A DNA stretch of 64,000 nt. Source: Leifsonia poae. Its GTDB lineage: Bacteria; Actinomycetota; Actinomycetes; Actinomycetales; Microbacteriaceae. The DNA lies in assembly GCF_027921845.1 (NCBI RefSeq), contig NZ_BSEN01000006.1:62001-126000 (forward strand). The letters run 5' to 3'. Below the pieces are notes generated by a model that did not search any database, was not told the origin of the DNA, and saw only the letters and a program-made list of their open reading frames with translations. Positions 1-64,000 of the stretch are shown here, one piece after another. Within the stretch, counting starts at the first letter, position 1; the number at the start of each line of letters is the position of its first letter. Position numbers and translations under genes: made by a program.

Positions 1-5
1 TCGAA

Positions 6-63
6 CGAGGGGTCCCGACACGCCGCGTCCGATGGACGATGGATGGCGTGTCGGGACCCCTCG
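6..63. repeat. Long perfect inverted repeat
   Basis: Perfect 19-bp arms (6-24 and 45-63) flank a 20-nt loop that itself holds a CGTCC-GAT-GGACG hairpin (26-38). It lies 16 bp beyond the stop of the leftward efflux gene, so it could terminate that gene; no T-run follows. In design, not sequence, it resembles the other long intergenic inverted repeats in the window. Confidence 0.8.
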
Positions 64-79
64 CTGCGGGCTCCTCCGG

Positions 80-1495
80 TCAGCGGCGGCGCAGGACGAC
101 CGCGACCCCCGCGCCGATCACGGCCAGTGCCGCAGCACCGATGAACAGCCACGAGAATCCGGACGACAGGGCGACCGCGGTCGACCCTCCTGCCGCGCTG
201 ACGCCGGCGGCCCGTGCCGCGGCGATGGAACCCAGGATCGCGAGGCCGAGCGCTCCGCCGACCTGCTGACTCGTGTTCACGAGGCCGCTGGCGAGACCGG
301 AGTCGGCTGCCTCCGTGCCGTCGACCGCGAGCTGGGTCGCCGTCATGAACACCGCGCCCAGCCCGGCGCCGATCAGGATGCTCGGACCGAGCAGGCCGCC
401 CACGAACGTCGCCGCCGGCCCGGCCGCCGCGAGCCAGAGGATCCCGCCGGCGAAGACGACCAGCGCGCCGGTCACCGTGGAGCGGAGTCCCAGCCGGGAG
501 ACGACCGTCGGCACGACGCCCGCGACGAGCACGAGCGCGCCGGCGAGGGGCAACTGGCTGACGCCGGCCGTGAGCGCGTCGTAGCCCAGGACCTCCTGCA
601 GGTACACCGAGAGGGCGAAGAACAACGCGGTGGTCGCGCCGCCGGCGAGGAGCATCACGAGGTTGCCGGTCGCGGCATCGCGGTTGAGGAAGAAGCGGAA
701 CGGCACCAGGGGATGCTCGGCGCGGCGCTCGACGATGACGAACGCCGCAAGCAGGGCGAGGGCGGCAGCGGCCATCCCGAGGGTGAGAGGGCTGGCCCAG
801 CCGAGCTGGCCGGCGGAGCTCAGTGCGGCGACGGTCGCCGTCAGGCCGAGGGTGATCGTCACGGCTCCGGCGACGTCCATGCGCTGGGCCTCGGCCCGCG
901 GGTCGCGGCCGACCAGCGCCGGGATGACGGCCAGCACGACGATGCCGACGGGCACGTTCACGAAGAACACCGCCTGCCAGCCGAGTGCGGCGGTGAGCAC
1001 GCCGCCGAGCAGCACGCCGGCCGCGCTCCCGATCCCGGCGACGGCGCCCCAGACGCCCAGCGCCTTCGCCCGGTCGCCCGCCGAGGTGAAGAGCTGAGTG
1101 AGAAGGGCGAGGGATGCGGGAGCCAGCAACGCGGCCGACGCGCCCTGGACCGCGCGGGCCGCGAGGAGCATTCCGCCTGTCGCGGAGAGGCCGGCGAGGG
1201 CAGAGGCGGCCACGAACCCGGCGACGCCGATGAGGAAGACGCGCCGGTGCCCGACGCGGTCGGCGAGGCGTCCGCCCAGCAGGAGGAGCCCCCCGAATGG
1301 CAGCACGTACGCCGTGATCACCCAGGCGAGCGCTGCGGTGTCGAGGTGGAGCTGCGTGCCGAGCGCGGGCAGGGCGATGTTGACGATCGAGGCGTCGAGC
1401 ACCACGAGGAATTCGGCGAGGGCGAGCACGGTGAGCGCCCACCAGCGGTGGGTGCTCCGAGTGCTCCCGGTGGGGGCGAGGGCGGTGGTGGTCAT
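80..1495 (-). CDS. MFS drug efflux transporter, DHA2 family
   Basis: This is a 471-residue polytopic membrane protein of the major facilitator superfamily. The first helix carries LVVLDASIVNIALP, the motif typical of EmrB/QacA-type proton-drug antiporters of the DHA2 family, and the helix 2-3 loop carries GGRLADRVGHRR (motif A). The length suits 12-14 transmembrane helices. By family it exports lipophilic drugs or toxic metabolites using the proton gradient; the substrate cannot be read from sequence. It lies 115 bp downstream of a TetR gene on the same strand. A near-palindrome 22-39 bp upstream of its start matches one in front of the TetR gene, so repression by that TetR is likely. Confidence 0.9.
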   Translation of the reverse strand: MTTTALAPTGSTRSTHRWWALTVLALAEFLVVLDASIVNIALPALGTQLHLDTAALAWVITAYVLPFGGLLLLGGRLADRVGHRRVFLIGVAGFVAASALAGLSATGGMLLAARAVQGASAALLAPASLALLTQLFTSAGDRAKALGVWGAVAGIGSAAGVLLGGVLTAALGWQAVFFVNVPVGIVVLAVIPALVGRDPRAEAQRMDVAGAVTITLGLTATVAALSSAGQLGWASPLTLGMAAAALALLAAFVIVERRAEHPLVPFRFFLNRDAATGNLVMLLAGGATTALFFALSVYLQEVLGYDALTAGVSQLPLAGALVLVAGVVPTVVSRLGLRSTVTGALVVFAGGILWLAAAGPAATFVGGLLGPSILIGAGLGAVFMTATQLAVDGTEAADSGLASGLVNTSQQVGGALGLAILGSIAAARAAGVSAAGGSTAVALSSGFSWLFIGAAALAVIGAGVAVVLRRR

Positions 1496-1516
1496 GGTGT
1501 GGTCCTTTCGATGGTG

Positions 1517-1534
1517 AGTGACTGGTCAATCACT
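1517..1534. promoter_or_regulatory. Candidate TetR operator of the efflux gene
   Basis: AGTGACTGGTCAATCACT is an imperfect palindrome with 5-bp perfect outer arms. It matches the site in front of the TetR gene (2178-2195) at 15 of 18 positions and lies just upstream of the efflux start codon. Confidence 0.65.
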
Positions 1535-1610
1535 GGTGCAGGTGCGTAGAGGGGGGGGTGCGGACGGGGGTTTCGGAGTGGAGCCGGTGGTGTGCCGGTG
1601 CGGAAGTCGG

Positions 1611-2174
1611 CTATGGGTGGCGGATGCCGGCGGTCAGGAGGCGCGCCCAGTCGGCGGTCTCGCCGTCGATCCCCGTGGTGACGATCAGGTGGCAGAGCTG
1701 CCCGAAGGCGATGAAGCGCTGCACCGCGTCATCGGATGCGCCCGAACGGCTCTTCGCGAAGCGGGTGACGCGTGCCAGGCCGTGCCGCAGCGCCTCGCCG
1801 ATCTCCGGCACGTCGGCCGCGGACTGCGCGTGCACCTGCAGCATCAGGAGGGAGCGGTCGCCGATCAGGTCGGCGTAGGCGTCGCCCATCGCATCGAGGA
1901 TGCCGTCGGGCGTGTGGTCCGTGCCGGCCTCGGCCCCGGTTTCGAGCGCTTGCTCGATGAGATCGAAGCACCGCTCGAGCGCGGCGACGAACAGGCTCTC
2001 CTTGCCGGGGAACAGCTTGAAGACGTAGGCCGTCGAGATGTCGGCGTGCGTCGCCACCGCCGCGATCGGCGTGCCGAGGTACCCGGTCTTGCCGAACACC
2101 TCGATCGCGCTGGCGATCACGGTCTCACGCCGGGCTTCGGCGGTCGAGAGGGTGGAGCGGGAGTTCGTTGCCAT
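1611..2174 (-). CDS. TetR/AcrR family repressor of the adjacent efflux pump
   Basis: The 187-residue protein has an N-terminal TetR helix-turn-helix (roughly residues 15-60, ending STAYVFKLFPGKESLF) and a variable C-terminal ligand-binding half. I chose the ATG at 2174 (MATNSRST) over the in-frame ATG 12 codons upstream, because the longer form would place coding sequence over the palindromic operator. It precedes the DHA2 pump gene on the same strand. The shared 18-bp operator points to autoregulation plus control of the pump, released when a pump substrate binds. The ligand is unknown. Confidence 0.88.
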   Translation of the reverse strand: MATNSRSTLSTAEARRETVIASAIEVFGKTGYLGTPIAAVATHADISTAYVFKLFPGKESLFVAALERCFDLIEQALETGAEAGTDHTPDGILDAMGDAYADLIGDRSLLMLQVHAQSAADVPEIGEALRHGLARVTRFAKSRSGASDDAVQRFIAFGQLCHLIVTTGIDGETADWARLLTAGIRHP

Positions 2175-2177
2175 GTG

Positions 2178-2195
2178 AGTGACTGTACACTCACT
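2178..2195. promoter_or_regulatory. Candidate TetR autoregulatory operator
   Basis: AGTGACTGTACACTCACT is palindromic at 16 of 18 positions and starts 3 bp upstream of the TetR start codon. It is the better half of an operator pair with 1517-1534. Confidence 0.7.
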
Positions 2196-2254
2196 CCACT
2201 CGTGAGGCAAGTGACCGTTGCTCGCAGTGGAGCCCGCGGTCTACGGTGAGCAGC

Positions 2255-2803
2255 ATGACGGGGCGGAATCGCAGGGTGATCCGGATATCGGCGGGGGCGC
2301 TGGCCCTGGCCGCGGTCGTCGCGCTGACGGCGTGCAGTTCCGAGCGGGTGGGCTCGACGGCCGACGAGCCGCCGGTCACTGCGGCGCCGCTCGTGGCGGG
2401 CTCGATCGTCGATGCGCTCGCCCCCTCGCAGTCCGCAGTGGTTCAGACGATGAGCCCGCCGATGAAGGCCGACGTGCTCGACGCGACGACGGCATCCGGC
2501 CTGCTCAGCATGCCCTGGGTGCTCGTGTCGTTGTCCGCCGATCATCGCGTCGCCGAGATCGTGGCGGTGACGGGCAACGGCAGCTGTGTGGTGCCCGTCG
2601 GCGTGCGCGTCCAGCGGAGTCCCGGTGCCGTGACCCTCGCCGCGCTCAGCCGGAAGGGGCCGGACCAGTCGTGCGACGCCCGCCTCGACTTCGAGCGACT
2701 GACCGTGGAACTGCCGGTCGCGGTCGGCGGCGACGTGCGACTCATCCACCCGCCGACGGACCCGGACTGGAGCAATCCCGCGTTCCTCGCCGGGCTGACC
2801 TAG
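2255..2803 (+). CDS. Predicted lipoprotein of unknown function
   Basis: The 182-residue product starts with a basic stretch and a hydrophobic signal peptide ending in the lipobox LTAC, so it should be lipid-anchored on the outer face of the membrane. The mature part is a single domain without a motif I recognise. A GTG three codons upstream is an alternative start; I chose the ATG for its GGTGAG-like ribosome site. It diverges from the TetR gene, and its stop overlaps the stop of the convergent reductase gene by 4 bp. I cannot assign a function. Confidence 0.75.
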   Translation: MTGRNRRVIRISAGALALAAVVALTACSSERVGSTADEPPVTAAPLVAGSIVDALAPSQSAVVQTMSPPMKADVLDATTASGLLSMPWVLVSLSADHRVAEIVAVTGNGSCVVPVGVRVQRSPGAVTLAALSRKGPDQSCDARLDFERLTVELPVAVGGDVRLIHPPTDPDWSNPAFLAGLT

Positions 2804-3366
2804 CGGGGTTCGAGAACTCCGTAGTCGAGGTACACCGTGCCGTCGGCGAAGCGGTGCTCGTCGCGCAACTCGAGCCGCACGAACAGGTCGTGGGGGAGTG
2901 CGGGGGTTCCGCCGCCGACCGAGACGGGAACGACGAAGAGCTGCACCTCGTCGACGAGTCCTGCGCGGAACGCCTCGACGGCGAGTGTCGGACCCCCGAC
3001 GCTGACGGCGCGATCGGCGCTCGCGGCGAGGCTCCGCACGGCATCCGGTTCGAAACGACGCTCGATGCGCGTACGCGGTGTGGATGCCTCACTGAGCGTC
3101 GACGAGTAGACGACCTTGTCGGCAGCCTTCCAGATGGCGGCGTAGTCGCTCATCGCGGCCGACTCATCCGGGCCCGTCGGCATGGTCTGCCAGACCCGCA
3201 TGGTCTCGTACATCCTGCGGCCGTAGAGGTACGTGCCGATCACGCGCTCACGGTCGTTGACGAAGGCATGGACCTCTTCGCTGGGCGCGGCCCAGTCGAA
3301 GCCGCCCGTCGTGTCGGCCGTGTAGCCGTCGAGCGACATGATCGCCGAGTAGATGATGTCCGCCAT
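2800..3366 (-). CDS. Dihydrofolate reductase-fold protein (RibD C-terminal family)
   Basis: The 188-residue protein begins ADIIYSAIMSLDGYTADTT, the typical start of the RibD C-terminal/YyaP-YwjB group of DHFR-fold proteins, and carries a late SVGGPTLAVEAFRAGLVDE segment that matches the NADPH-binding and closing strands of the fold. Family members bind NADPH; most have no proven substrate and are not essential folate enzymes. A purine-rich site (GGGAGG) precedes the ATG. Its stop overlaps that of the lipoprotein gene tail to tail. The nearby genes give no functional hint. Confidence 0.85.
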   Translation of the reverse strand: MADIIYSAIMSLDGYTADTTGGFDWAAPSEEVHAFVNDRERVIGTYLYGRRMYETMRVWQTMPTGPDESAAMSDYAAIWKAADKVVYSSTLSEASTPRTRIERRFEPDAVRSLAASADRAVSVGGPTLAVEAFRAGLVDEVQLFVVPVSVGGGTPALPHDLFVRLELRDEHRFADGTVYLDYGVLEPR

Positions 3367-3464
3367 GGAGGCACCTCCCTCGGGGCACTCTACGCTGCGG
3401 CATCCGGTCTGTCAGCGACGGGTCGGGACGCTCGCCGACCGTCCCCTCTAGCCCACCGTCCCCT

Positions 3465-3710
3465 CTAGCCCGCCGTTTGGGGGAAGAGTGCGGCCAGCGC
3501 GTGGAGCTCGTTCCCGAACAGCACCGGCACGACGAGGTCGAGCACGAATGCGATTCCGAAGACGAGCGCCACCGCGCCGGCCGCGATGACGACGAGCACC
3601 GCGAACAGCTTCAGATAAGCGTTGTCCGCGATCGTTGCGAGAGCCCCCCGGCCTCGCGTGACCTGCGCTACCGAGCCCGTGATCGGTAGATGATGGTCGA
3701 ACGTCGTCAT
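3465..3710 (-). CDS. Small membrane protein, unknown
   Basis: An 81-residue protein with a hydrophilic start, then one long or two close membrane segments (about residues 33-66: FAVLVVIAAGAVALVFGIA and the following VLDLVVPVLF). GGGAG lies a few bases upstream of the ATG. There is no recognisable domain. It stands alone between the reductase gene and the MerR-peroxiredoxin gene. Confidence 0.6.
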   Translation of the reverse strand: MTTFDHHLPITGSVAQVTRGRGALATIADNAYLKLFAVLVVIAAGAVALVFGIAFVLDLVVPVLFGNELHALAALFPQTAG

Positions 3711-3830
3711 GGTCTTGCTCCCCTCACTGGCCGACTGCTCCAGTCAAGCGAGCGGAGGGCGGCGGGGCATCCACCGTGGGTCGCCCGTGAGTCATCCGCG
3801 GGTATGACTTCCGGGCAGGCGAGCTCCGCC

Positions 3831-3860
3831 CATGGGTGGGCGAGTGCGCATGGGTGGGCG
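3831..3860. repeat. Short direct repeat
   Basis: CATGGGTGGGCG occurs twice, at 3831-3842 and 3849-3860, just downstream of the MerR-peroxiredoxin stop. Role unknown. Confidence 0.6.
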
Positions 3861-3865
3861 GGTAG

Positions 3866-4828
3866 TCAGGCGAGCGGGTTCTCCCGGAGCCAGGTCAGCA
3901 CCTGCTGGGCGTGCGTGTTGGGCGGGAAGATCGGGTAGAAGGCGTGCTCGATCGCGCCGTCGCGCACCACCAGGGTCAGGCGGCTGTAGAGGCGCTCGCC
4001 GCCGGCGATGAAGGTCGGCAGCCGCAGGGCGTCCGCGACGCGGTGCTGAGGATCGGAGATCATGGCGAACGGCAGCTGCAGCCGGTCGACGAGTTCGCGT
4101 TGGTAGTCGCGGGTCTGGCTCGAGAGGCCGAAGACCGCATCGACACCGGCCGTCCGCAGATCATCGAAGTGGTCGCGGAAGTCGCAGGCCTCGGTGGAGC
4201 AGCCGCGCGCGCCGGGGATGGCGTCCCAGCCGTCGGGAAGGTCGACACCCGGGCGGCCGGTGAGCGGGTAGAGGTAGACGATCGAGCGTGCAGAGCCGGA
4301 TGCCGGGCCACCGAGGCGGGAGAGGTCGACGGTGCGCCCATCCGTCGCCGGCAGCACCAGTGGGGGAAGCGCCATACCGGGAAGATGATCGGCGGCGCCG
4401 TCGTCGACCGGGCGGGGGAGGCCGGATGGAAGGGCCGTGAAGTCGGCGGGTGGCGTCGGGGGAGCATCCGGGAAGCCGCGGAGCGCGCTCTCGTCGAGCC
4501 GCCGGGCGAGCAGATCGCGGCGCGCGGTGAGGGTCGCGATCGCGTGGTCGAGGTCGGCGATCCCGTCGCGATAGGCGGCGAGCGAGGCGGGGCACTCGTC
4601 GCTGTGGATGTGACCGGTTCCGAGGCATTCGATGAAGGGAGTGGCCTTGCTCGGAGCGATTCCGACGGCGGCGAGTTCGCGGATCTCCGCTACCGCGCGC
4701 ACGTGCTCGTCGCCGTAGTCGCGGTAGCCGTTCGAGAGCCGGTCGGGCACGACCAGGCCGAGGCTCTCGTAGTACCGCACCGCCTTCACCGTGACGCCGG
4801 CCCGCTCCGCCAGTTCGCTGATCTGCAT
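3866..4828 (-). CDS. MerR regulator fused to a PrxQ-like peroxiredoxin
   Basis: The 320-residue protein has two clear parts. Residues 1-70 are a MerR winged helix (MQISELAERAGVTVKAVRYY), followed by a coiled-coil dimerisation helix to about 115. Residues 145-320 are a thioredoxin-fold peroxiredoxin of the BCP/PrxQ type, with GCSTEACDFRDHF giving a C210-x4-C215 pair spaced as the peroxidatic and resolving cysteines of PrxQ. The MerR half has C68 and C79 flanking H73 and H75, a possible metal or redox site. The ATG at 4828 opens the MerR consensus exactly; an upstream ATG would add 28 atypical residues. The OhrR-like gene diverges from it. I infer a peroxide sensor-regulator; whether it regulates, detoxifies or does both is unknown. 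Confidence 0.88.
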   Translation of the reverse strand: MQISELAERAGVTVKAVRYYESLGLVVPDRLSNGYRDYGDEHVRAVAEIRELAAVGIAPSKATPFIECLGTGHIHSDECPASLAAYRDGIADLDHAIATLTARRDLLARRLDESALRGFPDAPPTPPADFTALPSGLPRPVDDGAADHLPGMALPPLVLPATDGRTVDLSRLGGPASGSARSIVYLYPLTGRPGVDLPDGWDAIPGARGCSTEACDFRDHFDDLRTAGVDAVFGLSSQTRDYQRELVDRLQLPFAMISDPQHRVADALRLPTFIAGGERLYSRLTLVVRDGAIEHAFYPIFPPNTHAQQVLTWLRENPLA

Positions 4829-4884
4829 GTCGTCCTCCGCCCACAGGCTAAACCTTCCCCCGCGGGTCAAGGTCAAGCTCTGCT

Positions 4885-4950
4885 TTCGTCGAAGGGCGGC
4901 GAACGCATCCAAAACCGCCGAGGTGGATGCGTTAGCCGCCCCTCAACGAA
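4885..4950. repeat. Long inverted repeat, GGCGGC-AACGCA family
   Basis: Arms 4885-4910 and 4925-4950 pair at 23 of 26 positions around a 14-nt loop. The core GGGCGGC(G/T)AACGCA is shared with the repeat at 13538-13600, so these are two copies of one palindromic element. This copy lies in the promoter region between the divergent MerR-peroxiredoxin and OhrR-like operons. Confidence 0.8.
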
Positions 4951-4970
4951 AAAAGGTCGAAAGCGGTGTA

Positions 4971-4985
4971 CACTAATGATTAGTG
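4971..4985. promoter_or_regulatory. Candidate OhrR/MarR operator
   Basis: CACTAATGATTAGTG is a perfect 15-bp palindrome (7-1-7), 22 bp upstream of the first gene of the two-gene operon that ends in the OhrR-like regulator. A TACACT (4969-4974) overlaps it as a possible -10 element. Size and placement suit a MarR-family autoregulatory site. Confidence 0.65.
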
Positions 4986-5006
4986 GGCTAATGAATTGAG
5001 GAGACG

Positions 5007-5234
5007 ATGGCCGGACGCTTCATGAGCTGGTACTCGCGCGTGAACGAGTCGCTGATCAGGGTCGCGGGCCCCGCACAGCTCGGTGCGGGACACCCGGAAG
5101 GTCCCGACCGGCGGTCGGCCGCGTCGCCGTGCCCGATCTGCGGCAACCCGATGACCGCGCACGAGGTGCTGCGGCCCGACGGCCAGCGCGACGCCACCAG
5201 GCTGATCTGCCCGGCGACCGCCTCGGTAGGATGA
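5007..5234 (+). CDS. Small Cys-containing protein, unknown
   Basis: The 75-residue product starts with a short amphipathic region (GRFMSWYSRVNESLIRVAG) and ends in a possible zinc-knuckle segment, CPICGNPMTAHEV followed by a single LICP cysteine. GAGGAGA precedes the ATG. Its stop overlaps the start of the OhrR-like gene (ATGA), so the two are translationally coupled. I do not recognise a family; the paired cysteines beside a peroxide regulator suggest, but do not show, a redox or metal role. Confidence 0.75.
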   Translation: MAGRFMSWYSRVNESLIRVAGPAQLGAGHPEGPDRRSAASPCPICGNPMTAHEVLRPDGQRDATRLICPATASVG

Positions 5235-5677
5235 CGCCCGTGTCAGAAGACCTGCTCGCCCTCGAGAACCAGGTGTGCTTCGGCCTCGCCGTCGCCGCTC
5301 GGAGCGTCATCGCGCTCTACCGTCCGCTGCTCGAGCCCCTCTCGCTGACGCATCCGCAGTACTTGGTGATGCTCGCACTGTGGGAGCGCGATCCGCGCTC
5401 GGTCCGCGACCTCGGCGAGGCGCTGCAGCTGGAGCCGGCCACGCTTTCGCCGCTCCTGAAGAGGCTCGAGGCGACCGGCTACGTCGAGCGCAAGAGGAGC
5501 ACGAGCGACGAGCGCGCCCTCGAGGTGACGCTCACCGACAGCGGCCGCGCCCTGCGCGCCGAGGCGGAGAAGATCCCGCCGCAGATCGTCGCCCGGCTGG
5601 GACTCCCGGTCAGCGAGCTCGTGCACCTGCGCGAGGGACTGCACGCGATCATCGCGGCGGCGGTCCGACCGGCCTGA
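5231..5677 (+). CDS. ohrR: MarR family regulator, OhrR-like one-Cys peroxide sensor
   Basis: The 148-residue protein carries LENQVCFGL with a lone N-terminal cysteine at residue 16, the position of the redox-active Cys of OhrR, followed by the tyrosine-containing LYRPLLEPLSLTHPQYLVM segment and a winged helix (TLSPLLKRLEATGYVERKR, then SDERA in the wing). OhrR proteins sense organic hydroperoxides through that cysteine and derepress peroxidase genes. The start overlaps the previous stop (ATGA). The palindrome at 4971-4985 is its probable operator. No Ohr peroxidase gene is nearby; the divergent MerR-peroxiredoxin gene is the likely co-target. Confidence 0.85.
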   Translation: MTPVSEDLLALENQVCFGLAVAARSVIALYRPLLEPLSLTHPQYLVMLALWERDPRSVRDLGEALQLEPATLSPLLKRLEATGYVERKRSTSDERALEVTLTDSGRALRAEAEKIPPQIVARLGLPVSELVHLREGLHAIIAAAVRPA

Positions 5678-5707
5678 CCGTCCGGCACGTCGGAACGAGC
5701 CGCGTGA

Positions 5708-5959
5708 TCAGAGCTCGTCGGCGCCGGTGCTGCGCTCTTCGACCCGCGCGCCGGTCGACGGGTCGATGCCGGTGCGCGTCGTCGTGGTCGTCCTGCGCCG
5801 CCGCAGCGTGAAGATCAGCGACAGCACGAACACGATCAGCCCGGCGCCCATCAGGATGTAGCCGACGATCCGCAGATCGATCCATGCGAGCTGCACGGTG
5901 ATGGCGAACGCGAGGATGGCGCCGACGACGAACACGAAGATTCCGCTTCCGATGCCCAT
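5708..5959 (-). CDS. DUF6458-like small membrane protein
   Basis: An 83-residue protein opening MGIGSGIFVFVVGAILAFAI, with two membrane segments (about 5-23 and 31-52) and a basic, Thr-rich C-terminal tail. This start and layout match the actinobacterial DUF6458 family, whose function is unknown. AAGGAGC lies upstream of the ATG. It is monocistronic. Confidence 0.8.
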   Translation of the reverse strand: MGIGSGIFVFVVGAILAFAITVQLAWIDLRIVGYILMGAGLIVFVLSLIFTLRRRRTTTTTRTGIDPSTGARVEERSTGADEL

Positions 5960-6042
5960 GACGGGCTCCTTCCGACTGTGCCGCATCCCTGCTGCATCCG
6001 GGTCGCGGTGCTGCGGCACACTATACGCCGCAGCCGGCCGCG

Positions 6043-6858
6043 TCACTCGGCCCGCGAGAACTCCGAGGCCCTGGCCACCTGCTCCGGGGTCAGCGCCACG
6101 CCCGTGTACCGCTCGAACTGGCGGGCCGCCTGCAGTGCGATCACCTCGGCCCCGGTGATGAGGTTCTTGCCCGCCGCACGTCCGGCCGCGATCAACGGCG
6201 TCTCCGACGGGAACGCCACCACGTCGAACACAGTGGATGCCGCCGCGATGTGCTCGGGAGAGAACGACAGCACGTCGGCCGCGTCGCCGTGCATCCCGAG
6301 GGGCGTGACGTTCACGATGATGTCGAACGGCGCATCCGGTTCGTCGGCCACCCACGCGTAGCCGTAGCGGGAGGCGAGCGCGGAGCCGGCCTCCTCGTTG
6401 CGCGCGACGATGGTCACGTTCTCGAACCCGACGCCGCGGAACGCCGCGACGACCGCCTTCGCCATGCCGCCCGATCCGCGCAGCAGCACGCTCTGCGTCA
6501 CGTCGAGGCGTCGCTCGTCGAGCAACAGCTCGACGGCCTCGTAGTCGGTGTTCGACGCCGTGAGCACGCCGTTGTCGTTGACGACCGTGTTGACGGACTC
6601 GATGGCGAGCGCCGACGGCTCCATCACGTCGACGAGCGGGATGATCGCCTCTTTGAACGGCATCGACACCGAGCATCCGCGGATCCCGAGCGCGCGGATG
6701 CCCCGCACGGCGCCCTCGAGGTCGGTGGTCGTGAACGCCTTGTAGATGAAGTTCAGACCGAGTTCGTCGTACAGGAAGTTGTGGAAGCGGGTGCCGATGT
6801 TGCTGGGCCGGGCCGCGAGCGACATGCACACCTGCATGTCCTTGTTCAGGATGGGCAT
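6043..6858 (-). CDS. Shikimate/quinate dehydrogenase-like oxidoreductase
   Basis: The 271-residue protein has the AroE fold: an N-terminal substrate domain with SMPFKEAI (lysine at the catalytic position) and SNTDYEA (catalytic Asp), then a Rossmann domain with LLRGSGGMAKAV. The usual SLSP substrate motif is replaced by CMSLAARPSNIG, so it belongs to a shikimate-dehydrogenase-like branch and may use another hydroxy acid. It lies 12 bp downstream of the arginase-like gene on the same strand, probably one transcript. It is unlikely to be the housekeeping AroE. Confidence 0.85.
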   Translation of the reverse strand: MPILNKDMQVCMSLAARPSNIGTRFHNFLYDELGLNFIYKAFTTTDLEGAVRGIRALGIRGCSVSMPFKEAIIPLVDVMEPSALAIESVNTVVNDNGVLTASNTDYEAVELLLDERRLDVTQSVLLRGSGGMAKAVVAAFRGVGFENVTIVARNEEAGSALASRYGYAWVADEPDAPFDIIVNVTPLGMHGDAADVLSFSPEHIAAASTVFDVVAFPSETPLIAAGRAAGKNLITGAEVIALQAARQFERYTGVALTPEQVARASEFSRAE

Positions 6859-6870
6859 GAGGCCATCCTC

Positions 6871-7773
6871 TCAGAGCGCGTGGGCGATTCCGTCGACCAG
6901 GCGGTCGATCACCTCCGGTGCTCCGACGGCTCGGGTCGGGTTGAACTCGCCGATCGACAGGATGCGGAACCGCGGGTCCCGGCAGATCATCGCGAGCGCC
7001 TCGGTGAGCGCCGCGAGGGTGGGGCCCGTGTTGCGCCCGCCCGTGTCCTCGGCGAGTGGCGCATCCGTGAAGTCGAGCACGTCGACGTCGACATGCGCGA
7101 CGATCGGCCCTGGACCGAGCGCCTCGAGGGCACGGGCCGCCGCCGCCCTCGGATCGTGGGCGAGGTCGTCGCTGACGGTCATCTGCAGCCCCAGCGCGTC
7201 CCGGATGCGGCGCTCGCCCGGAGTGGATGCGGACGGCACCACACCGAGCAAGTGCACGTGCTCCGGGGTCAGCAGCGGAGCGGGACCCAGCGCATCCCGC
7301 AGCTCGGGGAGGGCACCGGGAACGTCGAGCAGGTGGGCGAGCCCCATCCAGTCCAGTGCTCCGTCCGTCGTGGTCTGCGGGGTGTTGAGATCGGAGTGGC
7401 GATCGATGTAAAGCAGCGAGGCATCCGGAGCGCGGGGGACCAGCGCGCTCATCGCACCGAGCGCGACGAGGCAGCTGCCGCCGAGCAGGAGCACATCGGC
7501 TCCGTCGTCGAGCGCGGCCCCGACCTTCTCGGCGACGGCCGTGACCGAGGCCACGACGTCGCCGAGGTTCTGAGCGAGCGGATGCTCGTCGTCAGGACTC
7601 CAGATCTGCACCGGCCCGTCACCGGCATCGGTCACCGTGATCCCGCGCGAGCGCAGGCGATCGACCAGCCCGTGCTCCCGCAGGACCGCGGGGGCGAGCT
7701 CCTGCCCCGGGGCGTAGCTCCCCGCGCTGGAGGGGGCTCCCACGATGACGAGCGTGCGGTCGTCGACGGTCAT
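6871..7773 (-). CDS. Arginase/agmatinase superfamily protein with altered metal motif
   Basis: The 300-residue protein has the ureohydrolase fold motifs in order: LLLGGSCLVALG (in place of GGDH or GGNC), LYIDRHSDLN (DxHxD motif kept) and VAHVDVDVLDF (DVDxxDP largely kept, Pro replaced by Phe). The family hydrolyses guanidino or formimino groups at a dinuclear manganese site; the Cys in GGSC in place of the first metal-binding His suggests a divergent or mononuclear site. Substrate unknown. It is the first gene of a pair with the shikimate-dehydrogenase-like gene and diverges from the ROK gene. Confidence 0.83.
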   Translation of the reverse strand: MTVDDRTLVIVGAPSSAGSYAPGQELAPAVLREHGLVDRLRSRGITVTDAGDGPVQIWSPDDEHPLAQNLGDVVASVTAVAEKVGAALDDGADVLLLGGSCLVALGAMSALVPRAPDASLLYIDRHSDLNTPQTTTDGALDWMGLAHLLDVPGALPELRDALGPAPLLTPEHVHLLGVVPSASTPGERRIRDALGLQMTVSDDLAHDPRAAAARALEALGPGPIVAHVDVDVLDFTDAPLAEDTGGRNTGPTLAALTEALAMICRDPRFRILSIGEFNPTRAVGAPEVIDRLVDGIAHAL

Positions 7774-7871
7774 CCGCCCATCCTGCTCCTGTGCGCGCGC
7801 CCGCGCGAGAGAGGAGGACGGGCGAAGCGACCCCGACCGGTCGTGGACCTCGCTCGGGGGTCGACGGATGC

Positions 7872-7885
7872 GTTCACAACTTGAC
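7872..7885. promoter_or_regulatory. Motif shared by ROK gene and sugar ABC operon
   Basis: GTTCACAACTTGAC lies 31 bp upstream of the ROK start and matches GTTCACTATTTGAC at 9152-9165 upstream of the ABC operon at 12 of 14 positions. It may be a ROK operator overlapping a TTGAC -35 element. Confidence 0.5.
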
Positions 7886-7915
7886 TACAACTCACGGATA
7901 TTGCACCCTTATCGC

Positions 7916-9106
7916 ATGACCGCCACTTCGGGTCCGCTCGTCCGTGGCGCACGCAACCCCGGGTCGCAAGGCGCGCTGAGGCACTTGAACCAGGAACGGC
8001 TTTTCGAGTTCCTCCTGGCGAACGGCCCATCGACCCAGGCGGAGCTGGCGCGCGGAACGGGACTCTCGACCGCCACCGTCTCGAACATCGTGCGAGACAT
8101 GGCGGCCAAAGGCGTCGTCGCCACCAGCCCGGTCAACAGCTCAGGGCGGCGCGCCCTCCTCGTGCGGCTGACCGACACCGGCGACATCGCCGTCGGCGTC
8201 GACTTCGGCCGGCGGCACGTGCGCATCGTGCTCGCCACACTCGGCTACGACGTGCTGGCCGAGGAGTCCATCGTGCTCCCGCTCGGCTACGACGTCAGCG
8301 AGAGCCTGACGGCGGCCTCCGAGCTGCTCGACCGGATGCTCGAAGCGGGCGGTTTCGAGCGGCAGTCCGTGCTCGCCGTCGGCGTCGGCATCCCCGGCCC
8401 CATCGACCGCCGCACCGGAACCGTGCTGCAGGGCGCGATCCTGCCCGAGTGGGTCGGAGTGAACCTCCGCGAGCTCGAGGATGCCTTCCGCTTCCCCGTC
8501 ATGGTGGACAACGACGCCAATCTCGGCGCGCTCGGCGAGGTGACCTGGGGCGAGAACCGCGGGGTGCGCAACCTCATGTTCGTGAAGATCGGCTCCGGCA
8601 TCGGCGCGGGCCTGATCCTCAACGGCCAGCCGTACTACGGGTACCTCGGGATCACCGGCGAGCTGGGCCACACGCCCGTCGCCGAGCACGGCATCATCTG
8701 CCGCTGCGGCAACCGCGGATGCCTCGAGACGGTCGCGTCGACGACAGTGATGATCGAGTCCCTGAGTCGTGGAGCAGAGAAGCCGATCGGCACGGCCGAC
8801 ATCGTCAGGCACGGTCTGGCGCGCGACCCGGCGACCCTCAGGATCGTCGGCGACGCGGGGTCGGCGATCGGCCAGGCCATCGCGAACATCGCCAACATCA
8901 TCAACCCTGAGATCGTGCTGATCGGCGGCCCGCTCGCCGGTCTCGGCGATGCCCTGCTCGACCCCATCCAGCACGGGATCCTGCAGAACGCCCTCCCCGC
9001 GATCGGCGAGACGACGACGTTGCGCATGTCGTCCCTCGGCGACCGTGCGGAGTCCCTGGGAGCCGCGGCCCTGGTCATCCAGAGCTCGCTCGCAGGGCAC
9101 GACTGA
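7916..9106 (+). CDS. ROK family transcriptional regulator of sugar uptake
   Basis: The 396-residue protein has an N-terminal winged helix (about 20-75, TQAELARGTGLSTATVSNIV) and a C-terminal ROK sugar-kinase-like domain. The latter shows GVGIPGPID, DNDANLGALGE, GSGIGAGLI, GELGHTPV and the zinc motif CRCGNRGCLE. ROK repressors of this layout bind a sugar and release operators of sugar-uptake genes. The ATG at 7916 gives the usual length. The monosaccharide ABC importer begins 132 bp downstream, and the two upstream regions share a 14-bp motif, so it probably controls both itself and the importer. Confidence 0.9.
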   Translation: MTATSGPLVRGARNPGSQGALRHLNQERLFEFLLANGPSTQAELARGTGLSTATVSNIVRDMAAKGVVATSPVNSSGRRALLVRLTDTGDIAVGVDFGRRHVRIVLATLGYDVLAEESIVLPLGYDVSESLTAASELLDRMLEAGGFERQSVLAVGVGIPGPIDRRTGTVLQGAILPEWVGVNLRELEDAFRFPVMVDNDANLGALGEVTWGENRGVRNLMFVKIGSGIGAGLILNGQPYYGYLGITGELGHTPVAEHGIICRCGNRGCLETVASTTVMIESLSRGAEKPIGTADIVRHGLARDPATLRIVGDAGSAIGQAIANIANIINPEIVLIGGPLAGLGDALLDPIQHGILQNALPAIGETTTLRMSSLGDRAESLGAAALVIQSSLAGHD

Positions 9107-9151
9107 GGTCCACCCCGGCCGAAGCCCGTCAAGTCGTTATCAGGTCGTTGT

Positions 9152-9165
9152 GTTCACTATTTGAC
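9152..9165. promoter_or_regulatory. Candidate ROK operator / -35 region of the ABC operon
   Basis: GTTCACTATTTGAC repeats the motif upstream of the ROK gene. TTGACG (9161-9166) with TTTACT (9185-9190) at an 18-bp spacing is a possible promoter 49 bp ahead of the ATPase start. Confidence 0.5.
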
Positions 9166-9238
9166 GCCAAGGTTGAACGTAGCGTTTACTACTTAGGCAG
9201 ATAGTTCGCTGTAAAGCTATAAACCCGAAGGAGCGACG

Positions 9239-10804
9239 ATGTCGTCGAACGCAGTCATCTTGGAGATGCGCGCGATCACCAAGGAGTTCCCTGGTGTGAA
9301 GGCTCTCGAAGATGTCTCCCTCACCGTGAAGGCCGACGAGATCCACGCGATCTGCGGCGAGAACGGTGCAGGCAAATCAACTCTGATGAAGGTTCTCTCG
9401 GGTGTGTACCCGTACGGGACCTACAGCGGAGAGATCGTCTACAACGGCGAAGAGATGCGCTTCAAGGACATCAAGTCCAGCGAGCAGCAGGGCATCGTCA
9501 TCATCCACCAGGAACTGGCGCTCATCCCGGAGCTCTCGATCACCGAGAACATCTTCCTCGGCAACGAGCCCGGCCGGAGAGGCGTCATCAACTGGCAGGA
9601 GGCCAAGACGCGTGCCGTCGAGCTCCTCGCCCGCGTGGGTCTCACCGACGACCCCGACACCCCCATCAAGAACATCGGTGTCGGCAAGCAGCAGCTCGTC
9701 GAGATCGCCAAGGCGCTCAACAAGTCGGTGAAGCTGCTCATCCTCGACGAGCCGACCGCCGCCCTGAACGAGGCCGAGTCCGCCCACCTCCTCGACCTGA
9801 TCCTCGGACTCAAGTCCAAGGGCATCAGCTCGATCATGATCTCCCACAAGCTCAACGAGATCGAGCGCGTCGCCGACGAGATCACGATCATCCGCGACGG
9901 CCGCACGATCGAGACGCTCAACGTGAAGGCAGACGGCGTCGACGAGGACCGCATCATCCGCGGGATGGTCGGCCGCACGCTCGAGAGCCGCTTCCCGGAG
10001 CACACGCCGAACATCGGCGAGAAGTTCTTCGAGGTGAAGGACTGGGTCGTGCAGCACCCGCAGATCACCGAGCGGCTCGTGGTCAAGAACTCGAGCTTCT
10101 TCGTGCGTCGCGGCGAGATCGTCGGCTTCGCCGGCCTCATGGGCGCCGGCCGCACCGAGCTCGCGATGAGCGTGTTCGGCCGCTCCTACGGGAACTTCGT
10201 CTCCGGCGAGCTCTACAAAGACGGCAAGGAGATCCAGGTCCGCAACGTCAGCGAGGCCATCGACGAAGGCATGGCCTACGTGAGCGAGGACCGCAAGGTG
10301 CTCGGCCTCAACCTGCTCGACGACATCAAAGAGTCCATCGTCTCGGCGAAGCTCAAGAAGATCTCGAAGTTCAACGTCGTCAACGACGAGGAAGAGCACA
10401 AGGTCGCCGAGGAGTACCGCAAGAGCCTCCGGATCAAGACCCCGGATGTCGACCGCGGCGTCAGCACCCTCTCCGGTGGAAACCAGCAGAAGGTCGTGCT
10501 GGCCAAGTGGATGTTCACCGACCCCGACCTGCTCATCCTCGACGAGCCCACCCGAGGGATCGACGTCGGCGCGAAATACGAGATCTACGGCATCATCCAG
10601 CAGCTGGCCTCGCAGGGGAAGGGCGTCATCGTCATCTCCTCCGAGCTGCCCGAGCTGCTCGGCATCTCCGATCGCATCTACACGATCTTCGAGGGTCAGA
10701 TCACCAATGAGCTTCCGATCAGCGAAGCAACCCCCGAAACACTCCTGAAAAGCATGACATCCGCCACGAAGAGGCCCGTTACGAAGGGTGCATCCCACTC
10801 ATGA
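9239..10804 (+). CDS. mmsA: Monosaccharide ABC importer, ATP-binding protein
   Basis: The 521-residue protein contains two fused ABC domains, as in XylG/MmsA/GguA-type sugar importers. The first has Walker [10 protein letters not shown] and Walker [12 protein letters not shown], with [14 protein letters not shown] at the signature position. The second has a degenerate Walker A ([10 protein letters not shown]), a full signature [15 protein letters not shown] and [12 protein letters not shown]. It energises import through the permease encoded next. Its stop overlaps the permease start (ATGA). AAGGAGCG precedes the ATG. The mms-type naming is by resemblance; xylose or galactose import is equally possible. 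Confidence 0.92.
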
Positions 10805-12138
10805 CCACACAGATCCCCGAAAAGAAGAAGTCCGGAGGAATCCGCGACCTCGGCAAGATGTTCGGCGGCGGCCAGTCCACCGGTCGCCAGTTCGGCATCC
10901 TCGGCGCCCTGGTCGTCATCATCATCTTCTTCGAGATCCTCACCGGCGGTAAGACGCTCGAGCCGGTCAACCTGATCAACATGGTCAATCAGAACGCCTA
11001 CGTTCTGATCCTCGCCATCGGCATGGTCATGGTCATCATCGCCGGGCACATCGACCTGTCGGTCGGCTCGGTGGCGGCGGTCGTCGGCATCATCGTCGCC
11101 AAGTCGATGAACGACTGGCACGTGCCGTGGCCGCTCGCGATCCTGCTCGGCCTGGTCATCGGTGTGCTCATCGGCGCCTGGCAGGGCTGGTGGGTCGCCT
11201 ACGTCGGTGTCCCCGCCTTCATCGTGACCCTGGCCGGCATGCTCATCTTCCGTGGCCTGAACCAGCTGATCGGCAACGCGAACACCATCCCGGTGCCCGA
11301 CGGCTTCACCTACATCGGCGGCGGCTTCCTGCCCGACTGGGGACCCGACTTCGGCTACAACAACTCGACGCTGCTGCTCGGACTGATCATCGCGGTCGTC
11401 ATCGCGTACATGGAGATCCGCCGCCGCCGCACCCAGACCAAGATGGGCTCGGAGAAGGCGCCCCTCTGGGTCAGCATCTTCAAGGTGGTCATCCTCGACG
11501 CGGTCGTCATCTACGCCGCCTTCCTGTTCGCAGGCGGCCGCATCGGCACCAGCTTCCCGGTGTCGGGCGTCATCCTCGGCATTCTCGTGATCCTGTACTC
11601 GTTCATCACCCGCAACACGATCTTCGGACGTCACATCTACGCGGTCGGCGGCAACTGGCACGCGGCCGAGCTCTCCGGCGTCAAGATCAAGCGCATCAAC
11701 TTCTTCGTGATGATGAACATGTCGGTGCTCGCCGCGCTTGCCGGCATGATCGCGGTCGCCCGCTCGATCTCGTCGGGCCCGCAGGACGGCCTCGGCTGGG
11801 AGCTCGACGCCATCGCCGCTGTCTTCATCGGTGGCGCCGCCGTCTCCGGTGGTATCGGTACCGTCGCCGGGTCCATCATCGGTGGTCTCGTCATCGCGGT
11901 CCTGAACAACGGCCTGCAGCTGCTCGGTGTCACCTCCGACAAGGTCCAGATCATCAAGGGCCTCGTGCTCCTCGTGGCGGTCGGTGTCGACGTCTACTCC
12001 AAGCGCACGGGAGGTCGGTCGCTGATAGGCCGGTTCAGTCGCAAGGAACGCGAGGCCGCGGCCGTCGGGGCCGACCAGCCAGAGGTCCTGCCGACCGGCG
12101 ACTCCGCCGAGGCGAGCAGCCGCTCCCTCTCCCACTAG
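10801..12138 (+). CDS. mmsB: Monosaccharide ABC importer, permease
   Basis: The 445-residue polytopic protein has the pattern of XylH/MmsB permeases: [20 protein letters not shown] early, [16 protein letters not shown], and late [18 protein letters not shown]. It is longer than RbsC-type permeases because of an extra hydrophilic insertion near the middle ([17 protein letters not shown]), as in XylH-type members. It forms the transmembrane channel with the upstream ATPase. Its start overlaps the ATPase stop and the binding-protein gene follows after 66 bp. Confidence 0.92.
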
Positions 12139-12204
12139 AACTTCGTTTCTGCACCACAACACAACAATCCCTGCACCATCCAAAAAGAGAAAGTGAAAGT
12201 ACAC

Positions 12205-13296
12205 ATGCGCAAAATCGCACTCGCGACAGTGGCCGTCGCTGCTGCCGCCGCGCTCGCCCTGTCGGGCTGCTCGAGCCGCGGATCGGGTTCCGACTCGTCC
12301 GCTGCGGGCTTCGACAAGGGCGCGACCATCGGTGTCGCCCTCCCGACTAAGACGTCGGAGAACTGGGTGCTCGCCGGTGACCTGTTCACCAACGGGCTGA
12401 AGGACGCCGGCTTCAAGGGCGACGTGCAGTACGCCGGAGCATCCGGTGCTGTCGCCGACCAGCAGTCGCAGATCCAGTCGATGATCACCAACGGGGCCAA
12501 GGTCGTCATCATCGGTGCCGTCGACGGTGGCCAGCTGGCCGCTCAGGCGAAGGCTGCACATGATGCAGGCGCCAAGGTCATCGCGTACGACCGCCTCATC
12601 CTGAACTCGCCGGACGTCGACTACTACGTCGCGTACGACAACGAGAAGGTCGGCGAACTGCAGGGTCAGGCCCTGCTCGACGGCATGGCCAAGAAGTACC
12701 CGGGTAAGAAGAACTTCAACATCGAGCTCTTCTCCGGTTCGCCCGACGACGCCAACTCGGCCGTCTTCTTCAACGGCGCCATGAAGGTCCTCCAGCCGAA
12801 GATCGACGACGGCACCCTGAAGGTCGTCTCCGGTCAGACCGACATCAAGCAGACGGCTACCCAGGGCTGGCTGCCGGCCAACGCGCAGACCCGCATGGAC
12901 ACCCTGCTTGCCAAGAGCTACGGTTCGACCGAGCTCAACGGTGTGCTGTCGCCGAACGACACCCTGGCCCGCGCCATCATCACCTCGGTGAAGGGTGCAG
13001 GCAAGCCGGTCCCGACCGTCACCGGTCAGGACTCCGAGGCCGAGTCGGTCAAGTCGATCATGGCGGGCGAGCAGTACTCGACCATCAACAAGGACACCCG
13101 CAACCTGGTCAAGCAGGCCATCGCGATGGTGACCTCGCTCTCGAAGGGCGACAAGGCGGAGACCAACGACGACAAGTCGTACGACAACGGCAAGAAGGTC
13201 GTTCCGGCCTTCCTGCTGAAGCCGGTCATCGTCACCAAGGAGAACGCGGCCGAGGCGTACGCCAACGACCCGACCCTCGAGCCGCTGACCAAGTAG
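12205..13296 (+). CDS. chvE: Monosaccharide ABC importer, sugar-binding lipoprotein
   Basis: The 363-residue protein has a signal peptide ending in the lipobox LSGC, then a periplasmic-binding-protein type 1 fold: GVALPTKTSENWVLAGD at the start, VVIIGAVDGGQLA, VIAYDRLILNSPDVDYYVAYDN and a late VTGQDSEAESVKSI. The DRLI segment and overall layout match ChvE/XylF-like aldose-binding proteins. It delivers monosaccharide to the two upstream proteins. I chose the ATG at 12205; a GTG four codons upstream would sit too close to the AGAGAAAG ribosome site. A strong terminator follows. Confidence 0.9.
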   Translation: MRKIALATVAVAAAAALALSGCSSRGSGSDSSAAGFDKGATIGVALPTKTSENWVLAGDLFTNGLKDAGFKGDVQYAGASGAVADQQSQIQSMITNGAKVVIIGAVDGGQLAAQAKAAHDAGAKVIAYDRLILNSPDVDYYVAYDNEKVGELQGQALLDGMAKKYPGKKNFNIELFSGSPDDANSAVFFNGAMKVLQPKIDDGTLKVVSGQTDIKQTATQGWLPANAQTRMDTLLAKSYGSTELNGVLSPNDTLARAIITSVKGAGKPVPTVTGQDSEAESVKSIMAGEQYSTINKDTRNLVKQAIAMVTSLSKGDKAETNDDKSYDNGKKVVPAFLLKPVIVTKENAAEAYANDPTLEPLTK

Positions 13297-13329
13297 TCAA
13301 CGACTCACCGTCTCGCTGAGACGACGAGC

Positions 13330-13357
13330 GGGCCGGATCCCTTCGGGGGTCCGGCCC
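13330..13357 (+). terminator. Intrinsic terminator of the sugar ABC operon
   Basis: GGGCCGGA pairs with TCCGGCCC around a CTTCGG-containing loop, followed directly by TTTCT, 33 bp after the binding-protein stop. Confidence 0.85.
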
Positions 13358-13408
13358 TTTCTCTGTCCGGCGAGTGGCTCCGCGGTGCGCGGCCGCCCGC
13401 ACACGAGT

Positions 13409-13440
13409 AGGGCCGGAGCGGATGATTCCGCTCCGGCCCT
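13409..13440. terminator. Second hairpin terminator
   Basis: A perfect 14-bp stem (13409-13422 with 13427-13440) and a 4-nt loop, 80 bp after the first terminator. It has no T-run and may act in either direction. The 336-bp gap 13297-13633 holds these two hairpins and the inverted repeat at 13538; I see no gene in it. Confidence 0.7.
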
Positions 13441-13537
13441 GGTCACCCCCCGGTGTCCCCCAGCTGATTGCTGACTCTCACGTTATGGCCAGGTCGCTCG
13501 CACCGGCATCCGGGCTGGCACGGATCTTTCCCATCCA

Positions 13538-13600
13538 TTGAGGGGCGGCGAACGCAGGTAAACACGCCGTGCGACCATGCGTTCGCCGCCCCTCAACGAA
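13538..13600. repeat. Long perfect inverted repeat, GGCGGC-AACGCA family
   Basis: Perfect 19-bp arms (13538-13556 and 13578-13596), TTGAGGGGCGGCGAACGCA against its complement, around a 21-nt loop. The right arm continues CGAA, as in the copy at 4885-4950. It lies 34 bp upstream of the methyltransferase start. Confidence 0.88.
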
Positions 13601-13633
13601 GGAAGACTCGAGCCGTCTGAGAGGATCGGGAGA

Positions 13634-14410
13634 GTGAGGCGAGCAGACGGAAGCGCGGGCGACGCGGACTACGGAACGATCGGACGCGGCTACACGTACT
13701 ACCGTCGGCCCGATCCTGCGATCGCGTCGGCGATCGTCGCAGCACTCGGCGATGCCGCGACCGTCGTGAATGTCGGAGCGGGCGCCGGCTCCTACGAACC
13801 GCATGACCGAGCTGTGACCGCGGTCGAACCCTCCGCCTCGATGCGAGCACAGCGGCCCGCCTCGCTGCCGGTTGCCCTGGATGCCACGGCCGAGCAGCTC
13901 CCGTTCGCCTCCGGTTCCTTCGACGCGGCCATGACCACGTTCTCCGTGCACCAGTGGGGAGACCTCGCCGCTGGGCTGGCCGAGCTGCGACGGGTGGCGA
14001 CCGGCCCGGTCGTCGTGCTCACCTGCGATCCGGATACCCTCGACCGGTTCTGGCTCGCCGACTACGCGCCCGAGGTGATCGCGACCGAAGCGCGACGCTA
14101 TCCCCGGCCCGCGCTCATCGCCGAGCTGGTCGGCGGGCAGACGACCGTCACGACGGTGCCGATCCCGCTCGACTGCAGCGACGGCTTCGGCGAGGCGTAC
14201 TACGGACGCCCGGAGCTGCTGCTCGATCCCGGCGCTCGGCTGGCGAACTCGGCTTGGAGCTTCGTGGGACCGGAGGTGGAGGAACGGTTCGAGCGCCGTC
14301 TGCGCGACGACCTCGCATCCGGAGCCTGGGACGCCCGGTACGGCGCGTTGCGCACCACGCCGGAGTTCCTCGGCTCCCTCGTCCTCATCGTCGCGCGCCC
14401 CTCAACGTGA
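13634..14410 (+). CDS. Class I SAM-dependent methyltransferase
   Basis: The 258-residue protein has the Rossmann methyltransferase core: motif I VVNVGAGAGSYE, an acidic strand-2 end (TAVEPS), LPFASGSFDAAMTTFSVHQW covering motifs II-III, and FWLADYAPEV in the substrate half. This is the Methyltransf_11/UbiE-like group; the acceptor cannot be predicted. I chose GTG at 13634 because upstream in-frame codons run into the inverted repeat. The gene is bracketed by the repeat at 13538 and by a fragment of the same arm at its 3' end, whose bases encode its last residues. Confidence 0.82.
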   Translation: MRRADGSAGDADYGTIGRGYTYYRRPDPAIASAIVAALGDAATVVNVGAGAGSYEPHDRAVTAVEPSASMRAQRPASLPVALDATAEQLPFASGSFDAAMTTFSVHQWGDLAAGLAELRRVATGPVVVLTCDPDTLDRFWLADYAPEVIATEARRYPRPALIAELVGGQTTVTTVPIPLDCSDGFGEAYYGRPELLLDPGARLANSAWSFVGPEVEERFERRLRDDLASGAWDARYGALRTTPEFLGSLVLIVARPST

Positions 14411-14418
14411 GAACGTTG
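14396..14418. repeat. Arm fragment of the palindromic element plus hairpin
   Basis: GCCCCTCAACG (14397-14407) repeats the outer arm of the elements at 4885 and 13538, and overlaps a CAACGT-GAGA-ACGTTG hairpin (14403-14418). It spans the methyltransferase stop and could be a remnant copy or a terminator. Confidence 0.45.
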
Positions 14419-14420
14419 CC

Positions 14421-14945
14421 TCAGGCATGCTCGGCCGGCTCGGTGCGGCGGAGTATCTGCGCGACCGACCGTGGGAAGACGAGGAGCAGCAGCACCAGCA
14501 GCACGAGCACGACGCAGGCGGCCGTGATGGCCGCGGTGCGGTTGAGGGTGACGTCGAAGATGAAGAACACGACGCCCGTGGTGAGCACCGCGACCAGAGC
14601 CAGCGTCGCGCGCAGCAGGATGTTCGCGATCACCACCGCCCGCACCTTCTCGTGGCGACGGAAGAGCTGACGGTGCAGCGCCACGGGGGCGAGCGCGAGC
14701 GCCGTGCACGCGGCCGCGATCACCACGAGCGCCAGGTAGAAGCCGACCTGAAACGTGTCCAGCTCGTGGAACCGCTGCTGGAACACGATCGAGAGCAGGA
14801 ACCCGCTGATGATCTGGGTTCCGGTCTGGGTCACCCGCAACTCCTGAAGGATCTCGGCCCAGTTCCGGTCGGCGCGTTGGGACGCGCTCTCGTCGCGTCC
14901 GTCGGTGGGGTCGATGTCGATGCCTCGGCCCGTCGATTCGGCCAT
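14421..14945 (-). CDS. DUF6328-like membrane protein
   Basis: The 174-residue protein has a hydrophilic start with NWAEILQELRVTQTGTQIISGFLL, the hallmark of the DUF6328 family, followed by four membrane segments (about 47-62, 75-95, 115-140 and 143-165). Function unknown. Its ATG overlaps the stop of the upstream gene (TGATG), so the two are translationally coupled. It ends tail to tail with the methyltransferase gene, 10 bp apart. Confidence 0.85.
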   Translation of the reverse strand: MAESTGRGIDIDPTDGRDESASQRADRNWAEILQELRVTQTGTQIISGFLLSIVFQQRFHELDTFQVGFYLALVVIAAACTALALAPVALHRQLFRRHEKVRAVVIANILLRATLALVAVLTTGVVFFIFDVTLNRTAAITAACVVLVLLVLLLLVFPRSVAQILRRTEPAEHA

Positions 14946-15340
14946 CACTGCCTCCCGGATGTCGTGCGCTCCATCGTGCCCGCCGCTGTCCGTCTGCGCA
15001 ATGAGGCGCGGTAGAAGCGGACGAGGTCGGCGGCCGGAGGGCGGCGCCGGTCCATCGTGGTCGCATCCGTCCGCTTGGCGGCGAGATGGTGGCGCCACGA
15101 CTCGGCCGCGCAGCGGTGGTCCCAGCCGGCGGCGGCAGCGGCCTCGAGCGTGCGGCACCAGCCGATCAGTTCGCGCCCCTCGGACCGCGCCGCCCACGTG
15201 ACCACCCGGAACCAGACATCCGGATGATTGGGGTCACCGAACGCGAAGCGGCGCACGACCGCATACGGCGTGTCCATCGCGCCCTGCCGCAGCAGCCACT
15301 CCGACGCGTGCGCGTTGGCGACGGGATGCCACGGGGCCAC
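14945..15340 (-). CDS. Conserved-looking hypothetical protein
   Basis: A 131-residue soluble protein, rich in Arg, Ala, Trp and His (MAPWHPVANAHASEWLL at the start, FGDPNHPDVWFRVVTWAARS in the middle). I recognise no domain. It is coupled to the downstream DUF6328 gene by a TGATG overlap. The clear coupling supports that it is translated. Confidence 0.7.
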   Translation of the reverse strand: MAPWHPVANAHASEWLLRQGAMDTPYAVVRRFAFGDPNHPDVWFRVVTWAARSEGRELIGWCRTLEAAAAAGWDHRCAAESWRHHLAAKRTDATTMDRRRPPAADLVRFYRASLRRRTAAGTMERTTSGRQ

Positions 15341-15508
15341 TGCTCTCCTTCATACCTGGTGCGCAGCCCGGCCCGCTGCACTCACAGAGTACGAACGGCC
15401 GCCGACACCCGTCGTTCGCGAGCGGCCCGATCCGCCGAGCGGTGCCGAAAGTCGCTCATTCGGCGGGAATGGACGACATTCCGCACCTCGCGCGCGGAGG
15501 GGTTGTTG

Positions 15509-15814
15509 TCAGGGGATGAGCCGGATGAGCGCGGCGACGACGGCCGCGGCGGGAACGACCACGATGAACGGGACGCGCAGGGCGTAGAGGCCCGCCGCGA
15601 TCGCCAGGGCCGGGATGCGCGCATCCAGCACGAGCCCCTGGCCGGCGCCGAACGTCTGCACGCAGATGAGAGCGGCGAGCAGCGCTGCCGTGAGGAGGTC
15701 GCTGATCCGCGCGACCGTCGGATGGTCGAGCGCCTTCGGCGGCACGAGCCAGCCCACCGCTTTCAGGGCGAGCACCGCGATCGACGCGAGCAGGATGATG
15801 TTCCAGGTCGTCAC
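15509..15814 (-). CDS. azlD: Branched-chain amino acid exporter small subunit
   Basis: The 101-residue membrane protein has three to four hydrophobic segments and LKAVGWLVPPKAL early, typical of AzlD. With AzlC it exports branched-chain amino acids or analogues. Its GTG start overlaps the last 4 bp of azlC. The 168 bp upstream of this gene's stop, up to 15508, hold no gene I can support. Confidence 0.88.
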   Translation of the reverse strand: MTTWNIILLASIAVLALKAVGWLVPPKALDHPTVARISDLLTAALLAALICVQTFGAGQGLVLDARIPALAIAAGLYALRVPFIVVVPAAAVVAALIRLIP

Positions 15815-16545
15815 GGCTCCACCTCGCGTTCCATCGGGATGGCTTCGAGATGCGGTGGGTCCGATCGCGCGCCGAAGAGGTTGAGCGCGCCGATCACGAT
15901 CGCGACGGCCGCGGCGGCCAGCACCGGGAGCCCAGGGGTGAGGAACGGCGTGAGCAGCGTGGCGACGAAGCCGGCCGCGACGGCGACGGCCTGGGTCTGA
16001 CGCGCCTTGAGCCGCGGCCAGAGCAGGCCGAGGAAGGCGGCCGCGGCAGCAGCATCCAGCCCGTAGGCCTTGACGTCGCCGATCAGGTTGCCGAGGAGGG
16101 CGCCGGCCAGGGTGGTGAGGTTCCACCCGATGTAGACGACGAGGCCCGTCGTCCAGAACCCGATGCGCTGGGCGCGCGGTTCTGTCTGTGCCGTGGCGAC
16201 GGCCGTCGACTCGTCGATCGTGAGCTGGGTGGCGGCGGCGCGGCGCCAGAATCCGGGTCCGATGATGCGGGACAGCCGCAACGCATAGAACGAGTTGCGC
16301 ACGCCGAGCAGGGCTGCGCCGGCGATGGCCGAGCCCCCGGCCGCGGTGCCGCCCGAGGCGAGCACGCCGATCAGCGCGAACTGCGAGCCTCCGCTGAACA
16401 TGAGCAGGCTGAGCACGCAGGTCTGCCAGATGTCGAGTCCGGATGCCGTTGCCAGTGCGCCGAACGAGACGCCGTAGGCGGCCGTCGCGATGCCGACGGC
16501 CCAGCCGGAGCGTGCGGCGACGCGCTCGGGTCGGCTTCGGCTCAT
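15811..16545 (-). CDS. azlC: Branched-chain amino acid exporter large subunit
   Basis: A 244-residue polytopic protein with the AzlC signature stretch LSLLMFSGGSQFALIG and, later, GVRNSFYALRLS and QLTIDESTAVATAQ. It forms the exporter with AzlD, whose start it overlaps. The ATG at 16545 follows a basic cytoplasmic N-terminus (MSRSRPERVAARSGW). No regulator gene is coupled to it; the TetR gene just upstream on the same strand more likely serves the divergent MFS gene. Confidence 0.9.
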   Translation of the reverse strand: MSRSRPERVAARSGWAVGIATAAYGVSFGALATASGLDIWQTCVLSLLMFSGGSQFALIGVLASGGTAAGGSAIAGAALLGVRNSFYALRLSRIIGPGFWRRAAATQLTIDESTAVATAQTEPRAQRIGFWTTGLVVYIGWNLTTLAGALLGNLIGDVKAYGLDAAAAAAFLGLLWPRLKARQTQAVAVAAGFVATLLTPFLTPGLPVLAAAAVAIVIGALNLFGARSDPPHLEAIPMEREVEP

Positions 16546-16610
16546 CCTCCGACGATACCCAAACGGAGGACGGCCGACGGTCGGCAGGTCGGTGATGGCC
16601 CCACGGGTGC

Positions 16611-17156
16611 TCAGGCGAAGAGGCGGGAGACGAGGTCCTCGGCGGTCTGGTCGGTGAGCGTCCACGGCTGGAAGATCACCCGGTAGATGATCGGGGCGAC
16701 CACATGATCCACGATGTCGTCGGGAGTGATGCCCGCAGCATCCGCTCGGTCGAGGAACATCGTCGCCTCGAGGCGGCGATTGCGCAGGCAGTCCGACTCC
16801 CGGTCGCCGGCGTTGGCGGCGCCGCCGCGCAGCAGCGCCGCGTTGACGGGCTTGCGATAGTGGGCGACGATCTCGCGCGCCCACTCGGTGAGGTCGTCTT
16901 GCAGGCTTCCGCTGTGCGGCAGCTCACGCTCGGGGTCGAGGTGGTAGGTGGCGATGTCGTTGATGAGGGTGGGCAGGTCTCCCCAACGGCGGTAGATGCT
17001 CGTTGGGTTGACGCCGGCCCGCTCGGCGACGAGCGGGACCGTGACACGATCGCGGCCGCGCTCCTTGACGAGCTCCTCGACCGCCGTGCGCACATTGTGG
17101 ATGACCGCGGCGCTGCGCCCACCCGTGCGTTTCGGCCCTGTGGTCTGGGTTTCCAT
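16611..17156 (-). CDS. TetR family repressor of the divergent MFS gene
   Basis: The 181-residue protein has a TetR helix-turn-helix (about 20-65: VTVPLVAERAGVNPTSIYRRW) and a C-terminal half like the TetR_C_16 group (YRVIFQPWTLTD near the end). It diverges from an MFS gene. The 118-bp intergenic region holds two copies of AAGCAA-N6-TTGCTT, one beside each start, so it probably represses both genes until its ligand binds. Confidence 0.9.
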   Translation of the reverse strand: METQTTGPKRTGGRSAAVIHNVRTAVEELVKERGRDRVTVPLVAERAGVNPTSIYRRWGDLPTLINDIATYHLDPERELPHSGSLQDDLTEWAREIVAHYRKPVNAALLRGGAANAGDRESDCLRNRRLEATMFLDRADAAGITPDDIVDHVVAPIIYRVIFQPWTLTDQTAEDLVSRLFA

Positions 17157-17180
17157 GCCTCGATGGTACGCCCGGAATGA

Positions 17181-17206
17181 ATTAAAGCAAAACTTGTTGC
17201 TTTAAT
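17181..17206. promoter_or_regulatory. TetR operator 1
   Basis: Perfect 10-bp arms ATTAAAGCAA and TTGCTTTAAT around a 6-bp spacer, 25 bp upstream of the TetR start. AAGCAA-N6-TTGCTT recurs at 17231-17248. Confidence 0.8.
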
Positions 17207-17227
17207 TGCACGGCGGGTCTAGCATCC

Positions 17228-17252
17228 CTAAAGCAATCGGATTTGCTTTTAG
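17228..17252. promoter_or_regulatory. TetR operator 2
   Basis: CTAAAGCAA, a 6-bp spacer and TTGCTTTTAG form a second copy of the same site, 22 bp upstream of the MFS start. The two centres are 46 bp apart. Confidence 0.78.
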
Positions 17253-17274
17253 TGTCTGCTCTCAGGAGGGGAAG

Positions 17275-18585
17275 ATGTCAACAGCCGCAGAAACAGGCTC
17301 CATCGCCGCCGTTCGTCCCGCGCGTCGCACGCTCCGGCCGATCGCCGCGTTCGTCGGTGCCGCGCTCGCGTTCGTCGGCGTGACCTTCGCCGCGGGCGCC
17401 CCCAGCCCGCTGTTCGTGCTCTACCAGCAGCAGTGGGGCTTCCCCGACTGGGTGCTGACCGTCGCCTTCGCGATCTACGCGATCACCCTGCTCGTCACCC
17501 TGCTGATCGCCGGTTCCCTGTCCGACCACATCGGTCGCCGACCGGTGCTGATCGGGGCGCTCGCGCTTGAGATCGTCTCGATGGTGCTCTTCCTGTTCGC
17601 GCGCGACATCGGGTGGATCATCGTGGCCCGCGCGGTGCAGGGCGTCGCGACCGGTGCCGCGACGGGAACCTTCACGGCGTCGATCGTCGAGCTCGCTCCC
17701 CAGCGCCACAAGAAGCTCGGGGCGGTCATCGGCGGAACGGCGCCCATCGGCGGGATCGCCCTCGGCGCCCTCGTCACCGGCATCGCCGTGCAGTTCACCG
17801 CGCAGCCGACGCTCCTCATCTTCACCGCACTGGCGCTCGTCTTCGTCGCCGGGATCTTCGTGGTCGCCTGGTCCGCGGAGACGGTCGAGAGCCGCCCGGG
17901 AGCGGTGCGGTCGCTCATCCCGCGCCTGAATGTGCCGCGGGCCGCGCGCCGCGAGTTCACGGGGTCCATCCCCGTGCTGGCCGCGACCTGGATGCTCGCC
18001 GGCCTCTTCCTCGGGCTGGCCCCGTCGATCGTGCACGGGGTGTTCCACATCGACAGCGGACTGGTCAACGGCCTCATCGTCGCCCTGCAGCCGGCGGTCG
18101 GCGCGGTCGTCGGGTTCCTGCTGAGCCGGGTGCCCGCTCGCCTCGCGATGATCACGGGCATGGCCGCGGTGATCGTCGGCGTGGTGCTCGCGACGGTGGC
18201 GATCGCGGGCGGGGTGCTCTGGCTGCTGTTCGTAGCCGCGGTCTTCGGCGGGGCGGGCTTCGGTGCCGCGTTCTCGTCGAGCCTGCGCATCCTGGCCCCG
18301 CTCGCCCCGAACGACCAGCGTGCGGAGCTGTTCGCCGCCGTGTTCCTGGTGAACTACCTGGCGTACGGGGTGCCTGCGCTCGTGGCGGGCGAGCTGATCG
18401 GGATCGTCGGGCTGCTGCCGTCGGTGATCGGGTACGCGGTGGCTATCGCGGCGGTCGGAGTGGTGGCGCTGGTGACCCAGCTGGCGCTCGCACGTACGGA
18501 CCGCGCGTCGCGCGCGGCCGGCCCGGCGATCGCCGCCACGGTCGTTGCTGCTGCATCCCGCTGCCCCCGCGCTGCCGCCGACTGA
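17275..18585 (+). CDS. MFS transporter, probable efflux
   Basis: A 436-residue, 12-helix major facilitator protein. GSLSDHIGRRPVLIG (motif A) sits in the helix 2-3 loop and ARAVQGVATGAATGTF in helix 4-5 resembles motif B/C of drug exporters. The C-terminus is Ala-rich and cytoplasmic. AGGAGGGG precedes the ATG at 17275. Divergent from, and probably repressed by, the TetR protein. The substrate is unknown. Confidence 0.9.
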   Translation: MSTAAETGSIAAVRPARRTLRPIAAFVGAALAFVGVTFAAGAPSPLFVLYQQQWGFPDWVLTVAFAIYAITLLVTLLIAGSLSDHIGRRPVLIGALALEIVSMVLFLFARDIGWIIVARAVQGVATGAATGTFTASIVELAPQRHKKLGAVIGGTAPIGGIALGALVTGIAVQFTAQPTLLIFTALALVFVAGIFVVAWSAETVESRPGAVRSLIPRLNVPRAARREFTGSIPVLAATWMLAGLFLGLAPSIVHGVFHIDSGLVNGLIVALQPAVGAVVGFLLSRVPARLAMITGMAAVIVGVVLATVAIAGGVLWLLFVAAVFGGAGFGAAFSSSLRILAPLAPNDQRAELFAAVFLVNYLAYGVPALVAGELIGIVGLLPSVIGYAVAIAAVGVVALVTQLALARTDRASRAAGPAIAATVVAAASRCPRAAAD

Positions 18586-18592
18586 GGCCGGG

Positions 18593-18653
18593 CGTCGTTT
18601 GCCACTTGTGGTGGTTTCATTGCCCGGATGACCACATCAAGTGGCAAACGACG
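18593..18653. repeat. Long perfect inverted repeat between convergent genes
   Basis: Perfect 16-bp arms (18593-18608, CGTCGTTTGCCACTTG, and 18638-18653) with a 29-nt loop that holds a TGTGGT/ACCACA pair. It lies exactly between the MFS gene and the convergent oxidoreductase gene, so it could terminate both. Confidence 0.85.
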
Positions 18654-18687
18654 ATCAGGGGAGGCGCTCGGCGCGGCTGGGCCGCGC

Positions 18688-19707
18688 TCAGGCGACGTCG
18701 ATGAGGGCCTTGCCGACGAGGCCTTTCTCGACCGCGTCGTGCGCGGCGGCCGTGTCCGCCAGCGCGAAGCGCGTGATCGGCAGGCCGTGCTCCGCGCCCA
18801 CCGGCAGAGCGCCGTCGGCCAGCGCCGCCGAGACGGCGCGCACCGCAGCCGCCTTCACCTCGGGCGGAGTGGTGTAGGTCAGCACGAACTGGAACCGCAG
18901 GTTCTTCGACATGCTCGGCCGGGTGGGGATCGTCACCCCGGGGGAGTCCGCGCCGTCGGCGTAGATCGCGATCGAGGCATCCGGTGCCGCGACGCGCACG
19001 TCGAGCTCGGCGTTGGCGGCCGCATTCACCTCCACGATGATGTCCACGCCGCGCGGAGCGAGCGCGCCGATCGCCTGGGCGGCATCCGAGTCGCGGTAGT
19101 TCACCACGTGGTGGGCGCCGGCGGCGCGCGCCAGCTCCGCCTTCTCGTGACTGCTCACGGTCGAGACCACGGTGGCTCCCGCCCAGACGGCGAGCTGGAT
19201 GGCCGCATGCCCGACCGCGCCTGCGCCCCCGGCGACGACAACGGTGCGGCCATCGAGCGCGCCGGGCGCGAGCTCACCGGGAGAGTTCTCGTGCACGGTC
19301 AAGGCGCGGTGCGCCGTGAGTGCCGGGATGCCGAGCGAAGCCCCGACGTCGAAGCTCACGTCGTCGGGCAGGCGGACCACCTGACGGGCCGGGACGACGG
19401 CGAGCTCCTGGGCCGTGCCATCCGGACGCTTGTAGGCGGCGTCCCATACCCAGACGCGGTCGCCGACGGCGATGCCGGTCACGCCGTCGCCGATCTCGTC
19501 GACGACGCCGGCGCCATCCTGGTTCGGGACCTGCGGCTGGGGGAGCTCCGTCTCGCCGCTGCCCTGTCGCGCTTTCCAGTCGGTCGGGTTCACCCCCGAG
19601 ACGTGGATGCGCACGCGCACCTCACCCGCGGCGGGATGCGGCTCGTCGCGCTCGCCGAAGTGGAGGACGTCGGAGGAACCGGTGGACGAATAGGTGACAG
19701 CCTTCAT
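18688..19707 (-). CDS. Zinc-independent quinone oxidoreductase-like MDR protein
   Basis: The 339-residue protein belongs to the medium-chain dehydrogenase superfamily. It starts MKAVTYSSTG, has HVSGVNPTDWKARQG in the catalytic half, lacks the structural-zinc cysteine cluster, and carries the NADPH motif VVVAGGAGAVGHAAIQLA. This is the quinone oxidoreductase/enoyl reductase branch, which reduces quinones or activated alkenes with NADPH. I chose MKAVTY over an ATG four codons upstream because the family starts there. Two GTTCCGAAAA direct repeats lie upstream. Confidence 0.88.
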   Translation of the reverse strand: MKAVTYSSTGSSDVLHFGERDEPHPAAGEVRVRIHVSGVNPTDWKARQGSGETELPQPQVPNQDGAGVVDEIGDGVTGIAVGDRVWVWDAAYKRPDGTAQELAVVPARQVVRLPDDVSFDVGASLGIPALTAHRALTVHENSPGELAPGALDGRTVVVAGGAGAVGHAAIQLAVWAGATVVSTVSSHEKAELARAAGAHHVVNYRDSDAAQAIGALAPRGVDIIVEVNAAANAELDVRVAAPDASIAIYADGADSPGVTIPTRPSMSKNLRFQFVLTYTTPPEVKAAAVRAVSAALADGALPVGAEHGLPITRFALADTAAAHDAVEKGLVGKALIDVA

Positions 19708-19738
19708 GCTCCCAGCCAACCACCGCTGAGGGAGAACT

Positions 19739-19770
19739 GTTCCGAAAATGCGGTCGGGCGTTCCGAAAAC
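19739..19770. promoter_or_regulatory. Direct-repeat motif upstream of the oxidoreductase gene
   Basis: GTTCCGAAAA occurs at 19739-19748 and 19760-19769, 21 bp (two helical turns) apart, 32-62 bp upstream of the start. This suits a regulator binding as two units on one face of the DNA. The remaining intergenic sequence up to 19975 shows nothing else I can support. Confidence 0.5.
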
Positions 19771-19975
19771 GTTCAGTCCGTTAGCCGGGAAAACACGATC
19801 CCGGACTCGATCGGCGAGCCCGGGATGGTGTCAGGCATCCGGCCCCCACGTGTGTCGCCCGGAATCATTCGGTCCGACGTGCGCCTGGATGCGATGACAC
19901 CAGGGTAGCCAGGCTCGCGCGCGATCGCGAGGGGGATGACTTCCCGGCCTTGTCAGGGTACGGGTCGGTCGGTGG

Positions 19976-21163
19976 TCATCCGGTCGCGCAGCCCCCGGAG
20001 CTGATCGGAGCGGTTCTGACCGAGGACAGGACGGGGCGGAGCTCGGCCAGGGAGAGCGCGTAGCCCGTGTCCGGGTCGGCGGTCGAGCGTGCGAAGACGA
20101 CGCCGGCGACCCTGCCGGAGGAGTCCAGCAGCGGGCCGCCCGAGTTGCCGGGCCGCACCGATCCGCGCAGCGAGTAGATGTCGCGCTCGACGATGCCGCT
20201 CTGGTAGATGTCGGTGCCGCGAGCGTTCAGTCGATCGCGTACGCGCTGCGGGCTCACCGTGTACGGGCCGTTGCCGGGGTAGCCGGCGGCGTAGGCCTGG
20301 GCCCCCGCGGTGAGGTCGGGGCCGATGTCGAGCGCGGGCGCGGTGAGGTCGGTCACGTCGAGTACGGCCAGGTCGCGCTCCGGATCGAAGGCGGTGAGCG
20401 TCGCGCTCTCGGGACGGTCGGTGATGGGGTCGCGGACGACGATCGACGAGGCGCCCGCGACGACGTGGGCGTTGGTGACGACCCGGCCGCGCGACACCAC
20501 CCAACCGCTTCCCTCCGAGTCGACACCGCAGTCCGGCTTGGAGGCGAGCACCGTGACCACCGAGTTCTCCGCGCGGGCGACGGCGGCCGGCACCGCCGTG
20601 CTCGGCGGCTGAGCGGTCTTGATCGACTCTCCGCCCTCGAACACCTTGGGCAGGCCGGCGTCGGCGAGCACGTCGTCCACGGCGCCGAGCACGGTCGACG
20701 ACGGAACGGGCGCGACGCTGTCGAGCGTGGCGACGACGCGCGACGAGTTGGCGGCCTGGACGACCGTCGCGATGTTGGTGGCGAGCGCGAAACCGGCGAG
20801 CAGCCAGACGACGACGGCCCAGGTCAGCAGGCCGAAGACGGAGCCGATCAGAGAGTCGAGCCACCGGATCGGACCGTGCCGCAGCACCTTGCCGATGACG
20901 GATGCGAGTGTCACGGCGATCGCGTAGGAGACCGCCGCGCAGGCGAGCACGACCAGGGAGGCGATGACCGACCGCTGCATCACGCTGGTCCAGCCCATCG
21001 ACGCCAGCCAGGCTACGGCTACGGGAGCCAGCGCCAGACCCGCCCAGAGTCCGAGACCGAGACCGACGAGAGAGGCGGCGGCCTTGATCGCGCCATTGCT
21101 CCAGCCCGCGGCGATCGCGGCGACGGCGAGCACGATGAGCACGACGTCCACCACGATTTCCAC
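19976..21163 (-). CDS. marP: Membrane-anchored trypsin-like serine protease, MarP type
   Basis: The 395-residue protein has four N-terminal membrane segments of the CvpA/colicin V type (about 1-130), a linker, and an extracytoplasmic trypsin-like domain with H233 (VTNAHVVAG), D264 (DLAVLDV) and S341 (GNSGGPL). C212 just before the first strand and C392 at the end match the two cysteines whose disulfide supports Mycobacterium tuberculosis MarP. MarP proteases are needed for acid and cell-wall stress tolerance. The GTG at 21163 has GGGTGG upstream; an ATG six codons earlier is possible. The gene diverges from a small acidic protein gene. Confidence 0.88.
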   Translation of the reverse strand: MEIVVDVVLIVLAVAAIAAGWSNGAIKAAASLVGLGLGLWAGLALAPVAVAWLASMGWTSVMQRSVIASLVVLACAAVSYAIAVTLASVIGKVLRHGPIRWLDSLIGSVFGLLTWAVVVWLLAGFALATNIATVVQAANSSRVVATLDSVAPVPSSTVLGAVDDVLADAGLPKVFEGGESIKTAQPPSTAVPAAVARAENSVVTVLASKPDCGVDSEGSGWVVSRGRVVTNAHVVAGASSIVVRDPITDRPESATLTAFDPERDLAVLDVTDLTAPALDIGPDLTAGAQAYAAGYPGNGPYTVSPQRVRDRLNARGTDIYQSGIVERDIYSLRGSVRPGNSGGPLLDSSGRVAGVVFARSTADPDTGYALSLAELRPVLSSVRTAPISSGGCATG

Positions 21164-21347
21164 GTGGCCACCCTGCCCCATCTGGCTGGGGGAGTGCTCA
21201 ACCTCCGGTGTGGAGTCCTGGTGTATCCGCTGGACCCCTTCCGTCGGCGCGCGGGTGGGGATACCGTTCATCGCCACGGTCGATGGGGCGGCCGTCCAGG
21301 CCGCCCGGGCACAGCCGCGGCGACTCAGCCGCAGGAGAGGATCACTG

Positions 21348-21518
21348 ATGAGCGATGAGCAGAACCGTCCCGATCTCGACGAGGGCGAGCGCGAGATGAC
21401 GAGCGCCGACTTCACGGCATCCGATCCGGAGCACGGCCAGGAGTCCGAACCGTCGCAGCAGCAGCACCACAACGCCGAGACCGAGGAGGACACGGCGTCC
21501 GGCGGCGCGCCGGACTAG
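21348..21518 (+). CDS. Small acidic hydrophilic protein
   Basis: A 56-residue, Glu/Asp/Gln-rich protein (MSDEQNRPDLDEGEREM at the start, QQQHHN later) with no hydrophobic stretch; probably intrinsically disordered. A strong AGGAGAGG site precedes the ATG, which is the main evidence that it is real. Function unknown. Confidence 0.65.
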   Translation: MSDEQNRPDLDEGEREMTSADFTASDPEHGQESEPSQQQHHNAETEEDTASGGAPD

Positions 21519-21564
21519 GCGTCCGCTCGGCGTTAGGCGGGCGTTCGCTCGGCGATCGACCGGC

Positions 21565-21693
21565 TCAGAGGCGGCCGTCCTCCTCGTCGCCGTCGTCGAC
21601 GGCCGCCGGATCGGGGAGGCTCGCCGGAACGATGTCCGGGTCCATCTGGTAGTCCGGAATGGGTGGCTGCGGGGTCTGGGCGTCCTTGTCCAT
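21565..21693 (-). CDS. Very small acidic protein
   Basis: A 42-residue product (MDKDAQTPQPPIPDYQ, then MDPDIVPASLPDPAA and an acidic end). It is unusually Pro/Asp-rich and may be disordered. The start is divergent from the SDR gene. It is supported only by plausible composition and position. Confidence 0.45.
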   Translation of the reverse strand: MDKDAQTPQPPIPDYQMDPDIVPASLPDPAAVDDGDEEDGRL

Positions 21694-21769
21694 GGGCTGA
21701 ACGTACGCTCCTCGACGGATCGCCGAAAGCCCCTGTGTCGCGGATGACGCCCCGCGTACCGTGCGCTGC

Positions 21770-22663
21770 ATGTCCGATCAGCTCACTTTTCAGAATCCCG
21801 TCGATCGTTATCCGTCCGTCGATGCGCCCGAGCAGCAGCAACCGGCGCCGGGCCTCGACGAAGAACTCACCCCCACCGCCGACCGCGGCGAGGAGACCTA
21901 CCGGGGCACGGGACGGCTCGAGGGCCGTTGTGCCCTCATCACCGGAGGCGACTCCGGGATCGGCGCTGCGGTGGCGATCGCGTTCGCCAGGGAGGGTGCG
22001 GATGTCGCAATCGCGTACCTGCCCGACGAGGAGCAGGATGCCCGCGCCGTCGTCGAGCTCATCGAGAAGAGCGGCAGCACGGCGGTCGCCCTGCCCGCCG
22101 ACATCACGACTCCGGATGCGTGCCGCGCGCTGGTCGGTGACGCCGTCGAGGCGCTGGGCGGCCTGGACATCCTGGTCAACAACGCCGGCAAGCAGCAGTT
22201 CTGCGAACGCCTCGAAGACCTGAGTGACGAGCAGTTCGACGAGACGTTCCGCACGAACGTCTACGCGATGTTCTGGATCACGAAGGCGGCCCTTCCCCAC
22301 CTGCCCGCCGGGTCGTCGATCATCAACACCACGTCCGTCCAGGCATACCTGCCGAGCGAGATCCTGGTCGACTACGCCACCACGAAGGCCTCGATCAACA
22401 CCTTCACGAAGGCGCTCGCCTCGCAGCTCGCCCCCCGCGGCATCCGGGTGAACGCGGTCGCTCCCGGGCCGATCTGGACACCGTTGCAGGTGTCGGGCGG
22501 GCAGCCGAAGGACAAGCTCCCGGACTTCGGCGAGCAGACGGCGCTGGGCCGGGCGGGTCAGCCGACCGAGCTGGCGCCCGCCTACGTGTTCCTGGCGTCG
22601 CCGGAGTCGAGCTACGTCGTCGGCGAGACCCTCAACGTCAACGGCGGCATGCCCACCCCCTGA
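21770..22663 (+). CDS. Short-chain dehydrogenase, general-stress YhdG/Gsp39-like
   Basis: The 297-residue SDR has an N-terminal extension of about 45 residues before the Rossmann core, as in the YhdG/YghA/Gsp39 group. Motifs: TGGDSGIGAAVAIAF (cofactor), NNAGKQ, INTTSVQAY with the catalytic Ser, and YATTK with Tyr and Lys. The C-terminal VVGETLNVNGGM is also typical. It is probably an NAD(P)-dependent alcohol/aldehyde oxidoreductase tied to stress; the substrate is unknown. Confidence 0.88.
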   Translation: MSDQLTFQNPVDRYPSVDAPEQQQPAPGLDEELTPTADRGEETYRGTGRLEGRCALITGGDSGIGAAVAIAFAREGADVAIAYLPDEEQDARAVVELIEKSGSTAVALPADITTPDACRALVGDAVEALGGLDILVNNAGKQQFCERLEDLSDEQFDETFRTNVYAMFWITKAALPHLPAGSSIINTTSVQAYLPSEILVDYATTKASINTFTKALASQLAPRGIRVNAVAPGPIWTPLQVSGGQPKDKLPDFGEQTALGRAGQPTELAPAYVFLASPESSYVVGETLNVNGGMPTP

Positions 22664-22664
22664 G

Positions 22665-22710
22665 CCCGCGCGCACCCGCGCTCGCACCCGCGCGCGCACC
22701 CGCGCTCGCA
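22665..22710. repeat. GC-rich direct repeat
   Basis: A 22-bp unit of CCCGCGCGCACC plus CGCGCTCGCA is followed at once by a 24-bp copy with an extra CG. It lies just after the SDR stop. Confidence 0.6.
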
Positions 22711-22715
22711 CCCGA

Positions 22716-22777
22716 GATCGAGTCGGGGAGAAATCACGTGGATCGGCCGAAAACCGATACTTTTCCCCGACTCGATC
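22716..22777. repeat. Long inverted repeat between convergent genes
   Basis: Perfect 14-bp arms GATCGAGTCGGGGA and complement (22716-22729, 22764-22777), extended three pairs inward with one G-T. The loop contains its own ATCGG/CCGAT hairpin. It lies between the SDR gene and the convergent CopC gene and could terminate both. Confidence 0.82.
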
Positions 22778-22785
22778 GCGGGCCT

Positions 22786-22813
22786 GGATGCGCGGGCGCG
22801 GATGCGCGGGCGC
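22786..22813. repeat. Tandem 14-bp repeat
   Basis: Two adjacent exact copies of GGATGCGCGGGCGC, downstream of the inverted repeat. Role unknown. Confidence 0.65.
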
Positions 22814-22854
22814 ATCCGCGCGGTGACGCGCGCGGGCGACGAGCGCGTCGGCGC

Positions 22855-23655
22855 TCAGTCGCCGGACGCGCCGCCCGAACCTGACGCGCCGCCCGAACCG
22901 CCGCCCGAGCCGGACTCGCCGCCTGACACTCCGTCCGCGGGACCGGCCCCGGCGCCGCCCGCCGGCGGCTTGCGCCGCGCCGTGAACACCACGATCAGCA
23001 CGCCGGCGATCGCGAGCACCACGATCCCGATCGCAATCCCGATCACGAGCCCGAGGTTGCCGGAGTCACCGGACGCGGTCTGCGTCGGCACTGCGGATCC
23101 GGCCGTCTCGGTCGGCTGCGCGCCAGGGGTCGACGACGCAGGGCCCGTCGGCGATGCGGTCGAGGTCGACCCGCCGCCGCTCCCGCCGCCGCTCCCGCTG
23201 CCCCCGCCGGCCCCGCATACTGCGGTCTCGCTGCCGCCCGCCGCGGCCGCCCCTGCGGGCGGCTGGTACGCGAACTTCACCGTGTTCGACACCGTGTGCC
23301 CGTCGGCCGAGACGATCTGGTAGGTCACGGTGTAGTCCCCAGCGCCGCCGAGGGCGACGGGCGCGGTCACGACGGTGTCCGCGACGGTCGGGCATCCGGT
23401 CTCGAAGTGGCGTACCGCCGAGCCCGAGCCGGGTCCGGTGACCGTCACGAGGGTGCTCGCGCCGTCACCGGAGAGATCGATCACCCGGTCGTTGAACGTG
23501 AGCGTAACCGTCTGAGGTGGTGTCGTCACCGTCGACCCCGCGGCAGGGTCGCTCGACACGAGATAGTCGTGCGCGGATGCCGCGGCGACGGGCGCGAGCG
23601 CCAACGCGAGCGCGCCGAGAGCGACGGCGGATGCGGTCAGCAGTCGCCGGCGCAT
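22855..23655 (-). CDS. copC: CopC-domain copper-binding exported protein
   Basis: The 266-residue protein has a signal peptide cut after ASA so that His29 becomes the mature N-terminus (HDYLVSSDP), the copper-binding start of CopC proteins. A second ligand region is SADGHTVSN. The domain ends near residue 135; a Gly/Ser/Thr-rich linker and a membrane helix (LVIGIAIGIVVLAIAG) anchor it, with a Gly-rich cytoplasmic tail. It binds copper at the outer face. Its start overlaps the stop of the YcnI gene (TGATG). Confidence 0.88.
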   Translation of the reverse strand: MRRRLLTASAVALGALALALAPVAAASAHDYLVSSDPAAGSTVTTPPQTVTLTFNDRVIDLSGDGASTLVTVTGPGSGSAVRHFETGCPTVADTVVTAPVALGGAGDYTVTYQIVSADGHTVSNTVKFAYQPPAGAAAAGGSETAVCGAGGGSGSGGGSGGGSTSTASPTGPASSTPGAQPTETAGSAVPTQTASGDSGNLGLVIGIAIGIVVLAIAGVLIVVFTARRKPPAGGAGAGPADGVSGGESGSGGGSGGASGSGGASGD

Positions 23656-24383
23656 CAGGCGCCTGCCTGTCCGCGCGAGCGACGCGTCACGGCGAACACC
23701 GCGACCACCAGGGCGATGGCTCCCAGCGCCAGGCCGGCGATTCCGAGTCCGATCGCGACGGCATCCGTGATCCCGTCGGACGCGGCGGCGGGAGCCGGGG
23801 CGGGCGTAGCGGTGGCCACCAGGGGGCTCTCATCGCCGGCCGGCACCGGGTCGTTCACGTAGAGGGTCGGCGCCGGGTGCTCGGGTTCCTTGCCCGAGGC
23901 CGGTGTCGCCTCGGTCCAGTCGACGACGGTGCCGTCGGAGTAGGTCTGGTGGGTCGGCAGCGCGAGACTGCCGACATCCGGGACCGCTCCCGCGGAGATC
24001 GTGAACTGCTGGAACTGGCCCGGTGCGATCGAAACGCCGCTGCCGGCCGTCCAGGTGACGCGCACCGGCGCCTCGGTGATCGTGCCGCCCTCCGCCGTAA
24101 CCGGCTTGGAGAGTTTCTCGGTGTCGACGGTCGTCGTCCAGCCGGCGATCGGCAGGTAGCTGACCGAGGTGAACGGGTGGTCGGTGGGCAGGTCGACCAC
24201 CAGTTTGACGGTGCCCGCGGTCGCGGATTCCGTCGGCACCCGGAACGTCAGCGTGGTGTAGCTGCCGGGCGTCGCCTGGTCGGGGTCGACGTGCACGTGG
24301 GCGCTCGCGGCGAGCGGGGCGCCGAGGAGGAGCAGGGCGGTGGTTCCTGCCGCGATGGACGCGGCGATGGTGCGTTTCTTCAT
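23655..24383 (-). CDS. ycnI: YcnI-like copper-binding protein (DUF1775)
   Basis: The 242-residue protein has a signal peptide ending ASA-HVHVDPD, giving a mature N-terminal His as in YcnI, a DUF1775 domain (about 29-175, with LTFRVPTES and WTEATP near the end) and a C-terminal membrane helix followed by basic residues. YcnI-type domains bind Cu(II) through that N-terminal His. It is coupled to copC downstream and lies 92 bp after a Met/His-rich membrane protein gene, giving a three-gene copper locus. Confidence 0.88.
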   Translation of the reverse strand: MKKRTIAASIAAGTTALLLLGAPLAASAHVHVDPDQATPGSYTTLTFRVPTESATAGTVKLVVDLPTDHPFTSVSYLPIAGWTTTVDTEKLSKPVTAEGGTITEAPVRVTWTAGSGVSIAPGQFQQFTISAGAVPDVGSLALPTHQTYSDGTVVDWTEATPASGKEPEHPAPTLYVNDPVPAGDESPLVATATPAPAPAAASDGITDAVAIGLGIAGLALGAIALVVAVFAVTRRSRGQAGA

Positions 24384-24475
24384 GGGGATGTCCTGATCGA
24401 AGTCGTTGGGTCGAAAGCGGATGCGCGTGCGCGCGATCACCGACGGCGCGACCACGGCATCCGTGGTGGCGCGCG

Positions 24476-25138
24476 TCAGAACGCGGCGACGGCGACCGGT
24501 GGACCTCGATGGCGCAGACGCCCGAGCGGGATGCCGAGCTCGCGCAGGTGCACGGGTTCGGTGTCGACCGTGGCGATCGCCGAGGAGCGCGGCACGACCG
24601 GAAGGCTTGCGAGGCTCTGAGCGGCCAGCGCAGCGCGTGTCAGCCGGGCGACGCCCATCCTGGCCGTGTCGCGGAGCCCCCAGAACGCCCGCTCGCCGAA
24701 GCGCAGGGCGATCACGGTGACGAGAACGGCGGCCGCGTGCGAGAGCCACATCGCCGGGTTCGACGGAAGTATTCCCATGTCGGCATGTGCGCCGGCGGCG
24801 TCGCTGATCGACATCGTCAGGTGCGATCCGGAGTGCATGTGCTGCATGCCGCCGGCCTGCATGCCGCCGGCCGCGGTGAACGTGGCCGTGCCTCCGCCGA
24901 GTCCGAAGAGCGCGTGGAAGAGCAGCTGACTGAGGACGACCGAGATCGTGAGGCGCCAGAGCGAGAGGCGCTGCGTGGTCAGGGCGATCGACGCGATCGT
25001 CGCGAAGGCGAGACTCAGTGCGAGCGGAACGGGCCCGGGGGCCGCTCCGCCGCCGGCCACGTGGAACAGGGCGGCGACGAAGATGGCGACGCCGGACGCG
25101 AGCAGCCCGCGCAGCACGCGAGCCCATCTCGATCCCAT
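24476..25138 (-). CDS. Met/His-rich membrane protein, copper-associated
   Basis: The 220-residue protein has four to five membrane segments and, between the third and fourth, a loop with GGMQAGGMQHMHSGSH, a typical Cu(I)/Cu(II) ligand cluster. Place in the gene order (first gene before ycnI and copC) supports a copper role, perhaps as the membrane partner. I do not recognise a named family. It could also be a plain membrane protein with a chance Met/His run. Confidence 0.75.
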   Translation of the reverse strand: MGSRWARVLRGLLASGVAIFVAALFHVAGGGAAPGPVPLALSLAFATIASIALTTQRLSLWRLTISVVLSQLLFHALFGLGGGTATFTAAGGMQAGGMQHMHSGSHLTMSISDAAGAHADMGILPSNPAMWLSHAAAVLVTVIALRFGERAFWGLRDTARMGVARLTRAALAAQSLASLPVVPRSSAIATVDTEPVHLRELGIPLGRLRHRGPPVAVAAF

Positions 25139-25216
25139 AGTGCGTCCCTCCGTCGGCCGTTGTCGACCGTGGTTCGTAGCAAGTCTAGGAGACGGATGGG
25201 GTGGCGACGGGGCCGC

Positions 25217-25564
25217 TCAGTGCAGCAGCCGCTGCCAGTCCTGCGGCACGCGGCCCTCGGGCCCGGGCGCCGGCTGATCGAGTGGATGGTGCTGCGGCGC
25301 CGCCAGGTCCGGCCCGTCGGAGAGCTGTTCGGTCTCGTAGTCGTAGAACCACGTCTCACCGGGCTCGAACGAGCGGATGACGCGGTGGCCGGTCTCGCGG
25401 AAGTGCGCGGTCGCGTGCTGCGAGGGAGAGCTGTCGCAGCATCCGACGTGACCGCACGAGGCGCAGCGTCGCAGGTGGAACCACCAGCCGTCGGTCTCCG
25501 TGCACTCAACGCAGACGGGTCCGCTGGGTGGGACCGCGGGGTCGATCGACGTCGTTTCGCTCAT
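25217..25564 (-). CDS. UBP-type zinc finger protein
   Basis: The 115-residue protein is almost entirely a ZnF-UBP domain: CVEC (C18, C21), CASCGHVGCC (C34, C37, C42), and H50, H54 and H60 in SQHATAHFRETGH, followed by the Trp/Tyr-containing GETWFYDYE. Stand-alone versions are common in actinobacteria and their role is unknown. I chose the ATG at 25564; another lies three codons upstream. It diverges from the second ROK gene. Confidence 0.88.
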   Translation of the reverse strand: MSETTSIDPAVPPSGPVCVECTETDGWWFHLRRCASCGHVGCCDSSPSQHATAHFRETGHRVIRSFEPGETWFYDYETEQLSDGPDLAAPQHHPLDQPAPGPEGRVPQDWQRLLH

Positions 25565-25646
25565 ATCCCCCATTGTGGTCATCCGCCGAACCGAGCGCGA
25601 GACGGTATGTATCCTACGAATGCCCGGAGCCGTGGAAGGAGGCCGC

Positions 25647-26885
25647 ATGCCGAGAGGAGCGAACCTCCCCGCGATCGCCGCGTTCAACGACACGGTGGTG
25701 CTCGACGCGATCCGCCGTTCGGGTGACGGGATGAGCAGGGTCGAGCTGGTGGGAGCCACCGGCCTGTCGGCGCAGACCGTCTCGAACGTGAGCCGCCGGC
25801 TGCTCGGCCAGGGCCTGATCAGGGAGGCCGGCAAGCAGATCGATGGGCCGGGCAAGCCGCGGACCATCCTGCAGCTCGAGCCACGAGGCTCGTACGCCGT
25901 CGGGGTGCACCTCGACCCGACGGTGATCACCTGCGTGCTGCTCGATCTCGAGGGCTCCGTGATCGAGCACGTGCGGCGCCATTCGCCCGTCTCCGGCGAC
26001 CCGGCCGAGACGATCGCCGTGGCCGTCGACGCGATCGGGGATGTGCTGAAGCGCTCCGGCGTCGACCGCTCGCGGGTGAGCGGTGTCGGCGTGGCCGCTC
26101 CCGGGCCGATCGACGTCGGAACCGGCGTCGTCGTGCGACCCCCGCTCGTGCCCGGCTGGAACGACCTGCACCTGGGCGACGAGCTCACGGCCGCGACCGG
26201 CCTGCCGTCGCTGCTCGCGAAGGATGTCACGGCCGCCGCGGTCGGCGAGCGCTGGCGCGACCCGGCCGGCGCGAGCGGCAACTTCGCCTTCGTGTACTAC
26301 GGCACCGGAGTGGGCGTCGGGATGGTGCTCGCGGGCGCGGTCTACACCGGGGCATCGCAGAACGCGGGCGACGTCGGTCACGCGGTCGTCGACCCCGGCC
26401 CGGATGGCGCCCTGTGCGCCTGTGGTCGGCGCGGCTGCTACGGCGAGTCCGTGCGGCCGTACCGCCTCGTGATGCAGGGCATCCGGGCCGGCGTGCTCCG
26501 GGCGCCGGGCGGCGCGCCCGTTCCGGATGGGGTCGACCTCGACCTCGACGTCGACACGGTGGACGAGCTGTTCACGGCGCTCACGCGCGCGGCCGACGAC
26601 GGGGATGCTGCGGCGGCGGCCATCCTGGATCGCTCGATCCGGAACTCGGCGCTGTACCTGTCGAACCTGGCGGCTCTTCTCGACATCGATCGCGTGGTCT
26701 ACGGCGGTCCGTCGTGGGCGCGGGTGGAGCGCCGCTACCTGGAGCAGCTGCCGGAGCGCCTGCGCGAGATCGACATGAGCATCCTGACGCACCCGGTGAC
26801 GCTGGCCTCGAGTTCGGTCGGCGACGACGTGGCCGCGGTCGGCGCCGCCTGCCTCGTGCTCGACGCGACCTTCTCACCCCGCTGA
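25647..26885 (+). CDS. ROK family regulator of the mannoside locus
   Basis: The 412-residue protein has an N-terminal winged helix (about 15-75, SRVELVGATGLSAQTVSNV) and a ROK domain with GVGVAAPGPID, YYGTGVGVGMVLAG, GDVGHAVVD and the zinc motif CACGRRGCYGE. GGAAGGAGG precedes the ATG. It lies directly upstream of a family 1 sugar ABC importer and an alpha-mannosidase, and a 17-bp perfect palindrome sits inside the importer promoter. It is therefore the probable repressor, with a mannose-containing sugar as inducer (inference). Confidence 0.9.
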   Translation: MPRGANLPAIAAFNDTVVLDAIRRSGDGMSRVELVGATGLSAQTVSNVSRRLLGQGLIREAGKQIDGPGKPRTILQLEPRGSYAVGVHLDPTVITCVLLDLEGSVIEHVRRHSPVSGDPAETIAVAVDAIGDVLKRSGVDRSRVSGVGVAAPGPIDVGTGVVVRPPLVPGWNDLHLGDELTAATGLPSLLAKDVTAAAVGERWRDPAGASGNFAFVYYGTGVGVGMVLAGAVYTGASQNAGDVGHAVVDPGPDGALCACGRRGCYGESVRPYRLVMQGIRAGVLRAPGGAPVPDGVDLDLDVDTVDELFTALTRAADDGDAAAAAILDRSIRNSALYLSNLAALLDIDRVVYGGPSWARVERRYLEQLPERLREIDMSILTHPVTLASSSVGDDVAAVGAACLVLDATFSPR

Positions 26886-26950
26886 GCCGACTCACGCCAC
26901 CGGGGCACGGGCGCGGCACATCACCGTTCCGTAAATGTTCTGACAAAGTC

Positions 26951-26979
26951 TTGCAATGTAAATCAAATTGATTTATAAA
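26951..26979 (+). promoter_or_regulatory. Promoter with internal palindromic operator
   Basis: TTGCAA (26951-26956), a 17-bp spacer and TATAAA (26974-26979) form a good promoter. The palindrome TAAATCAAATTGATTTA (26959-26975, 8-1-8, perfect) fills the spacer, the ideal place for repression of the sugar ABC operon. Confidence 0.8.
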
Positions 26980-27043
26980 ATACGACTAGGGTCCGGCATC
27001 GAGGGCGTGAGCGCCCACCGGACATCGAAGCAAAGGAGCATCG

Positions 27044-28393
27044 ATGAAACGCAGCAGGATACTGGCCGCCGTCGTGGCCGCGTCCACCCTCGTCGCTTTG
27101 GCCGGATGCTCGTCGTCCGGTTCCAACGACGGGAAGACCATCAAGGTCGCCTATCAGGACTTCGGATCCGACCTCATGAGCGTCTTCATGAACAAGGCGA
27201 AGAAGGGCTTCGAAGCGGCCAACCCGGGCGAGAAGGTCACCCTGGTTCCCATCAAAGCCGCCGAGAACGACTACTACACGAAGCTCGCGCTCATGAACCG
27301 CAGCGCGTCCACCGCCCCCGACGTGCTCTACGAAGACACGTTCCTCATCCGCTCGGATGCCCAGGCCGGCTACCTCGAGCCCCTCGACTCCTACGTGAAG
27401 AAGTGGGCCGACTGGTCGCAGTTCTTCGACAACGCGAAGGACGCCGGTAAGGGCGACGACGGCAAGATCTACGGCGTCTCGATGGGCACCGACACACGTG
27501 GCCTCTGGTACAACAAAGAGATCTTCGCCAAGGCAGGTCTGCCGACCGACTGGAAGCCGAAGACCTGGGCCGACGTCATGGACGCGGCCAAGACGATCAA
27601 GTCCAAGGTCCCCGGTGTCACGCCGATCAACATCTTCTCCGGCAAGGCCGGCGGCGAGGCCAGCTCGATGCAGGGCTTCGAGATGCTGCTCTACGGAGCG
27701 AGCAAAGACGGACTGTACGACGCGAGCAGCGGCAAGTGGATCACCGGATCCCAGGCCTTCACCGACTCGCTGAAGGTGCTGAAGGACGTCTACCAGGGCG
27801 GCCTCGGCCCGTCGCAGGAGATCACCAGCGACACCAACTACCAGAACATCGTCACGAGCCAGCTGCTGCCAGAGGGCAAGCTCGCGATCAACCTCGACGG
27901 CTCGTGGGTCTCGAACACCTGGCAGTCCACCGGTGCCAAGCCGTGGGCGGACTGGAACAAAGTCATGGGCACCGCGCCGATGCCGACCCAGAACGGCGAC
28001 GACCCGGGCAGCATCAGCATGTCGGGTGGCTGGACCCTCTCGATGGGCGCCAAGAGCAAGGCCAAGGACGAGGCGTTCAAGTTCATCACCTACGCCCTGA
28101 ACAAGGACAACTCGCTCGACTTCGCCATCAAGCTGAGCCAGATCCCCGTTCGCAAGGACGTCGCGGCCGACCCCGCGTACGCCAAGGCGAACCCGACGTC
28201 GGAGTTCTTCTCGTCGCTCGTCGCCGTCACCAAGTTCCGCCCGGCGACCCCGGACTACTCGAAGATCTCCAACGGGATCCAGGTGGCCATGGAGTCGGTG
28301 ATGACCGGTCAGCAGTCGCCGGCTGAGGCGGCGAAGGCGTACGACGACACGGTCGTCGGCATCGTCGGGAAAGACAAGACGGAGTCGGAGTAG
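27044..28393 (+). CDS. Sugar ABC importer, substrate-binding lipoprotein (family 1)
   Basis: The 449-residue protein has a signal peptide with lipobox LAGC and a family 1 extracellular solute-binding fold. It shows APDVLYEDTF, GLWYNKEIFAKAGLP and SGGWTLSMGAKS, the usual landmarks of oligosaccharide-binding proteins. AAAGGAGC precedes the ATG. It is the first gene of an operon with two permeases and a GH38 mannosidase, so the ligand is likely a mannoside. No ATPase gene is present; such systems often share a distant MsmK/UgpC-type ATPase. Confidence 0.92.
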   Translation: MKRSRILAAVVAASTLVALAGCSSSGSNDGKTIKVAYQDFGSDLMSVFMNKAKKGFEAANPGEKVTLVPIKAAENDYYTKLALMNRSASTAPDVLYEDTFLIRSDAQAGYLEPLDSYVKKWADWSQFFDNAKDAGKGDDGKIYGVSMGTDTRGLWYNKEIFAKAGLPTDWKPKTWADVMDAAKTIKSKVPGVTPINIFSGKAGGEASSMQGFEMLLYGASKDGLYDASSGKWITGSQAFTDSLKVLKDVYQGGLGPSQEITSDTNYQNIVTSQLLPEGKLAINLDGSWVSNTWQSTGAKPWADWNKVMGTAPMPTQNGDDPGSISMSGGWTLSMGAKSKAKDEAFKFITYALNKDNSLDFAIKLSQIPVRKDVAADPAYAKANPTSEFFSSLVAVTKFRPATPDYSKISNGIQVAMESVMTGQQSPAEAAKAYDDTVVGIVGKDKTESE

Positions 28394-28398
28394 TTCCA

Positions 28399-29361
28399 GT
28401 GACGTCGACACTCGACGCCGTCGGCTCCGACGCGCGCGGCCGGGGAGGATCTCCCCGGCCGCAGCGCCCGGAGCGCACGGCACGTTCGCGCAGAATGGGC
28501 CGGTCCGTCGCCAGGGCCGTCCCGCTCGTCCCGGCCATCGGCCTGCTGGTCGTGTTCCTGGTCGGTCCCATCCTCGCGTCGTTCTACGGCTCGTTCACCA
28601 ACTCGTCCCTGACCGGCTCCGCCGCGGCGGACACGGAGTGGATCGGCCTCAAGAACTACATCGATCTGTTCAACAGCCCCGACTTCCCGGTGGCGGTCGT
28701 GCTCACCCTGGTGTTCGTGATCGGCTCCGCCGTGATCGGCCAGAACGTGATGGGCATGGTGCTCGCCCTGCTGATGCGGCACGGCGGACGTGTGGTCGGC
28801 GCCATCGTCTCCACGTTCGTGGTGGGCGCGTGGGTGCTCCCCGAGATCGTCGCCGCGTTCGCGTCGTACGCGTTCTTCAGCTCGAAGGGCACCTTCAACG
28901 CCATCCTGGCCGCGTTCGGGATCGCCGGCCCGGCGTGGCTGTTCGCCTTCCCGATGCTGGCGGTGATCCTCGCGAACACGTGGCGCGGCGCCGCGTTCTC
29001 GATGCTCGTCTACTCGGCGGCGCTGTCGGAGGTGCCGCCTGAGATCACCGAGGCGGCAGAGGTCGACGGCGCCAACGGGGTCAAGCGGTTCTTCCTCGTG
29101 ACGCTGCCGATGATCCGCCGCAGCATCTCGACCAACCTCATGCTGATCACCTTGCAGACCCTCTCGGTCTTCACGCTGATCTACGTCATGACCGGCGGCG
29201 GTCCCGGGAACAAGAGCATGACCCTGCCGGTGCTGGCCTACCAGGAGGCGTTCAAGTTCTCCGAGCTCGGCTACGGCACCGCGATCGCGACCATCCTGCT
29301 CCTCGTCGGCGCGATCTTCGCCTTCGTCTACGTTCGCGCATTGAAATCGGAGGTGGACTGA
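28399..29361 (+). CDS. Sugar ABC importer, permease 1 (MalF-like)
   Basis: The 320-residue protein has six membrane helices and the inner-membrane coupling motif EITEAAEVDGANGVKRFF (EAA loop). A hydrophilic N-terminal stretch of about 35 residues depends on the GTG at 28399, which has GGAG 7 nt upstream; an ATG at 28495 is the alternative. Pairs with the next permease, whose ATG overlaps its stop (TGATG). Confidence 0.9.
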   Translation: MTSTLDAVGSDARGRGGSPRPQRPERTARSRRMGRSVARAVPLVPAIGLLVVFLVGPILASFYGSFTNSSLTGSAAADTEWIGLKNYIDLFNSPDFPVAVVLTLVFVIGSAVIGQNVMGMVLALLMRHGGRVVGAIVSTFVVGAWVLPEIVAAFASYAFFSSKGTFNAILAAFGIAGPAWLFAFPMLAVILANTWRGAAFSMLVYSAALSEVPPEITEAAEVDGANGVKRFFLVTLPMIRRSISTNLMLITLQTLSVFTLIYVMTGGGPGNKSMTLPVLAYQEAFKFSELGYGTAIATILLLVGAIFAFVYVRALKSEVD

Positions 29362-30206
29362 TGTCGTCGATCCGGCTGTCATCGCCCAGCGGCAAGGGCC
29401 TCAAATGGCTCGCCAACGTGCTGCTCATCGTCATCGGAATCGTGTTCGTGCTGCCCATGGTCTGGGTGGTGCTCGCCTCGTTCGACGGCGGCGCGACGCT
29501 CGCCGTCGCGTGGCCGAAGCAGTGGACGCTCGAGAACTTCCAGAAGGTGCTCACCCCCGAGCTCGCCTTCGTTCCGCTCTGGAACAGCCTGCTGCTCTCG
29601 GCGGGCTGCGCCATCCTGACGGTCATCGTGGCGGTGCTCGCCGCCTACCCGCTCTCGCGCTACCGCAACCGGTTCAACAAGCCGTTCCTCTACGCCATCC
29701 TGTTCGGCACCTGCCTGCCGATCACGGCGATGATGGTTCCCGTCTACAGCCTGTTCGTGTCGCTGAATCTGATCGACTCGCTCGGCGGGACCATCCTGTT
29801 CATGGCGGCGTCGTCGTTGCCGATGGCCATCTGGATGACCAAGAACTTCGTGGATGCTGTGCCGATCTCACTCGAGGAGGCGGCATGGGTCGATGGTGCG
29901 TCGAGCATGAAGACGCTGTGGACGGTCGTGGTGCCGCTCGTGCGGCCCGGGATCGCCGTGGTGTTCATCTTCGTGTTCGTGCAGGCGTGGGGCAACTTCT
30001 TCGTTCCGTTCGTGCTGCTGCTGAGCCCGGAGAACCAGCCGGCGGCGGTCAGCATCTTCACCTTCTTCGGACAGTACGGAGCGGTGGCGTACGGACAGCT
30101 CGCCGCCTACTCGCTCGTCTACTCGGTTCCGGTCATCGCTCTCTATGTGCTCGTCTCGCGGGTGCTCGGCGGTTCGTCGGCGCTCGCCGGGGCGGTCAAG
30201 GGCTGA
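29361..30206 (+). CDS. Sugar ABC importer, permease 2 (MalG-like)
   Basis: The 281-residue, six-helix permease carries the EAA motif as ISLEEAAWVDGASSMKTLW and the MalG-type start LLIVIGIVFVLPMVWVVLASF. It completes the heterodimeric channel with the preceding protein. The mannosidase gene follows after 44 bp. Confidence 0.9.
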   Translation: MSSIRLSSPSGKGLKWLANVLLIVIGIVFVLPMVWVVLASFDGGATLAVAWPKQWTLENFQKVLTPELAFVPLWNSLLLSAGCAILTVIVAVLAAYPLSRYRNRFNKPFLYAILFGTCLPITAMMVPVYSLFVSLNLIDSLGGTILFMAASSLPMAIWMTKNFVDAVPISLEEAAWVDGASSMKTLWTVVVPLVRPGIAVVFIFVFVQAWGNFFVPFVLLLSPENQPAAVSIFTFFGQYGAVAYGQLAAYSLVYSVPVIALYVLVSRVLGGSSALAGAVKG

Positions 30207-30250
30207 GCCCCTTCGCCTCCCCAGCCCGTACCTCTATATAAGGAGTCTCG

Positions 30251-33200
30251 TTGTATCAGCAGAATCAGCTCGTCGAGATGCGCGTGGACCGGTTCGTCCG
30301 CGAGCGTCTCGCCCCCGCGGTGGAGCGCGTGCGTGTGCCCGTGACGATCGAGGCGTGGGAGGTGCCGGATGAGCCGGTGCCGTTCGCGCAGGCGATCGCC
30401 GCCCCGTACGTGCCGTTCGCCGTCGGTCAGCCGTGGGGCAAGCCGTGGGGGACCACCTGGTTCCACGTCACCGGCACCGTGCCTGCTGAGTGGGAGGCGG
30501 ACTCCGACGATGTCGAGCTCGTCGTCGATCTGGGCTTCACGGCCGGCCAGGTCGGGTTCCAGGCCGAGGGCCTGGTGTGGACACCGGACGGCCGCATCCT
30601 GAAGGCGCTCGAGCCGTACAACGGCTACGTGCGGCTGCAGGTCGCGCCCGGCACGTCGTTCGAGCTCTACCTCGAGGCCGCCTCGAATCCGGATGTCGGC
30701 AGCGAGTTCGTCGACTTCATCCCGACCAAGCTCGGCCGCAAGTCGACCGCGCCGCCGACCCCGATCTACGCCCTGCGGCGCATCGACGTCGTGCACCGCG
30801 ACCGCGAGGTGTGGGAGCTGATCCAGGATGTCTGGACGGCTCGCGGCCTCGCGGCGGAACTGCCGGAGACGTCGCCGCGCCGCGCATCCCTGTTCGCCGC
30901 GCTCGACGCCACGGTGGATGCGGTGGATCCGTGCGACGTGAGCGGAACCGCGTCCGCAGGCCGCGCCGTTCTCGCGCCGGTGCTCGCCTCGCCGGCGGCC
31001 CCGAGCGCGCACCGTGTGTTCGCCGTCGGCCACGCCCACATCGATTCGGCCTGGCTCTGGCCCGTGCGCGAGACGGTGCGCAAGTGCGCCCGCACGTTCT
31101 CGAACGTGCTCGACCTGATGGACCAGGATCCGGACTTCGTGTTCGCCTGCTCGTCGGCTCAGCAGTTCGCCTGGATGAAGCAGTTCTATCCGGAGCTCTT
31201 CGAGCGCATCCGGGCGAGGGTCGCCGAGGGGCGCTTCATCCCGGTCGGCGGCATGTGGGTGGAGTCCGACACGAACATGCCGGGCTCGGAGGCGCTGGCG
31301 CGCCAGTTCGTCGAAGGCAAGCGGTTCTTCCTCGAGGAGTTCGGCTACGAGCCCAAAGAGGTGTGGCTGCCCGACTCGTTCGGCTACACCGGCGCGCTGC
31401 CGCAGATCGCTCGTGCGGCCGGCGCCGACTACTTCCTCACGCAGAAGATCTCGTGGAACGAGGTGAACCGGTTCCCGCACCACAGCTTCGACTGGGAGGG
31501 CATCGACGGCACCCGCATCTTCACGCACTTCCCGCCCGTCGACACCTACAACTCGCAGCTCTCCGGAGCCGAGCTGGCGCACGCCGAGCGCAACTACCAG
31601 GACAAGGACAGGGCGAACACCTCCCTCGTGCCGTTCGGATACGGCGACGGCGGCGGTGGCCCGACGCGCGAGATGGTGGCGGCCGCGCGGCGCACCGCCT
31701 CGCTCGAGGGCTCCCCGACCGTGCGCGTCGCCTCACCCGCGGAGTTCTTCGCCGCGGCGTCTGCCGAGTTCGACCCGGCGCCGGTGTGGGCCGGCGAGCT
31801 GTACCTCGAGTTCCACCGCGGCACCTACACCTCGCAGGCCCGCACCAAGCGCGGCAACCGCCGCAGCGAGCACCTCCTCCACGAAGCGGAGCTCTGGGCG
31901 ACCACGGCCGCCGTGCGCACCGGCGCCGCGTATCCGGTCGAGGCGCTGCGCGCCGCCTGGCAGACGGTGCTGCTGCAGCAGTTCCACGACATCCTGCCCG
32001 GCTCGTCGATCGGGTGGGTGCACGACCAGGCCGAACAGAACTACGCGATCGTCGCGCAGTCGCTGGAGGGCGTGATCGCCGAGGCGATCGGCGCACTCGG
32101 CGCGGGTGCACCGGATGGTTCGGGCCCGGCCGCCACGGCCGTCGCCTTCAACGCCTCCCCGTACGCGGTCGACGGCGTTCCTGCCTACGGCGCCGCGGTG
32201 CCCGATCGCGGAACGGACGCCGGCATCGAGCGCGACGGAGACGGCTATCTGCTCTCGAACTCCGCCCTGAGCATCCGGATCGACGGCGACGGTCTCATCA
32301 CCTCGATCGTCGACCGCGCGACCGAGCGCGAGGTCGTGCCGCCGGGCACGCGCGCCAACGTGCTGCAGGTGTTCCGCGACACCCCCACGCAGTGGGACGC
32401 GTGGGACGTCGACGTCGAGTACCGCCGGTCGGGCGTCGATCTCACCGACCTCGACAGCCTCGACGTGATCGCCGACGGGCCGACACGCGTCGGCGTGCGC
32501 ATCGTGCGCCGCACCGGCGCCTCGGTGATCACCCAGACGCTCACCCTCGACGCCGGCGCGCACGCGCTCGACATCGAGACGCACGTGGACTGGCACGAAC
32601 GGCAGCGGATGCTCAAGCTGGCGGTCCCCGTCGACGTGCACACGTCGTCGGCGCGCTCCGAGATCCAGTTCGGCCACATCGACCGTCCGACCCACACGAA
32701 CACGAGCTGGGACACGGCACGCTTCGAGACGCCGGCCCACCGCTGGGTGCACGTCGCCGATGCCGGCTTCGGTGTCGGCGTGGCCAACGACTCGACCTAC
32801 GGTCACGACATCACCCGTCACGCGCGCGACGGCGGCGGAACCTACTCGCTCGTGCGGCAGACGCTGCTGCGCGCGCCGATGTTCCCCGACCCCGTCGCCG
32901 ACCAGGGCGAGCACGTGCTGCGCTCGGCCATCGTCGTCGGTGGTGTCGACCGGGCGATCGAGGAGGGCTACCGTCTCAACCTGCCGTCGCGCGTCGCCGC
33001 CGCCGGCCCGGACGCCGGCGTCGAGCCGCTCGTCGCCTCGTCCCACCCGGCCGTGGTGATCGAGACCGTCAAGCTGGCCGAAGACGGATCGGGCGACGTG
33101 ATCGTGCGGCTCTACGAGGCGCACGGCACGCGGGCGACCGCGGACGTCAGCACCACGTTCCCCCACTCGGGCGTGATCGAGACCGATCTGATCGAACGCG

Positions 33201-33295
33201 AGACCCCGCCGGATGCTGTGGCCGGGTCGTCGGAATCCGGCGTCACAGTGGCGCTCCGCCCCTTCCAGCTCGTCACGCTGCGCTTCGCACGCTGA
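30251..33295 (+). CDS. GH38 alpha-mannosidase
   Basis: The 1014-residue cytoplasmic enzyme (no signal peptide) has the GH38 catalytic domain with zinc ligands in GHAHIDSAWLWP (H263, D265), the candidate nucleophile D340 in WVESDTN, and VWLPDSFGYTGALPQI. The C-terminal half is the beta-rich mannosidase domain. It splits terminal alpha-mannose from imported oligosaccharides. The start is TTG at 30251, with AGGAGT 4 nt upstream and no better in-frame start nearby. It closes the ABC operon, which fits uptake of short mannosides and intracellular cleavage. Confidence 0.93.
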   Translation: MYQQNQLVEMRVDRFVRERLAPAVERVRVPVTIEAWEVPDEPVPFAQAIAAPYVPFAVGQPWGKPWGTTWFHVTGTVPAEWEADSDDVELVVDLGFTAGQVGFQAEGLVWTPDGRILKALEPYNGYVRLQVAPGTSFELYLEAASNPDVGSEFVDFIPTKLGRKSTAPPTPIYALRRIDVVHRDREVWELIQDVWTARGLAAELPETSPRRASLFAALDATVDAVDPCDVSGTASAGRAVLAPVLASPAAPSAHRVFAVGHAHIDSAWLWPVRETVRKCARTFSNVLDLMDQDPDFVFACSSAQQFAWMKQFYPELFERIRARVAEGRFIPVGGMWVESDTNMPGSEALARQFVEGKRFFLEEFGYEPKEVWLPDSFGYTGALPQIARAAGADYFLTQKISWNEVNRFPHHSFDWEGIDGTRIFTHFPPVDTYNSQLSGAELAHAERNYQDKDRANTSLVPFGYGDGGGGPTREMVAAARRTASLEGSPTVRVASPAEFFAAASAEFDPAPVWAGELYLEFHRGTYTSQARTKRGNRRSEHLLHEAELWATTAAVRTGAAYPVEALRAAWQTVLLQQFHDILPGSSIGWVHDQAEQNYAIVAQSLEGVIAEAIGALGAGAPDGSGPAATAVAFNASPYAVDGVPAYGAAVPDRGTDAGIERDGDGYLLSNSALSIRIDGDGLITSIVDRATEREVVPPGTRANVLQVFRDTPTQWDAWDVDVEYRRSGVDLTDLDSLDVIADGPTRVGVRIVRRTGASVITQTLTLDAGAHALDIETHVDWHERQRMLKLAVPVDVHTSSARSEIQFGHIDRPTHTNTSWDTARFETPAHRWVHVADAGFGVGVANDSTYGHDITRHARDGGGTYSLVRQTLLRAPMFPDPVADQGEHVLRSAIVVGGVDRAIEEGYRLNLPSRVAAAGPDAGVEPLVASSHPAVVIETVKLAEDGSGDVIVRLYEAHGTRATADVSTTFPHSGVIETDLIERETPPDAVAGSSESGVTVALRPFQLVTLRFAR

Positions 33296-33304
33296 CGCAC
33301 CGAC

Positions 33305-33340
33305 CGTCCGCCCCGGGCCGCGCGAACCCCGGGGCGGGCG
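33305..33340. terminator. Terminator of the mannoside operon
   Basis: A 13-bp GC stem with one G-T pair (33305-33317 with 33328-33340), core GCCCCGGG/CCCGGGGC, 10 bp after the mannosidase stop. No T-run. Confidence 0.75.
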
Positions 33341-33448
33341 ACACCTCTGCGACCGCCCACCCGGTCCCGATTTCAGGCGCCGGCACAGCACCCGAACTGG
33401 GGTGCCGAATCGGCTGGGAGCACCTCCGCCCGCGGTTATCCTGGCGAC

Positions 33449-34108
33449 GTGACGGCTGGGGACTGGACGAGACGAGCGCTGGTGGTGGAGGACCACGCCC
33501 TGATGCGTTCGCTCGTCGCCGACGGGATCGGCTCCCGCGGGTTCGAGGTCGCCGCGTTCGGCCGGGCCGCTGACGCGCTCGACGCGCTGGAGTCGTTCGA
33601 CCCCGATCTGCTCGTGACCGACATCGATCTGGGCGAGCGTCCGAACGGCGTCGAGCTGGCCGGGATCGTCCGCTCGCGTGCTCCCCACGTGGCGGTCGTG
33701 TTCCTCACGAACCTCTCGCGGGAGGCCGCTTCGGCCACGGCGCGCGAGCTGATCGCCGGGGCGTCGTTCGTCAACAAGGGTGCGATCGAGTCGATCGACG
33801 AACTGGTCGACGCGGCCGAGGCGGCGCTCGACGACCGCCCGTACGCGCGGGAGGTGCCGCTGCGCGCGCCGCAGACCTCGCTCGCGGGCCTGAGCTCCAC
33901 GCAACTCGCGACCGTGCGGCTCCTGGCCGCCGGCCTGACGAACGCGGAGATCGCCCGACGGCGCGGCGTCTCGGTGCGCGCGGTCGAGAAGAGCGTCGAG
34001 CGCATCTTCGCCGCCCTTCAGCTCTCCGACGACGGCGTCGCACCCCGGGTCGCCACGGCCGCCGCGTACATCGCCACATTCGGCGACCCGGCGACGGGGC
34101 TCGGATGA
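33449..34108 (+). CDS. Response regulator, receiver plus LuxR-type HTH
   Basis: The 219-residue protein has a receiver domain (about 8-130) with an acidic pocket VVEDH, phospho-acceptor D58 in LLVTDIDLG, T87 and K110 (FVNKG), and a C-terminal LuxR/NarL helix-turn-helix (LSSTQLATVRLLAAGLTNAEIARRRGVSVRAVEK). The LuxR half lacks the usual SxREx4 start. GTG start. Its stop overlaps the start of the sensor gene (ATGA), so the two form a two-component pair. Confidence 0.88.
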   Translation: MTAGDWTRRALVVEDHALMRSLVADGIGSRGFEVAAFGRAADALDALESFDPDLLVTDIDLGERPNGVELAGIVRSRAPHVAVVFLTNLSREAASATARELIAGASFVNKGAIESIDELVDAAEAALDDRPYAREVPLRAPQTSLAGLSSTQLATVRLLAAGLTNAEIARRRGVSVRAVEKSVERIFAALQLSDDGVAPRVATAAAYIATFGDPATGLG

Positions 34109-35808
34109 TCCCGCCATCAGCGCGCCGGATGCTCGCCCGGGCCACCGGCCCGAGTGCCGTCACCGTGTGGACCTGGCTGGTCAGCGCACCCTTCGCGCTC
34201 ACCGCGATGTCCGGCTCGCAGTACGTGGCGGCCGGCTCGCCGTCGGGCGCCATCTGGGGACTGGCGGCACTCGAGCACGTCGGCGTCGGCATCCTTCTCC
34301 TGGCCTGCCGGCTGCTGCTGCGGCCCGTGCGTGGCGGATTCCGGCCGACCGCGGTGCTTCTGGTGTTCGCCGTCGTCGGCGCCGCCCGCCCGTACCTCTT
34401 CCTCGGGTCTGCGGCCCTGCTCGGCATCGACGTGACCGTCGGCGACATGGCGTCGCGGGTCGCCGTGAACATCGTCGTGTGCGTCGTGTCGTTCGCACTC
34501 ATCGCGATCTGCGTCGACCTGGTGCACGAGCACTTCCGGGTGCTCGGGCGGCTGCGCGCCGTCCAGCGCGCGGCGGACGCCGACAGCGAGACCGGACGGC
34601 GCCGCATCGAGGAGCTCCGCGAGAACGTCGTCGACGCGGTGCTCGCCCGCATCGACGAGACCGTGCGGCCGGCCATCCGGCCCGGGCTGGCGCCGGGGGA
34701 GGCATCGCGGTTGCTGCGCTCGATCGCCAACGACATCGTGCGTCCGGTGAGTCACGACCTGTTCGACTCCGAGCCGGACGAGCCCGTCGCGACCGCACCC
34801 GAACTCGCCGAGCCCCGGATGCGCGACTGGCTGCTGGCCTCTGTCACCGAGCTGCGACCGGCTCCACCCGTTTTCACCTCGCTGCTGTTCGTCGCGCTCT
34901 TCGTGCCCTACGCGGTAGGGGCATACGGCATCCCGCTCACGGTGGTGCAGGGGGTCATTGCGGCCGCCCTGTTGTACGCGGGGAACGTCGTCGTCGGCTG
35001 GGCCGCGCGTCATGCCGCCGGCCCGGCCGCCACGGTGGTGGTCATCGGGGGCTACTTCGCCGTCGGGGTGGTCGTCGCCGCCGAGAGCACGGCCCTGGTC
35101 GACCTCAGCGGCTTCCGCACCGACCTGGTCTGGATGCAGGCGCTCCTGTTCCCGGTGATCGCCTGCGCGATCGCGCTCGTCGTGTCGCTCGCGGCGAGTC
35201 TCGGCGACGACGAGCGCCGGCTCGAGGAGTCGCTGCAGTCCAGCGTCGCCGTCGCGGCCCGGGTGCGTGCCGCCTACGACCACGAACGCACGGGCCTCGC
35301 GACGCTGCTGCACTCCGGAGTGCAGGCCGACCTGATCGCGACGGCGCTGGCCATCGCGGGAGACGACGACGCGGATGCCGAGGGCGCCGTGCGGGATGCG
35401 CTGGACCGCATCCGGGCCGAGCTGGAAGGGGCCCCGGTGGAGACGCGCGACGGCCGGGGGCCGCGCGTGCAGGTCGGCCGGCTGGTCGACAGCTGGAGTT
35501 CGGCCATGCCGCTCGCGGCGGAGATCGATGAGGCCGTGTGGGACCGGCTGCACGATCCGGTGCGTCGTCAGGTGGTCGTGGACGCGGTGTCGGAGGGACT
35601 CGCCAACGCGGTGCGCCACGGGGACGGATCGGCCGTCACGCTGGCCGTGCGGGCGAGCGGACGCGATGGCGTCACGGTCGTCGTCACCTCAGGAGGTCAG
35701 CTGCGCGGCGGCCGTCCCGGCATCGGATTGAGAGACCTCTCGCGGCATTCGGAGGTGATTCTGAGGCAGCGTCTCGGCGCCGTCGAACTCGCGGTGGCCG
35801 TCCCGTGA
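34105..35808 (+). CDS. Atypical membrane sensor histidine kinase
   Basis: The 567-residue protein has two clusters of membrane helices (about 15-145 and 255-370), separated by a hydrophilic stretch (LRAVQRAADADSETGRRR onward). The cytoplasmic C-terminus has YDHERTGLATLLHSGVQAD, which resembles the HisKA_3 dimerisation helix with a His in LLHSG, then an ATPase-like domain with SEGLANAVRHG (N box) and GRPGIGLRDL (G box). It is much diverged from NarX-type kinases. Coupling to the response regulator gene by ATGA supports the pairing. The signal is unknown. Confidence 0.78.
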   Translation: MIPPSARRMLARATGPSAVTVWTWLVSAPFALTAMSGSQYVAAGSPSGAIWGLAALEHVGVGILLLACRLLLRPVRGGFRPTAVLLVFAVVGAARPYLFLGSAALLGIDVTVGDMASRVAVNIVVCVVSFALIAICVDLVHEHFRVLGRLRAVQRAADADSETGRRRIEELRENVVDAVLARIDETVRPAIRPGLAPGEASRLLRSIANDIVRPVSHDLFDSEPDEPVATAPELAEPRMRDWLLASVTELRPAPPVFTSLLFVALFVPYAVGAYGIPLTVVQGVIAAALLYAGNVVVGWAARHAAGPAATVVVIGGYFAVGVVVAAESTALVDLSGFRTDLVWMQALLFPVIACAIALVVSLAASLGDDERRLEESLQSSVAVAARVRAAYDHERTGLATLLHSGVQADLIATALAIAGDDDADAEGAVRDALDRIRAELEGAPVETRDGRGPRVQVGRLVDSWSSAMPLAAEIDEAVWDRLHDPVRRQVVVDAVSEGLANAVRHGDGSAVTLAVRASGRDGVTVVVTSGGQLRGGRPGIGLRDLSRHSEVILRQRLGAVELAVAVP

Positions 35809-35892
35809 CCCCGAGGCGGATGTCGTAGAGACCGAACCCGCCGAAAACCGAGCGCTGACGGGCATGTACGCTCACTCCAGTCGAGACGGCGA

Positions 35893-35977
35893 AGGGGCCT
35901 TCCAGAGCCTCATCGCTCGTATCCCCCCCGGACAGGGGGCGCTTTCTGCGTGACCCGAACACGCAGGAAGGGCCCCT
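35893..35977 (+). ncRNA. Structured 5' leader candidate (three-way junction)
   Basis: The 302-bp gap 35809-36111 upstream of the M15-type gene folds in outline as a junction. An outer stem pairs 35893-35903 (AGGGGCCTTCC) with 35966-35977 with one bulge; inside are a C-run/G-run hairpin (35924-35939) and a perfect 7-bp hairpin CTGCGTG/CACGCAG (35946-35966). Two more GC hairpins follow before the start. A TACGCT at 35865-35870 could be the -10 element. It matches no riboswitch I know. Confidence 0.45.
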
Positions 35978-36111
35978 CCGACCTCGCACATCGTCGTGTC
36001 CGGTTTCCTCGCGGGCGATTTAAGGACAGAATGGTGGGAACGCGTTGCGCCAGGCCCGGCGCTCTTACCCCGCCCACGAAAGCCCCCGATTTGCCAAACT
36101 CCAGTGCCCCG

Positions 36112-37215
36112 ATGCGGTCTCGCCGCACCTACAGGGCCCCGGTCGTCGTTGTCGGCGTCCAGGCGTCCGAGGTGTCTGCCGACGACGCAGCACTTCTCGA
36201 CGGCACACGCGCGGGCGAGCAGGTGTGGTCGAGCAGACGCGAGCGACTCGAGCACGAGCGCACCGGCACCCGCGAGGCACGCCCGGCCAGGGCTCCGCGT
36301 TCCGGCCACTCCGCGCGCTCCGAGCGCTCCGCCTCGAGGGCGGCTGCCGTCGAGGCCAAGAACACCCGTCGCGAGGTGAAGGCCAAGCGCGTCGTGGCCG
36401 CACGTGCGACTCCGGCACCCACCGCCGTGCCTCACGGCATGCGCGGCGCGTTCGCCCGCCTGCGTGGCGGAGACCGCCGCCGCTTCGGGTTCCACGCCGT
36501 CGTGTTCCTCGCTCTCTCCGCGTTCTTCGGCACCGCTGCGCTGCCGGCATACGCCACATCCGACACCGCATCGGTCGAGGGCGACACGAGAGTGGCGCTC
36601 GCCGTGCAGACGCTGACGGGCGGTGGCGCCGCCACCATCCAGACCGTCGCCCGCGATGCCTTCTCGACGCAGGAAGCGGCCATCGCGCTCGACTCCACCC
36701 AGAACAACTACGTCTCGCCGACCGTGCAGGCGCTCGCCACCCAGCTGATGGGCGCTGTCGCCACCGGCCGGCTCGTGGGTTCGATCCCCGACCACATCCC
36801 CGAGATCGCCAACCTCGCCGAGGGCAAGGCCGTGCCCGACTGCGGCATCGACTACCGCGTTCTGCAGGCGATCTCGGTCGCGCTCGCGCACTACCGCCAG
36901 GTCGGAGTGAGCGACATCAACCGCCGCTGCACCGGTCAGATCGAGGGTGCGGGAACGGACTCCTCCCACTACGCCGACGGCGGCGGCCACGCGGTCGACT
37001 TCTACCTCCTCGACGGCCAGGCGCTCACCGGTGGCGATGCGAAGTCGGTCGAGCTCATCCGGTACCTCGACCCGCTCGTCCCCGCCGGCTCCGGCCTCGG
37101 TCAGGTCGGGTGCCGTGAGTCGATGTCGCTGACGAACTTCGTGCCGTTCGACGACACCTGCAACCACCTGCACATCGATTTCGGCAAAGCGCAGGGCGTC
37201 GCCCTCACGCAGTAG
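36112..37215 (+). CDS. Membrane-anchored M15/VanY-like peptidase candidate
   Basis: The 367-residue protein has a very basic cytoplasmic N-terminus of about 125 residues (Arg/Ala/Ser-rich), one membrane helix (about 126-148) and an extracytoplasmic domain. That domain ends with SSHYADGGGHAVDFYLL and CNHLHIDFG, the H-x(n)-D ... HxH zinc pattern of the DD-peptidase M15/hedgehog fold (H286, D296, H352 or H354). Four cysteines (244, 273, 334, 350) could form two disulfides. I infer a cell-wall carboxypeptidase or endopeptidase role. The ATG at 36112 is one of several possible starts. Confidence 0.78.
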   Translation: MRSRRTYRAPVVVVGVQASEVSADDAALLDGTRAGEQVWSSRRERLEHERTGTREARPARAPRSGHSARSERSASRAAAVEAKNTRREVKAKRVVAARATPAPTAVPHGMRGAFARLRGGDRRRFGFHAVVFLALSAFFGTAALPAYATSDTASVEGDTRVALAVQTLTGGGAATIQTVARDAFSTQEAAIALDSTQNNYVSPTVQALATQLMGAVATGRLVGSIPDHIPEIANLAEGKAVPDCGIDYRVLQAISVALAHYRQVGVSDINRRCTGQIEGAGTDSSHYADGGGHAVDFYLLDGQALTGGDAKSVELIRYLDPLVPAGSGLGQVGCRESMSLTNFVPFDDTCNHLHIDFGKAQGVALTQ

Positions 37216-37240
37216 CCCGCGTCGCGTCGCGGCGTCGCGC

Positions 37241-37915
37241 TCAGAAGAGGTTGAGCGCCGCCCACTGCAACAGGATGACGGTCTTGCCGTCGACGATGCG
37301 CCCGTCGGCGATCATCGGGAGCGCTTCGTCGTAGCCGATCGTCACGGCCTCGATCTCCTCGCCCTCCTCTTCGACGCCGCCTCCGCCGTCGACGTCCCCT
37401 GCCGTGTACGGGGCCGCGAAGAAGTGCACACGTTCCGTCACCGACCCGGGGCTCATGTAGAGGTCGAACAGGTGACGCAGCGTGCCGACCGTCACCCCGA
37501 GCTCCTCGGCCGCCTCCCGCCGCATGGCGTCTTCCGCCGAATCGTCGTCGAGCAGCCCGGCCGCGGCCTCGATGAGCAGGCCGTCCGGATGCTCGTTGAC
37601 GTAGGCGGGAAAGCGGAACTGCCGGGAGAGCAGGATCGTGCGGGCATCCGGGTCGTAGAGCAGGATCGTGGCGCCGTTGCCGCGGTCGTAGGTCTCGCGC
37701 GACTGCGTCGTCCAGACGCCGTCACGGCCGAGGAAGTCGAAGGTGGTGCGGCGCAGCACGTGCCAGCCGTCGGAGGTCACCTCGACATCGTGGATGCGCA
37801 CTCCTGGGTTGCGGTCGAGGTCGCGTCCGACGGCGTCGAGGCCCGTGCGTCCGCGGGCATCCGGGGTCGTGGTGCCGGGGCGGGCGGAGGCGGTGGGGTC
37901 GTCGGGCGCGCTCAT
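37241..37915 (-). CDS. NUDIX hydrolase, NudK/ADP-ribose pyrophosphatase-like
   Basis: The 224-residue protein carries a Nudix helix, LLDDDSAEDAMRREAAEELGV, with the REAAEE metal-binding core. It resembles the NudK/GDP-mannose pyrophosphatase group (RQFRFPAYVNEHPDGLLIEA before it and SPGSVTERVHFF after it). The family splits nucleoside diphosphate sugars. The long N-terminal extension (about 45 residues) is Pro/Asp-rich. The gene stands alone, convergent with the M15-type gene. Confidence 0.88.
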   Translation of the reverse strand: MSAPDDPTASARPGTTTPDARGRTGLDAVGRDLDRNPGVRIHDVEVTSDGWHVLRRTTFDFLGRDGVWTTQSRETYDRGNGATILLYDPDARTILLSRQFRFPAYVNEHPDGLLIEAAAGLLDDDSAEDAMRREAAEELGVTVGTLRHLFDLYMSPGSVTERVHFFAAPYTAGDVDGGGGVEEEGEEIEAVTIGYDEALPMIADGRIVDGKTVILLQWAALNLF

Positions 37916-37964
37916 GGTCCGAGCCTACTGAGCGCACTCCGGCCCGCTGAGCGGCGTGGCGCGC

Positions 37965-38945
37965 TCAGGAGCGGTAGCGCCGGCGCACCTCGCGCGCGGC
38001 CAGGATGCCGGCATCGTCCGCGTCGCGCGCCTTGACGATCGCCTTGTCCGACTTGAGCGGCAGCCGCAGGTCGGTCGTCGCGTCGATCCCGGCTATCAGC
38101 TCGCGGGCCCGCTCGATCTCCGAATCGAGCTCCGCGCCGAGCAGCAGCGCGACGTTGGCGATCCAGATCCAGAGCAGGAAGACGATGATGCCGGCGAGAG
38201 CTCCGTACGTCTTGTCGTAGCTGCCGAAGTTGCCCACGTAGAACGCGAAGAGGGCGGATGCGATGCCGAGCACGATGATGGCGGCGAACGATCCGGTGGT
38301 CAGCCAGCGGAACTTCGGCTGCTTGACGTTCGGGGTCGCGTAGTAGAGCAGAGCCACCAGCAGCACGATGGCCACCACCATCACCGGCCACTTCAGAACG
38401 GACCAGACCACCTGCACGGCCTCGCCCACGCCGATGGCATCGCCGATCGCCGTCGCGACGGGACCTGAGATCACCAGCAGCACAGCGATCACGGCGACGA
38501 GCACCAGCGCGGCGATCGTCACGCCGAGCTGCACCGGTCGCAGCGAGAAGACCGTTCGACCCTCACGCACGCCGTACACACGATTGAGCGCGCGGCCGAA
38601 TCCGCCGACGTACCCGGAGGCCGACCACACGGCACCGACGATTCCGATCACCAGAGCCCATCCGCTCGCCGGAGACGACGCGAGGTTCTCGATCGGTCCG
38701 CGAACCGCGTCGAGGGTGCCCGGGGCCACCTGGTCGACGATGTCGAACAAGGCATCGATGCCCGACTTGCTCTGACCGATCAGCCCCAGGATGCTCACCA
38801 GGGCGATCATCGCGGGGAACAGCGACAGCACCGCGAAGTAGGTGAGGCCGGCGGCGAGGTCGGTGCAGGCGTCGAGCGAGAAGCTCCGCAGGGTGCGCTT
38901 GAGGATGAACCGCCACGGCAGCTTGAACCACGAGACCTGGTTCAT
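37965..38945 (-). CDS. YihY/BrkB family membrane protein
   Basis: A 326-residue protein with six membrane segments and the family features FSLDACTDLAAGLTYFAVLSLFPAM, GYVGGFGRALNRVYGVREGR and LYYATPNVKQPKFRW, followed by YGALAGIIVFLLWIWIANVALLLGAELD. The family is conserved but its function is not settled. I chose the ATG at 38945; a GTG at 39011 would lengthen it and overlap the DUF3618 gene by 14 bp. It ends a three-gene leftward operon. Confidence 0.88.
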   Translation of the reverse strand: MNQVSWFKLPWRFILKRTLRSFSLDACTDLAAGLTYFAVLSLFPAMIALVSILGLIGQSKSGIDALFDIVDQVAPGTLDAVRGPIENLASSPASGWALVIGIVGAVWSASGYVGGFGRALNRVYGVREGRTVFSLRPVQLGVTIAALVLVAVIAVLLVISGPVATAIGDAIGVGEAVQVVWSVLKWPVMVVAIVLLVALLYYATPNVKQPKFRWLTTGSFAAIIVLGIASALFAFYVGNFGSYDKTYGALAGIIVFLLWIWIANVALLLGAELDSEIERARELIAGIDATTDLRLPLKSDKAIVKARDADDAGILAAREVRRRYRS

Positions 38946-38997
38946 CCCCTCGATGCGTCCCACGGCTTCCGCCCGAGCGGAGCCGACGCCCCCGTTG

Positions 38998-39246
38998 TCA
39001 GCGGGGGCCACGCGACCGTCCCCGGACAAGCAGGACCACCGCGCCGGCGGTCGCCGCGAGCGTCCCCAGGAACAGCCCGACGGCCAACACCGGATGGGAG
39101 CGGATCTGCACGCCCGGGTTGAACGTCGCGAACAGGTCATCGAGCGTGCTCGCGAGCTCGTCCCTCGTCTGCTCGAGGTCGAGCTGGATGGTGTGGATGC
39201 CGGCGTCCTTGGGAAGCGGCGGCCGTTCGGGGCGGCGGTCGGTCAC
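38998..39246 (-). CDS. DUF3618 family protein
   Basis: The 82-residue protein has IQLDLEQTRDELASTLDDL, the DUF3618 signature, then one membrane helix (HPVLAVGLFLGTLAATAGA). Function unknown; usually next to a holin-superfamily gene, as here. GTG start with a 4-bp overlap (GTGA) with the upstream gene. Confidence 0.85.
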   Translation of the reverse strand: MTDRRPERPPLPKDAGIHTIQLDLEQTRDELASTLDDLFATFNPGVQIRSHPVLAVGLFLGTLAATAGAVVLLVRGRSRGPR

Positions 39247-39674
39247 GGTCGCTCTCCCTTCAGGGCGCGCACGTCGTCGCCCAGTTCCTGCTTGAGGTCG
39301 TCGGGCACCGGCGGAAGCCCTCGCTTGAGGCTGGCGCGCCCGATGAGCGCGGCGATCCCGGCGAGCAGCAGCAGGATCACGGCGACGATGAGGGCGGCGA
39401 GCCAGGCGGGCACGATGAGCGCGAAGGCGAGGATCGCCGTCGCGACCAGCGCGCACAGTGCGAAGAACACGAAGGCCAGGGCGGCGACCAGCAGTCCGGC
39501 GCCGATGCCTGCGGCCTTCGCCTTCGCCGTCATCTCGGCCTTGAACAGCGCGAGCTCGCTGGAGACCAGGCGGCGCAATTGCGCGACGAGATCCCGGGTC
39601 AGCTCCGGAATCGGTCGGAGACCTCGGGTGGTGCGCCTCCGCTCGCGCGGAAGAGGCGGCTTTTCGAAACTCAT
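39243..39674 (-). CDS. Phage holin superfamily (DUF1469-like) membrane protein
   Basis: The 143-residue protein has an amphipathic N-terminal helix (LTRDLVAQLRRLVSSELALFKAEMTAKAKAAG), two membrane segments (about 59-80 and 85-108) and a short acidic tail. This is the actinobacterial DUF1469/PspE-like pattern; the holin name is historical and no phage genes are near. It leads an operon with DUF3618 and YihY. Confidence 0.85.
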   Translation of the reverse strand: MSFEKPPLPRERRRTTRGLRPIPELTRDLVAQLRRLVSSELALFKAEMTAKAKAAGIGAGLLVAALAFVFFALCALVATAILAFALIVPAWLAALIVAVILLLLAGIAALIGRASLKRGLPPVPDDLKQELGDDVRALKGERP

Positions 39675-39791
39675 GCGGGCTCCCTTCAGGCCGTCTCAGG
39701 CGACCGTACCCCAGCAATGGGGTGCCGCCAAGGGCATGCACCGCCTGCGCGCCGCTGGACTCGGAACGCGTCGGCGCATCACACTGGTCTC

Positions 39792-40316
39792 ATGAGCGGT
39801 TCGGATCACACGCAGCGCGGCGGCGTCCTCGTCGCCGTCGTCCCCGGGCAGTCGGTGACGGTGCTCGAACAGGCGGCGAAGCTGGCCGACGACCTCGACG
39901 TTCCGTTGGTCTGCGCGAACGTCGACCCGAACCGGTATCTGGTCTCCAGCTACGTCGACGGCACGGTCGTGGCGCTGCCGTACGACCCGGATCTGCCGGA
40001 GACGGAAGAGGAGCGGTTCGACCCCGAGCTCGAGGAGCGAGTGCGCAGCGTGCTGGCCCCGCTCGGCATCCCCTTCACGCTCGAGCAGCTGGCGGGCGAC
40101 CCGGCCTGGGCGCTCGCGCGACTGGCCGAAGAGGTCGACGCCAGGTACATCGTGGTCGGAACCCGCGAGGCCGGCATCCGGGGGAGCATCCGGGAGTTCT
40201 TCAACGGCTCGGTCGCGGTGCACCTCGCCCATCGGCAGCACCGCCCGGTGATCGTCGTGCCCATCGCTCCGGTCGAAGGCTCGGGACGCCTGCCCTGGGA
40301 AGACCCGCCCGTATAG
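39792..40316 (+). CDS. Universal stress protein (UspA family)
   Basis: The 174-residue single-domain protein has the ATP-binding loop pattern GTREAGIRGSIREFFNGSVAVHLAH (G-x2-G-x9-G-S) and the closing strand PVIVVP. The first strand is GVLVAVVPGQSV. It lacks the usual Asp after strand 1. Its stop (TAG) overlaps the GTG start of the first fluoride channel gene. Probably stress-related; target unknown. Confidence 0.88.
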   Translation: MSGSDHTQRGGVLVAVVPGQSVTVLEQAAKLADDLDVPLVCANVDPNRYLVSSYVDGTVVALPYDPDLPETEEERFDPELEERVRSVLAPLGIPFTLEQLAGDPAWALARLAEEVDARYIVVGTREAGIRGSIREFFNGSVAVHLAHRQHRPVIVVPIAPVEGSGRLPWEDPPV

Positions 40317-40738
40317 TGGCCGGCCCTTCTCCCGTTCATCTGCACTGGCGGTACATCGGGCTCGTCTTCGTCGGCGGTGCCATCGGCACGGCCGTGCGTG
40401 CCCTGATCGCTGCAGCCGTCCCGCCGGTCGCAGGCATCCCCGTGGCGACGTTCGGCATCAACGTCGTCGGCGCCTTCGTGCTCGGGATGCTGCTGCAGAG
40501 CCTCGCCCTCCGGGGTGACGACACCGGATGGCGGCGCGATGTGCGTCTGTTCGCCGGAACCGGCATCCTGGGTGGCTTCACCACCTACAGTGCCTTCGCC
40601 GTGGACGCCGACGGACTCATCGTGGCGCAGAACCTCGGCGGCAGCATCCTGTACGCGGTCGCGACGATCGTGGTGGGCGCGCTGGGCACGCTGGCGGGTA
40701 TCGCCGTGGCGTCGCGGATCGGGCGGTCGGCCCGGTGA
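40316..40738 (+). CDS. crcB: Fluoride channel subunit 1 (Fluc/CrcB)
   Basis: The 140-residue protein has four membrane helices and GGFTTYSAFAVD, the conserved TM3 break of CrcB channels. It exports fluoride as part of a double-barrelled channel. GTG start overlapping the stop of the stress-protein gene, stop overlapping the start of the second crcB gene (GTGA). The paired genes suggest a heterodimer. No fluoride riboswitch is possible directly upstream, as coding sequence fills it. Confidence 0.9.
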   Translation: MAGPSPVHLHWRYIGLVFVGGAIGTAVRALIAAAVPPVAGIPVATFGINVVGAFVLGMLLQSLALRGDDTGWRRDVRLFAGTGILGGFTTYSAFAVDADGLIVAQNLGGSILYAVATIVVGALGTLAGIAVASRIGRSAR

Positions 40739-41109
40739 CGCCGCTGCTGCTCCTCGCGATCGCCGCCGCCGGAGGGCTGGGCGCCGTCGCGCGACTCGTG
40801 CTCGACGGAGTGCTGCGCAGCCGGTTCGCCGTGAACTTCCCGCTCGGCACGACGGTCATCAACGTCACGGGCTCGTTGCTGCTCGGCCTGGTGACGGGGC
40901 TCGCCCTGACCCACGGCCTGCCGGCGGAGTGGCGCGCGGTGCTGGGCACCGGGTTCCTCGGCGGCTACACCACGTTCAGCACGGCGAGCTACGAGACGGT
41001 GCGGCTCGCGCAGCAGCGACGGTACCGCGCCGCGCTCATCAATGGCTTCGGGATGATGGTGCTCGCGCTCGCCGCGGCCGGGCTCGGCCTCTGGCTCGGA
41101 TCGCTCTGA
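40735..41109 (+). CDS. crcB: Fluoride channel subunit 2 (Fluc/CrcB)
   Basis: The 124-residue, four-helix protein has NFPLGTTVINVTGSLLLG and GGYTTFSTASYETV, the CrcB landmarks. It overlaps the first crcB gene by 4 bp (GTGA). The two genes are of similar length but differ clearly in sequence, as expected for a heterodimeric Fluc pair. Confidence 0.9.
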   Translation: MTPLLLLAIAAAGGLGAVARLVLDGVLRSRFAVNFPLGTTVINVTGSLLLGLVTGLALTHGLPAEWRAVLGTGFLGGYTTFSTASYETVRLAQQRRYRAALINGFGMMVLALAAAGLGLWLGSL

Positions 41110-41112
41110 CGG

Positions 41113-41478
41113 CTACTCGTCGCCGTCGTCGTCCTGCTCCATCCACCACTCGGTGAACTCCTCGGCGCGGCCGTCCGGAGCCAGGCGGACGAGCCACAGA
41201 TTGCTGTAGACCGGGCCCGCGTGATAATCGGTGACGCCCTCGACGAAGTACTGCGGGCCGTCCTGACCGAGCAGCCGCCACTCGAACGTCGCCGCGCCCG
41301 GATCGTCCTGAGCGTCCAGCCAGCCCTCGACGATCTCGAGGTGGCCGTCCCACGGCTCGGCGAACGGCTCGGTGCGGTACGAGGCGTCCTCCGTGAACAG
41401 TGCGCGGATGTCGTCGGGGTCGTTGCTCTCCCATGCTCGGCGGTACAGGTCGATCCAGTTCGTGATCGCGTCGCTCAT
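41113..41478 (-). CDS. SnoaL-like / NTF2-fold protein
   Basis: The 121-residue protein shows the SnoaL/NTF2 pattern: an N-terminal helix (ITNWIDLYRRAWESNDPDDIRALFTEDASYRTEPF), a mid-protein GHLEIVEGWLDAQDD and a C-terminal acidic end EFTEWWMEQDDD. Such proteins are small cone-shaped enzymes or binding proteins; the substrate is unknown. Its stop lies 3 bp from that of the convergent crcB gene. Confidence 0.8.
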   Translation of the reverse strand: MSDAITNWIDLYRRAWESNDPDDIRALFTEDASYRTEPFAEPWDGHLEIVEGWLDAQDDPGAATFEWRLLGQDGPQYFVEGVTDYHAGPVYSNLWLVRLAPDGRAEEFTEWWMEQDDDGDE

Positions 41479-41658
41479 GGCACCGTTATACGCCCCCGGC
41501 GCGGTCATGCACCAGGGTGGGGTCGCCCGGTGAGGGCGCCGTCGCCGGTCGCACGCGCGGGCGCGCAACGCGGCCTGCAGAAATTCTTTCGGCACTTAGT
41601 CGAAATGCGGTGGTGCCCGGGCGACGTCATCACGTACCGTCACAACCAAGGAGGCGAC

Positions 41659-41991
41659 ATGCAGTTTCTGTTCCTGATCCGCACGGATGTCGATGCGGAG
41701 CCGTATCGCGCAGAAGACGACAACATCGAGGAGTGGGGTGCCGAGGTCGTCGCCCGGGGGAAGCCGACGCAAGGCGATCGGCTGCGACCCATCGAGGAGG
41801 CGAAGACCGTTCGGCTGCGCCATGACCGTCTCGACGTCACCGACGGGCCGTTCGCCGAAGCGAAAGAATGGGTCGCCGGCTACGACCTCCTGGAGTGCGA
41901 CTCGATGGAGGAGGCCGTCGGAATCGCCGCGCGGCACCCGATGGCCAGGTTCGGCCGCGTCGAGGTGCGGGAGGTCTGGCCGTTCGAATGA
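41659..41991 (+). CDS. YCII-related DGPF-domain protein
   Basis: The 110-residue protein begins MQFLFLIRTDVDA and contains VTDGPFAEAKEWVAGYDLLE, the DGPF signature. A perfect AAGGAGG precedes the ATG. Members often lie beside ECF sigma factors, but none is here. Function unknown. The 180 bp upstream of it hold no gene I can support. Confidence 0.88.
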   Translation: MQFLFLIRTDVDAEPYRAEDDNIEEWGAEVVARGKPTQGDRLRPIEEAKTVRLRHDRLDVTDGPFAEAKEWVAGYDLLECDSMEEAVGIAARHPMARFGRVEVREVWPFE

Positions 41992-42027
41992 TCGGCCGTT
42001 CACGACCGGCTCGCTAAGGTGTGACCC

Positions 42028-42525
42028 ATGGATGCCGCGCTCGCGTCGTGGAGCGAATTCAATGTCGCCGTCGCCGGGGCGGGCGCGGCGCTCGGCGGTC
42101 TGCTGATCGTGGCGCTGTCGGTGAACATCCGGCAGATCGCCGAGTCGCGCGGACTGGCCGCCCGTGCGGGAGCCGCGATCTCAGCGCTGATCCTCGGCGT
42201 CGTGCTGGCCTGCGCCGCATTGATCCCCGGGCAGGCGCTCGTCGTCTACGGAGTGGAGGTGCTCGTGGGGACAGCGGCCGGCGCGGTGATCGCGGTGCTG
42301 GCCGCTCGCGCCATCACGGGCGACCAGGCGGCGGACGCGTATCACCGGTACGACACGGGTCACATCGCGTCGTTCACGCTGCCGCTTGCGATCTTCGCGG
42401 TCGGGGGAGTGCTGCTCGTGTTCTCCCTGACCGCCGGCCTGGTGCTCGTCGCGATCGGCACGTTCACCGCGCTGATCGGCGCCGTCGTGTTCTCGTGGGT
42501 GGCGCTGATCGAGATCCTGCGCTGA
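42028..42525 (+). CDS. Small polytopic membrane protein, unknown
   Basis: The 165-residue protein has five hydrophobic segments (about 13-30, 48-65, 72-93, 110-130 and 135-160), with SVNIRQIAESRGLAARAG in the first loop. I do not recognise a family. It is monocistronic and 36 bp after the YCII gene. Confidence 0.75.
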   Translation: MDAALASWSEFNVAVAGAGAALGGLLIVALSVNIRQIAESRGLAARAGAAISALILGVVLACAALIPGQALVVYGVEVLVGTAAGAVIAVLAARAITGDQAADAYHRYDTGHIASFTLPLAIFAVGGVLLVFSLTAGLVLVAIGTFTALIGAVVFSWVALIEILR

Positions 42526-42547
42526 TCGAGAAGTTGCGCTGACGGCT

Positions 42548-42961
42548 CTACGGCAGGGCGAACGGAGGGCGCGAGAGGCCGGCGGTGTGCGCGCCGGCCG
42601 GGTCGGCGTCCACCGCGACGATGCGGTTGTCCGCATCCACGTGCACGACCGTCGGCTCGAAGACGCGGGCCTCCTCGTCCGTCAGCTGGGCGTAGGAGAT
42701 GACGATCACCAGGTGGCCGACCTCGGCCAGGTGGGCGGCCGCACCGTTGACGCCGATCACGCCGCTGCCGCGCTCGCCGGCGATGAGGTACGTCTCGAAG
42801 CGGCTCCCGTTGGCGATGTCGACGACGCTGACCTGCTCACCGGGAAGCAGATCGGCCGCATCCAGCAGATCGGCGTCGACGGTGAGCGAGCCCACGTAAT
42901 GCAGATCCGAATGCGTCACGGTGGCGCGATGGATCTTCGACTTGAACATGGTTCGGAGCAT
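42548..42961 (-). CDS. panD: Aspartate 1-decarboxylase
   Basis: The 137-residue proenzyme has the self-cleavage site YVGS (Gly24-Ser25), where the serine becomes the pyruvoyl cofactor, and family landmarks [16 protein letters not shown] and [25 protein letters not shown]. It makes beta-alanine for pantothenate and CoA. The C-terminal tail ([13 protein letters not shown]) is longer than in E. coli. It lies 24 bp after the MarR gene on the same strand and may be cotranscribed. Confidence 0.95.
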
Positions 42962-42985
42962 GAGGTTCCTTAGGGTGCGCGTCGG

Positions 42986-43435
42986 TCAGTGCGCGAGGGC
43001 GAGCTGGGGGAGCGCGGCGATGAGCCCGGCGAGCTCGGGCAGGTCGTTCGCCTGGCTGAGCGCACTCTCGAGGGCATCGTCGTGGATGGGCCGCGCCCGG
43101 TCGAGCAGGTGGTGGCCGGCAGCGGTCAGCTCGGTGTAGATGCCACGGCGGTCGTCGTCGCAGAGCACCCGGGTCAAGAGTCCGCGCTCCTCGAGCCGGT
43201 TGACGAGCCGGGTCGTGGCGCTCGGGCTGAGCGCGCTTGCGCGCGCGAGCTGCTGCATGCGCATGTGCCAGCCGTCCTGGCGGCTGAGGGCGTCGAGCAC
43301 CGTGTACTCGACCACCGAGAGCTTCACGTTCGCGGTGAGTGCCCGCTCCAGCTCGTTCTCGATGAAGTTGTGAAGTGCGGCGAGTGTTCGCCAGCCCTGG
43401 GCGCGCACCTCGACCGCGTCGTCGGCGATTCCCAT
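42986..43435 (-). CDS. MarR family regulator of the divergent MFS gene
   Basis: The 149-residue protein has a winged helix (about 55-105: MRMQQLARASALSPSATTRLVNRLEERGLLTR) and the wing CDDDRRGIY. No conserved redox cysteine. It diverges from an MFS efflux gene over 130 bp containing TTGCA-TG-TGCAA and a TGCAACTAT direct repeat, so autoregulation plus pump control is likely. Confidence 0.88.
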   Translation of the reverse strand: MGIADDAVEVRAQGWRTLAALHNFIENELERALTANVKLSVVEYTVLDALSRQDGWHMRMQQLARASALSPSATTRLVNRLEERGLLTRVLCDDDRRGIYTELTAAGHHLLDRARPIHDDALESALSQANDLPELAGLIAALPQLALAH

Positions 43436-43465
43436 GTCGGTCTCCCTGATCGGTTGCTGCGCAGG

Positions 43466-43516
43466 GTTGCATCAGATACTTGCATGTGCAACTATTTATG
43501 ACGCGCCTGCAACTAT
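43466..43516. promoter_or_regulatory. Candidate MarR operator region
   Basis: TTGCATGTGCAA (43480-43491) is a near-palindrome, and TGCAACTAT occurs at 43487-43495 and again about 20 bp further on. A GTTGCAT half-site lies at 43467-43473. The cluster fills the MarR/MFS divergent promoter. Confidence 0.55.
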
Positions 43517-43565
43517 CAGAGTACGCGCCTTTCGACCCTCCACCCAACCCAGACAGGAAGTTCTC

Positions 43566-44762
43566 ATGCCCGTCGGCCTCATCGCCCTCGCCCTCGGCGG
43601 ATTCGGCATCGGCCTCACCGAGTTCGTCATCGCCGGCCTCCTCCCGGAGGTCGCTGCCGATTTCCATGTCGACGAAGCGGCCGCCGGCTGGCTCATCTCG
43701 GGCTACGCTCTCGCGGTGGTCGTCGGCGCCCTGGTGCTGACGGCCGCGCTCATCCGAGTGCCGCGCAAGGCGGCGCTGATCGGCCTGATGGTGCTCTTCA
43801 TCGCGGGCAACGCTCTTTCGGCCCTCGCACCAACCTACGAGGTCATGCTGCTCGGGCGCATCCTCGCCGCGCTGTGCCACGGCGCGTTCTTCGGCATCGG
43901 ATCCGTCGTCGCGGCCGGGATGGTCGCGCCGGACAAGAAGGCGCGCGCCATCGCGATCATGTTCACGGGACTCACCGCCGCCAACGTGCTCGGCGTGCCG
44001 TTCGGCACCCTGCTCGGTCAGGCGCTCGGCTGGCGCTCGACGTTCTGGGCCATCACGATCATCGGCGTGATCGCACTCGCCGGCGTCGCCCTGCTGGTCC
44101 CGCGGGTGTCGGCGGACGCGAAGAGCGCCGGCGTGCTGCACGAGCTGCGGGCGTTCCGCTCCGGTCAGGTGTGGCTGTCGATCGTCGTCACAGTGCTCGG
44201 CTTCGGCGGGATGTTCGGCGCCTTCACCTACATCGCCTACACGCTGACCCAGGTGTCCGGCTTCGCATCATCGGCAGTGCCGTGGCTGCTCATCCTGTTC
44301 GGTGTCGGTCTGTTCGCCGGGAATGCCGTCGGCGGCCGGCTCGCCGACCGCGCGCTCGACCGGTCGCTCCTGATCATCCTGATCGGTCTCGCGATCGTGC
44401 TCGCCGCCTTCGCGCTCGTCGCAGGCAACCCGATCGCCACGATCGTCGCGCTGGTGCTCATGGGGGCCTTCGGGTTCGCGACCGTGCCCGGGCTGCAGAC
44501 GCGCGTGATGATGTACGCGGAGCAGGCGCCGACCCTGGCTTCCGGCGCCAACATCGCCGCGTTCAACCTCGGCAACGCCGTCGGCGCCTGGATCGGCGGC
44601 ATCACGATCAGCGCGGGACTCGGCTACACGTCGCCCCTCTGGGCGGGCGCGGCGCTGACCGTCGGGGCCGTCGTGGTGATGGCGATCGCCGCCGGGACCG
44701 CGCGTCGCGGTTCCCGCGCCGGTGTCCAGGCGAAGTCGGAACAGCCACTTCCGGTGGGATAG
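43566..44762 (+). CDS. MFS efflux transporter, DHA1 (AraJ/YdhP-like)
   Basis: The 398-residue, 12-helix protein begins MPVGLIALALGGFGIGLTEFV, typical of the AraJ/YdhP/PbuE branch of DHA1 exporters, with AALCHGAFFGIGSVVAAGMV in helix 4-5 and the late motif GGRLADRALDR. It probably exports a sugar, purine or drug. Under likely control of the divergent MarR protein. Confidence 0.9.
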   Translation: MPVGLIALALGGFGIGLTEFVIAGLLPEVAADFHVDEAAAGWLISGYALAVVVGALVLTAALIRVPRKAALIGLMVLFIAGNALSALAPTYEVMLLGRILAALCHGAFFGIGSVVAAGMVAPDKKARAIAIMFTGLTAANVLGVPFGTLLGQALGWRSTFWAITIIGVIALAGVALLVPRVSADAKSAGVLHELRAFRSGQVWLSIVVTVLGFGGMFGAFTYIAYTLTQVSGFASSAVPWLLILFGVGLFAGNAVGGRLADRALDRSLLIILIGLAIVLAAFALVAGNPIATIVALVLMGAFGFATVPGLQTRVMMYAEQAPTLASGANIAAFNLGNAVGAWIGGITISAGLGYTSPLWAGAALTVGAVVVMAIAAGTARRGSRAGVQAKSEQPLPVG

Positions 44763-44813
44763 AACGGCGAGTACAGTCCCTCGTACCAACGCGCGACCCA
44801 GGGGGTGATCGTG

Positions 44814-45845
44814 ATGGACGGTACGAGCACCGTGAAGCTCCCGTTCCTCACTCCTGCGCGCATCGTGATCGGGTCGCTGATCGCCGGAGCCGGGCTCGCA
44901 CTGCTCGGCGTCCTCCTCGGGGGCTCGCCCGCCTCCGCAGCCGAACCGGCGCCCCCGCAGCCCCCGGCGCACTCCGTCACGGGGGTCGTGGGCTCGGTGC
45001 TCGGCAAGGTCGAGGGTGTCGTTTCGGGCGTCACGCAGAAGACCGCGAAGGTCGCAGAGTCGGTCACGAAGCCGGTGGCCGCGGTGGTTCCTGCTCCGGC
45101 ATCGACGATCGTCTCCCACGTGACCGCGCCCGTCTCGGATGTGGTGGCCGACATCGCCGCCGCCAAGCCGGTTGCAACAGTGGTCACGCCGATCGCCAAG
45201 GCCGTCGACCCGGTCGTCGACACCGTCACCGCCACGATCCCGGTGGTGCACGAGCTGATCGGGGACGATCCCGTGACGAGCGTCACGGCGCCGGTCGCCG
45301 ACACGGTCGACGACGCGATCGCCGGTGTGGTGGACGGGGTGACGGACGCGATCGACCCGATCGCGCATCCGGCACCCGGTGGTGGTCTGCCGGGACTGCC
45401 CGGTCTGCCGGGGCTTCCCGGTGTGCCGGATCTACCCGGTCTGCCCGGAATCTCGGGTGGCCCGGCGTCGCCCGGTGACACGCTCGGCGCGCTCGGTGCT
45501 CCCGCGGGTGCGGGGATCACCGTGGTGGCCGCTCCGACGTCTTCGAATGACCCCGTGGGCGCGTTCGCGTCGCACCGAGGCGGCAGCGCGGCGGCGACCT
45601 CTGCGACGGCGGGTCGGTTCGCCGATCCGGGCGGCAGCCCGTTCGCGCCGCGTGCACCGATCGGAACGCCGGACGGCACGACGACCGGCTCTCTTTCGTC
45701 CGGGGCAGGCGGCTTCGCGCCCGCCGCTGCCATCCCCGGCGATCGCTTCATCCTGCTCGCCGGCGACTCCGCCGCGAGCCCCCGTGCCACCGACGACCGA
45801 CTCCCGTCGTCGCCGGTCGCCGACCACGATACGAACCCCGACTGA
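44814..45845 (+). CDS. Secreted LPGLPG-repeat protein of unknown function
   Basis: The 343-residue protein has a signal peptide (about 1-43, ending PASAAE), a Val/Ala/Thr-rich region with imperfect repeats of the type APVSDVVADI and KAVDPVVDTV (about 55-185), a Gly/Pro/Leu stretch of LPGLPG repeats (about 190-210), and a low-complexity tail. No LPxTG motif or C-terminal membrane helix. Probably exported and fibrous or disordered. Two starts are possible; the ATG at 44814 has GGGGGTG at a good distance. Next to a chaplin-like gene, so likely a surface-layer partner. Confidence 0.7.
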   Translation: MDGTSTVKLPFLTPARIVIGSLIAGAGLALLGVLLGGSPASAAEPAPPQPPAHSVTGVVGSVLGKVEGVVSGVTQKTAKVAESVTKPVAAVVPAPASTIVSHVTAPVSDVVADIAAAKPVATVVTPIAKAVDPVVDTVTATIPVVHELIGDDPVTSVTAPVADTVDDAIAGVVDGVTDAIDPIAHPAPGGGLPGLPGLPGLPGVPDLPGLPGISGGPASPGDTLGALGAPAGAGITVVAAPTSSNDPVGAFASHRGGSAAATSATAGRFADPGGSPFAPRAPIGTPDGTTTGSLSSGAGGFAPAAAIPGDRFILLAGDSAASPRATDDRLPSSPVADHDTNPD

Positions 45846-45934
45846 GTGGGTCGACTCCGCCTGTCCGCAGGCGGAACGCGACCGAAGCCTCCCGCACGGG
45901 AGCAGCTGACACTCAATCGAAAGGTTCTACGACC

Positions 45935-47551
45935 ATGAACAAATACGTCTCGAGGGGGCTGTGGTTCACAGTCTTCCTCGGTGGACTCTCACTCGCCGGG
46001 GTCGGTGTCGCGAACGCGGCCGAGACCAGCGGCTCCGACGGAACGGCCTCGGGCGACCAGGCCGCCGTCGACCTCACCATTCCGGTCACCATCGGCGGAA
46101 ACGGCATCAGCGTGCTCGGCGACTCGACGAGTTCGGGATCGGCCGCGGCCGCGCCTGCTGCTGCGCCTGCGCCGTCGGTCTCGACCTCCGGGCTGGGCGG
46201 CGTCGCATCCGGTGACCAGGCGCTGGTGAACGTCAGCGTTCCGGTGACAGTGGCCGGCAACGCGATCAGTGCGGTCGGCGACTCGTCGAGCAGTGATTCG
46301 GCGGCGCCTGCGGCGCCTGCTCCGGCCGCTCCTGCTCCGACCGCCCCTGCTCCGGCGCCGGCTCCGACGACGTCGGGTGCGAACGGGATCGCCTCGGGGA
46401 TCCAGGCGCCTGTGGCGGCGGATGTCCCGGTGACCGTCGGTGGCAACGCGATCAGCGTGCTCGGCGACAGCTCGTCGGCGGATTCGACGGCGGCGGTTCC
46501 GGTTGCCGATTCGCCGGCATCCGGATCGTCGGCCGCGGGATCGACGACGTCGGGCGCTGACGGCATCCTGTCGGGTGTTCAGGCTCTCGTGAACGCCGAC
46601 GTACCTGCGACGGTCGGCGGCAATGCGATCAGCGTGCTGGGCGATTCGTCGAGCAGCGGATCGTCGGTCGCGACACCTGCCGCTCCTGCGGCGGGCTCGG
46701 GTTCCGGATCGGGCGCGGCTCCGGCGACGTCGGGTGCGGATGGCATCGCGTCGGGCATCCAGGCGCCGATCGGTGCTGCGGTGCCGGTGACGGCCGGCGG
46801 CAATGCGGTGAGCGTGCTGGGTGACTCGTCGAGCTCGGGTTCGACGACGACCGGTGGTGGCGCGGGCGGCCCTGCGGGGTCGGGTGCGACGACGACCGGT
46901 GACGACGGCATCCTGAGCGGTGTCCAGGCGCCGATCGATGCTGCGCTGCCGGTGACGGCTGGCGGCAATGCGGTGAGCGTACTGGGTGACTCGTCGAGCT
47001 CGGGTTCCACGGCGACGGGCGGTTCGACCGCTCCCGGCGCTGGTGGAACGACTGGTGGGAGCACCACGACCGGTGACGGCGGCCTGCTCGGTGGCATCCA
47101 GCTGCCGGTCGGTCTCGACGTTCCGGTGACGGTGGGAGGCAACGCGGTGAGCGTCGTCGGCGACAGCACGTCCGACGGTTCGGATGTCACCACGCCGGTG
47201 ACCCCGACGGACCCGACGACGCCGACGGATCCGACAACGCCGACCGACCCGACGACGCCGGTCACGCCGGTCGACCCGGGTACGGGTGGGAACGCGGCCG
47301 GCGATCTGGACACGACCGTGGGACTCGGCACGGCCTCGGCCGGCGCGGGCGGCGCGGTCGCGCTCGACAGCGGAATGACCGCAGACGACGCATCGGCTCT
47401 GGCGGACACCGGCTCTGAGACCGGAGACCTCTCCGCTCTCGGTGTCATCGCGGCCCTGCTGGCGCTGTTCGGAGTGGTGCTGATGTTCGGGGCGCGCAAC
47501 CGTGAGGCCGTGCGCCTCCACACGGCGCGCCGCACGCACCGCATCCAGTGA
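45935..47551 (+). CDS. Chaplin-like repeat surface protein with LADTG sorting signal
   Basis: The 538-residue protein has a signal peptide (about 1-29, GVANAAE), then seven copies of a chaplin-like unit such as SGIQAPVAADVPVTVGG followed by NAISVLGDSS, separated by Ala/Pro/Ser/Gly/Thr linkers, and a TDPTTP repeat spacer. The C-terminus has LADTG (489-493), a hydrophobic helix and a basic tail, a cell-wall sorting signal of the LAxTG type used by class E sortases and by long chaplins of Streptomyces. The chaplin cysteines are replaced by Gly. GAAAGG lies upstream of the ATG. I infer a wall-anchored, hydrophobic surface protein. Confidence 0.85.
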   Translation: MNKYVSRGLWFTVFLGGLSLAGVGVANAAETSGSDGTASGDQAAVDLTIPVTIGGNGISVLGDSTSSGSAAAAPAAAPAPSVSTSGLGGVASGDQALVNVSVPVTVAGNAISAVGDSSSSDSAAPAAPAPAAPAPTAPAPAPAPTTSGANGIASGIQAPVAADVPVTVGGNAISVLGDSSSADSTAAVPVADSPASGSSAAGSTTSGADGILSGVQALVNADVPATVGGNAISVLGDSSSSGSSVATPAAPAAGSGSGSGAAPATSGADGIASGIQAPIGAAVPVTAGGNAVSVLGDSSSSGSTTTGGGAGGPAGSGATTTGDDGILSGVQAPIDAALPVTAGGNAVSVLGDSSSSGSTATGGSTAPGAGGTTGGSTTTGDGGLLGGIQLPVGLDVPVTVGGNAVSVVGDSTSDGSDVTTPVTPTDPTTPTDPTTPTDPTTPVTPVDPGTGGNAAGDLDTTVGLGTASAGAGGAVALDSGMTADDASALADTGSETGDLSALGVIAALLALFGVVLMFGARNREAVRLHTARRTHRIQ

Positions 47552-47631
47552 GAACGGGCGGAGGTGCCGCCGGGCGATGCGTCCGGCGGCACTCCGTCAT
47601 GCCCGCGCCGTGTCCGCAGAGACGCTGCCCG

Positions 47632-47722
47632 CACAACTCCGGACGTTCGAGCCGACGGAGCTCGTAAGTTCCGGAATCAGGAGGCTCGCGGCGGCGTGTC
47701 GCCCCTGGGTTCCGGAGTTGTG
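47632..47722. repeat. Inverted repeat, CACAACTCCGGA family, copy 1
   Basis: CACAACTCCGGA (47632-47643) and TCCGGAGTTGTG (47711-47722) are perfect 12-bp arms with a 67-nt centre that also holds a partial arm, GTTCCGGAATC. The gap 47552-47924 between convergent genes holds only this repeat family; I see no gene in it. Confidence 0.75.
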
Positions 47723-47800
47723 AACGGCTGCCGCCGTCTGCCTTCCGAGTGCGCAACTGCGTTCATCCGGAACTCTGGTCGGCCACCCGGCGTGTCAGCG

Positions 47801-47850
47801 CACAACTCCGGAACGATCGCGTCAGGTCGGCCTCGGGTTCCGGAGTTGTG
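47801..47850. repeat. Inverted repeat, CACAACTCCGGA family, copy 2
   Basis: Perfect 14-bp arms CACAACTCCGGAAC (47801-47814) and complement (47837-47850) with a 22-nt loop. A decayed half-copy lies at 47752-47776. Placement between convergent genes suits a bidirectional terminator or a repeat hot spot. Confidence 0.85.
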
Positions 47851-47924
47851 AGACTGCCGAACAACCGCCGGCCGCCCGACGGCCGGCCGCCCGACGGCCG
47901 AACGACCGCCGCCCGAACGACCGC

Positions 47925-48446
47925 CTACAGCTCGACCGAACGGTTCTCGCCGATGTCCGGTCGCGTCCGTGTCACGGCGGCGCGCGCGATCTTGAACGCC
48001 GTCACGATGCCCGGCTCGTTCGTCGCCCAGAACTCCGCGGAGTCCGCGTGTACGAGCAGCAGGGCCACCGCCGGGTCGTCCTTGCCCGCCGGGAACCAGG
48101 CGTCCATCGAGGGCGTCCAGAGCTCGTCGACCTTCTCGCGGTCGTGCACCACCTCGGCGGTCCCGGCGATCGACAGGTAGCCCTTGCCCGTGTCGTACGC
48201 CACATTCACCTGCGGGTGGGCGTGGATGTCTGCGATCTTGGGGCTCGGATCCTGGGTGAAGAACCAGAGGTCCCCCTCGAACTCCGCCTCCTGGGTGGCG
48301 AGGGGCCGCGAATGGAGGTCGCCGTTGGCGGTCTGCGTCGTGAGGAGGGCGACCTTGGACGCCTTGATCAGGCGCGCGATCGTCTCGAGGTCGTCGGTGC
48401 TGGCGGTGTCGCCGCTCGTGGTGCCGGTGCCGGTTTCGTCTGTCAT
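47925..48446 (-). CDS. Pyridoxamine 5'-phosphate oxidase-fold stress protein
   Basis: The 173-residue protein has a split-barrel flavin fold of the general stress protein 26 type: VALLTTQTANGDLHSRPLATQ, GDLWFFTQDPSPKIADI, and VNVAYDTGKGYLSIAG. The family binds FMN/FAD or F420 at a dimer interface; the reaction is unknown. The ATG at 48446 is preceded by a short N-terminal Thr/Gly stretch. Divergent from the META-domain gene. Confidence 0.85.
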   Translation of the reverse strand: MTDETGTGTTSGDTASTDDLETIARLIKASKVALLTTQTANGDLHSRPLATQEAEFEGDLWFFTQDPSPKIADIHAHPQVNVAYDTGKGYLSIAGTAEVVHDREKVDELWTPSMDAWFPAGKDDPAVALLLVHADSAEFWATNEPGIVTAFKIARAAVTRTRPDIGENRSVEL

Positions 48447-48522
48447 GGCGGTCACGGTACGCCGCACCCCGGCGAGCGCAATCGCGATTCCCCTCGCACC
48501 CACCCGTGACTAGGTTGAGGGC

Positions 48523-48975
48523 ATGAAGACCACACGGAGCACCCTGGTCGTGGTGGCAGTCGTGGCCGCGGCCGTCTTCTCCGGATGCGCGGCCGACCCC
48601 GGCGCGCCGACCTCCTCCGCGACTGTGGTCTCCCCGTCGCCGACGCCATCCGCCACACCGCCGTCGGCCACATCGCCGTCCGGGACCCCGTCGGCCGCCT
48701 CGCCCGTCGGCAGCTGGGGCGACGATGCCTCCGGAAAGGCGAACGTGGTGTTCACCGACGACGGCACGCTCTCCGGCAACGACGGCTGCAACCACTTCAG
48801 CGGGTCGTGGAAGCAGGCAGCCGACGGGTTCGAGATCGGCGCGGTCGTCTCGACTCTGATGGCCTGCCCGGACGTCGATGCGTGGCTGGCGACGATGACC
48901 GCGGTCACGGTCGACGGCGACACTCTGCACGTGTTCAAGGACGGCACCGAGATCGGGACCCTGCCACGGCAGTAA
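48523..48975 (+). CDS. META-domain lipoprotein
   Basis: The 150-residue protein has a signal peptide with lipobox FSGC, a Ser/Thr/Pro linker, and a META (HslJ-like) domain with VVFTDDGTLSGNDGCNHFSGSW and MACPD. Such domains are found on surface lipoproteins of unknown role, sometimes linked to stress. GAGGG precedes the ATG. Confidence 0.85.
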   Translation: MKTTRSTLVVVAVVAAAVFSGCAADPGAPTSSATVVSPSPTPSATPPSATSPSGTPSAASPVGSWGDDASGKANVVFTDDGTLSGNDGCNHFSGSWKQAADGFEIGAVVSTLMACPDVDAWLATMTAVTVDGDTLHVFKDGTEIGTLPRQ

Positions 48976-48987
48976 CGCGGCAGCCCG

Positions 48988-50910
48988 TCACGAATCGATG
49001 ATGCGCACCAGCTCGTCGATGAAGCCCGTGAACCCGTCGGAACGCCGGATGAGCTGCAGCACCGCCTCGCGGTCGGAGAACACCTCGACGAACTGATCGA
49101 ACACCGTCTGGAAGCCGCCGCGGCCGGCGGCGTCGAAGGCGATGAACGCGATGACGTTGACGCGCGAGTCGCCCCAGTCCATCGCGTTGTCGTTCACCAC
49201 GATCGCGATCGCCGTGCGTTTGGCCGTCATCGCCATGGCGTGCGGAACCGCCAGCGAGTCCGTGAACGCCGTCGAGGACATGTGCTCGCGCTCGATCGAC
49301 CTGTCGACGTAGTCCTGGTCGATCGCTCCCGCCCCGATCATCCGGTCGCCCAGCGCCTGGATCATCGCGATCGCGTCGCGTGCGTAGAAGTTGCGCAGGA
49401 ACAGCGACTCGTCGAAGTACTCGAGCAGGTCGTTCTTGATGCGGGCGCGCCGGCGCTGGCGGCGGATGCGGGCGATCGCCTGCCGGGTGTGCTCGATGTC
49501 GGCCTCGGTCAGGAACGGCTGCACGACGATCGCGTTCTCGCGGTGACCGCGCGGTTCGATCGTGGTGAGCACGAGGTCGGCCTCGATCGCGTCCCAGTCC
49601 ACATCCGTCGAGGTGATCACACTGGTCACGTCGAGCTCGTCGCCGAGCGCGTTCTCCAGCCGCTCGCGCAGCAGGATGTGCATGTCGTAGTAGTTGGGGC
49701 AGACCACCGCGCAGGTCACCGAGTCGCTCCTGCGTGACTGCTGCTCGAGGTACGCGCCGACGTGCATCGCGATGTAGGCGATCTCATCGTCGTTGACCAC
49801 GATGTCCTCCGCGGTCTGCAGGCGGCTGGCGATATACACCGCGAGTTCGTAGATGAGCGGGTACGAGCTCTTGATCGAGCGGGTGAGCGGGTTGCGTGAG
49901 TATGACTTCTCGTGAGCGCGGGCGACCAGGTTCTGCACGTGCAGCGTGAGCCGCACGATGAAGTCCTCGTCGCGCAGGTCGACCAGGTACTCCAGCGAGG
50001 CGCGCGCGATGATGCTGCGCACCACCTCGAGGTCGTCCTCGCTCACGTACTGCGCGACGGTGGCCTCGCCGGCACCGGGGGCGATGACACGCGTGCGCAG
50101 CAGGATCGCCAGGTAGTGCAGCTCGGTGCGGTCGAGCGCGACGTCGAAATGCTGCGTCACCAGCGCGCCGAGATCGGCGGCGAGCGTGCGGATGGTCTCG
50201 CTCACATCCGGATCGGCTGTCGCCGGGAGCGCGCGGTGCTTGGCGACGCGGTCGAGCGCGACCGCCATGTGCAGCAGCACGTCGTTGATGCCGTATTCGT
50301 TCACGAAGTAGCCCCGCGCGTCGAGCATCTCGACCAGATCGGATTTGAAGGCGGCCAGCCCCTGCGAGTCGAACGCCTCCTGGATGCGCGCCAGCTCGAC
50401 GACGCCCTGGCGCATCTCGTCGCGGAACAGCCGGCTGAGCAGCTTGCGGCGGGCGATCTCCGGCCCGGTGAGCTGAACGCGTCCGCCCTGACGTGCCAGC
50501 GCGAGCTCCGTGTCGGCGAGGACGCCGCGCATCCTGGTCAGATCGGACTCGAGGGTCGAGTCGCTGACGAACAGGCTCTCGGCCGCTTCGTAGACGTCGA
50601 TGCCCTCGGGCTCGTCGAGGAGCCTCCGCACCAGGAAGACGAGCCGTTCCTGCGGAGAGCGCACCGCCCCATCGGCCGCGGTCGCCCCGTCGTCGAGGAA
50701 CCGCTCGTACGCCTCGAAGTCGAGGCGGTAGCCGTTCGGTCCGGACTCGACGAGCTCGAGCGGAGCCGCCGCCTCCTTGAGCTCCGTCACATAGTTGCGG
50801 ATGCTCCGGGTCGTGACTCCGAGGTCGTGTGCGAGTTCGGCCGCGGTCACCCAGGCGGCACGGCGCGCCAGGATGTCCAGCATCCTCGCCTGCTTCGCCG
50901 GGAGCGCCAC
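48988..50910 (-). CDS. mtlR: PRD-containing transcriptional activator of the mannitol operon
   Basis: The 640-residue protein has an N-terminal DNA-binding part (HTH_11 at about 5-60, VTAAELAHDLGVTTRSIRNYV, then a second helix-turn-helix near 95-150), two PTS regulation domains (His in VLLHMAVALDR and in IAYIAMHVGAYLE), an EIIB-like segment with TCAVVCPNYYD, and a C-terminal EIIA domain with His in LAVPHAM. This is the MtlR architecture, in which phosphorylation by HPr and EII components sets activity. I chose GTG at 50910, with GGAAAGG upstream. It diverges from the PTS operon. Confidence 0.88.
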   Translation of the reverse strand: MALPAKQARMLDILARRAAWVTAAELAHDLGVTTRSIRNYVTELKEAAAPLELVESGPNGYRLDFEAYERFLDDGATAADGAVRSPQERLVFLVRRLLDEPEGIDVYEAAESLFVSDSTLESDLTRMRGVLADTELALARQGGRVQLTGPEIARRKLLSRLFRDEMRQGVVELARIQEAFDSQGLAAFKSDLVEMLDARGYFVNEYGINDVLLHMAVALDRVAKHRALPATADPDVSETIRTLAADLGALVTQHFDVALDRTELHYLAILLRTRVIAPGAGEATVAQYVSEDDLEVVRSIIARASLEYLVDLRDEDFIVRLTLHVQNLVARAHEKSYSRNPLTRSIKSSYPLIYELAVYIASRLQTAEDIVVNDDEIAYIAMHVGAYLEQQSRRSDSVTCAVVCPNYYDMHILLRERLENALGDELDVTSVITSTDVDWDAIEADLVLTTIEPRGHRENAIVVQPFLTEADIEHTRQAIARIRRQRRRARIKNDLLEYFDESLFLRNFYARDAIAMIQALGDRMIGAGAIDQDYVDRSIEREHMSSTAFTDSLAVPHAMAMTAKRTAIAIVVNDNAMDWGDSRVNVIAFIAFDAAGRGGFQTVFDQFVEVFSDREAVLQLIRRSDGFTGFIDELVRIIDS

Positions 50911-50987
50911 GTGTCTGACCTTTCCGCCGTGCGCTTTGCGCACGATGTCACCTGAGTCAACCACCTCGCCGCGTTCCGCCAGCGCGT

Positions 50988-51014
50988 TTCCGCGAACTTT
51001 CCGGTCCCGCGGAA
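50988..51014. promoter_or_regulatory. Weak inverted repeat in the mtl divergent promoter
   Basis: TTCCGCG (50988-50994) and CGCGGAA (51008-51014) with a 13-bp spacer lie in the 220-bp region between mtlR and the PTS genes. A possible MtlR site; short arms make chance likely. Confidence 0.3.
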
Positions 51015-51130
51015 GAAACGCTGCTGGATCGGCATGCGGCAGCGGGGGAGCATGGCAATGATCCACCCCGCAGCTCCACCAGCTCCGTCCGCTCCATCGC
51101 TTGATCAGCAGTACCTCGAAAGGCAGATCG

Positions 51131-51502
51131 ATGAAGATCCTCGTCGTGTGCGGTGCCGGCGCGTCCAGCACGTTCGTCGCGCTGAAGGTGCGCAAGGCGG
51201 CCGGCCTCCGAGGAATCCCTGTCACGGTCGTCGCCGGCAGTGCCGATCAGCTCGAGACGTTCACCGGTGTCGACGTCGTGCTCGTCGGAGCGCACCTCGC
51301 CCCGGGTTCGTCCGAGCTGCGTGAGCGTGCCGCGGCCGCCGGTGCCGCCGTCGCTGTCCTTCCCGCCGTCTCGCCGGCGGCCCTCGACGGCGACCTCGCG
51401 CTCGACCTCGCGCTCGACGCTGGCCCTGTGCGCGAGCACGACGGCACTATGGGAGCACCCACTGCAATTCCGAGTCACACCGAAGGAGTACAGAATGGCT
51501 GA
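51131..51502 (+). CDS. Extra PTS EIIB-like protein
   Basis: The 123-residue protein starts MKILVVCGAGASSTFVALKV, a PTS EIIB fold with candidate phospho-Cys7, and is followed by a fold-like core (TVVAGSADQLETFTG) and an Ala/Leu/Asp-rich tail (DGDLALDLALDAG). It resembles lactose/cellobiose- or ascorbate-type EIIB rather than the mannitol EIIB, which is already fused to mtlA. No matching EIIC is nearby. It is the first gene of the operon and overlaps ptsH by 8 bp. It may be a regulatory phospho-relay protein for MtlR (inference). Confidence 0.83.
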   Translation: MKILVVCGAGASSTFVALKVRKAAGLRGIPVTVVAGSADQLETFTGVDVVLVGAHLAPGSSELRERAAAAGAAVAVLPAVSPAALDGDLALDLALDAGPVREHDGTMGAPTAIPSHTEGVQNG

Positions 51503-51761
51503 GCGGATCATCACTGTCGGATCGAGCCACGGGCTGCACGCCCGCCCGGCGAAGCTCTTCGTCGAGGCGGTCAACAAGTCGGGCGCCGCCGTCAAGCTCA
51601 CCAAGGAGGGCGGCAAGACCGTCGACGCCGGCAGCATCCTCGGCGTCATCTCGCTCGGCATCGACCACGGCGACAAGATCGTGCTGACCACCGAGAGCAC
51701 CGACGCCGAAGGCGTGCTCGACGATCTGGCCGAGATCCTCTCCACCGACCACGACGCCTGA
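51495..51761 (+). CDS. ptsH: Phosphocarrier protein HPr
   Basis: The 88-residue protein has the active-site His15 in SSHGLHARPA and Ser47 in DAGSILGVISLG, the regulatory serine position. It accepts phosphate from enzyme I and passes it to EIIA components. GAAGGAG precedes the ATG, which lies inside the end of the upstream gene. It is followed by ptsI after 2 bp. Confidence 0.95.
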   Translation: MAERIITVGSSHGLHARPAKLFVEAVNKSGAAVKLTKEGGKTVDAGSILGVISLGIDHGDKIVLTTESTDAEGVLDDLAEILSTDHDA

Positions 51762-51763
51762 TC

Positions 51764-53470
51764 ATGTCCGACATCGCAACAGAAACGCTCACCGGCGCCG
51801 GCATCGGTCAGGGCATCGCCCTCGGCCGCGTGCTCCGGATGTCCGCACCCCTCCCCGAGCCGGCCGACGAGTCGAGCGCCCGCACCCCGGATGAGGAGCG
51901 CGCCCGCGTCGCCGAGGCCGTCGCAACCGTGGCTGCCGACCTCCGGGCCCGCGCCGCTGCGGTGTCCGGCACGGCCGCCGACGTGCTCGAGGCCCAGTCG
52001 ATGATGGCAGAGGACTCGACGCTCGCCGACGACGTCTCGCAGCGCATCTCCACCGGCAAGACCGCCGAACGCGCCGTCTTCGAGGGTTTCGCGGTGTTCC
52101 GCGACATGCTCATCGACCTGGGCGGGTACATGGGGGAGCGCGCGAGCGACCTCGACGACGTGGCCCAGCGCGTGATCGCCGCCCTCGCCGGCCGCCCGGC
52201 GCCCGGCGTGCCCGACTCGGACGAACCGTACGTGCTCGTCGCCCACGATCTCGCCCCGGCCGACACGGCGCTGCTCGACCTCACCAAGGTGCTCGGCCTC
52301 GTCACCCGCGAGGGCGGCCCCACCTCGCACACCGCGATCCTCGCGAGGGAGAAGGCGATCGTCGCGATCGTGGGTGTCGCGGGCGCGGACGCGCTCGCCG
52401 ATGGCAGCGAGGTGATCGTCGACGCGGGCGCCGGAACGGTCACCGTCGCCCCCGACGAGGCCCAGCGAGCGGATGCCCAGCGACGCATCGACGAGCGCGC
52501 ATCCGCTCTCGCCGGAGGTCTCGAGCCGGGTGCCCTCGCCGACGGAACCCCGATCCCGCTGCTCGCCAACCTCGGGTCGCCCGACGGCTCGCAGAAGGCG
52601 CTCGAAGCGGGAGCGGAGGGCGTCGGACTGTTCCGCACCGAGTTCCTCTTCCTCGAGCAGCGCATGGCGCCCACCGTCGAGCAGCAGCGGGAGCAGTACA
52701 CCCGCCTCCTCGCCGACTTCCCCGGCAAGAAGGTCGTCGTGCGCGTGCTCGACGCCGGCGCCGACAAGCCGCTCGAGTTCCTGAACGATGCGCACGAGGA
52801 CAACCCGGCGCTCGGGCTCCGGGGGCTGCGCTCGCTGCGCGCCAACGAAGACATCCTGCGCGAGCAGCTCACGGCGCTCGCCGATGCCGACGCCGTCTCC
52901 GAAGCAGACCTGTGGGTCATGGCGCCCATGGTGGCGACTGTCGAGGAGACGCGGTACTTCGTGCGCCTGGCGACCGAATACGGTCTCAAGACCGCCGGCG
53001 TCATGGTCGAGGTCCCGTCGGCGGCCCTGCTGGCCGACCGCGTGCTGCGCGAGGCGGCCTTCGCCTCGATCGGCACCAACGATCTCACCCAGTACACGCT
53101 CGCGGCCGACCGTCTCCTCGGTTCGGTCGCGGCGTATCAGAGCCCGTGGCACCCGGCCGTGCTCCGCCTCATCGGCGAGGTCGGCCGCGCGGGGACCGCC
53201 GCAGACAAGCCGGTCGGGATCTGCGGCGAGGCCGCGGCCGACCCGCTGCTCGCGGTCGTGCTGGTCGGCCTCGGCGCGACCACTCTCTCGATGTCGCCGG
53301 CGGCCATCGCCGACGTCCGGCTGTCGCTGCGGCAGCACACGCTCGACCAGGCCAAGCGCCTGGCCGGGATCGCCCTGGCCGCCGACGGCGCGGTCGAAGC
53401 CCGGGATGCGGTGCGAGCCGCCATCGCGGGAGAAGCCCCCACCACACCAGAAAGAGACGAGGCACCATAA
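51764..53470 (+). CDS. ptsI: PTS enzyme I
   Basis: The 568-residue protein has the HPr-binding N-terminal domain, the phospho-histidine loop GGPTSHTAIL (His189) and a PEP-binding C-terminal barrel with LFRTEFLFLEQRMAPT, NDLTQYTLAADR and GICGEAA (active-site Cys). Slightly shorter than the usual 570-575. It starts the PTS phosphorelay from PEP. Its stop TAA overlaps the ATG of mtlA (TAATG). Confidence 0.95.
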   Translation: MSDIATETLTGAGIGQGIALGRVLRMSAPLPEPADESSARTPDEERARVAEAVATVAADLRARAAAVSGTAADVLEAQSMMAEDSTLADDVSQRISTGKTAERAVFEGFAVFRDMLIDLGGYMGERASDLDDVAQRVIAALAGRPAPGVPDSDEPYVLVAHDLAPADTALLDLTKVLGLVTREGGPTSHTAILAREKAIVAIVGVAGADALADGSEVIVDAGAGTVTVAPDEAQRADAQRRIDERASALAGGLEPGALADGTPIPLLANLGSPDGSQKALEAGAEGVGLFRTEFLFLEQRMAPTVEQQREQYTRLLADFPGKKVVVRVLDAGADKPLEFLNDAHEDNPALGLRGLRSLRANEDILREQLTALADADAVSEADLWVMAPMVATVEETRYFVRLATEYGLKTAGVMVEVPSAALLADRVLREAAFASIGTNDLTQYTLAADRLLGSVAAYQSPWHPAVLRLIGEVGRAGTAADKPVGICGEAAADPLLAVVLVGLGATTLSMSPAAIADVRLSLRQHTLDQAKRLAGIALAADGAVEARDAVRAAIAGEAPTTPERDEAP

Positions 53471-54981
53471 TGACAACGGCGTCAGAGACGACGACGAGGA
53501 AGCCGGGAGGCGCACGGGTCCACGTGCAGCGCTTCGGTACCTTCCTCTCGAACATGGTCATGCCGAACATCCCGGCGTTCATCGCCTGGGGCATCATCAC
53601 GGCCCTCTTCATCGCAGAAGGTCCGATCCCCAACAAGGACATCGCGAGCATGGTCGGCCCGATGATCACCTACCTGCTCCCGCTCCTGCTCGCGAACACC
53701 GGTGGACGCCTCGTCTACGGCGTGCGCGGCGGCGTCGTCGGCACGATCGCGGCGATGGGCGTGATCGTCGGGACCGACATCCCGATGTTCATCGGCGCGA
53801 TGGTCATGGGTCCGCTCGGCGGCTACCTCATGAAGCTCGTCGACCGCATCTGGGAAGGCAAGATCAAGGCGGGCTTCGAGATGCTCGTCAACAACTTCTC
53901 GGCCGGCATCCTCGGCTTCGTCCTCGCGATCGGCGGGTTCTTCGGCATCGCCCCGCTGGTCGAGGGCCTGAGCAAGGCGCTCGAGAGCGGGGTGAACTGG
54001 CTCGTGTCGGTGCACCTGCTTCCGCTCGTCAGCATCCTGGTCGAGCCCGGCAAGGTCCTGTTCCTCAACAACGCCATCAACCACGGTGTCTTCACCCCGA
54101 TCGGAACCCTCGAGTCGCAGCAGGCCGGCAAGTCGATCCTGTTCCTGATCGAGACGAACCCCGGCCCCGGTGCCGGCATCCTGCTCGCGTGGGCGATCTT
54201 CGGCCTGGGCGCCGCCCGAGCGGCGGCTCCGGGAGCGTTCATCATCCAGTTCTTCGGCGGCATCCACGAGATCTACTTCCCGTACGTGCTCATGAAGCCG
54301 ATCCTGATCATCGGCGCCGTCCTCGGCGGCATGACCGGTGTCGCGGTGAACGTCGCCTTCCAGACCGGATTGCGAGCGCCAGCAGCACCAGGGTCCGTCT
54401 TCGCGATCTTCGCGCAGGCTCCCGTGTCGAGCATGTTCGGCATCGCGTTGGCGATCGTCGCGGCAGCCGCCGTCTCGTTCACCTTCACCGCCATCGTGTT
54501 GCGGTCCAGCCGGAGGCGCGACATCGCGGCGGGCAACGCCGGCGACCTCGCGGGCGCCGTCGCCCAGACCGAGGCCAACAAGGGCAAGTCGTCGTCGGTG
54601 CTCGGCGGCCTCGTGCAGGAGGGTGAGCACGACACCGGCGACGCCCAGGGCGACGCCACCGACCGACTGGTGCGCAACATCGTCTTCGCGTGCGACGCTG
54701 GGATGGGATCGAGCGCCATGGGCGCGTCGGTGCTCCGCAACAAGATGAAGAAGGCAGGAGTCGAGGGGGTCACGGTCACGAACCAGGCGATCAGCAATCT
54801 CGACGGCACGGCCGACCTCGTGATCACGCAGCAGCAGCTGACCGATCGCGCCAAGGGCCAGTCGCCGGACTCGGTCCACGTCTCGGTCGACAACTTCATG
54901 AACAGCCCCAAGTACGACGAGGTCGTCGAACTCGTGAAGAGCCAGACGCAGCAGAACACACCGGAGGACGTCAAGAAATGA
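53470..54981 (+). CDS. mtlA: Mannitol-specific PTS EIICB
   Basis: The 503-residue protein has a mannitol EIIC membrane domain (about 20-350) with [13 protein letters not shown] and [13 protein letters not shown], the conserved GIHE-type loop, then a linker and an EIIB domain with [13 protein letters not shown] (phospho-Cys408). It imports and phosphorylates mannitol to mannitol 1-phosphate. EIIA is separate (next gene), unlike E. coli MtlA. The ATG overlaps the ptsI stop, and the stop overlaps mtlF (ATGA). Confidence 0.95.
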
Positions 54982-55415
54982 CAGAAACGATTCTCGACCG
55001 GGCGAACGTGGTGGCCGCGGGCAGCGCGACCACCCGGGAGGACGCCATCCGCGAGGCGGGCGCGCTGCTGGTGAAGGCCGGCGCCGTCGAGCCGGGTTAC
55101 GTCGACTCGATGCAGGATCGCGAGAACACCGTGTCCACGTTCATGGGCAACGGGCTCGCCATCCCGCACGGCACCAACGAGTCCAAGGACGAGATCAAGC
55201 ACTCGGCGCTGTCGTTCATCCGCTACTCCTCCCCGCTCGACTGGGGCGGGGAGGAGGTGCGGTTCGTCGTCGGCATCGCCGGGCAGAACAACGAGCACCT
55301 GGAGATCCTGTCGAAGATCGCCATCCTCTTCTCGGAGGACGACGATGTTCAGAGCCTCCTCGATGCTCCGGATGCGGACGCCCTGTTCGCCCTCCTGGGG
55401 GATGTGAACGAGTGA
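54978..55415 (+). CDS. mtlF: Mannitol-specific PTS EIIA
   Basis: The 145-residue protein has the EIIA-Mtl/Fru fold with the active-site His64 in [11 protein letters not shown]. It passes phosphate from HPr to the EIIB domain of MtlA. Overlaps mtlA at the start and mtlD at the end (GTGA), so translation of the set is coupled. Confidence 0.95.
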
Positions 55416-56563
55416 AGGCCGTCCACTTCGGCGCCGGCAACATCGGCCGCGGCTTCGTGGGGCTCCTGCTCCACGAGGCCGGGTACGAGGTGGTCTTCGC
55501 CGACGTCAACGCCGAGCTGATCGACGCGCTCGCGGCGGCGGACTCGTACACGGTCCACCTGGTCGGAGAGACGGAGGAGACCCGCGTCGTCGACGGCTTC
55601 CGTGCGATCAACAGTGCGACCGACGAGGCGGCCCTGATCGCGGAGATCGCGACGGCCGACGTGGTGACCACGGCGGTCGGGCCGCGCATCCTGCGGTTCG
55701 TCGCCCCCGTGATCGCGGCCGGACTGGCCGCACGCCCCGATGACGCTCCGCGTCTCGCCGTGATGGCCTGCGAGAACGCCATCGGCGCGACGGATCTGCT
55801 CGCCGCTGAGATCGCCGACGGACTGCCCGACGATGCCGCACGCGAGGCGATCGCGGCAAAGGCGGTCTTCGCGAACACGGCCGTCGATCGCATCGTGCCC
55901 GCGCAGGACCCGGCGTCCGGCATCGACGTGACCGTGGAGACCTTCTCCGAGTGGGTCGTGGATCGCACGCCCTTCGCGGGCGGCGAGCCGGCAATCCCGG
56001 GCGCTCACTTCGTCGACGATCTCGCGCCGTACATCGAGCGCAAGCTGTTCACGGTGAACACCGGTCACGCGACGGTCGCCTACACGGGCTTCCTGCAGGG
56101 TGCGACCACGATCAGCGAGGCCATCGCCATCCCGGCGGTGCGGGAAGCGGCGGAGGCGGCACTCGCCGAGACCTCGGCGGCCCTCACGGCGAAGCACGGT
56201 CTCGACCCGGAGGAGCTCGCTGCGTACCGGGCGAAGATCCTCGACCGGTTCTCGAACCCGTACCTCGTCGACGAGGTGACGCGCGTCGGCCGGGAGCCGC
56301 TGCGCAAACTCGGACGCAACGAGCGTTTCATCGGGCCGGCGTCGGACTTCGTGCAGTACGTCGGTCGCACTCCGGATGCCCTGCTCGCCGCCGTCGGCGC
56401 CGCGCTACGGTTCGACGTCCCGGATGACTCGCAGAGCGTCGAGCTGCGGCGCATCCTCGAGGAGGCGGACCCGGACGAGGTCGTCACCGAGGTGATGGGC
56501 GTCGCGGCCGGCGAGCCGCTGTTCGCGCCGCTCGTGGAGATGGTGCGCGCGGCGCAGGTCTGA
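55412..56563 (+). CDS. mtlD: Mannitol-1-phosphate 5-dehydrogenase
   Basis: The 383-residue enzyme starts [20 protein letters not shown] (NAD-binding), with [15 protein letters not shown] and [20 protein letters not shown] downstream, as in the MtlD branch of polyol dehydrogenases. It oxidises mannitol 1-phosphate to fructose 6-phosphate. GTG start overlapping mtlF. Last gene of the operon. Confidence 0.95.
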
Positions 56564-56627
56564 CCGGGCCGCGGCCGGTCGTGCGTTATCGCGACGCGGG
56601 CGCGGTCGGTGGTGCGTTTCCGCACGA
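56562..56627. terminator. Hairpin region between convergent genes
   Basis: GACCGG/CCGGTC (56562-56580) over the mtlD stop and GTGCG-TTTC-CGCAC (56612-56625) are short GC hairpins; TCGTGCG (56579-56585) also pairs with CGCACGA (56621-56627). Plausible terminator for mtlD and the convergent hydrolase gene. Confidence 0.4.
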
Positions 56628-56650
56628 TCGGCACGCGGCTGGCGGCGGGC

Positions 56651-57262
56651 TCAGCCCGCGTCGACGGTTTCGCGGGGCAGCAGCGGCGCCGACGGATCGA
56701 GCGACCACGCGAGCACGGACGGCCACTCGCCGTACCCGGCCGTGCGCTCGAGGTGGCCACCGCCCGGGATGACGACGACCGGGATGCCCAGCGGCGCTCC
56801 GAAAGCGGTGTCCGCACCCTCCGGGCAGTAGGGGTCGGCATCCGAGGCGGCGATCGTCGTTGCTGCGGACGGGCGGCTCGGGGTGAGAGCGGCGAACGCG
56901 GCGATCTCCGGGATGCCTCCGACGAACTCCCGTGACGGCGGCGCCACCAAGAGCACACGCTCGACGGACGCGTCGTCCGCGGGACGCGCGCCGAGCCAGA
57001 GCAGACACGCGAGGCTGTGGCACAGCACCGTGACGCGGGCGCCGTGGGCCGAGGCCTCGGCCAGAGCATCCGCCACCGCGTGCCGCCAGGCGGCGACGGA
57101 CGGCGTCGCGGCATCCGGCAGCTGCGGGTAGACGACGCGCTCCCCGCGCTCGCGCAGGGCCGCGGCGAGCTCGTGCTGCCAGTGCCCGGGCGGGCGGAAG
57201 TTGTCCCACCCGTGCAGGATCAGGAACGCGCGGGCGCCGGGCGCGGTCTCGGTCGAGGTCAT
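56651..57262 (-). CDS. RBBP9/YdeN-type serine hydrolase
   Basis: The 203-residue alpha/beta hydrolase has AFLILHGWDNFRPPGHWQHEL at the start, the nucleophile Ser in VLCHSLAC, an Asp in ASDADPYCP and His in PGGGHLE. This is the RBBP9/YdeN group of small serine hydrolases with unknown substrates. Monocistronic, convergent with mtlD. Confidence 0.88.
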   Translation of the reverse strand: MTSTETAPGARAFLILHGWDNFRPPGHWQHELAAALRERGERVVYPQLPDAATPSVAAWRHAVADALAEASAHGARVTVLCHSLACLLWLGARPADDASVERVLLVAPPSREFVGGIPEIAAFAALTPSRPSAATTIAASDADPYCPEGADTAFGAPLGIPVVVIPGGGHLERTAGYGEWPSVLAWSLDPSAPLLPRETVDAG

Positions 57263-57312
57263 CTGCTCATCAAAACGCACCGGACACGTCGCTCGCAATG
57301 CGGTCCCGCCGA

Positions 57313-58947
57313 TCAGGGGCGCGCGGGCGATCGATGCCGGAGGGCGCGGCCGGGGCGATGCGCAGTGCGCGTCCCGTCGTCGATCACGGGCACGCCGGCC
57401 ACGAACACCCACGGGATGCCGGCGGCGGTCCGGCGCGGGTCGTCGTACGTCGCGCGGTCCGACACCCGCGCGGGGTCGAAGAGCACGAGGTCGGCCACCG
57501 CGCCGGGCGCGATCCGCCCGCGGTCGGTGAGCCCGAGCCGGGCCGCCGGGCGCGCCGACAGGTGCACGATCGCGTCCTCGAGCGTGAGCACGCCCTCCTC
57601 GCGCACATAGCGGCCGAGGTAGCGCGGGAACGTCCCCCAGCCCCGTGGATGCGGCTTCGCGCCGATCAGGATCCCGTCGCTGCCCCCGGTGTGGCGCGGA
57701 TGACGCATCATCGTCCGCACGTTCTGCTCGTCGCCGACGTGCTGCAGGATACTCGTGCCGAGCCGGTCGGCGACGAGCAGTTCGAGGAACACCTCGGACG
57801 GCCGCTGTCCGTCGCGCGCACCCAGCGCCGCGATCGTGTGGCCGACCGCCGGCGCGAGCTGCGGGTTCCGCACGCCCGCGATCTCGATGGTCGCCCAGTC
57901 GACAGGGACGCCGTGGCAGCCGTCGGACCCGGTGACCTCGAGTTCGCGGACCACGCGCTCCCGGATGCCGGGGTCGCGCATCCGGTCGATGGTCGCGTCG
58001 GGACCGCCCACCGCCGACCAGCTCGGCAGCAGGGCCGCCAGTGTCGTCGCACCGGAGAGGTAGGGGTAGCTGTCGAGTGTGATGTCGACGCCGGCGGCGA
58101 TGCCCCGGTCGATGAGTTCGACGAGTTCACCGGCGCGGCCGCGGTTGACGTCGAAGTTCATCGTCGCGTGGGTGAGGTGCAACGCGCAGCGGGCGCGCGC
58201 GGCGATGTCGATCATCTCCGCATAGGCGTCGAGCGCGCCTGCTCCGTAGGAGCGCTGATGCGGTGCGTAGAAGCCTCCGTGCGACGCGACCACTTCGCAG
58301 AGCGCGACAAGTTCGTCGGTGCTCGCGAACATCCCGGGCACGTAGGTGAGCCCCGACGACATCCCGAAGGCGCCATCGCGCATCCCGTCGTCGACCAGGC
58401 GGCGCATCCGGGCGAGTTCGCTGCTGGTCGCCGGGCGGTCGTCCGTGCCGACGACGGCCATGCGCACGCTGCCCTGCGGCACCAGGTAGGCGACGTTCGT
58501 GGGCGGCCGGGCGTCGTCGACGGCGCGCAGGTATTCGCCGACGCTGCGCCAGGCGAAGTCGACGTCGGCGGGCACGCCGTTCCAGCCGGCGATCTGTTCG
58601 CGGATGACCGGCATCGTCGCCTCGGTGGCGGGAGCGTACGAGAGGCCGTCCTGACCGAGGACTTCGGTCGTCACACCCTGCGAGACCTTGGCGAGATGAT
58701 CGTGGTCGGTGAGCACGGCCAGATCGGAGTGGGCGTGCATGTCGATGAAGCCGGGGGCGATCGCGAGGCCGTCCGCATCGATCACGCGCGCTCCGGCGGG
58801 CGCGGCGACGTGAGGGTCGCCGGAGGTTCCGACGACGGCGACGCGTCCGTCGGCGACGAGCACGTCGGCCGTGCGCCCCGGCTCTCCCGATCCGTCGAGC
58901 ACGAGGCCGCCGCGGAGCAGGACGTCGCCGTCGCCAGGCACAGTCAT
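57313..58947 (-). CDS. N-acyl-D-amino-acid deacylase family amidohydrolase
   Basis: The 544-residue protein is an amidohydrolase of the D-aminoacylase group. It has PGFIDMHAHSDLAV (H71, H73), later histidines in YAPHQRSYG (H230) and LHLTHATMN, the catalytic Asp in TGGSDGILIG, and GTFPRYLGRYVREEGVL. At the position where classical D-aminoacylases have a metal-binding Cys (GNCG), this one has GQDG, so its specificity may differ. The family removes acyl groups from N-acyl-D-amino acids. Last gene of a leftward operon with a KDPG aldolase (4-bp overlap) and a PLP deaminase-like gene; I infer an N-acyl-D-glucosaminate-like substrate. Confidence 0.85.
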   Translation of the reverse strand: MTVPGDGDVLLRGGLVLDGSGEPGRTADVLVADGRVAVVGTSGDPHVAAPAGARVIDADGLAIAPGFIDMHAHSDLAVLTDHDHLAKVSQGVTTEVLGQDGLSYAPATEATMPVIREQIAGWNGVPADVDFAWRSVGEYLRAVDDARPPTNVAYLVPQGSVRMAVVGTDDRPATSSELARMRRLVDDGMRDGAFGMSSGLTYVPGMFASTDELVALCEVVASHGGFYAPHQRSYGAGALDAYAEMIDIAARARCALHLTHATMNFDVNRGRAGELVELIDRGIAAGVDITLDSYPYLSGATTLAALLPSWSAVGGPDATIDRMRDPGIRERVVRELEVTGSDGCHGVPVDWATIEIAGVRNPQLAPAVGHTIAALGARDGQRPSEVFLELLVADRLGTSILQHVGDEQNVRTMMRHPRHTGGSDGILIGAKPHPRGWGTFPRYLGRYVREEGVLTLEDAIVHLSARPAARLGLTDRGRIAPGAVADLVLFDPARVSDRATYDDPRRTAAGIPWVFVAGVPVIDDGTRTAHRPGRALRHRSPARP

Positions 58948-59573
58948 CGCCGGCGGGCGGCGGCGGAGAACTCGCGGGCGCGGGCGGTGATCGTCTCCCA
59001 GTCACCCGATTCGATGGAGGACGCGCTCACCACGCTGGAACCGGCCGTGACGGCGAGCGCGCCGGCCGCCGACCACTCGGCGGCGTTGCCCGCGTGCAGG
59101 CCGCCCGACGGGACGAACGGCACCTCGGGGAACGGACCGCGCAGGTCTTTCAGATAGCCGGGACCCACGAGGGAGGCCGGAAAGACCTTGACCGCCGCCG
59201 CGCCCCACTCGACGGCGCGCATCACCTCGGTCGGGCTGAGCGCGCCGAGCAGCACGGGCACGCCGGCCTCCCGGGCGACGGCGGCGACTCCTTCGTGCAG
59301 GCCCGGCGTCACCAGGAACTGTGCGCCCGCCCGGATCGCCGTCTCGGCCTTGTCGGTGTCGGTGACGGTCCCGGCCCCGATCACGGCTCCGGTCGTCCCC
59401 GCCTCTGCGACGGACGCCGCGATGATCTCGTCGACACCGGGGGTGGTGAACGTGAACTCGACCGTGCGGATGCCGCCGGCGACCAGAGCGCCGCAGAGCG
59501 CCACCGGGTCGTCGATGCGGGGCGCACGCACCACGGCCAGGGTGCGGTCGGTGCTCAGGATGTCGACGATCAT
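58944..59573 (-). CDS. eda: KDPG/KHG aldolase
   Basis: The 209-residue class I aldolase has the Schiff-base Lys129 in AAVKVFPAS, Glu39 in VEFTFTTPG and the phosphate-binding PSGGLHAGN. It splits 2-keto-3-deoxy-6-phosphogluconate to pyruvate and glyceraldehyde 3-phosphate (or 4-hydroxy-2-oxoglutarate to pyruvate and glyoxylate). Overlaps the deacylase gene by 4 bp and lies 56 bp after the deaminase-like gene. With the divergent KDG-type kinase it forms the last two steps of one route. Confidence 0.92.
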   Translation of the reverse strand: MIVDILSTDRTLAVVRAPRIDDPVALCGALVAGGIRTVEFTFTTPGVDEIIAASVAEAGTTGAVIGAGTVTDTDKAETAIRAGAQFLVTPGLHEGVAAVAREAGVPVLLGALSPTEVMRAVEWGAAAVKVFPASLVGPGYLKDLRGPFPEVPFVPSGGLHAGNAAEWSAAGALAVTAGSSVVSASSIESGDWETITARAREFSAAARRR

Positions 59574-59629
59574 GCGTCTCCTCTGGTGTGTCTCTTCTGC
59601 AGGATGTGCCGGTTGCGCAGGTGGTGCGT

Positions 59630-60913
59630 TCAGCCGAACGCGGTCTCGAGCAGCCCGGTGACCCGGGGATGCGGGGCGTCCACGTCATCGATGACGGCCA
59701 GTGCCCGCCACTTGTCGAAGGTGGTGCACGGATGCGAGAGGCCGAAGCGCACCACATCGCCCACCGCGAGCGCGGCATCCGGAGGCACCGCGACGAAGCT
59801 GTGCTGGTCGTTCATCGCGGTGACTGTCGCGCCCGTGAGCAGCCGGACCTCGGTCGATCCGAAGGCGCGAACCGCCTGAGGGAGGGGGAGGCCCTCGTCG
59901 TAGGGGAAGTCGCGCTTGCCCGCGTCCACCAGCGCCAGGCCCGGCTCCGGCCGGGACACGACGGTCGCCCAGCCGTGGATGGCGGAGCGGAACGATTCTC
60001 CTCCCACACGCCCGAGCGGGGTGATCCCGCTGTAGAAGCCGTCGTCGTGGGTGATGTACGCGCCCGACCGCAGGAGCACCTCGACCGCCCGGCCGCGGTG
60101 CCCATCGAGGTCGCGGAGCGGCCCGAGCACGTCGGCGACGACGTCGAAGTACGCGCTGCCGCCGGCGGTGACGATGACGCTCTCGCCGTGCGGGTAGAGG
60201 CCGTCGGCGGCGACGGCGTCGTGCAGCTCGGCGAGGCGCTCAAGATACGAACGCACCGTCTTCAGCGATTCGGCGTCGCCGGAGTGCGCCAGCGCGCCCT
60301 CGTAGCCGGCGACGCCCGCGAGCCGGAGCGAGGGGGAGGCGGCGATCGCGCGTGCGACGGCCAGCGCCTCGGGCAGGGTGCGTGCGCCGGTTCGGCCGCC
60401 GGCGCCGCCGAGTTCGACGAGCACGCCGAGCGGCGCACTGGCCCGGGCGGTGGTGCCCGAAAGTGTCGCGTGCATGATCTCGACCGCGCGCACCGAGTCG
60501 GCCCACACGATCACCTCGTGCGTGCCCGCCCTCGCGTCGGCCGCCGACGCGAGCCGCTCCGCGACGAAGCGCAACGCATCCGGTTGCACGAGCGCGTTGG
60601 CGAGCATCACGCGCGGGATGCCCCAGTCCATCGCGACGGAGAGCTGCCAGGGGGTCGCGACCGTGATGCCCCAGGCTCCGGCGGCGAGCTGGCGCTCCCA
60701 GAGCATCCGGTTCATGGTGGTCTTGCCGTGCGGTGCGAGTCCGACACCGGCGCGTTCGCACCATGCGCGCATCGTGTCGAGGTTGTGCTGCACGGCCGCC
60801 TCGCTGACGGTGACGAGCGGGGTGGGGAAGGTGCTCAGGGCGGGGCGCCGCTCGCCCAGTGCCGCGACGTCCGTGTCGTCGTACGACAGCGGCAGGGCCT
60901 TGCGGTCGCCCAT
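59630..60913 (-). CDS. D-threonine aldolase / D-serine dehydratase-like PLP enzyme
   Basis: The 427-residue enzyme has an alanine-racemase-type N-terminal barrel with the PLP lysine K64 in APHGKTTMNRM, and a C-terminal D-serine dehydratase-like domain with His394 and Cys396 in LSHPCTTFDKW, the zinc ligands of this family. Such enzymes deaminate beta-hydroxy D-amino acids (D-serine, D-threonine). D-glucosaminate is also a beta-hydroxy D-amino acid, and its dehydration gives 2-keto-3-deoxygluconate, the substrate expected for the neighbouring kinase and aldolase. First gene of the leftward operon, facing the kinase gene across a 30-bp palindrome. Confidence 0.88.
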   Translation of the reverse strand: MGDRKALPLSYDDTDVAALGERRPALSTFPTPLVTVSEAAVQHNLDTMRAWCERAGVGLAPHGKTTMNRMLWERQLAAGAWGITVATPWQLSVAMDWGIPRVMLANALVQPDALRFVAERLASAADARAGTHEVIVWADSVRAVEIMHATLSGTTARASAPLGVLVELGGAGGRTGARTLPEALAVARAIAASPSLRLAGVAGYEGALAHSGDAESLKTVRSYLERLAELHDAVAADGLYPHGESVIVTAGGSAYFDVVADVLGPLRDLDGHRGRAVEVLLRSGAYITHDDGFYSGITPLGRVGGESFRSAIHGWATVVSRPEPGLALVDAGKRDFPYDEGLPLPQAVRAFGSTEVRLLTGATVTAMNDQHSFVAVPPDAALAVGDVVRFGLSHPCTTFDKWRALAVIDDVDAPHPRVTGLLETAFG

Positions 60914-60949
60914 TCGCGTCTCCTTCGCTGCCTGTTGCGGGTTCATCGA

Positions 60950-60982
60950 TTGCACAGTGTGCAACGTGCGTTGCACACTGTG
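60950..60982. promoter_or_regulatory. 30-bp perfect palindromic operator in the divergent promoter
   Basis: CACAGTGTGCAACG (60953-60966), a TG centre and its complement (60969-60982) form a perfect 14-2-14 palindrome. Within it TTGCACAGTGTGCAA (60950-60964) is a 7-1-7 site with a second, offset copy on the other strand. It lies 37 bp from one start and 61 bp from the other, and is the probable binding site of the IclR regulator. Confidence 0.8.
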
Positions 60983-61043
60983 TCCTCCCTGTTCTACCAT
61001 CCTGAGAGACGCCGGCGGAACCCCGCAGGCGTCGACGGGGCAC

Positions 61044-62096
61044 ATGAACGACGACCGACCGGAGGAGCTCGAGGTGGCGGACGACCGACCGATCGCGATC
61101 ACCACGATCGGCGAGGCGATGGTCGTGCTGTTCCCCGAGGGGCAGCGCCCGTTGGCGGAGGCGCACGAGTTCGGGTCCGACGTCGGAGGTGCCGAGTTCA
61201 ACGTCGCCACCTCGCTCGCGCGCATGGGCGTCGCGACCGCCTGGATCTCCCGCCTCGGCGACGACGGCTTCGGCGACCGCATCCGCGCCACCGCGCTCGA
61301 GGCCGGCGTCGACCTCCGGGCCGTCGAACTCGATTCGGAGCGGCCGACCGGGCTGTACGTCAAGGAGTCGCTGGCGGGTCCGGACGGCGCACGCACCCGG
61401 ATGCACTACTACCGTCGCGAGTCGGCGGCGTCGGCGATCGGTCCCGCCACGCTCGACGGCGAGGGCGCGACGCAGGTCATGTCGACCTCGTCGATCGTGC
61501 ACACCTCCGGCATCACGGCCGCCCTCTCGGCGAGCACGGCAGAGGCCGTTGCGGGACTGCGCGAGCGTGTCGGGCCGTCCGCGATGGTGAGCGTCGATCT
61601 CAACTACCGGCCGCTGCTCTGGCGAGGGCGACCCACCGACGCCCTCGATGCGCTGATCGCGCAGGCGGACACGCTCTTCGCCGGGGTCGACGAGGCCGGC
61701 GTGTACTTCGGCCACGCAGAGCCGGACGCGCTCTTCGCTGCGCATCCGCACCTCGACCGGCTGGTGCTGAAAGACGATGACAGGGCCGCGTCGACGCTGC
61801 TGCGCGATGGGACGACCACCCACGTTCCGTGCCTCACCGTCGAGGTCGTCGAGCCGGTCGGAGCGGGCGACGCCTTCGCCGCCGGCTATCTGGCCGGGCT
61901 GGCGGAGGACCGCACGGACGTCGCATGCCTGCGGCTCGGGCACGCGCTCGCGGCGCTCACGCTCATCGGCGCGGGCGACCGGCCACTCACGGTTCCGGAT
62001 CCGGCGGAGCGCGATCGCATCGCCGAGGCGCCCGACGCCGAGTGGAACGGCTGGCGCGTGCATCCGGGCGATATCCCGTGGCGGAGCCGCGCGTGA
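61044..62096 (+). CDS. kdgK: PfkB-family sugar kinase, 2-keto-3-deoxygluconate kinase type
   Basis: The 350-residue kinase has the PfkB N-terminal GGAEFNVATSLARMGV, a mid region RMHYYRRESAASAI (as in KDG kinases) and the C-terminal signature PVGAGDAFAAGYLAG with the catalytic base D276. KDG kinases make KDPG from 2-keto-3-deoxygluconate. The aldolase gene just across the divergent promoter completes the step. Its stop overlaps the GTG of the IclR gene (GTGA). Confidence 0.88.
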   Translation: MNDDRPEELEVADDRPIAITTIGEAMVVLFPEGQRPLAEAHEFGSDVGGAEFNVATSLARMGVATAWISRLGDDGFGDRIRATALEAGVDLRAVELDSERPTGLYVKESLAGPDGARTRMHYYRRESAASAIGPATLDGEGATQVMSTSSIVHTSGITAALSASTAEAVAGLRERVGPSAMVSVDLNYRPLLWRGRPTDALDALIAQADTLFAGVDEAGVYFGHAEPDALFAAHPHLDRLVLKDDDRAASTLLRDGTTTHVPCLTVEVVEPVGAGDAFAAGYLAGLAEDRTDVACLRLGHALAALTLIGAGDRPLTVPDPAERDRIAEAPDAEWNGWRVHPGDIPWRSRA

Positions 62097-62911
62097 GTCA
62101 GTCGCTGTCCCGGGCCCTCGACCTGCTCGACCTCGTCGCGCGCGGGGTCGACTCGCTCGATGCGCTCGCCGATGCGGCCGGCGTGCACAAGACCACGGTG
62201 ATGCGGCTCCTCCAGACGCTCGACGCCCATGGCTACGTCACGCGGGACGCGTCGTACCGGTACCACCTGGGGTCCGCGGTGTTCGCGCTCGCCCAGACGG
62301 CGCTCGACGGCCAGGATGTGCGCAGGGTCGCCTCTCCGACGCTGCAGTCGCTCGGCGCTGCGACGGGACAGACCGTGCACCTCGCCGCCTACGACGACGG
62401 CACCGTGATCTACATCGACAAGGTGGAGTCGCGGCAGCCGTTGCGGATGTACTCGCGCATCGGGCTCCCGGCTGCGCTGCACGCCACTGCGGTGGCCAAG
62501 GTGCTGCTGGGCGGCCTCGACGACGGCGAGCTGCAGCGCATCGCCGACGCGATCGACTACGAGCGGTTCACCGGCTCGACCATCCTCACCCCGCAGGCCC
62601 TGGTCCGCGAGGTGCGGCTCAGCGCCGAGCGAGGGTGGGCGGTGGATCACGAGGAGCACGAGACCTTCATGAACTGCGTCGGCGCTCCGGTCTTCGGCGC
62701 AGACGGACGGGTGGCCGCCGCCGTCTCGATCTCGGTGCCGAACCAGGTGCTGAGCTACGACCAGGTGCTCGGCCTGCTGCCGGCACTGCATGCGGCCACC
62801 ACGACGATCTCCGCGAACCTCGGCTACTCCGGGGACGCCCCGTTCCTCCCACCGGCCCCGTCCGCCTCCCACGGCTCACGGAGCCCCCGCGTCTCGAAAG
62901 GACAGTCATGA
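62093..62911 (+). CDS. IclR family regulator of the amino-sugar-acid cluster
   Basis: The 272-residue protein has an N-terminal winged helix (SLDALADAAGVHKTTVMRLLQTL, about 18-70) and an IclR ligand domain with LHATAVAKVLLGGL and AVDHEEHETFMNCVGAPVFG. It is embedded between the kinase and RidA genes with 4-bp overlaps at both ends, so it is cotranscribed with its likely targets. The palindrome at 60953-60982 is its probable operator; the inducer is probably a pathway acid. Confidence 0.92.
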   Translation: MSQSLSRALDLLDLVARGVDSLDALADAAGVHKTTVMRLLQTLDAHGYVTRDASYRYHLGSAVFALAQTALDGQDVRRVASPTLQSLGAATGQTVHLAAYDDGTVIYIDKVESRQPLRMYSRIGLPAALHATAVAKVLLGGLDDGELQRIADAIDYERFTGSTILTPQALVREVRLSAERGWAVDHEEHETFMNCVGAPVFGADGRVAAAVSISVPNQVLSYDQVLGLLPALHAATTTISANLGYSGDAPFLPPAPSASHGSRSPRVSKGQS

Positions 62912-63312
62912 CCGACCGCATCGCCCTCTCCACCACCGACGCCCCCGCACCGGCGCACACCTTCTCGCAGGGGGTCAAGCGCGGCCCGTTCGTGCAGGTG
63001 TCCGGCCAGGGCCCTGTCGATCCGGCCACTGGCGAATACGTGTTCGGCGGCGATGTCGCGGCGCAGACGACCCGCACGCTGCAGAACGTCGAGGCGATCC
63101 TCGCTGCGGGCGGCGCCACGTTCGACGACGTGATGATGCTGCGGGTGTACCTGACGAAGCGCGAGGACTTCGCGGCGATGAACGACGCCTACGGCGAGTT
63201 CGTCGGCTCGCGGGTCGCCTCCGGCGTGCTGCCCTCGCGCACCACCGTGTTCACGGGGCTGCCCCGCGAGGAGATGCTCGTCGAGATCGACGCGCTCGCC
63301 GTCACCGACTGA
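62908..63312 (+). CDS. ridA: RidA family enamine/imine deaminase
   Basis: The 134-residue protein has the YjgF/RidA fold: VKRGPFVQVSGQGPVDPATGEYV, NVEAILAAGGATFDDVM, and LPSRTTVFTGLPR with the active-site arginine, then MLVEIDALA. RidA removes reactive enamine/imine products released by PLP deaminases, which fits the D-serine dehydratase-like gene in the same cluster. AAAGGA precedes the ATG, which overlaps the IclR stop (ATGA). Confidence 0.92.
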   Translation: MTDRIALSTTDAPAPAHTFSQGVKRGPFVQVSGQGPVDPATGEYVFGGDVAAQTTRTLQNVEAILAAGGATFDDVMMLRVYLTKREDFAAMNDAYGEFVGSRVASGVLPSRTTVFTGLPREEMLVEIDALAVTD

Positions 63313-63345
63313 GCCCGGGAGCGAAGCCGTACCGCTCGAGCCGCT

Positions 63346-63390
63346 GTTGCGCCGAGGTCGCGGCCGTTGTCGCACCGAGGTCGCAGCAAC
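63346..63390. repeat. Direct and inverted repeat before the permease gene
   Basis: CCGAGGTCGC occurs at 63352-63361 and 63375-63384, 23 bp apart, bracketed by GTTGC (63346-63350) and GCAAC (63386-63390). Role unknown; it is in design like the other intergenic repeats. Confidence 0.6.
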
Positions 63391-63429
63391 TGCGTGTGCC
63401 GGGGAAGCATCCGCCACTAGATTCACCGT

Positions 63430-64000
63430 ATGAGCGACATCGCGCTGACCCTGGTGATCCTCGCGCTGGTCGTCGTCGCGTTCGTCAGCGGCAGGATCCC
63501 GGCGGGGCTCGTGGCTATCGGCGCATCGCTGGCCTTGCTGGCGACCGGCGTGCTCGACCTCTCCCAGGCGTTCGCGGGCTTCGCCGACCCCGCGGTCGTG
63601 CTGATCGCCTCCCTGTTCGTCGTGGCGGAAGGCCTCGACGCCACGGGACTGACGGGATGGGCCGGGCAGCAGATCGTCAACCGCGGCGGGACGCGGGTCG
63701 GCGTGCTCACCGTGCTCGTCATGCTCGTCGTCGCGGTGCTCTCGGCCCTGATCAGCGTGAACGGAGGCGTGGCCGCGCTGCTGCCGGTCGTCGTCGTGGT
63801 CGCCTCGCGCATCCACGTCGCCCCGTCTCGACTGCTGCTGCCGCTGGCGTTCGGCGCGCACGCCGGCTCCCTGCTGACCCTCACCGGAAGCCCGGTGAAC
63901 GTGATCATCTCCGAGCTCGCCGCCGAGACGGGGCACGGGGCATTCGGATACTTCGAATTCACCGCGATCGGAGCCGTGCTCGTGGTCGGCACCGTGCTGA
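63430..64000 (+). CDS. SLC13/DASS-type anion permease, N-terminal part
   Basis: The gene runs off the window; 190 residues are visible. They hold four to five membrane segments and a SLC13-like hallmark, HAGSLLTLTGSPVNVIISE, with the SPVN motif typical of carboxylate permeases. The family imports di- and tricarboxylates or sugar acids with sodium. As the last visible gene after RidA, 117 bp on and in the same direction, it is a candidate for uptake of the amino-sugar acid. Its C-terminal TrkA-C domains, if any, lie outside the window. Confidence 0.83.
   Translation, partial: MSDIALTLVILALVVVAFVSGRIPAGLVAIGASLALLATGVLDLSQAFAGFADPAVVLIASLFVVAEGLDATGLTGWAGQQIVNRGGTRVGVLTVLVMLVVAVLSALISVNGGVAALLPVVVVVASRIHVAPSRLLLPLAFGAHAGSLLTLTGSPVNVIISELAAETGHGAFGYFEFTAIGAVLVVGTVL

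Follow-up and report, generated by a model that had tools for sequence, protein, structure and literature searches.

The window (the whole 64,000-nucleotide stretch of Leifsonia poae DNA analysed here) holds seven predicted genes around one operator at its right-hand end. All seven proved to be in frame, as the initial annotation had described them:

57313..58947, minus strand: deacylase candidate (Amidohydro_3), 544 aa; Pfam, alignment, invariant columns, tree
58944..59573, minus strand: KDPG/KHG aldolase (Eda); Pfam, TIGR01182 above cut-off (182.8 bits, cut-off 156.05)
59630..60913, minus strand: candidate PLP fold-III beta-hydroxy-D-amino-acid ammonia-lyase (OngC / D-serine deaminase-like); D-ser_dehydrat and Ala_racemase_N
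60953..60982, no strand: operator, CACAGTGTGCAACG-TG-CGTTGCACACTGTG
61044..62096, plus strand: PfkB sugar kinase, KDG-kinase type; Pfam, best solved relative 1v19
62093..62911, plus strand: IclR-family regulator; Pfam, with neither of the closest curated models (BhcR, KdgR) reaching its cut-off
62908..63312, plus strand: RidA-family protein; passes the Pfam cut-off but not that of TIGR00004
63430..64000, plus strand: 5' part of an SLC13/CitMHS carrier gene with TrkA_C domains, 600 aa, ending 1.2 kb past the window (full gene L002:9430-11232)

Four-base overlaps between genes (58944-58947, 62093-62096 and 62908-62911) suggest translational coupling. Two further genes nearby were not counted as part of the cluster. 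One encodes a serine hydrolase downstream of the deacylase, which it adjoins in 12 of the 16 same-genus loci, and belongs to a family seen only in same-genus loci (7 loci); the other encodes a lactonase ~7 kb past the carrier (L002:18139-18999).

The operator was borne out, with perfect 14-base arms separated by a 2-base gap. Its 22-base core has no second match in the window at up to 3 mismatches (expected 0.00), and its 16-base core occurs at one exact site genome-wide. Together with a TTGCA half site from position 60950 it gives TTGCA-N5-TGCAA, which is the version that other actinobacteria conserve. The operator form was present in 79 of 83 intergenic regions (a set that includes two genomes counted twice), and the main form in 75 of the 83, against a chance mean of 0.55. 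A wider regulon in this genome was rejected: sites with at most 1 mismatch (5 forward and 3 reverse, the perfect one included) were no more frequent than those of the reversed-pattern control (8 and 3). The IclR protein would control both divergent transcripts from this single operator between them, and its inducer is probably 2-keto-3-deoxygluconate (KDG) or a related keto acid.

In Actinomycetota six of the genes, those for deacylase, aldolase, PLP enzyme, kinase, regulator and RidA, are conserved as a divergent cluster. Named loci were collected with the deacylase as query, and gene presence was counted by tblastn. Within ~9 kb of the deacylase, the 80 named loci (the best 80 of 570 confirmed) contained the PLP enzyme in 74 cases, RidA in 75, IclR in 68, KdgK in 61, GntP in 50 and Eda in 37; deaminase, RidA and kinase were jointly present next to the deacylase at 60 of these best 80. 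The complete six-gene core was found in all 16 same-genus loci. The deacylase alignment covered 120 of 125 loci, with L041 and L058-L061 left out for matches that were too short. The PLP enzyme lay near the deacylase in 106 of 115 loci with Asp at the position of a zinc-ligand Cys (Asp-type, see below), and all these neighbours were absent from the four control loci of Cys-type D-aminoacylases (4/4); the deacylase of L062, with Ser at this position, was counted as neither type. The RidA Arg motif was matched by regular expression in 85 of 111 copies.

The SLC13 carrier, initially taken for a fixed part of the pathway, was present in only 3 of the 16 same-genus loci (this one included) and in none of the 80 named loci (the best 80 of 570 confirmed); by these counts it was rejected as a core member and is accessory. 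Relatives mostly have a gluconate-type GntP (50 of the best 80, as above). No GntP above cut-off was found in this genome, and the SLC13 carrier is plausibly a local substitute for it. For the five GntP proteins tested, out of 52 Asp-type loci with GntP, every gluconate model outscored DsdX (336, 276 and 239 vs 220 bits at L037); all five passed the gluconate:H+ symporter subfamily cut-off and none the equivalog cut-off.

The proposed KDG end of the route was supported by a KDG-type kinase and by the aldolase, which is the only PF01081 member of the genome. By alignment, 64 of 65 cluster copies of Eda retain the Lys and Glu columns (a narrower motif expression matched the Lys in 13 of 65). The best solved relative of the kinase is 2-keto-3-deoxygluconate kinase 1v19 (124 bits), and it is by this relative only that we class it as a putative KDG-type enzyme; against the NCBIfam KDG/KDGal kinase model NF040938 it scored 142 bits, below the cut-off of 400. 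A KDG-type kinase and a KDPG aldolase in one cluster fit a KDG-like product of the deaminase. UxuA was not found in the genome and its single ILVD/EDD protein resembles IlvD; eight MR_MLE_C matches make other KDG sources possible.

Gene content, the conservation of gene order and operator, intact catalytic motifs and the gluconate-type carriers of relatives are observed; all the reactions are inferred, as are acyl group, sugar configuration and inducer. We propose, with a probability of about 0.65, that the cluster serves actinobacterial catabolism of an N-acylated 2-amino-2-deoxy-aldonate, most likely N-acetyl-D-glucosaminate (GlcNAc1A). Uptake would be in the aldonate form, through GntP in most relatives and possibly through SLC13 here, and the amidohydrolase would remove the acyl group. 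The PLP enzyme would then dehydrate and deaminate D-glucosaminate via an enamine/imine, whose hydrolysis to KDG would be accelerated by RidA; the kinase would convert KDG to KDPG, and Eda would cleave KDPG to pyruvate and glyceraldehyde-3-phosphate. The initial annotation had named an N-acetylglucosaminate route as precedent, and this was supported: in the ong cluster of Pseudoalteromonas prydzensis (Jiang 2022, PMC9537276), the same families perform the proven pathway. The logic from uptake through deacylation, deamination, RidA and kinase to aldolase was supported as well. The complete pathway (ong cluster plus lpmo) is reported only in Gammaproteobacteria and one Betaproteobacterium (PMC9537276). 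As had been supposed, no actinobacterial description of the route was found among the matches listed from the openly licensed PMC literature; no mention of the PDB codes 9g5m and 9gv8 was found in papers of the same literature.

The deacylase is built differently from that of this precedent. By alignment its metal and catalytic positions are H71, H73, D100 (at the place of the zinc-ligand Cys), H230, H260 and D424. The reading of GQDG for GNCG was right: Asp occupies this position in 102 of 102 homologues of at least 55% identity and in 12 of 12 of middle identity, and D100 is invariant in 31 of 31. The accompanying claim, that the exchange signals a different acyl substrate, was rejected because the position is a metal ligand and Cys is kept in PpOngB, a proven N-acetylglucosaminate deacetylase. 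Speaking against GlcNAc1A, contacts that OngB makes with it are missing: besides having Asp at Cys97, each of the 102 close homologues lacks Lys254 and has Tyr at Glu226 and Thr at Ser292, the last being the D-aminoacylase state. Gln298 of OngB has no safe alignment to the deacylase, and between Tyr294 and Asp424 the enzyme carries 47 residues more than PpOngB does. The Cys/His/His metal site of D-aminoacylases (subtype V amidohydrolases) is absent, and their catalytic Asp, HxH, and Tyr and Arg anchors are present. Among solved structures a D-aminoacylase scored best (272 bits; PpOngB 194), and the enzyme is 31% identical to OngB and falls into a separate clade.

This pocket, unlike that of OngB in its side-chain contacts and insertion stretch, leaves some room for another N-acylated 2-amino-2-deoxy-aldonate (N-acetyl-D-galactosaminate, one whose acyl group is longer or different, or one still glycosylated) following the same route to a keto-deoxy acid, its phosphate and pyruvate. 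In Klebsiella, the kinase and aldolase of an ong-type cluster carry keto-deoxy-galactonate annotations, which indicates that the scheme may tolerate another sugar, and the KDG and KDGal kinase models overlap. However, the kinase has a KDG kinase as its best solved relative, Eda passes the KDPG/KHG model, and the GH20 and lactonase neighbours of some relatives fit acids derived from chito-oligosaccharides; we regard a different aldonate as unlikely. Such neighbours speak for the GlcNAc1A reading. At L131 and L147, which have the kinase, the deacylase is followed on the same strand by a lactonase and a GH20 hexosaminidase; at L049 and L051 GH20 stands immediately before deacylase, PLP enzyme and RidA; at L111 a lactonase, a sugar-type binding protein and GH20 lie farther along. 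Counting against it, at L162 GH20 is 6 kb away, five of the nine GH20 loci (L049, L051, L100, L107, L110) and seven of the ten lactonase loci have no KdgK in range, and GH20 was seen near the cluster only in other actinobacteria.

The absence of KdgK at 19 of the best 80 named loci speaks against GlcNAc1A and for scavenging of beta-hydroxyl N-acyl-D-amino acids (N-acyl-D-Ser, N-acyl-D-Thr), with kinase and aldolase acting on another sugar acid under the same regulator. The closest solved structures of the deacylase and the PLP enzyme are a D-aminoacylase and a 'D-serine deaminase', Thr at 292 points the same way, and OngC also deaminates D-Ser and D-Thr (PMC9537276). In a midpoint-rooted tree the PLP enzyme groups with enzymes of Klebsiella variicola and Pantoea (39% identity) against OngC (34%); these relatives sit beside RidA, IclR and an amino-acid ABC carrier, with deacylase and kinase absent. 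An amino-acid permease also adjoins the cluster at L078, on the opposite strand. Against this, KdgK lies within ~9 kb in 61 and Eda in 37 of the best 80 named loci and both in 16 of 16 same-genus loci, the five tested GntP are nearer to gluconate carriers than to DsdX, GH20, lactonase and sugar-type ABC genes stand beside some clusters, and no amino-acid ABC carrier was recognised in the scanned sample of neighbours. We consider amino-acid scavenging improbable. Acquisition of a true ong pathway from Gammaproteobacteria, despite the shared enzyme families and logic, was rejected as highly improbable: identities to the Pseudoalteromonas ong set are 31% (deacylase), 34% (PLP enzyme) and 24% (kinase), RidA has no match to it at E 0.001, OngB and OngC group among proteobacterial relatives and outside the actinobacterial clades (trees with SH-aLRT only), and the regulator and carrier families differ.

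For catabolism of GlcNAc1A, the favoured reading, an origin in the organism's own oxidation of chitin is unsupported, since this genome has no LPMO_10 match and no GH18 above cut-off; LPMO_10 gave 0 matches in 27 other genomes of the genus as well. LPMO co-occurrence was likewise rejected as support (LPMO_10 in 6 of 99 relatives, 3 of the 6 with a deacylase of at least 40% identity). A bolder proposal, to which we give slightly less than even odds, is that a second family of N-acyl-aldosaminate deacylases, of separate evolutionary origin, exists in actinobacteria and, with its Asp-ligated metal centre and remodelled substrate pocket, defines a widespread IclR-controlled oxidised-amino-sugar route that is uncoupled from their own LPMOs and fed by acids from other organisms. 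LPMOs that oxidise C1 produce N-acetylglucosaminate ends on chitin. Actinobacteria are major decomposers in soil, and if they have a route of their own, also where the genome encodes no LPMO, this would alter what becomes of oxidised chitin there. A deacylase clade with an Asp metal ligand would give work on amino-sugar enzymes a new point of departure, and the conservation of the cluster lets the question of oxidised amino sugars be tested directly in harmless soil strains.

In D-glucosaminate ammonia-lyase routes (e.g. Pseudomonas EC 4.3.1.9), glucosaminate or its 6-phosphate loses ammonia to give a 2-keto-3-deoxy acid; they are not known to involve acyl removal, and the 6-phosphate route uses a different enzyme family. 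With the D-aminoacylases (Alcaligenes faecalis 1m7j; Bordetella N-acyl-D-Glu deacylase 3gip; subtype V) the deacylase shares the fold family, HxH, two metal His, catalytic Asp, Tyr and Arg anchors and Thr at the Ser292 position, but it has Asp for the Cys ligand, lacks the Lys anchor, has a longer insertion stretch and usually stands among KDG-pathway genes in our sample. The PLP enzyme shares APHGKTTM (the PLP Lys motif), SHPCTTFDKWR (the HPC zinc motif) and substrate-side motifs with D-serine deaminase 3gwq and OngC, and the PF14031 residues are in place, but it belongs to a separate actinobacterial clade.

The ong pathway (PMC9537276) and this cluster both combine a D-aminoacylase-like deacetylase, a fold-III PLP deaminase, RidA and a PfkB KDG kinase in one regulated locus; a KDPG aldolase occurs in some clusters, and GH20, present in the ong cluster as OngA, lies beside some actinobacterial clusters. 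They differ in the deacylase (separate clade, Asp for Cys, no Lys254), in the regulator (IclR here, RpiR in ong), in the carrier (GntP or SLC13 vs SSS) and in the lack of LPMO_10 in this genome. The locus unites PLP deaminase, RidA and KDG-type kinase as ong does, but it is not an ong member because its deacylase lacks the residues of the OngB clade. Judged from sequence, the cluster most likely works like the Gammaproteobacterial ong pathway with a differently built first enzyme.

The cluster closes the window as two divergent transcription units flanking one operator:

57313-58947, leftward unit, deacylase (D-aminoacylase-like amidohydrolase)
58944-59573, leftward unit, KDPG aldolase (Eda)
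59630-60913, leftward unit, PLP enzyme (fold-III, D-serine dehydratase-like)
61044-62096, rightward unit, kinase (KdgK)
62093-62911, rightward unit, IclR regulator
62908-63312, rightward unit, RidA
from 63430, running 1.2 kb past the window, rightward unit, SLC13/CitMHS carrier

Pfam assigned 7/7 proteins. Eda was the sole protein above its NCBIfam cut-off (182.8 bits vs 156.05). The names of the kinase (142 vs 400), RidA (95.5 vs 106.25), IclR (BhcR 174 vs 350, KdgR 164 vs 275) and carrier (156 vs 198.6) are family-level only, because these scores fell under the curated cut-offs. A small serine hydrolase (PF06821, 56651-57361, minus strand) lies just past the deacylase on the same strand, a position kept in 12/16 same-genus loci, and PTS genes with a mannitol-1-phosphate dehydrogenase adjoin the cluster (about 53500-56563). 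About 7 kb past the carrier, outside the window on the same contig, is a PF10282 beta-propeller lactonase (L002:18139-18999), of the lactonase family found near related Pseudonocardiaceae clusters.

The initial annotation had grouped all seven genes into one set. All are present, but the SLC13 gene is inserted in only 3/16 same-genus loci and in none of the best 80 of at least 570 relatives confirmed in a scan of named genomes. The deacylase was found at 69% identity or more in 16 of 28 genus genomes, the window's own included, and the six-gene core is intact in 16/16 of these loci; 14 are flanked by a type III polyketide synthase and 13, at the opposite end, by a mannitol-phosphate dehydrogenase. 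In a 17th genus genome (G022, locus L060) the deacylase, aldolase and PLP genes are each matched in two pieces, with a GntP gene still adjoining; this is probably a decaying copy. A second type of deacylase, 41–45% identical, occurs in three genus genomes lacking the window type (G001, G003 and G020; loci L043, L046 and L045), together with Eda, KdgK, PLP enzyme and RidA. Second-type clusters L043 and L047 have MFS carriers, that of L043 lying between cluster genes with a YheO-type regulator. The best 80 of the at least 570 loci, all actinobacterial by title, contained PLP enzyme (74), RidA (75), IclR (68), KdgK (61), GntP (50) and Eda (37), with PLP enzyme, RidA and KdgK together in 60; loci ending at contig ends were counted as found. 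A PLP enzyme is nearby in 106/115 loci whose deacylase has Asp at the zinc-ligand Cys position (Asp-type), whereas among Cys-type D-aminoacylase loci from the same order, used as a control, 0/4 have any pathway gene nearby; these counts are not independent of descent and include two genomes twice. The same gene set plus a gluconate:H+ symporter is found on a Tsukamurella plasmid whose record was annotated by others. We conclude that the cluster is real and conserved.

The operator palindrome (60953-60982) has perfect arms of 14 bases each. Within the window, the 22-base core was not matched a second time even with 3 mismatches allowed (expected 0.00), and across the 4.07 Mb genome an exact search for the 16-base core gave a single site. 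Among 83 loci with PLP and kinase genes diverging within 700 bases (two genomes counted twice, as L066 with L084 and L076 with L089), TTGCA-N5-TGCAA with at most one mismatch was found between these genes in 75, against a chance mean of 0.55 and maximum of 2 over 20 resamplings; one of three related forms was present in 79/83 intergenic regions. The window carries both the N5 form and a GCAACG-NN-CGTTGC form. The cluster operator is the only perfect genome copy of TTGCA-N5-TGCAACG, and one-mismatch matches in the genome showed no excess over a reversed-pattern control. Therefore, the cluster regulator is probably local in action.

The pairing of a KDG-type kinase with a KDPG aldolase within so small a cluster is consistent with a keto-deoxy sugar acid. 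Among solved structures, the kinase is closest to the 2-keto-3-deoxygluconate (KDG) kinase 1v19; the genome has no PF01081 protein besides Eda, whose Lys and Glu columns are retained in 64/65 cluster copies. The genome's single ILVD/EDD protein is presumably IlvD, because its 565-residue open frame resembles the best match in many relatives, and the genome has no UxuA. However, its eight MR_MLE_C matches make other KDG sources possible, which counts against the sugar-acid argument. The genome also has no GntP. In five GntP proteins taken from the 52 Asp-type loci having one, three gluconate equivalog models outscored DsdX in 5/5 (in L037, 336, 276 and 239 bits vs 220); the top model was PRK09821 or the gluconate:H+ symporter subfamily, whose cut-off all five exceeded, while 0/5 exceeded an equivalog cut-off.

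By gene content we regard the cluster as a candidate N-acyl-glucosaminate pathway, with a probability of roughly 0.65. This route, proposed at the outset, is the best reading of the conserved set, although a related aldonate and D-amino acids keep some odds. Confidence was reduced slightly to this level, since the kinase is missing from the majority of lactonase loci and of linked GH20 loci, and since the PLP enzyme clusters with relatives of amino-acid type. An aldonate related to N-acyl-glucosaminate is an unlikely substrate. Ten loci, all from Pseudonocardiaceae, carry a lactonase within 9 kb of the deacylase, with KdgK in range in three (L111, L131, L147) and not in the other seven; in L100, L110, L112, L118, L138 and L148 the lactonase adjoins PLP enzyme, deacylase, RidA and IclR, with no KdgK in range. 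GH20 lies within 9 kb in 9/125 deacylase loci, namely six from Pseudonocardiaceae, two (L049, L051) from separate genomes of a single further genus, and L162, whose GH20, about 6 kb off, is probably unlinked to the cluster. Only L111, L131, L147 and L162 among these have KdgK in range, and in L107 both PLP enzyme and RidA are missing beside the deacylase. Deacylase, lactonase and GH20 are consecutive on one strand in L131 and L147, followed by a sugar-type binding protein, and the deacylase match of L049 and L051 is preceded by a GH20 domain ending about 280–290 bases before it. The amino-sugar reading thus gains support from GH20 in two lineages, but mostly apart from the full kinase-bearing form. 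L051 also has a BCCT carrier upstream, and in L078 an amino-acid permease lies next to the cluster on the opposite strand.

Action on D-amino acids is improbable, even though the PLP enzyme is nearer to Klebsiella variicola and Pantoea relatives (39% identical), which adjoin an amino-acid ABC carrier and lack the kinase, than to OngC (34%), the deaminase of the proven ong pathway. In a midpoint-rooted tree those relatives share a side with the actinobacterial enzymes, and the opposite side holds OngC together with 3gwq, the window enzyme's closest solved structure. The PLP-Lys and zinc motifs are retained. In two Promicromonospora loci (L083, L085) the deacylase, 72–74% identical, adjoins a PALP-family PLP enzyme with no fold-III match, and it looks as if the fold-III enzyme was replaced by this unrelated one; L083 contains, in addition, GntR, LacI and sugar ABC genes.

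The genome search for lytic polysaccharide monooxygenases suggested by the initial annotation came back empty, with no LPMO_10 in the strain's own or 27 other genus genomes; LPMO_10 is present in 6/99 relatives. The own genome has one GH18 match, under cut-off, and two GH20 genes elsewhere. Because LPMO_10 is absent and GH18 only under cut-off, the strain may scavenge acids or oxidised oligosaccharides produced by other organisms. Biolog carbon sources include D-glucosaminic acid.

In the ong pathway of Pseudoalteromonas prydzensis, as PMC9537276 describes it, OngB deacetylates N-acetyl-D-glucosaminate (GlcNAc1A), OngC, which also uses D-Ser and D-Thr, converts glucosaminate to KDG by deamination, KdgK phosphorylates KDG, and the RidA protein OngD is required for growth; the repressor, OngR, is of the RpiR family, uptake is by an SSS carrier, and some clusters additionally contain kdgA. 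The genomes reported there with an ong cluster plus lpmo are Gammaproteobacteria and one Betaproteobacterium. Compared with the Pseudoalteromonas cluster on a record listed there (L163), the window deacylase, PLP enzyme and kinase are 31%, 34% and 24% identical, and RidA gave no match at E 0.001. Because the genome screen of PMC9537276 demanded four or more homologues lying together, each above 30% identity, a screen of this type would probably miss the window cluster.

The deacylase is the cluster's odd part relative to ong, with Asp for Cys97, no Lys254 and a clade of its own. According to PMC12017989, PpOngB has zinc ligands Cys97, His222 and His252 and catalytic Asp368, holds the carboxylate by Lys254, Tyr285 and Arg379, and owes its sugar versus amino-acid specificity to Ser292 and Gln298; tested OngB enzymes acted on GlcNAc1A only and two D-aminoacylases on N-acetyl-D-amino acids only. 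The replacement of the metal-site Cys, noted initially, was borne out, with Asp in 102/102 close homologues (at least 55% identity) and in 12/12 at 37–54%. The close set also retains both His, the catalytic Asp, Tyr285 and Arg379 (102/102) and replaces Glu226 by Tyr and Ser292 by Thr (102/102) and Lys254 by Thr (98), Val (3) or His (1); the middle set has Tyr for Glu226 in 12/12 and Thr (7) or Ser (5) at position 292. The Tyr294-Asp424 stretch, in which D424 is invariant, spans 130 residues vs 83 in PpOngB. Judged by these residues, the window deacylase falls outside OngB, and the proposed functional likeness to ong rests on gene context. Scores against solved structures were 272 bits for D-aminoacylase 1m7j, 246 for 3gip, 240 for 9g5m and 194 for PpOngB. 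In the deacylase tree OngB groups with the A. faecalis D-aminoacylase (SH-aLRT 100), and the window clade (SH-aLRT 97, 29 rows) and second clade (SH-aLRT 99, 9 rows) are separate. The branch between 9g5m and the ong-type deacylase of a Klebsiella plasmid record (L165:8992-10431) has zero length, so that 9g5m appears to be the deacylase of that cluster, whose kinase and aldolase carry galactonate-type annotations. Relative to ong, the pathway logic is already known, the lineage is new and the first enzyme is non-orthologous.
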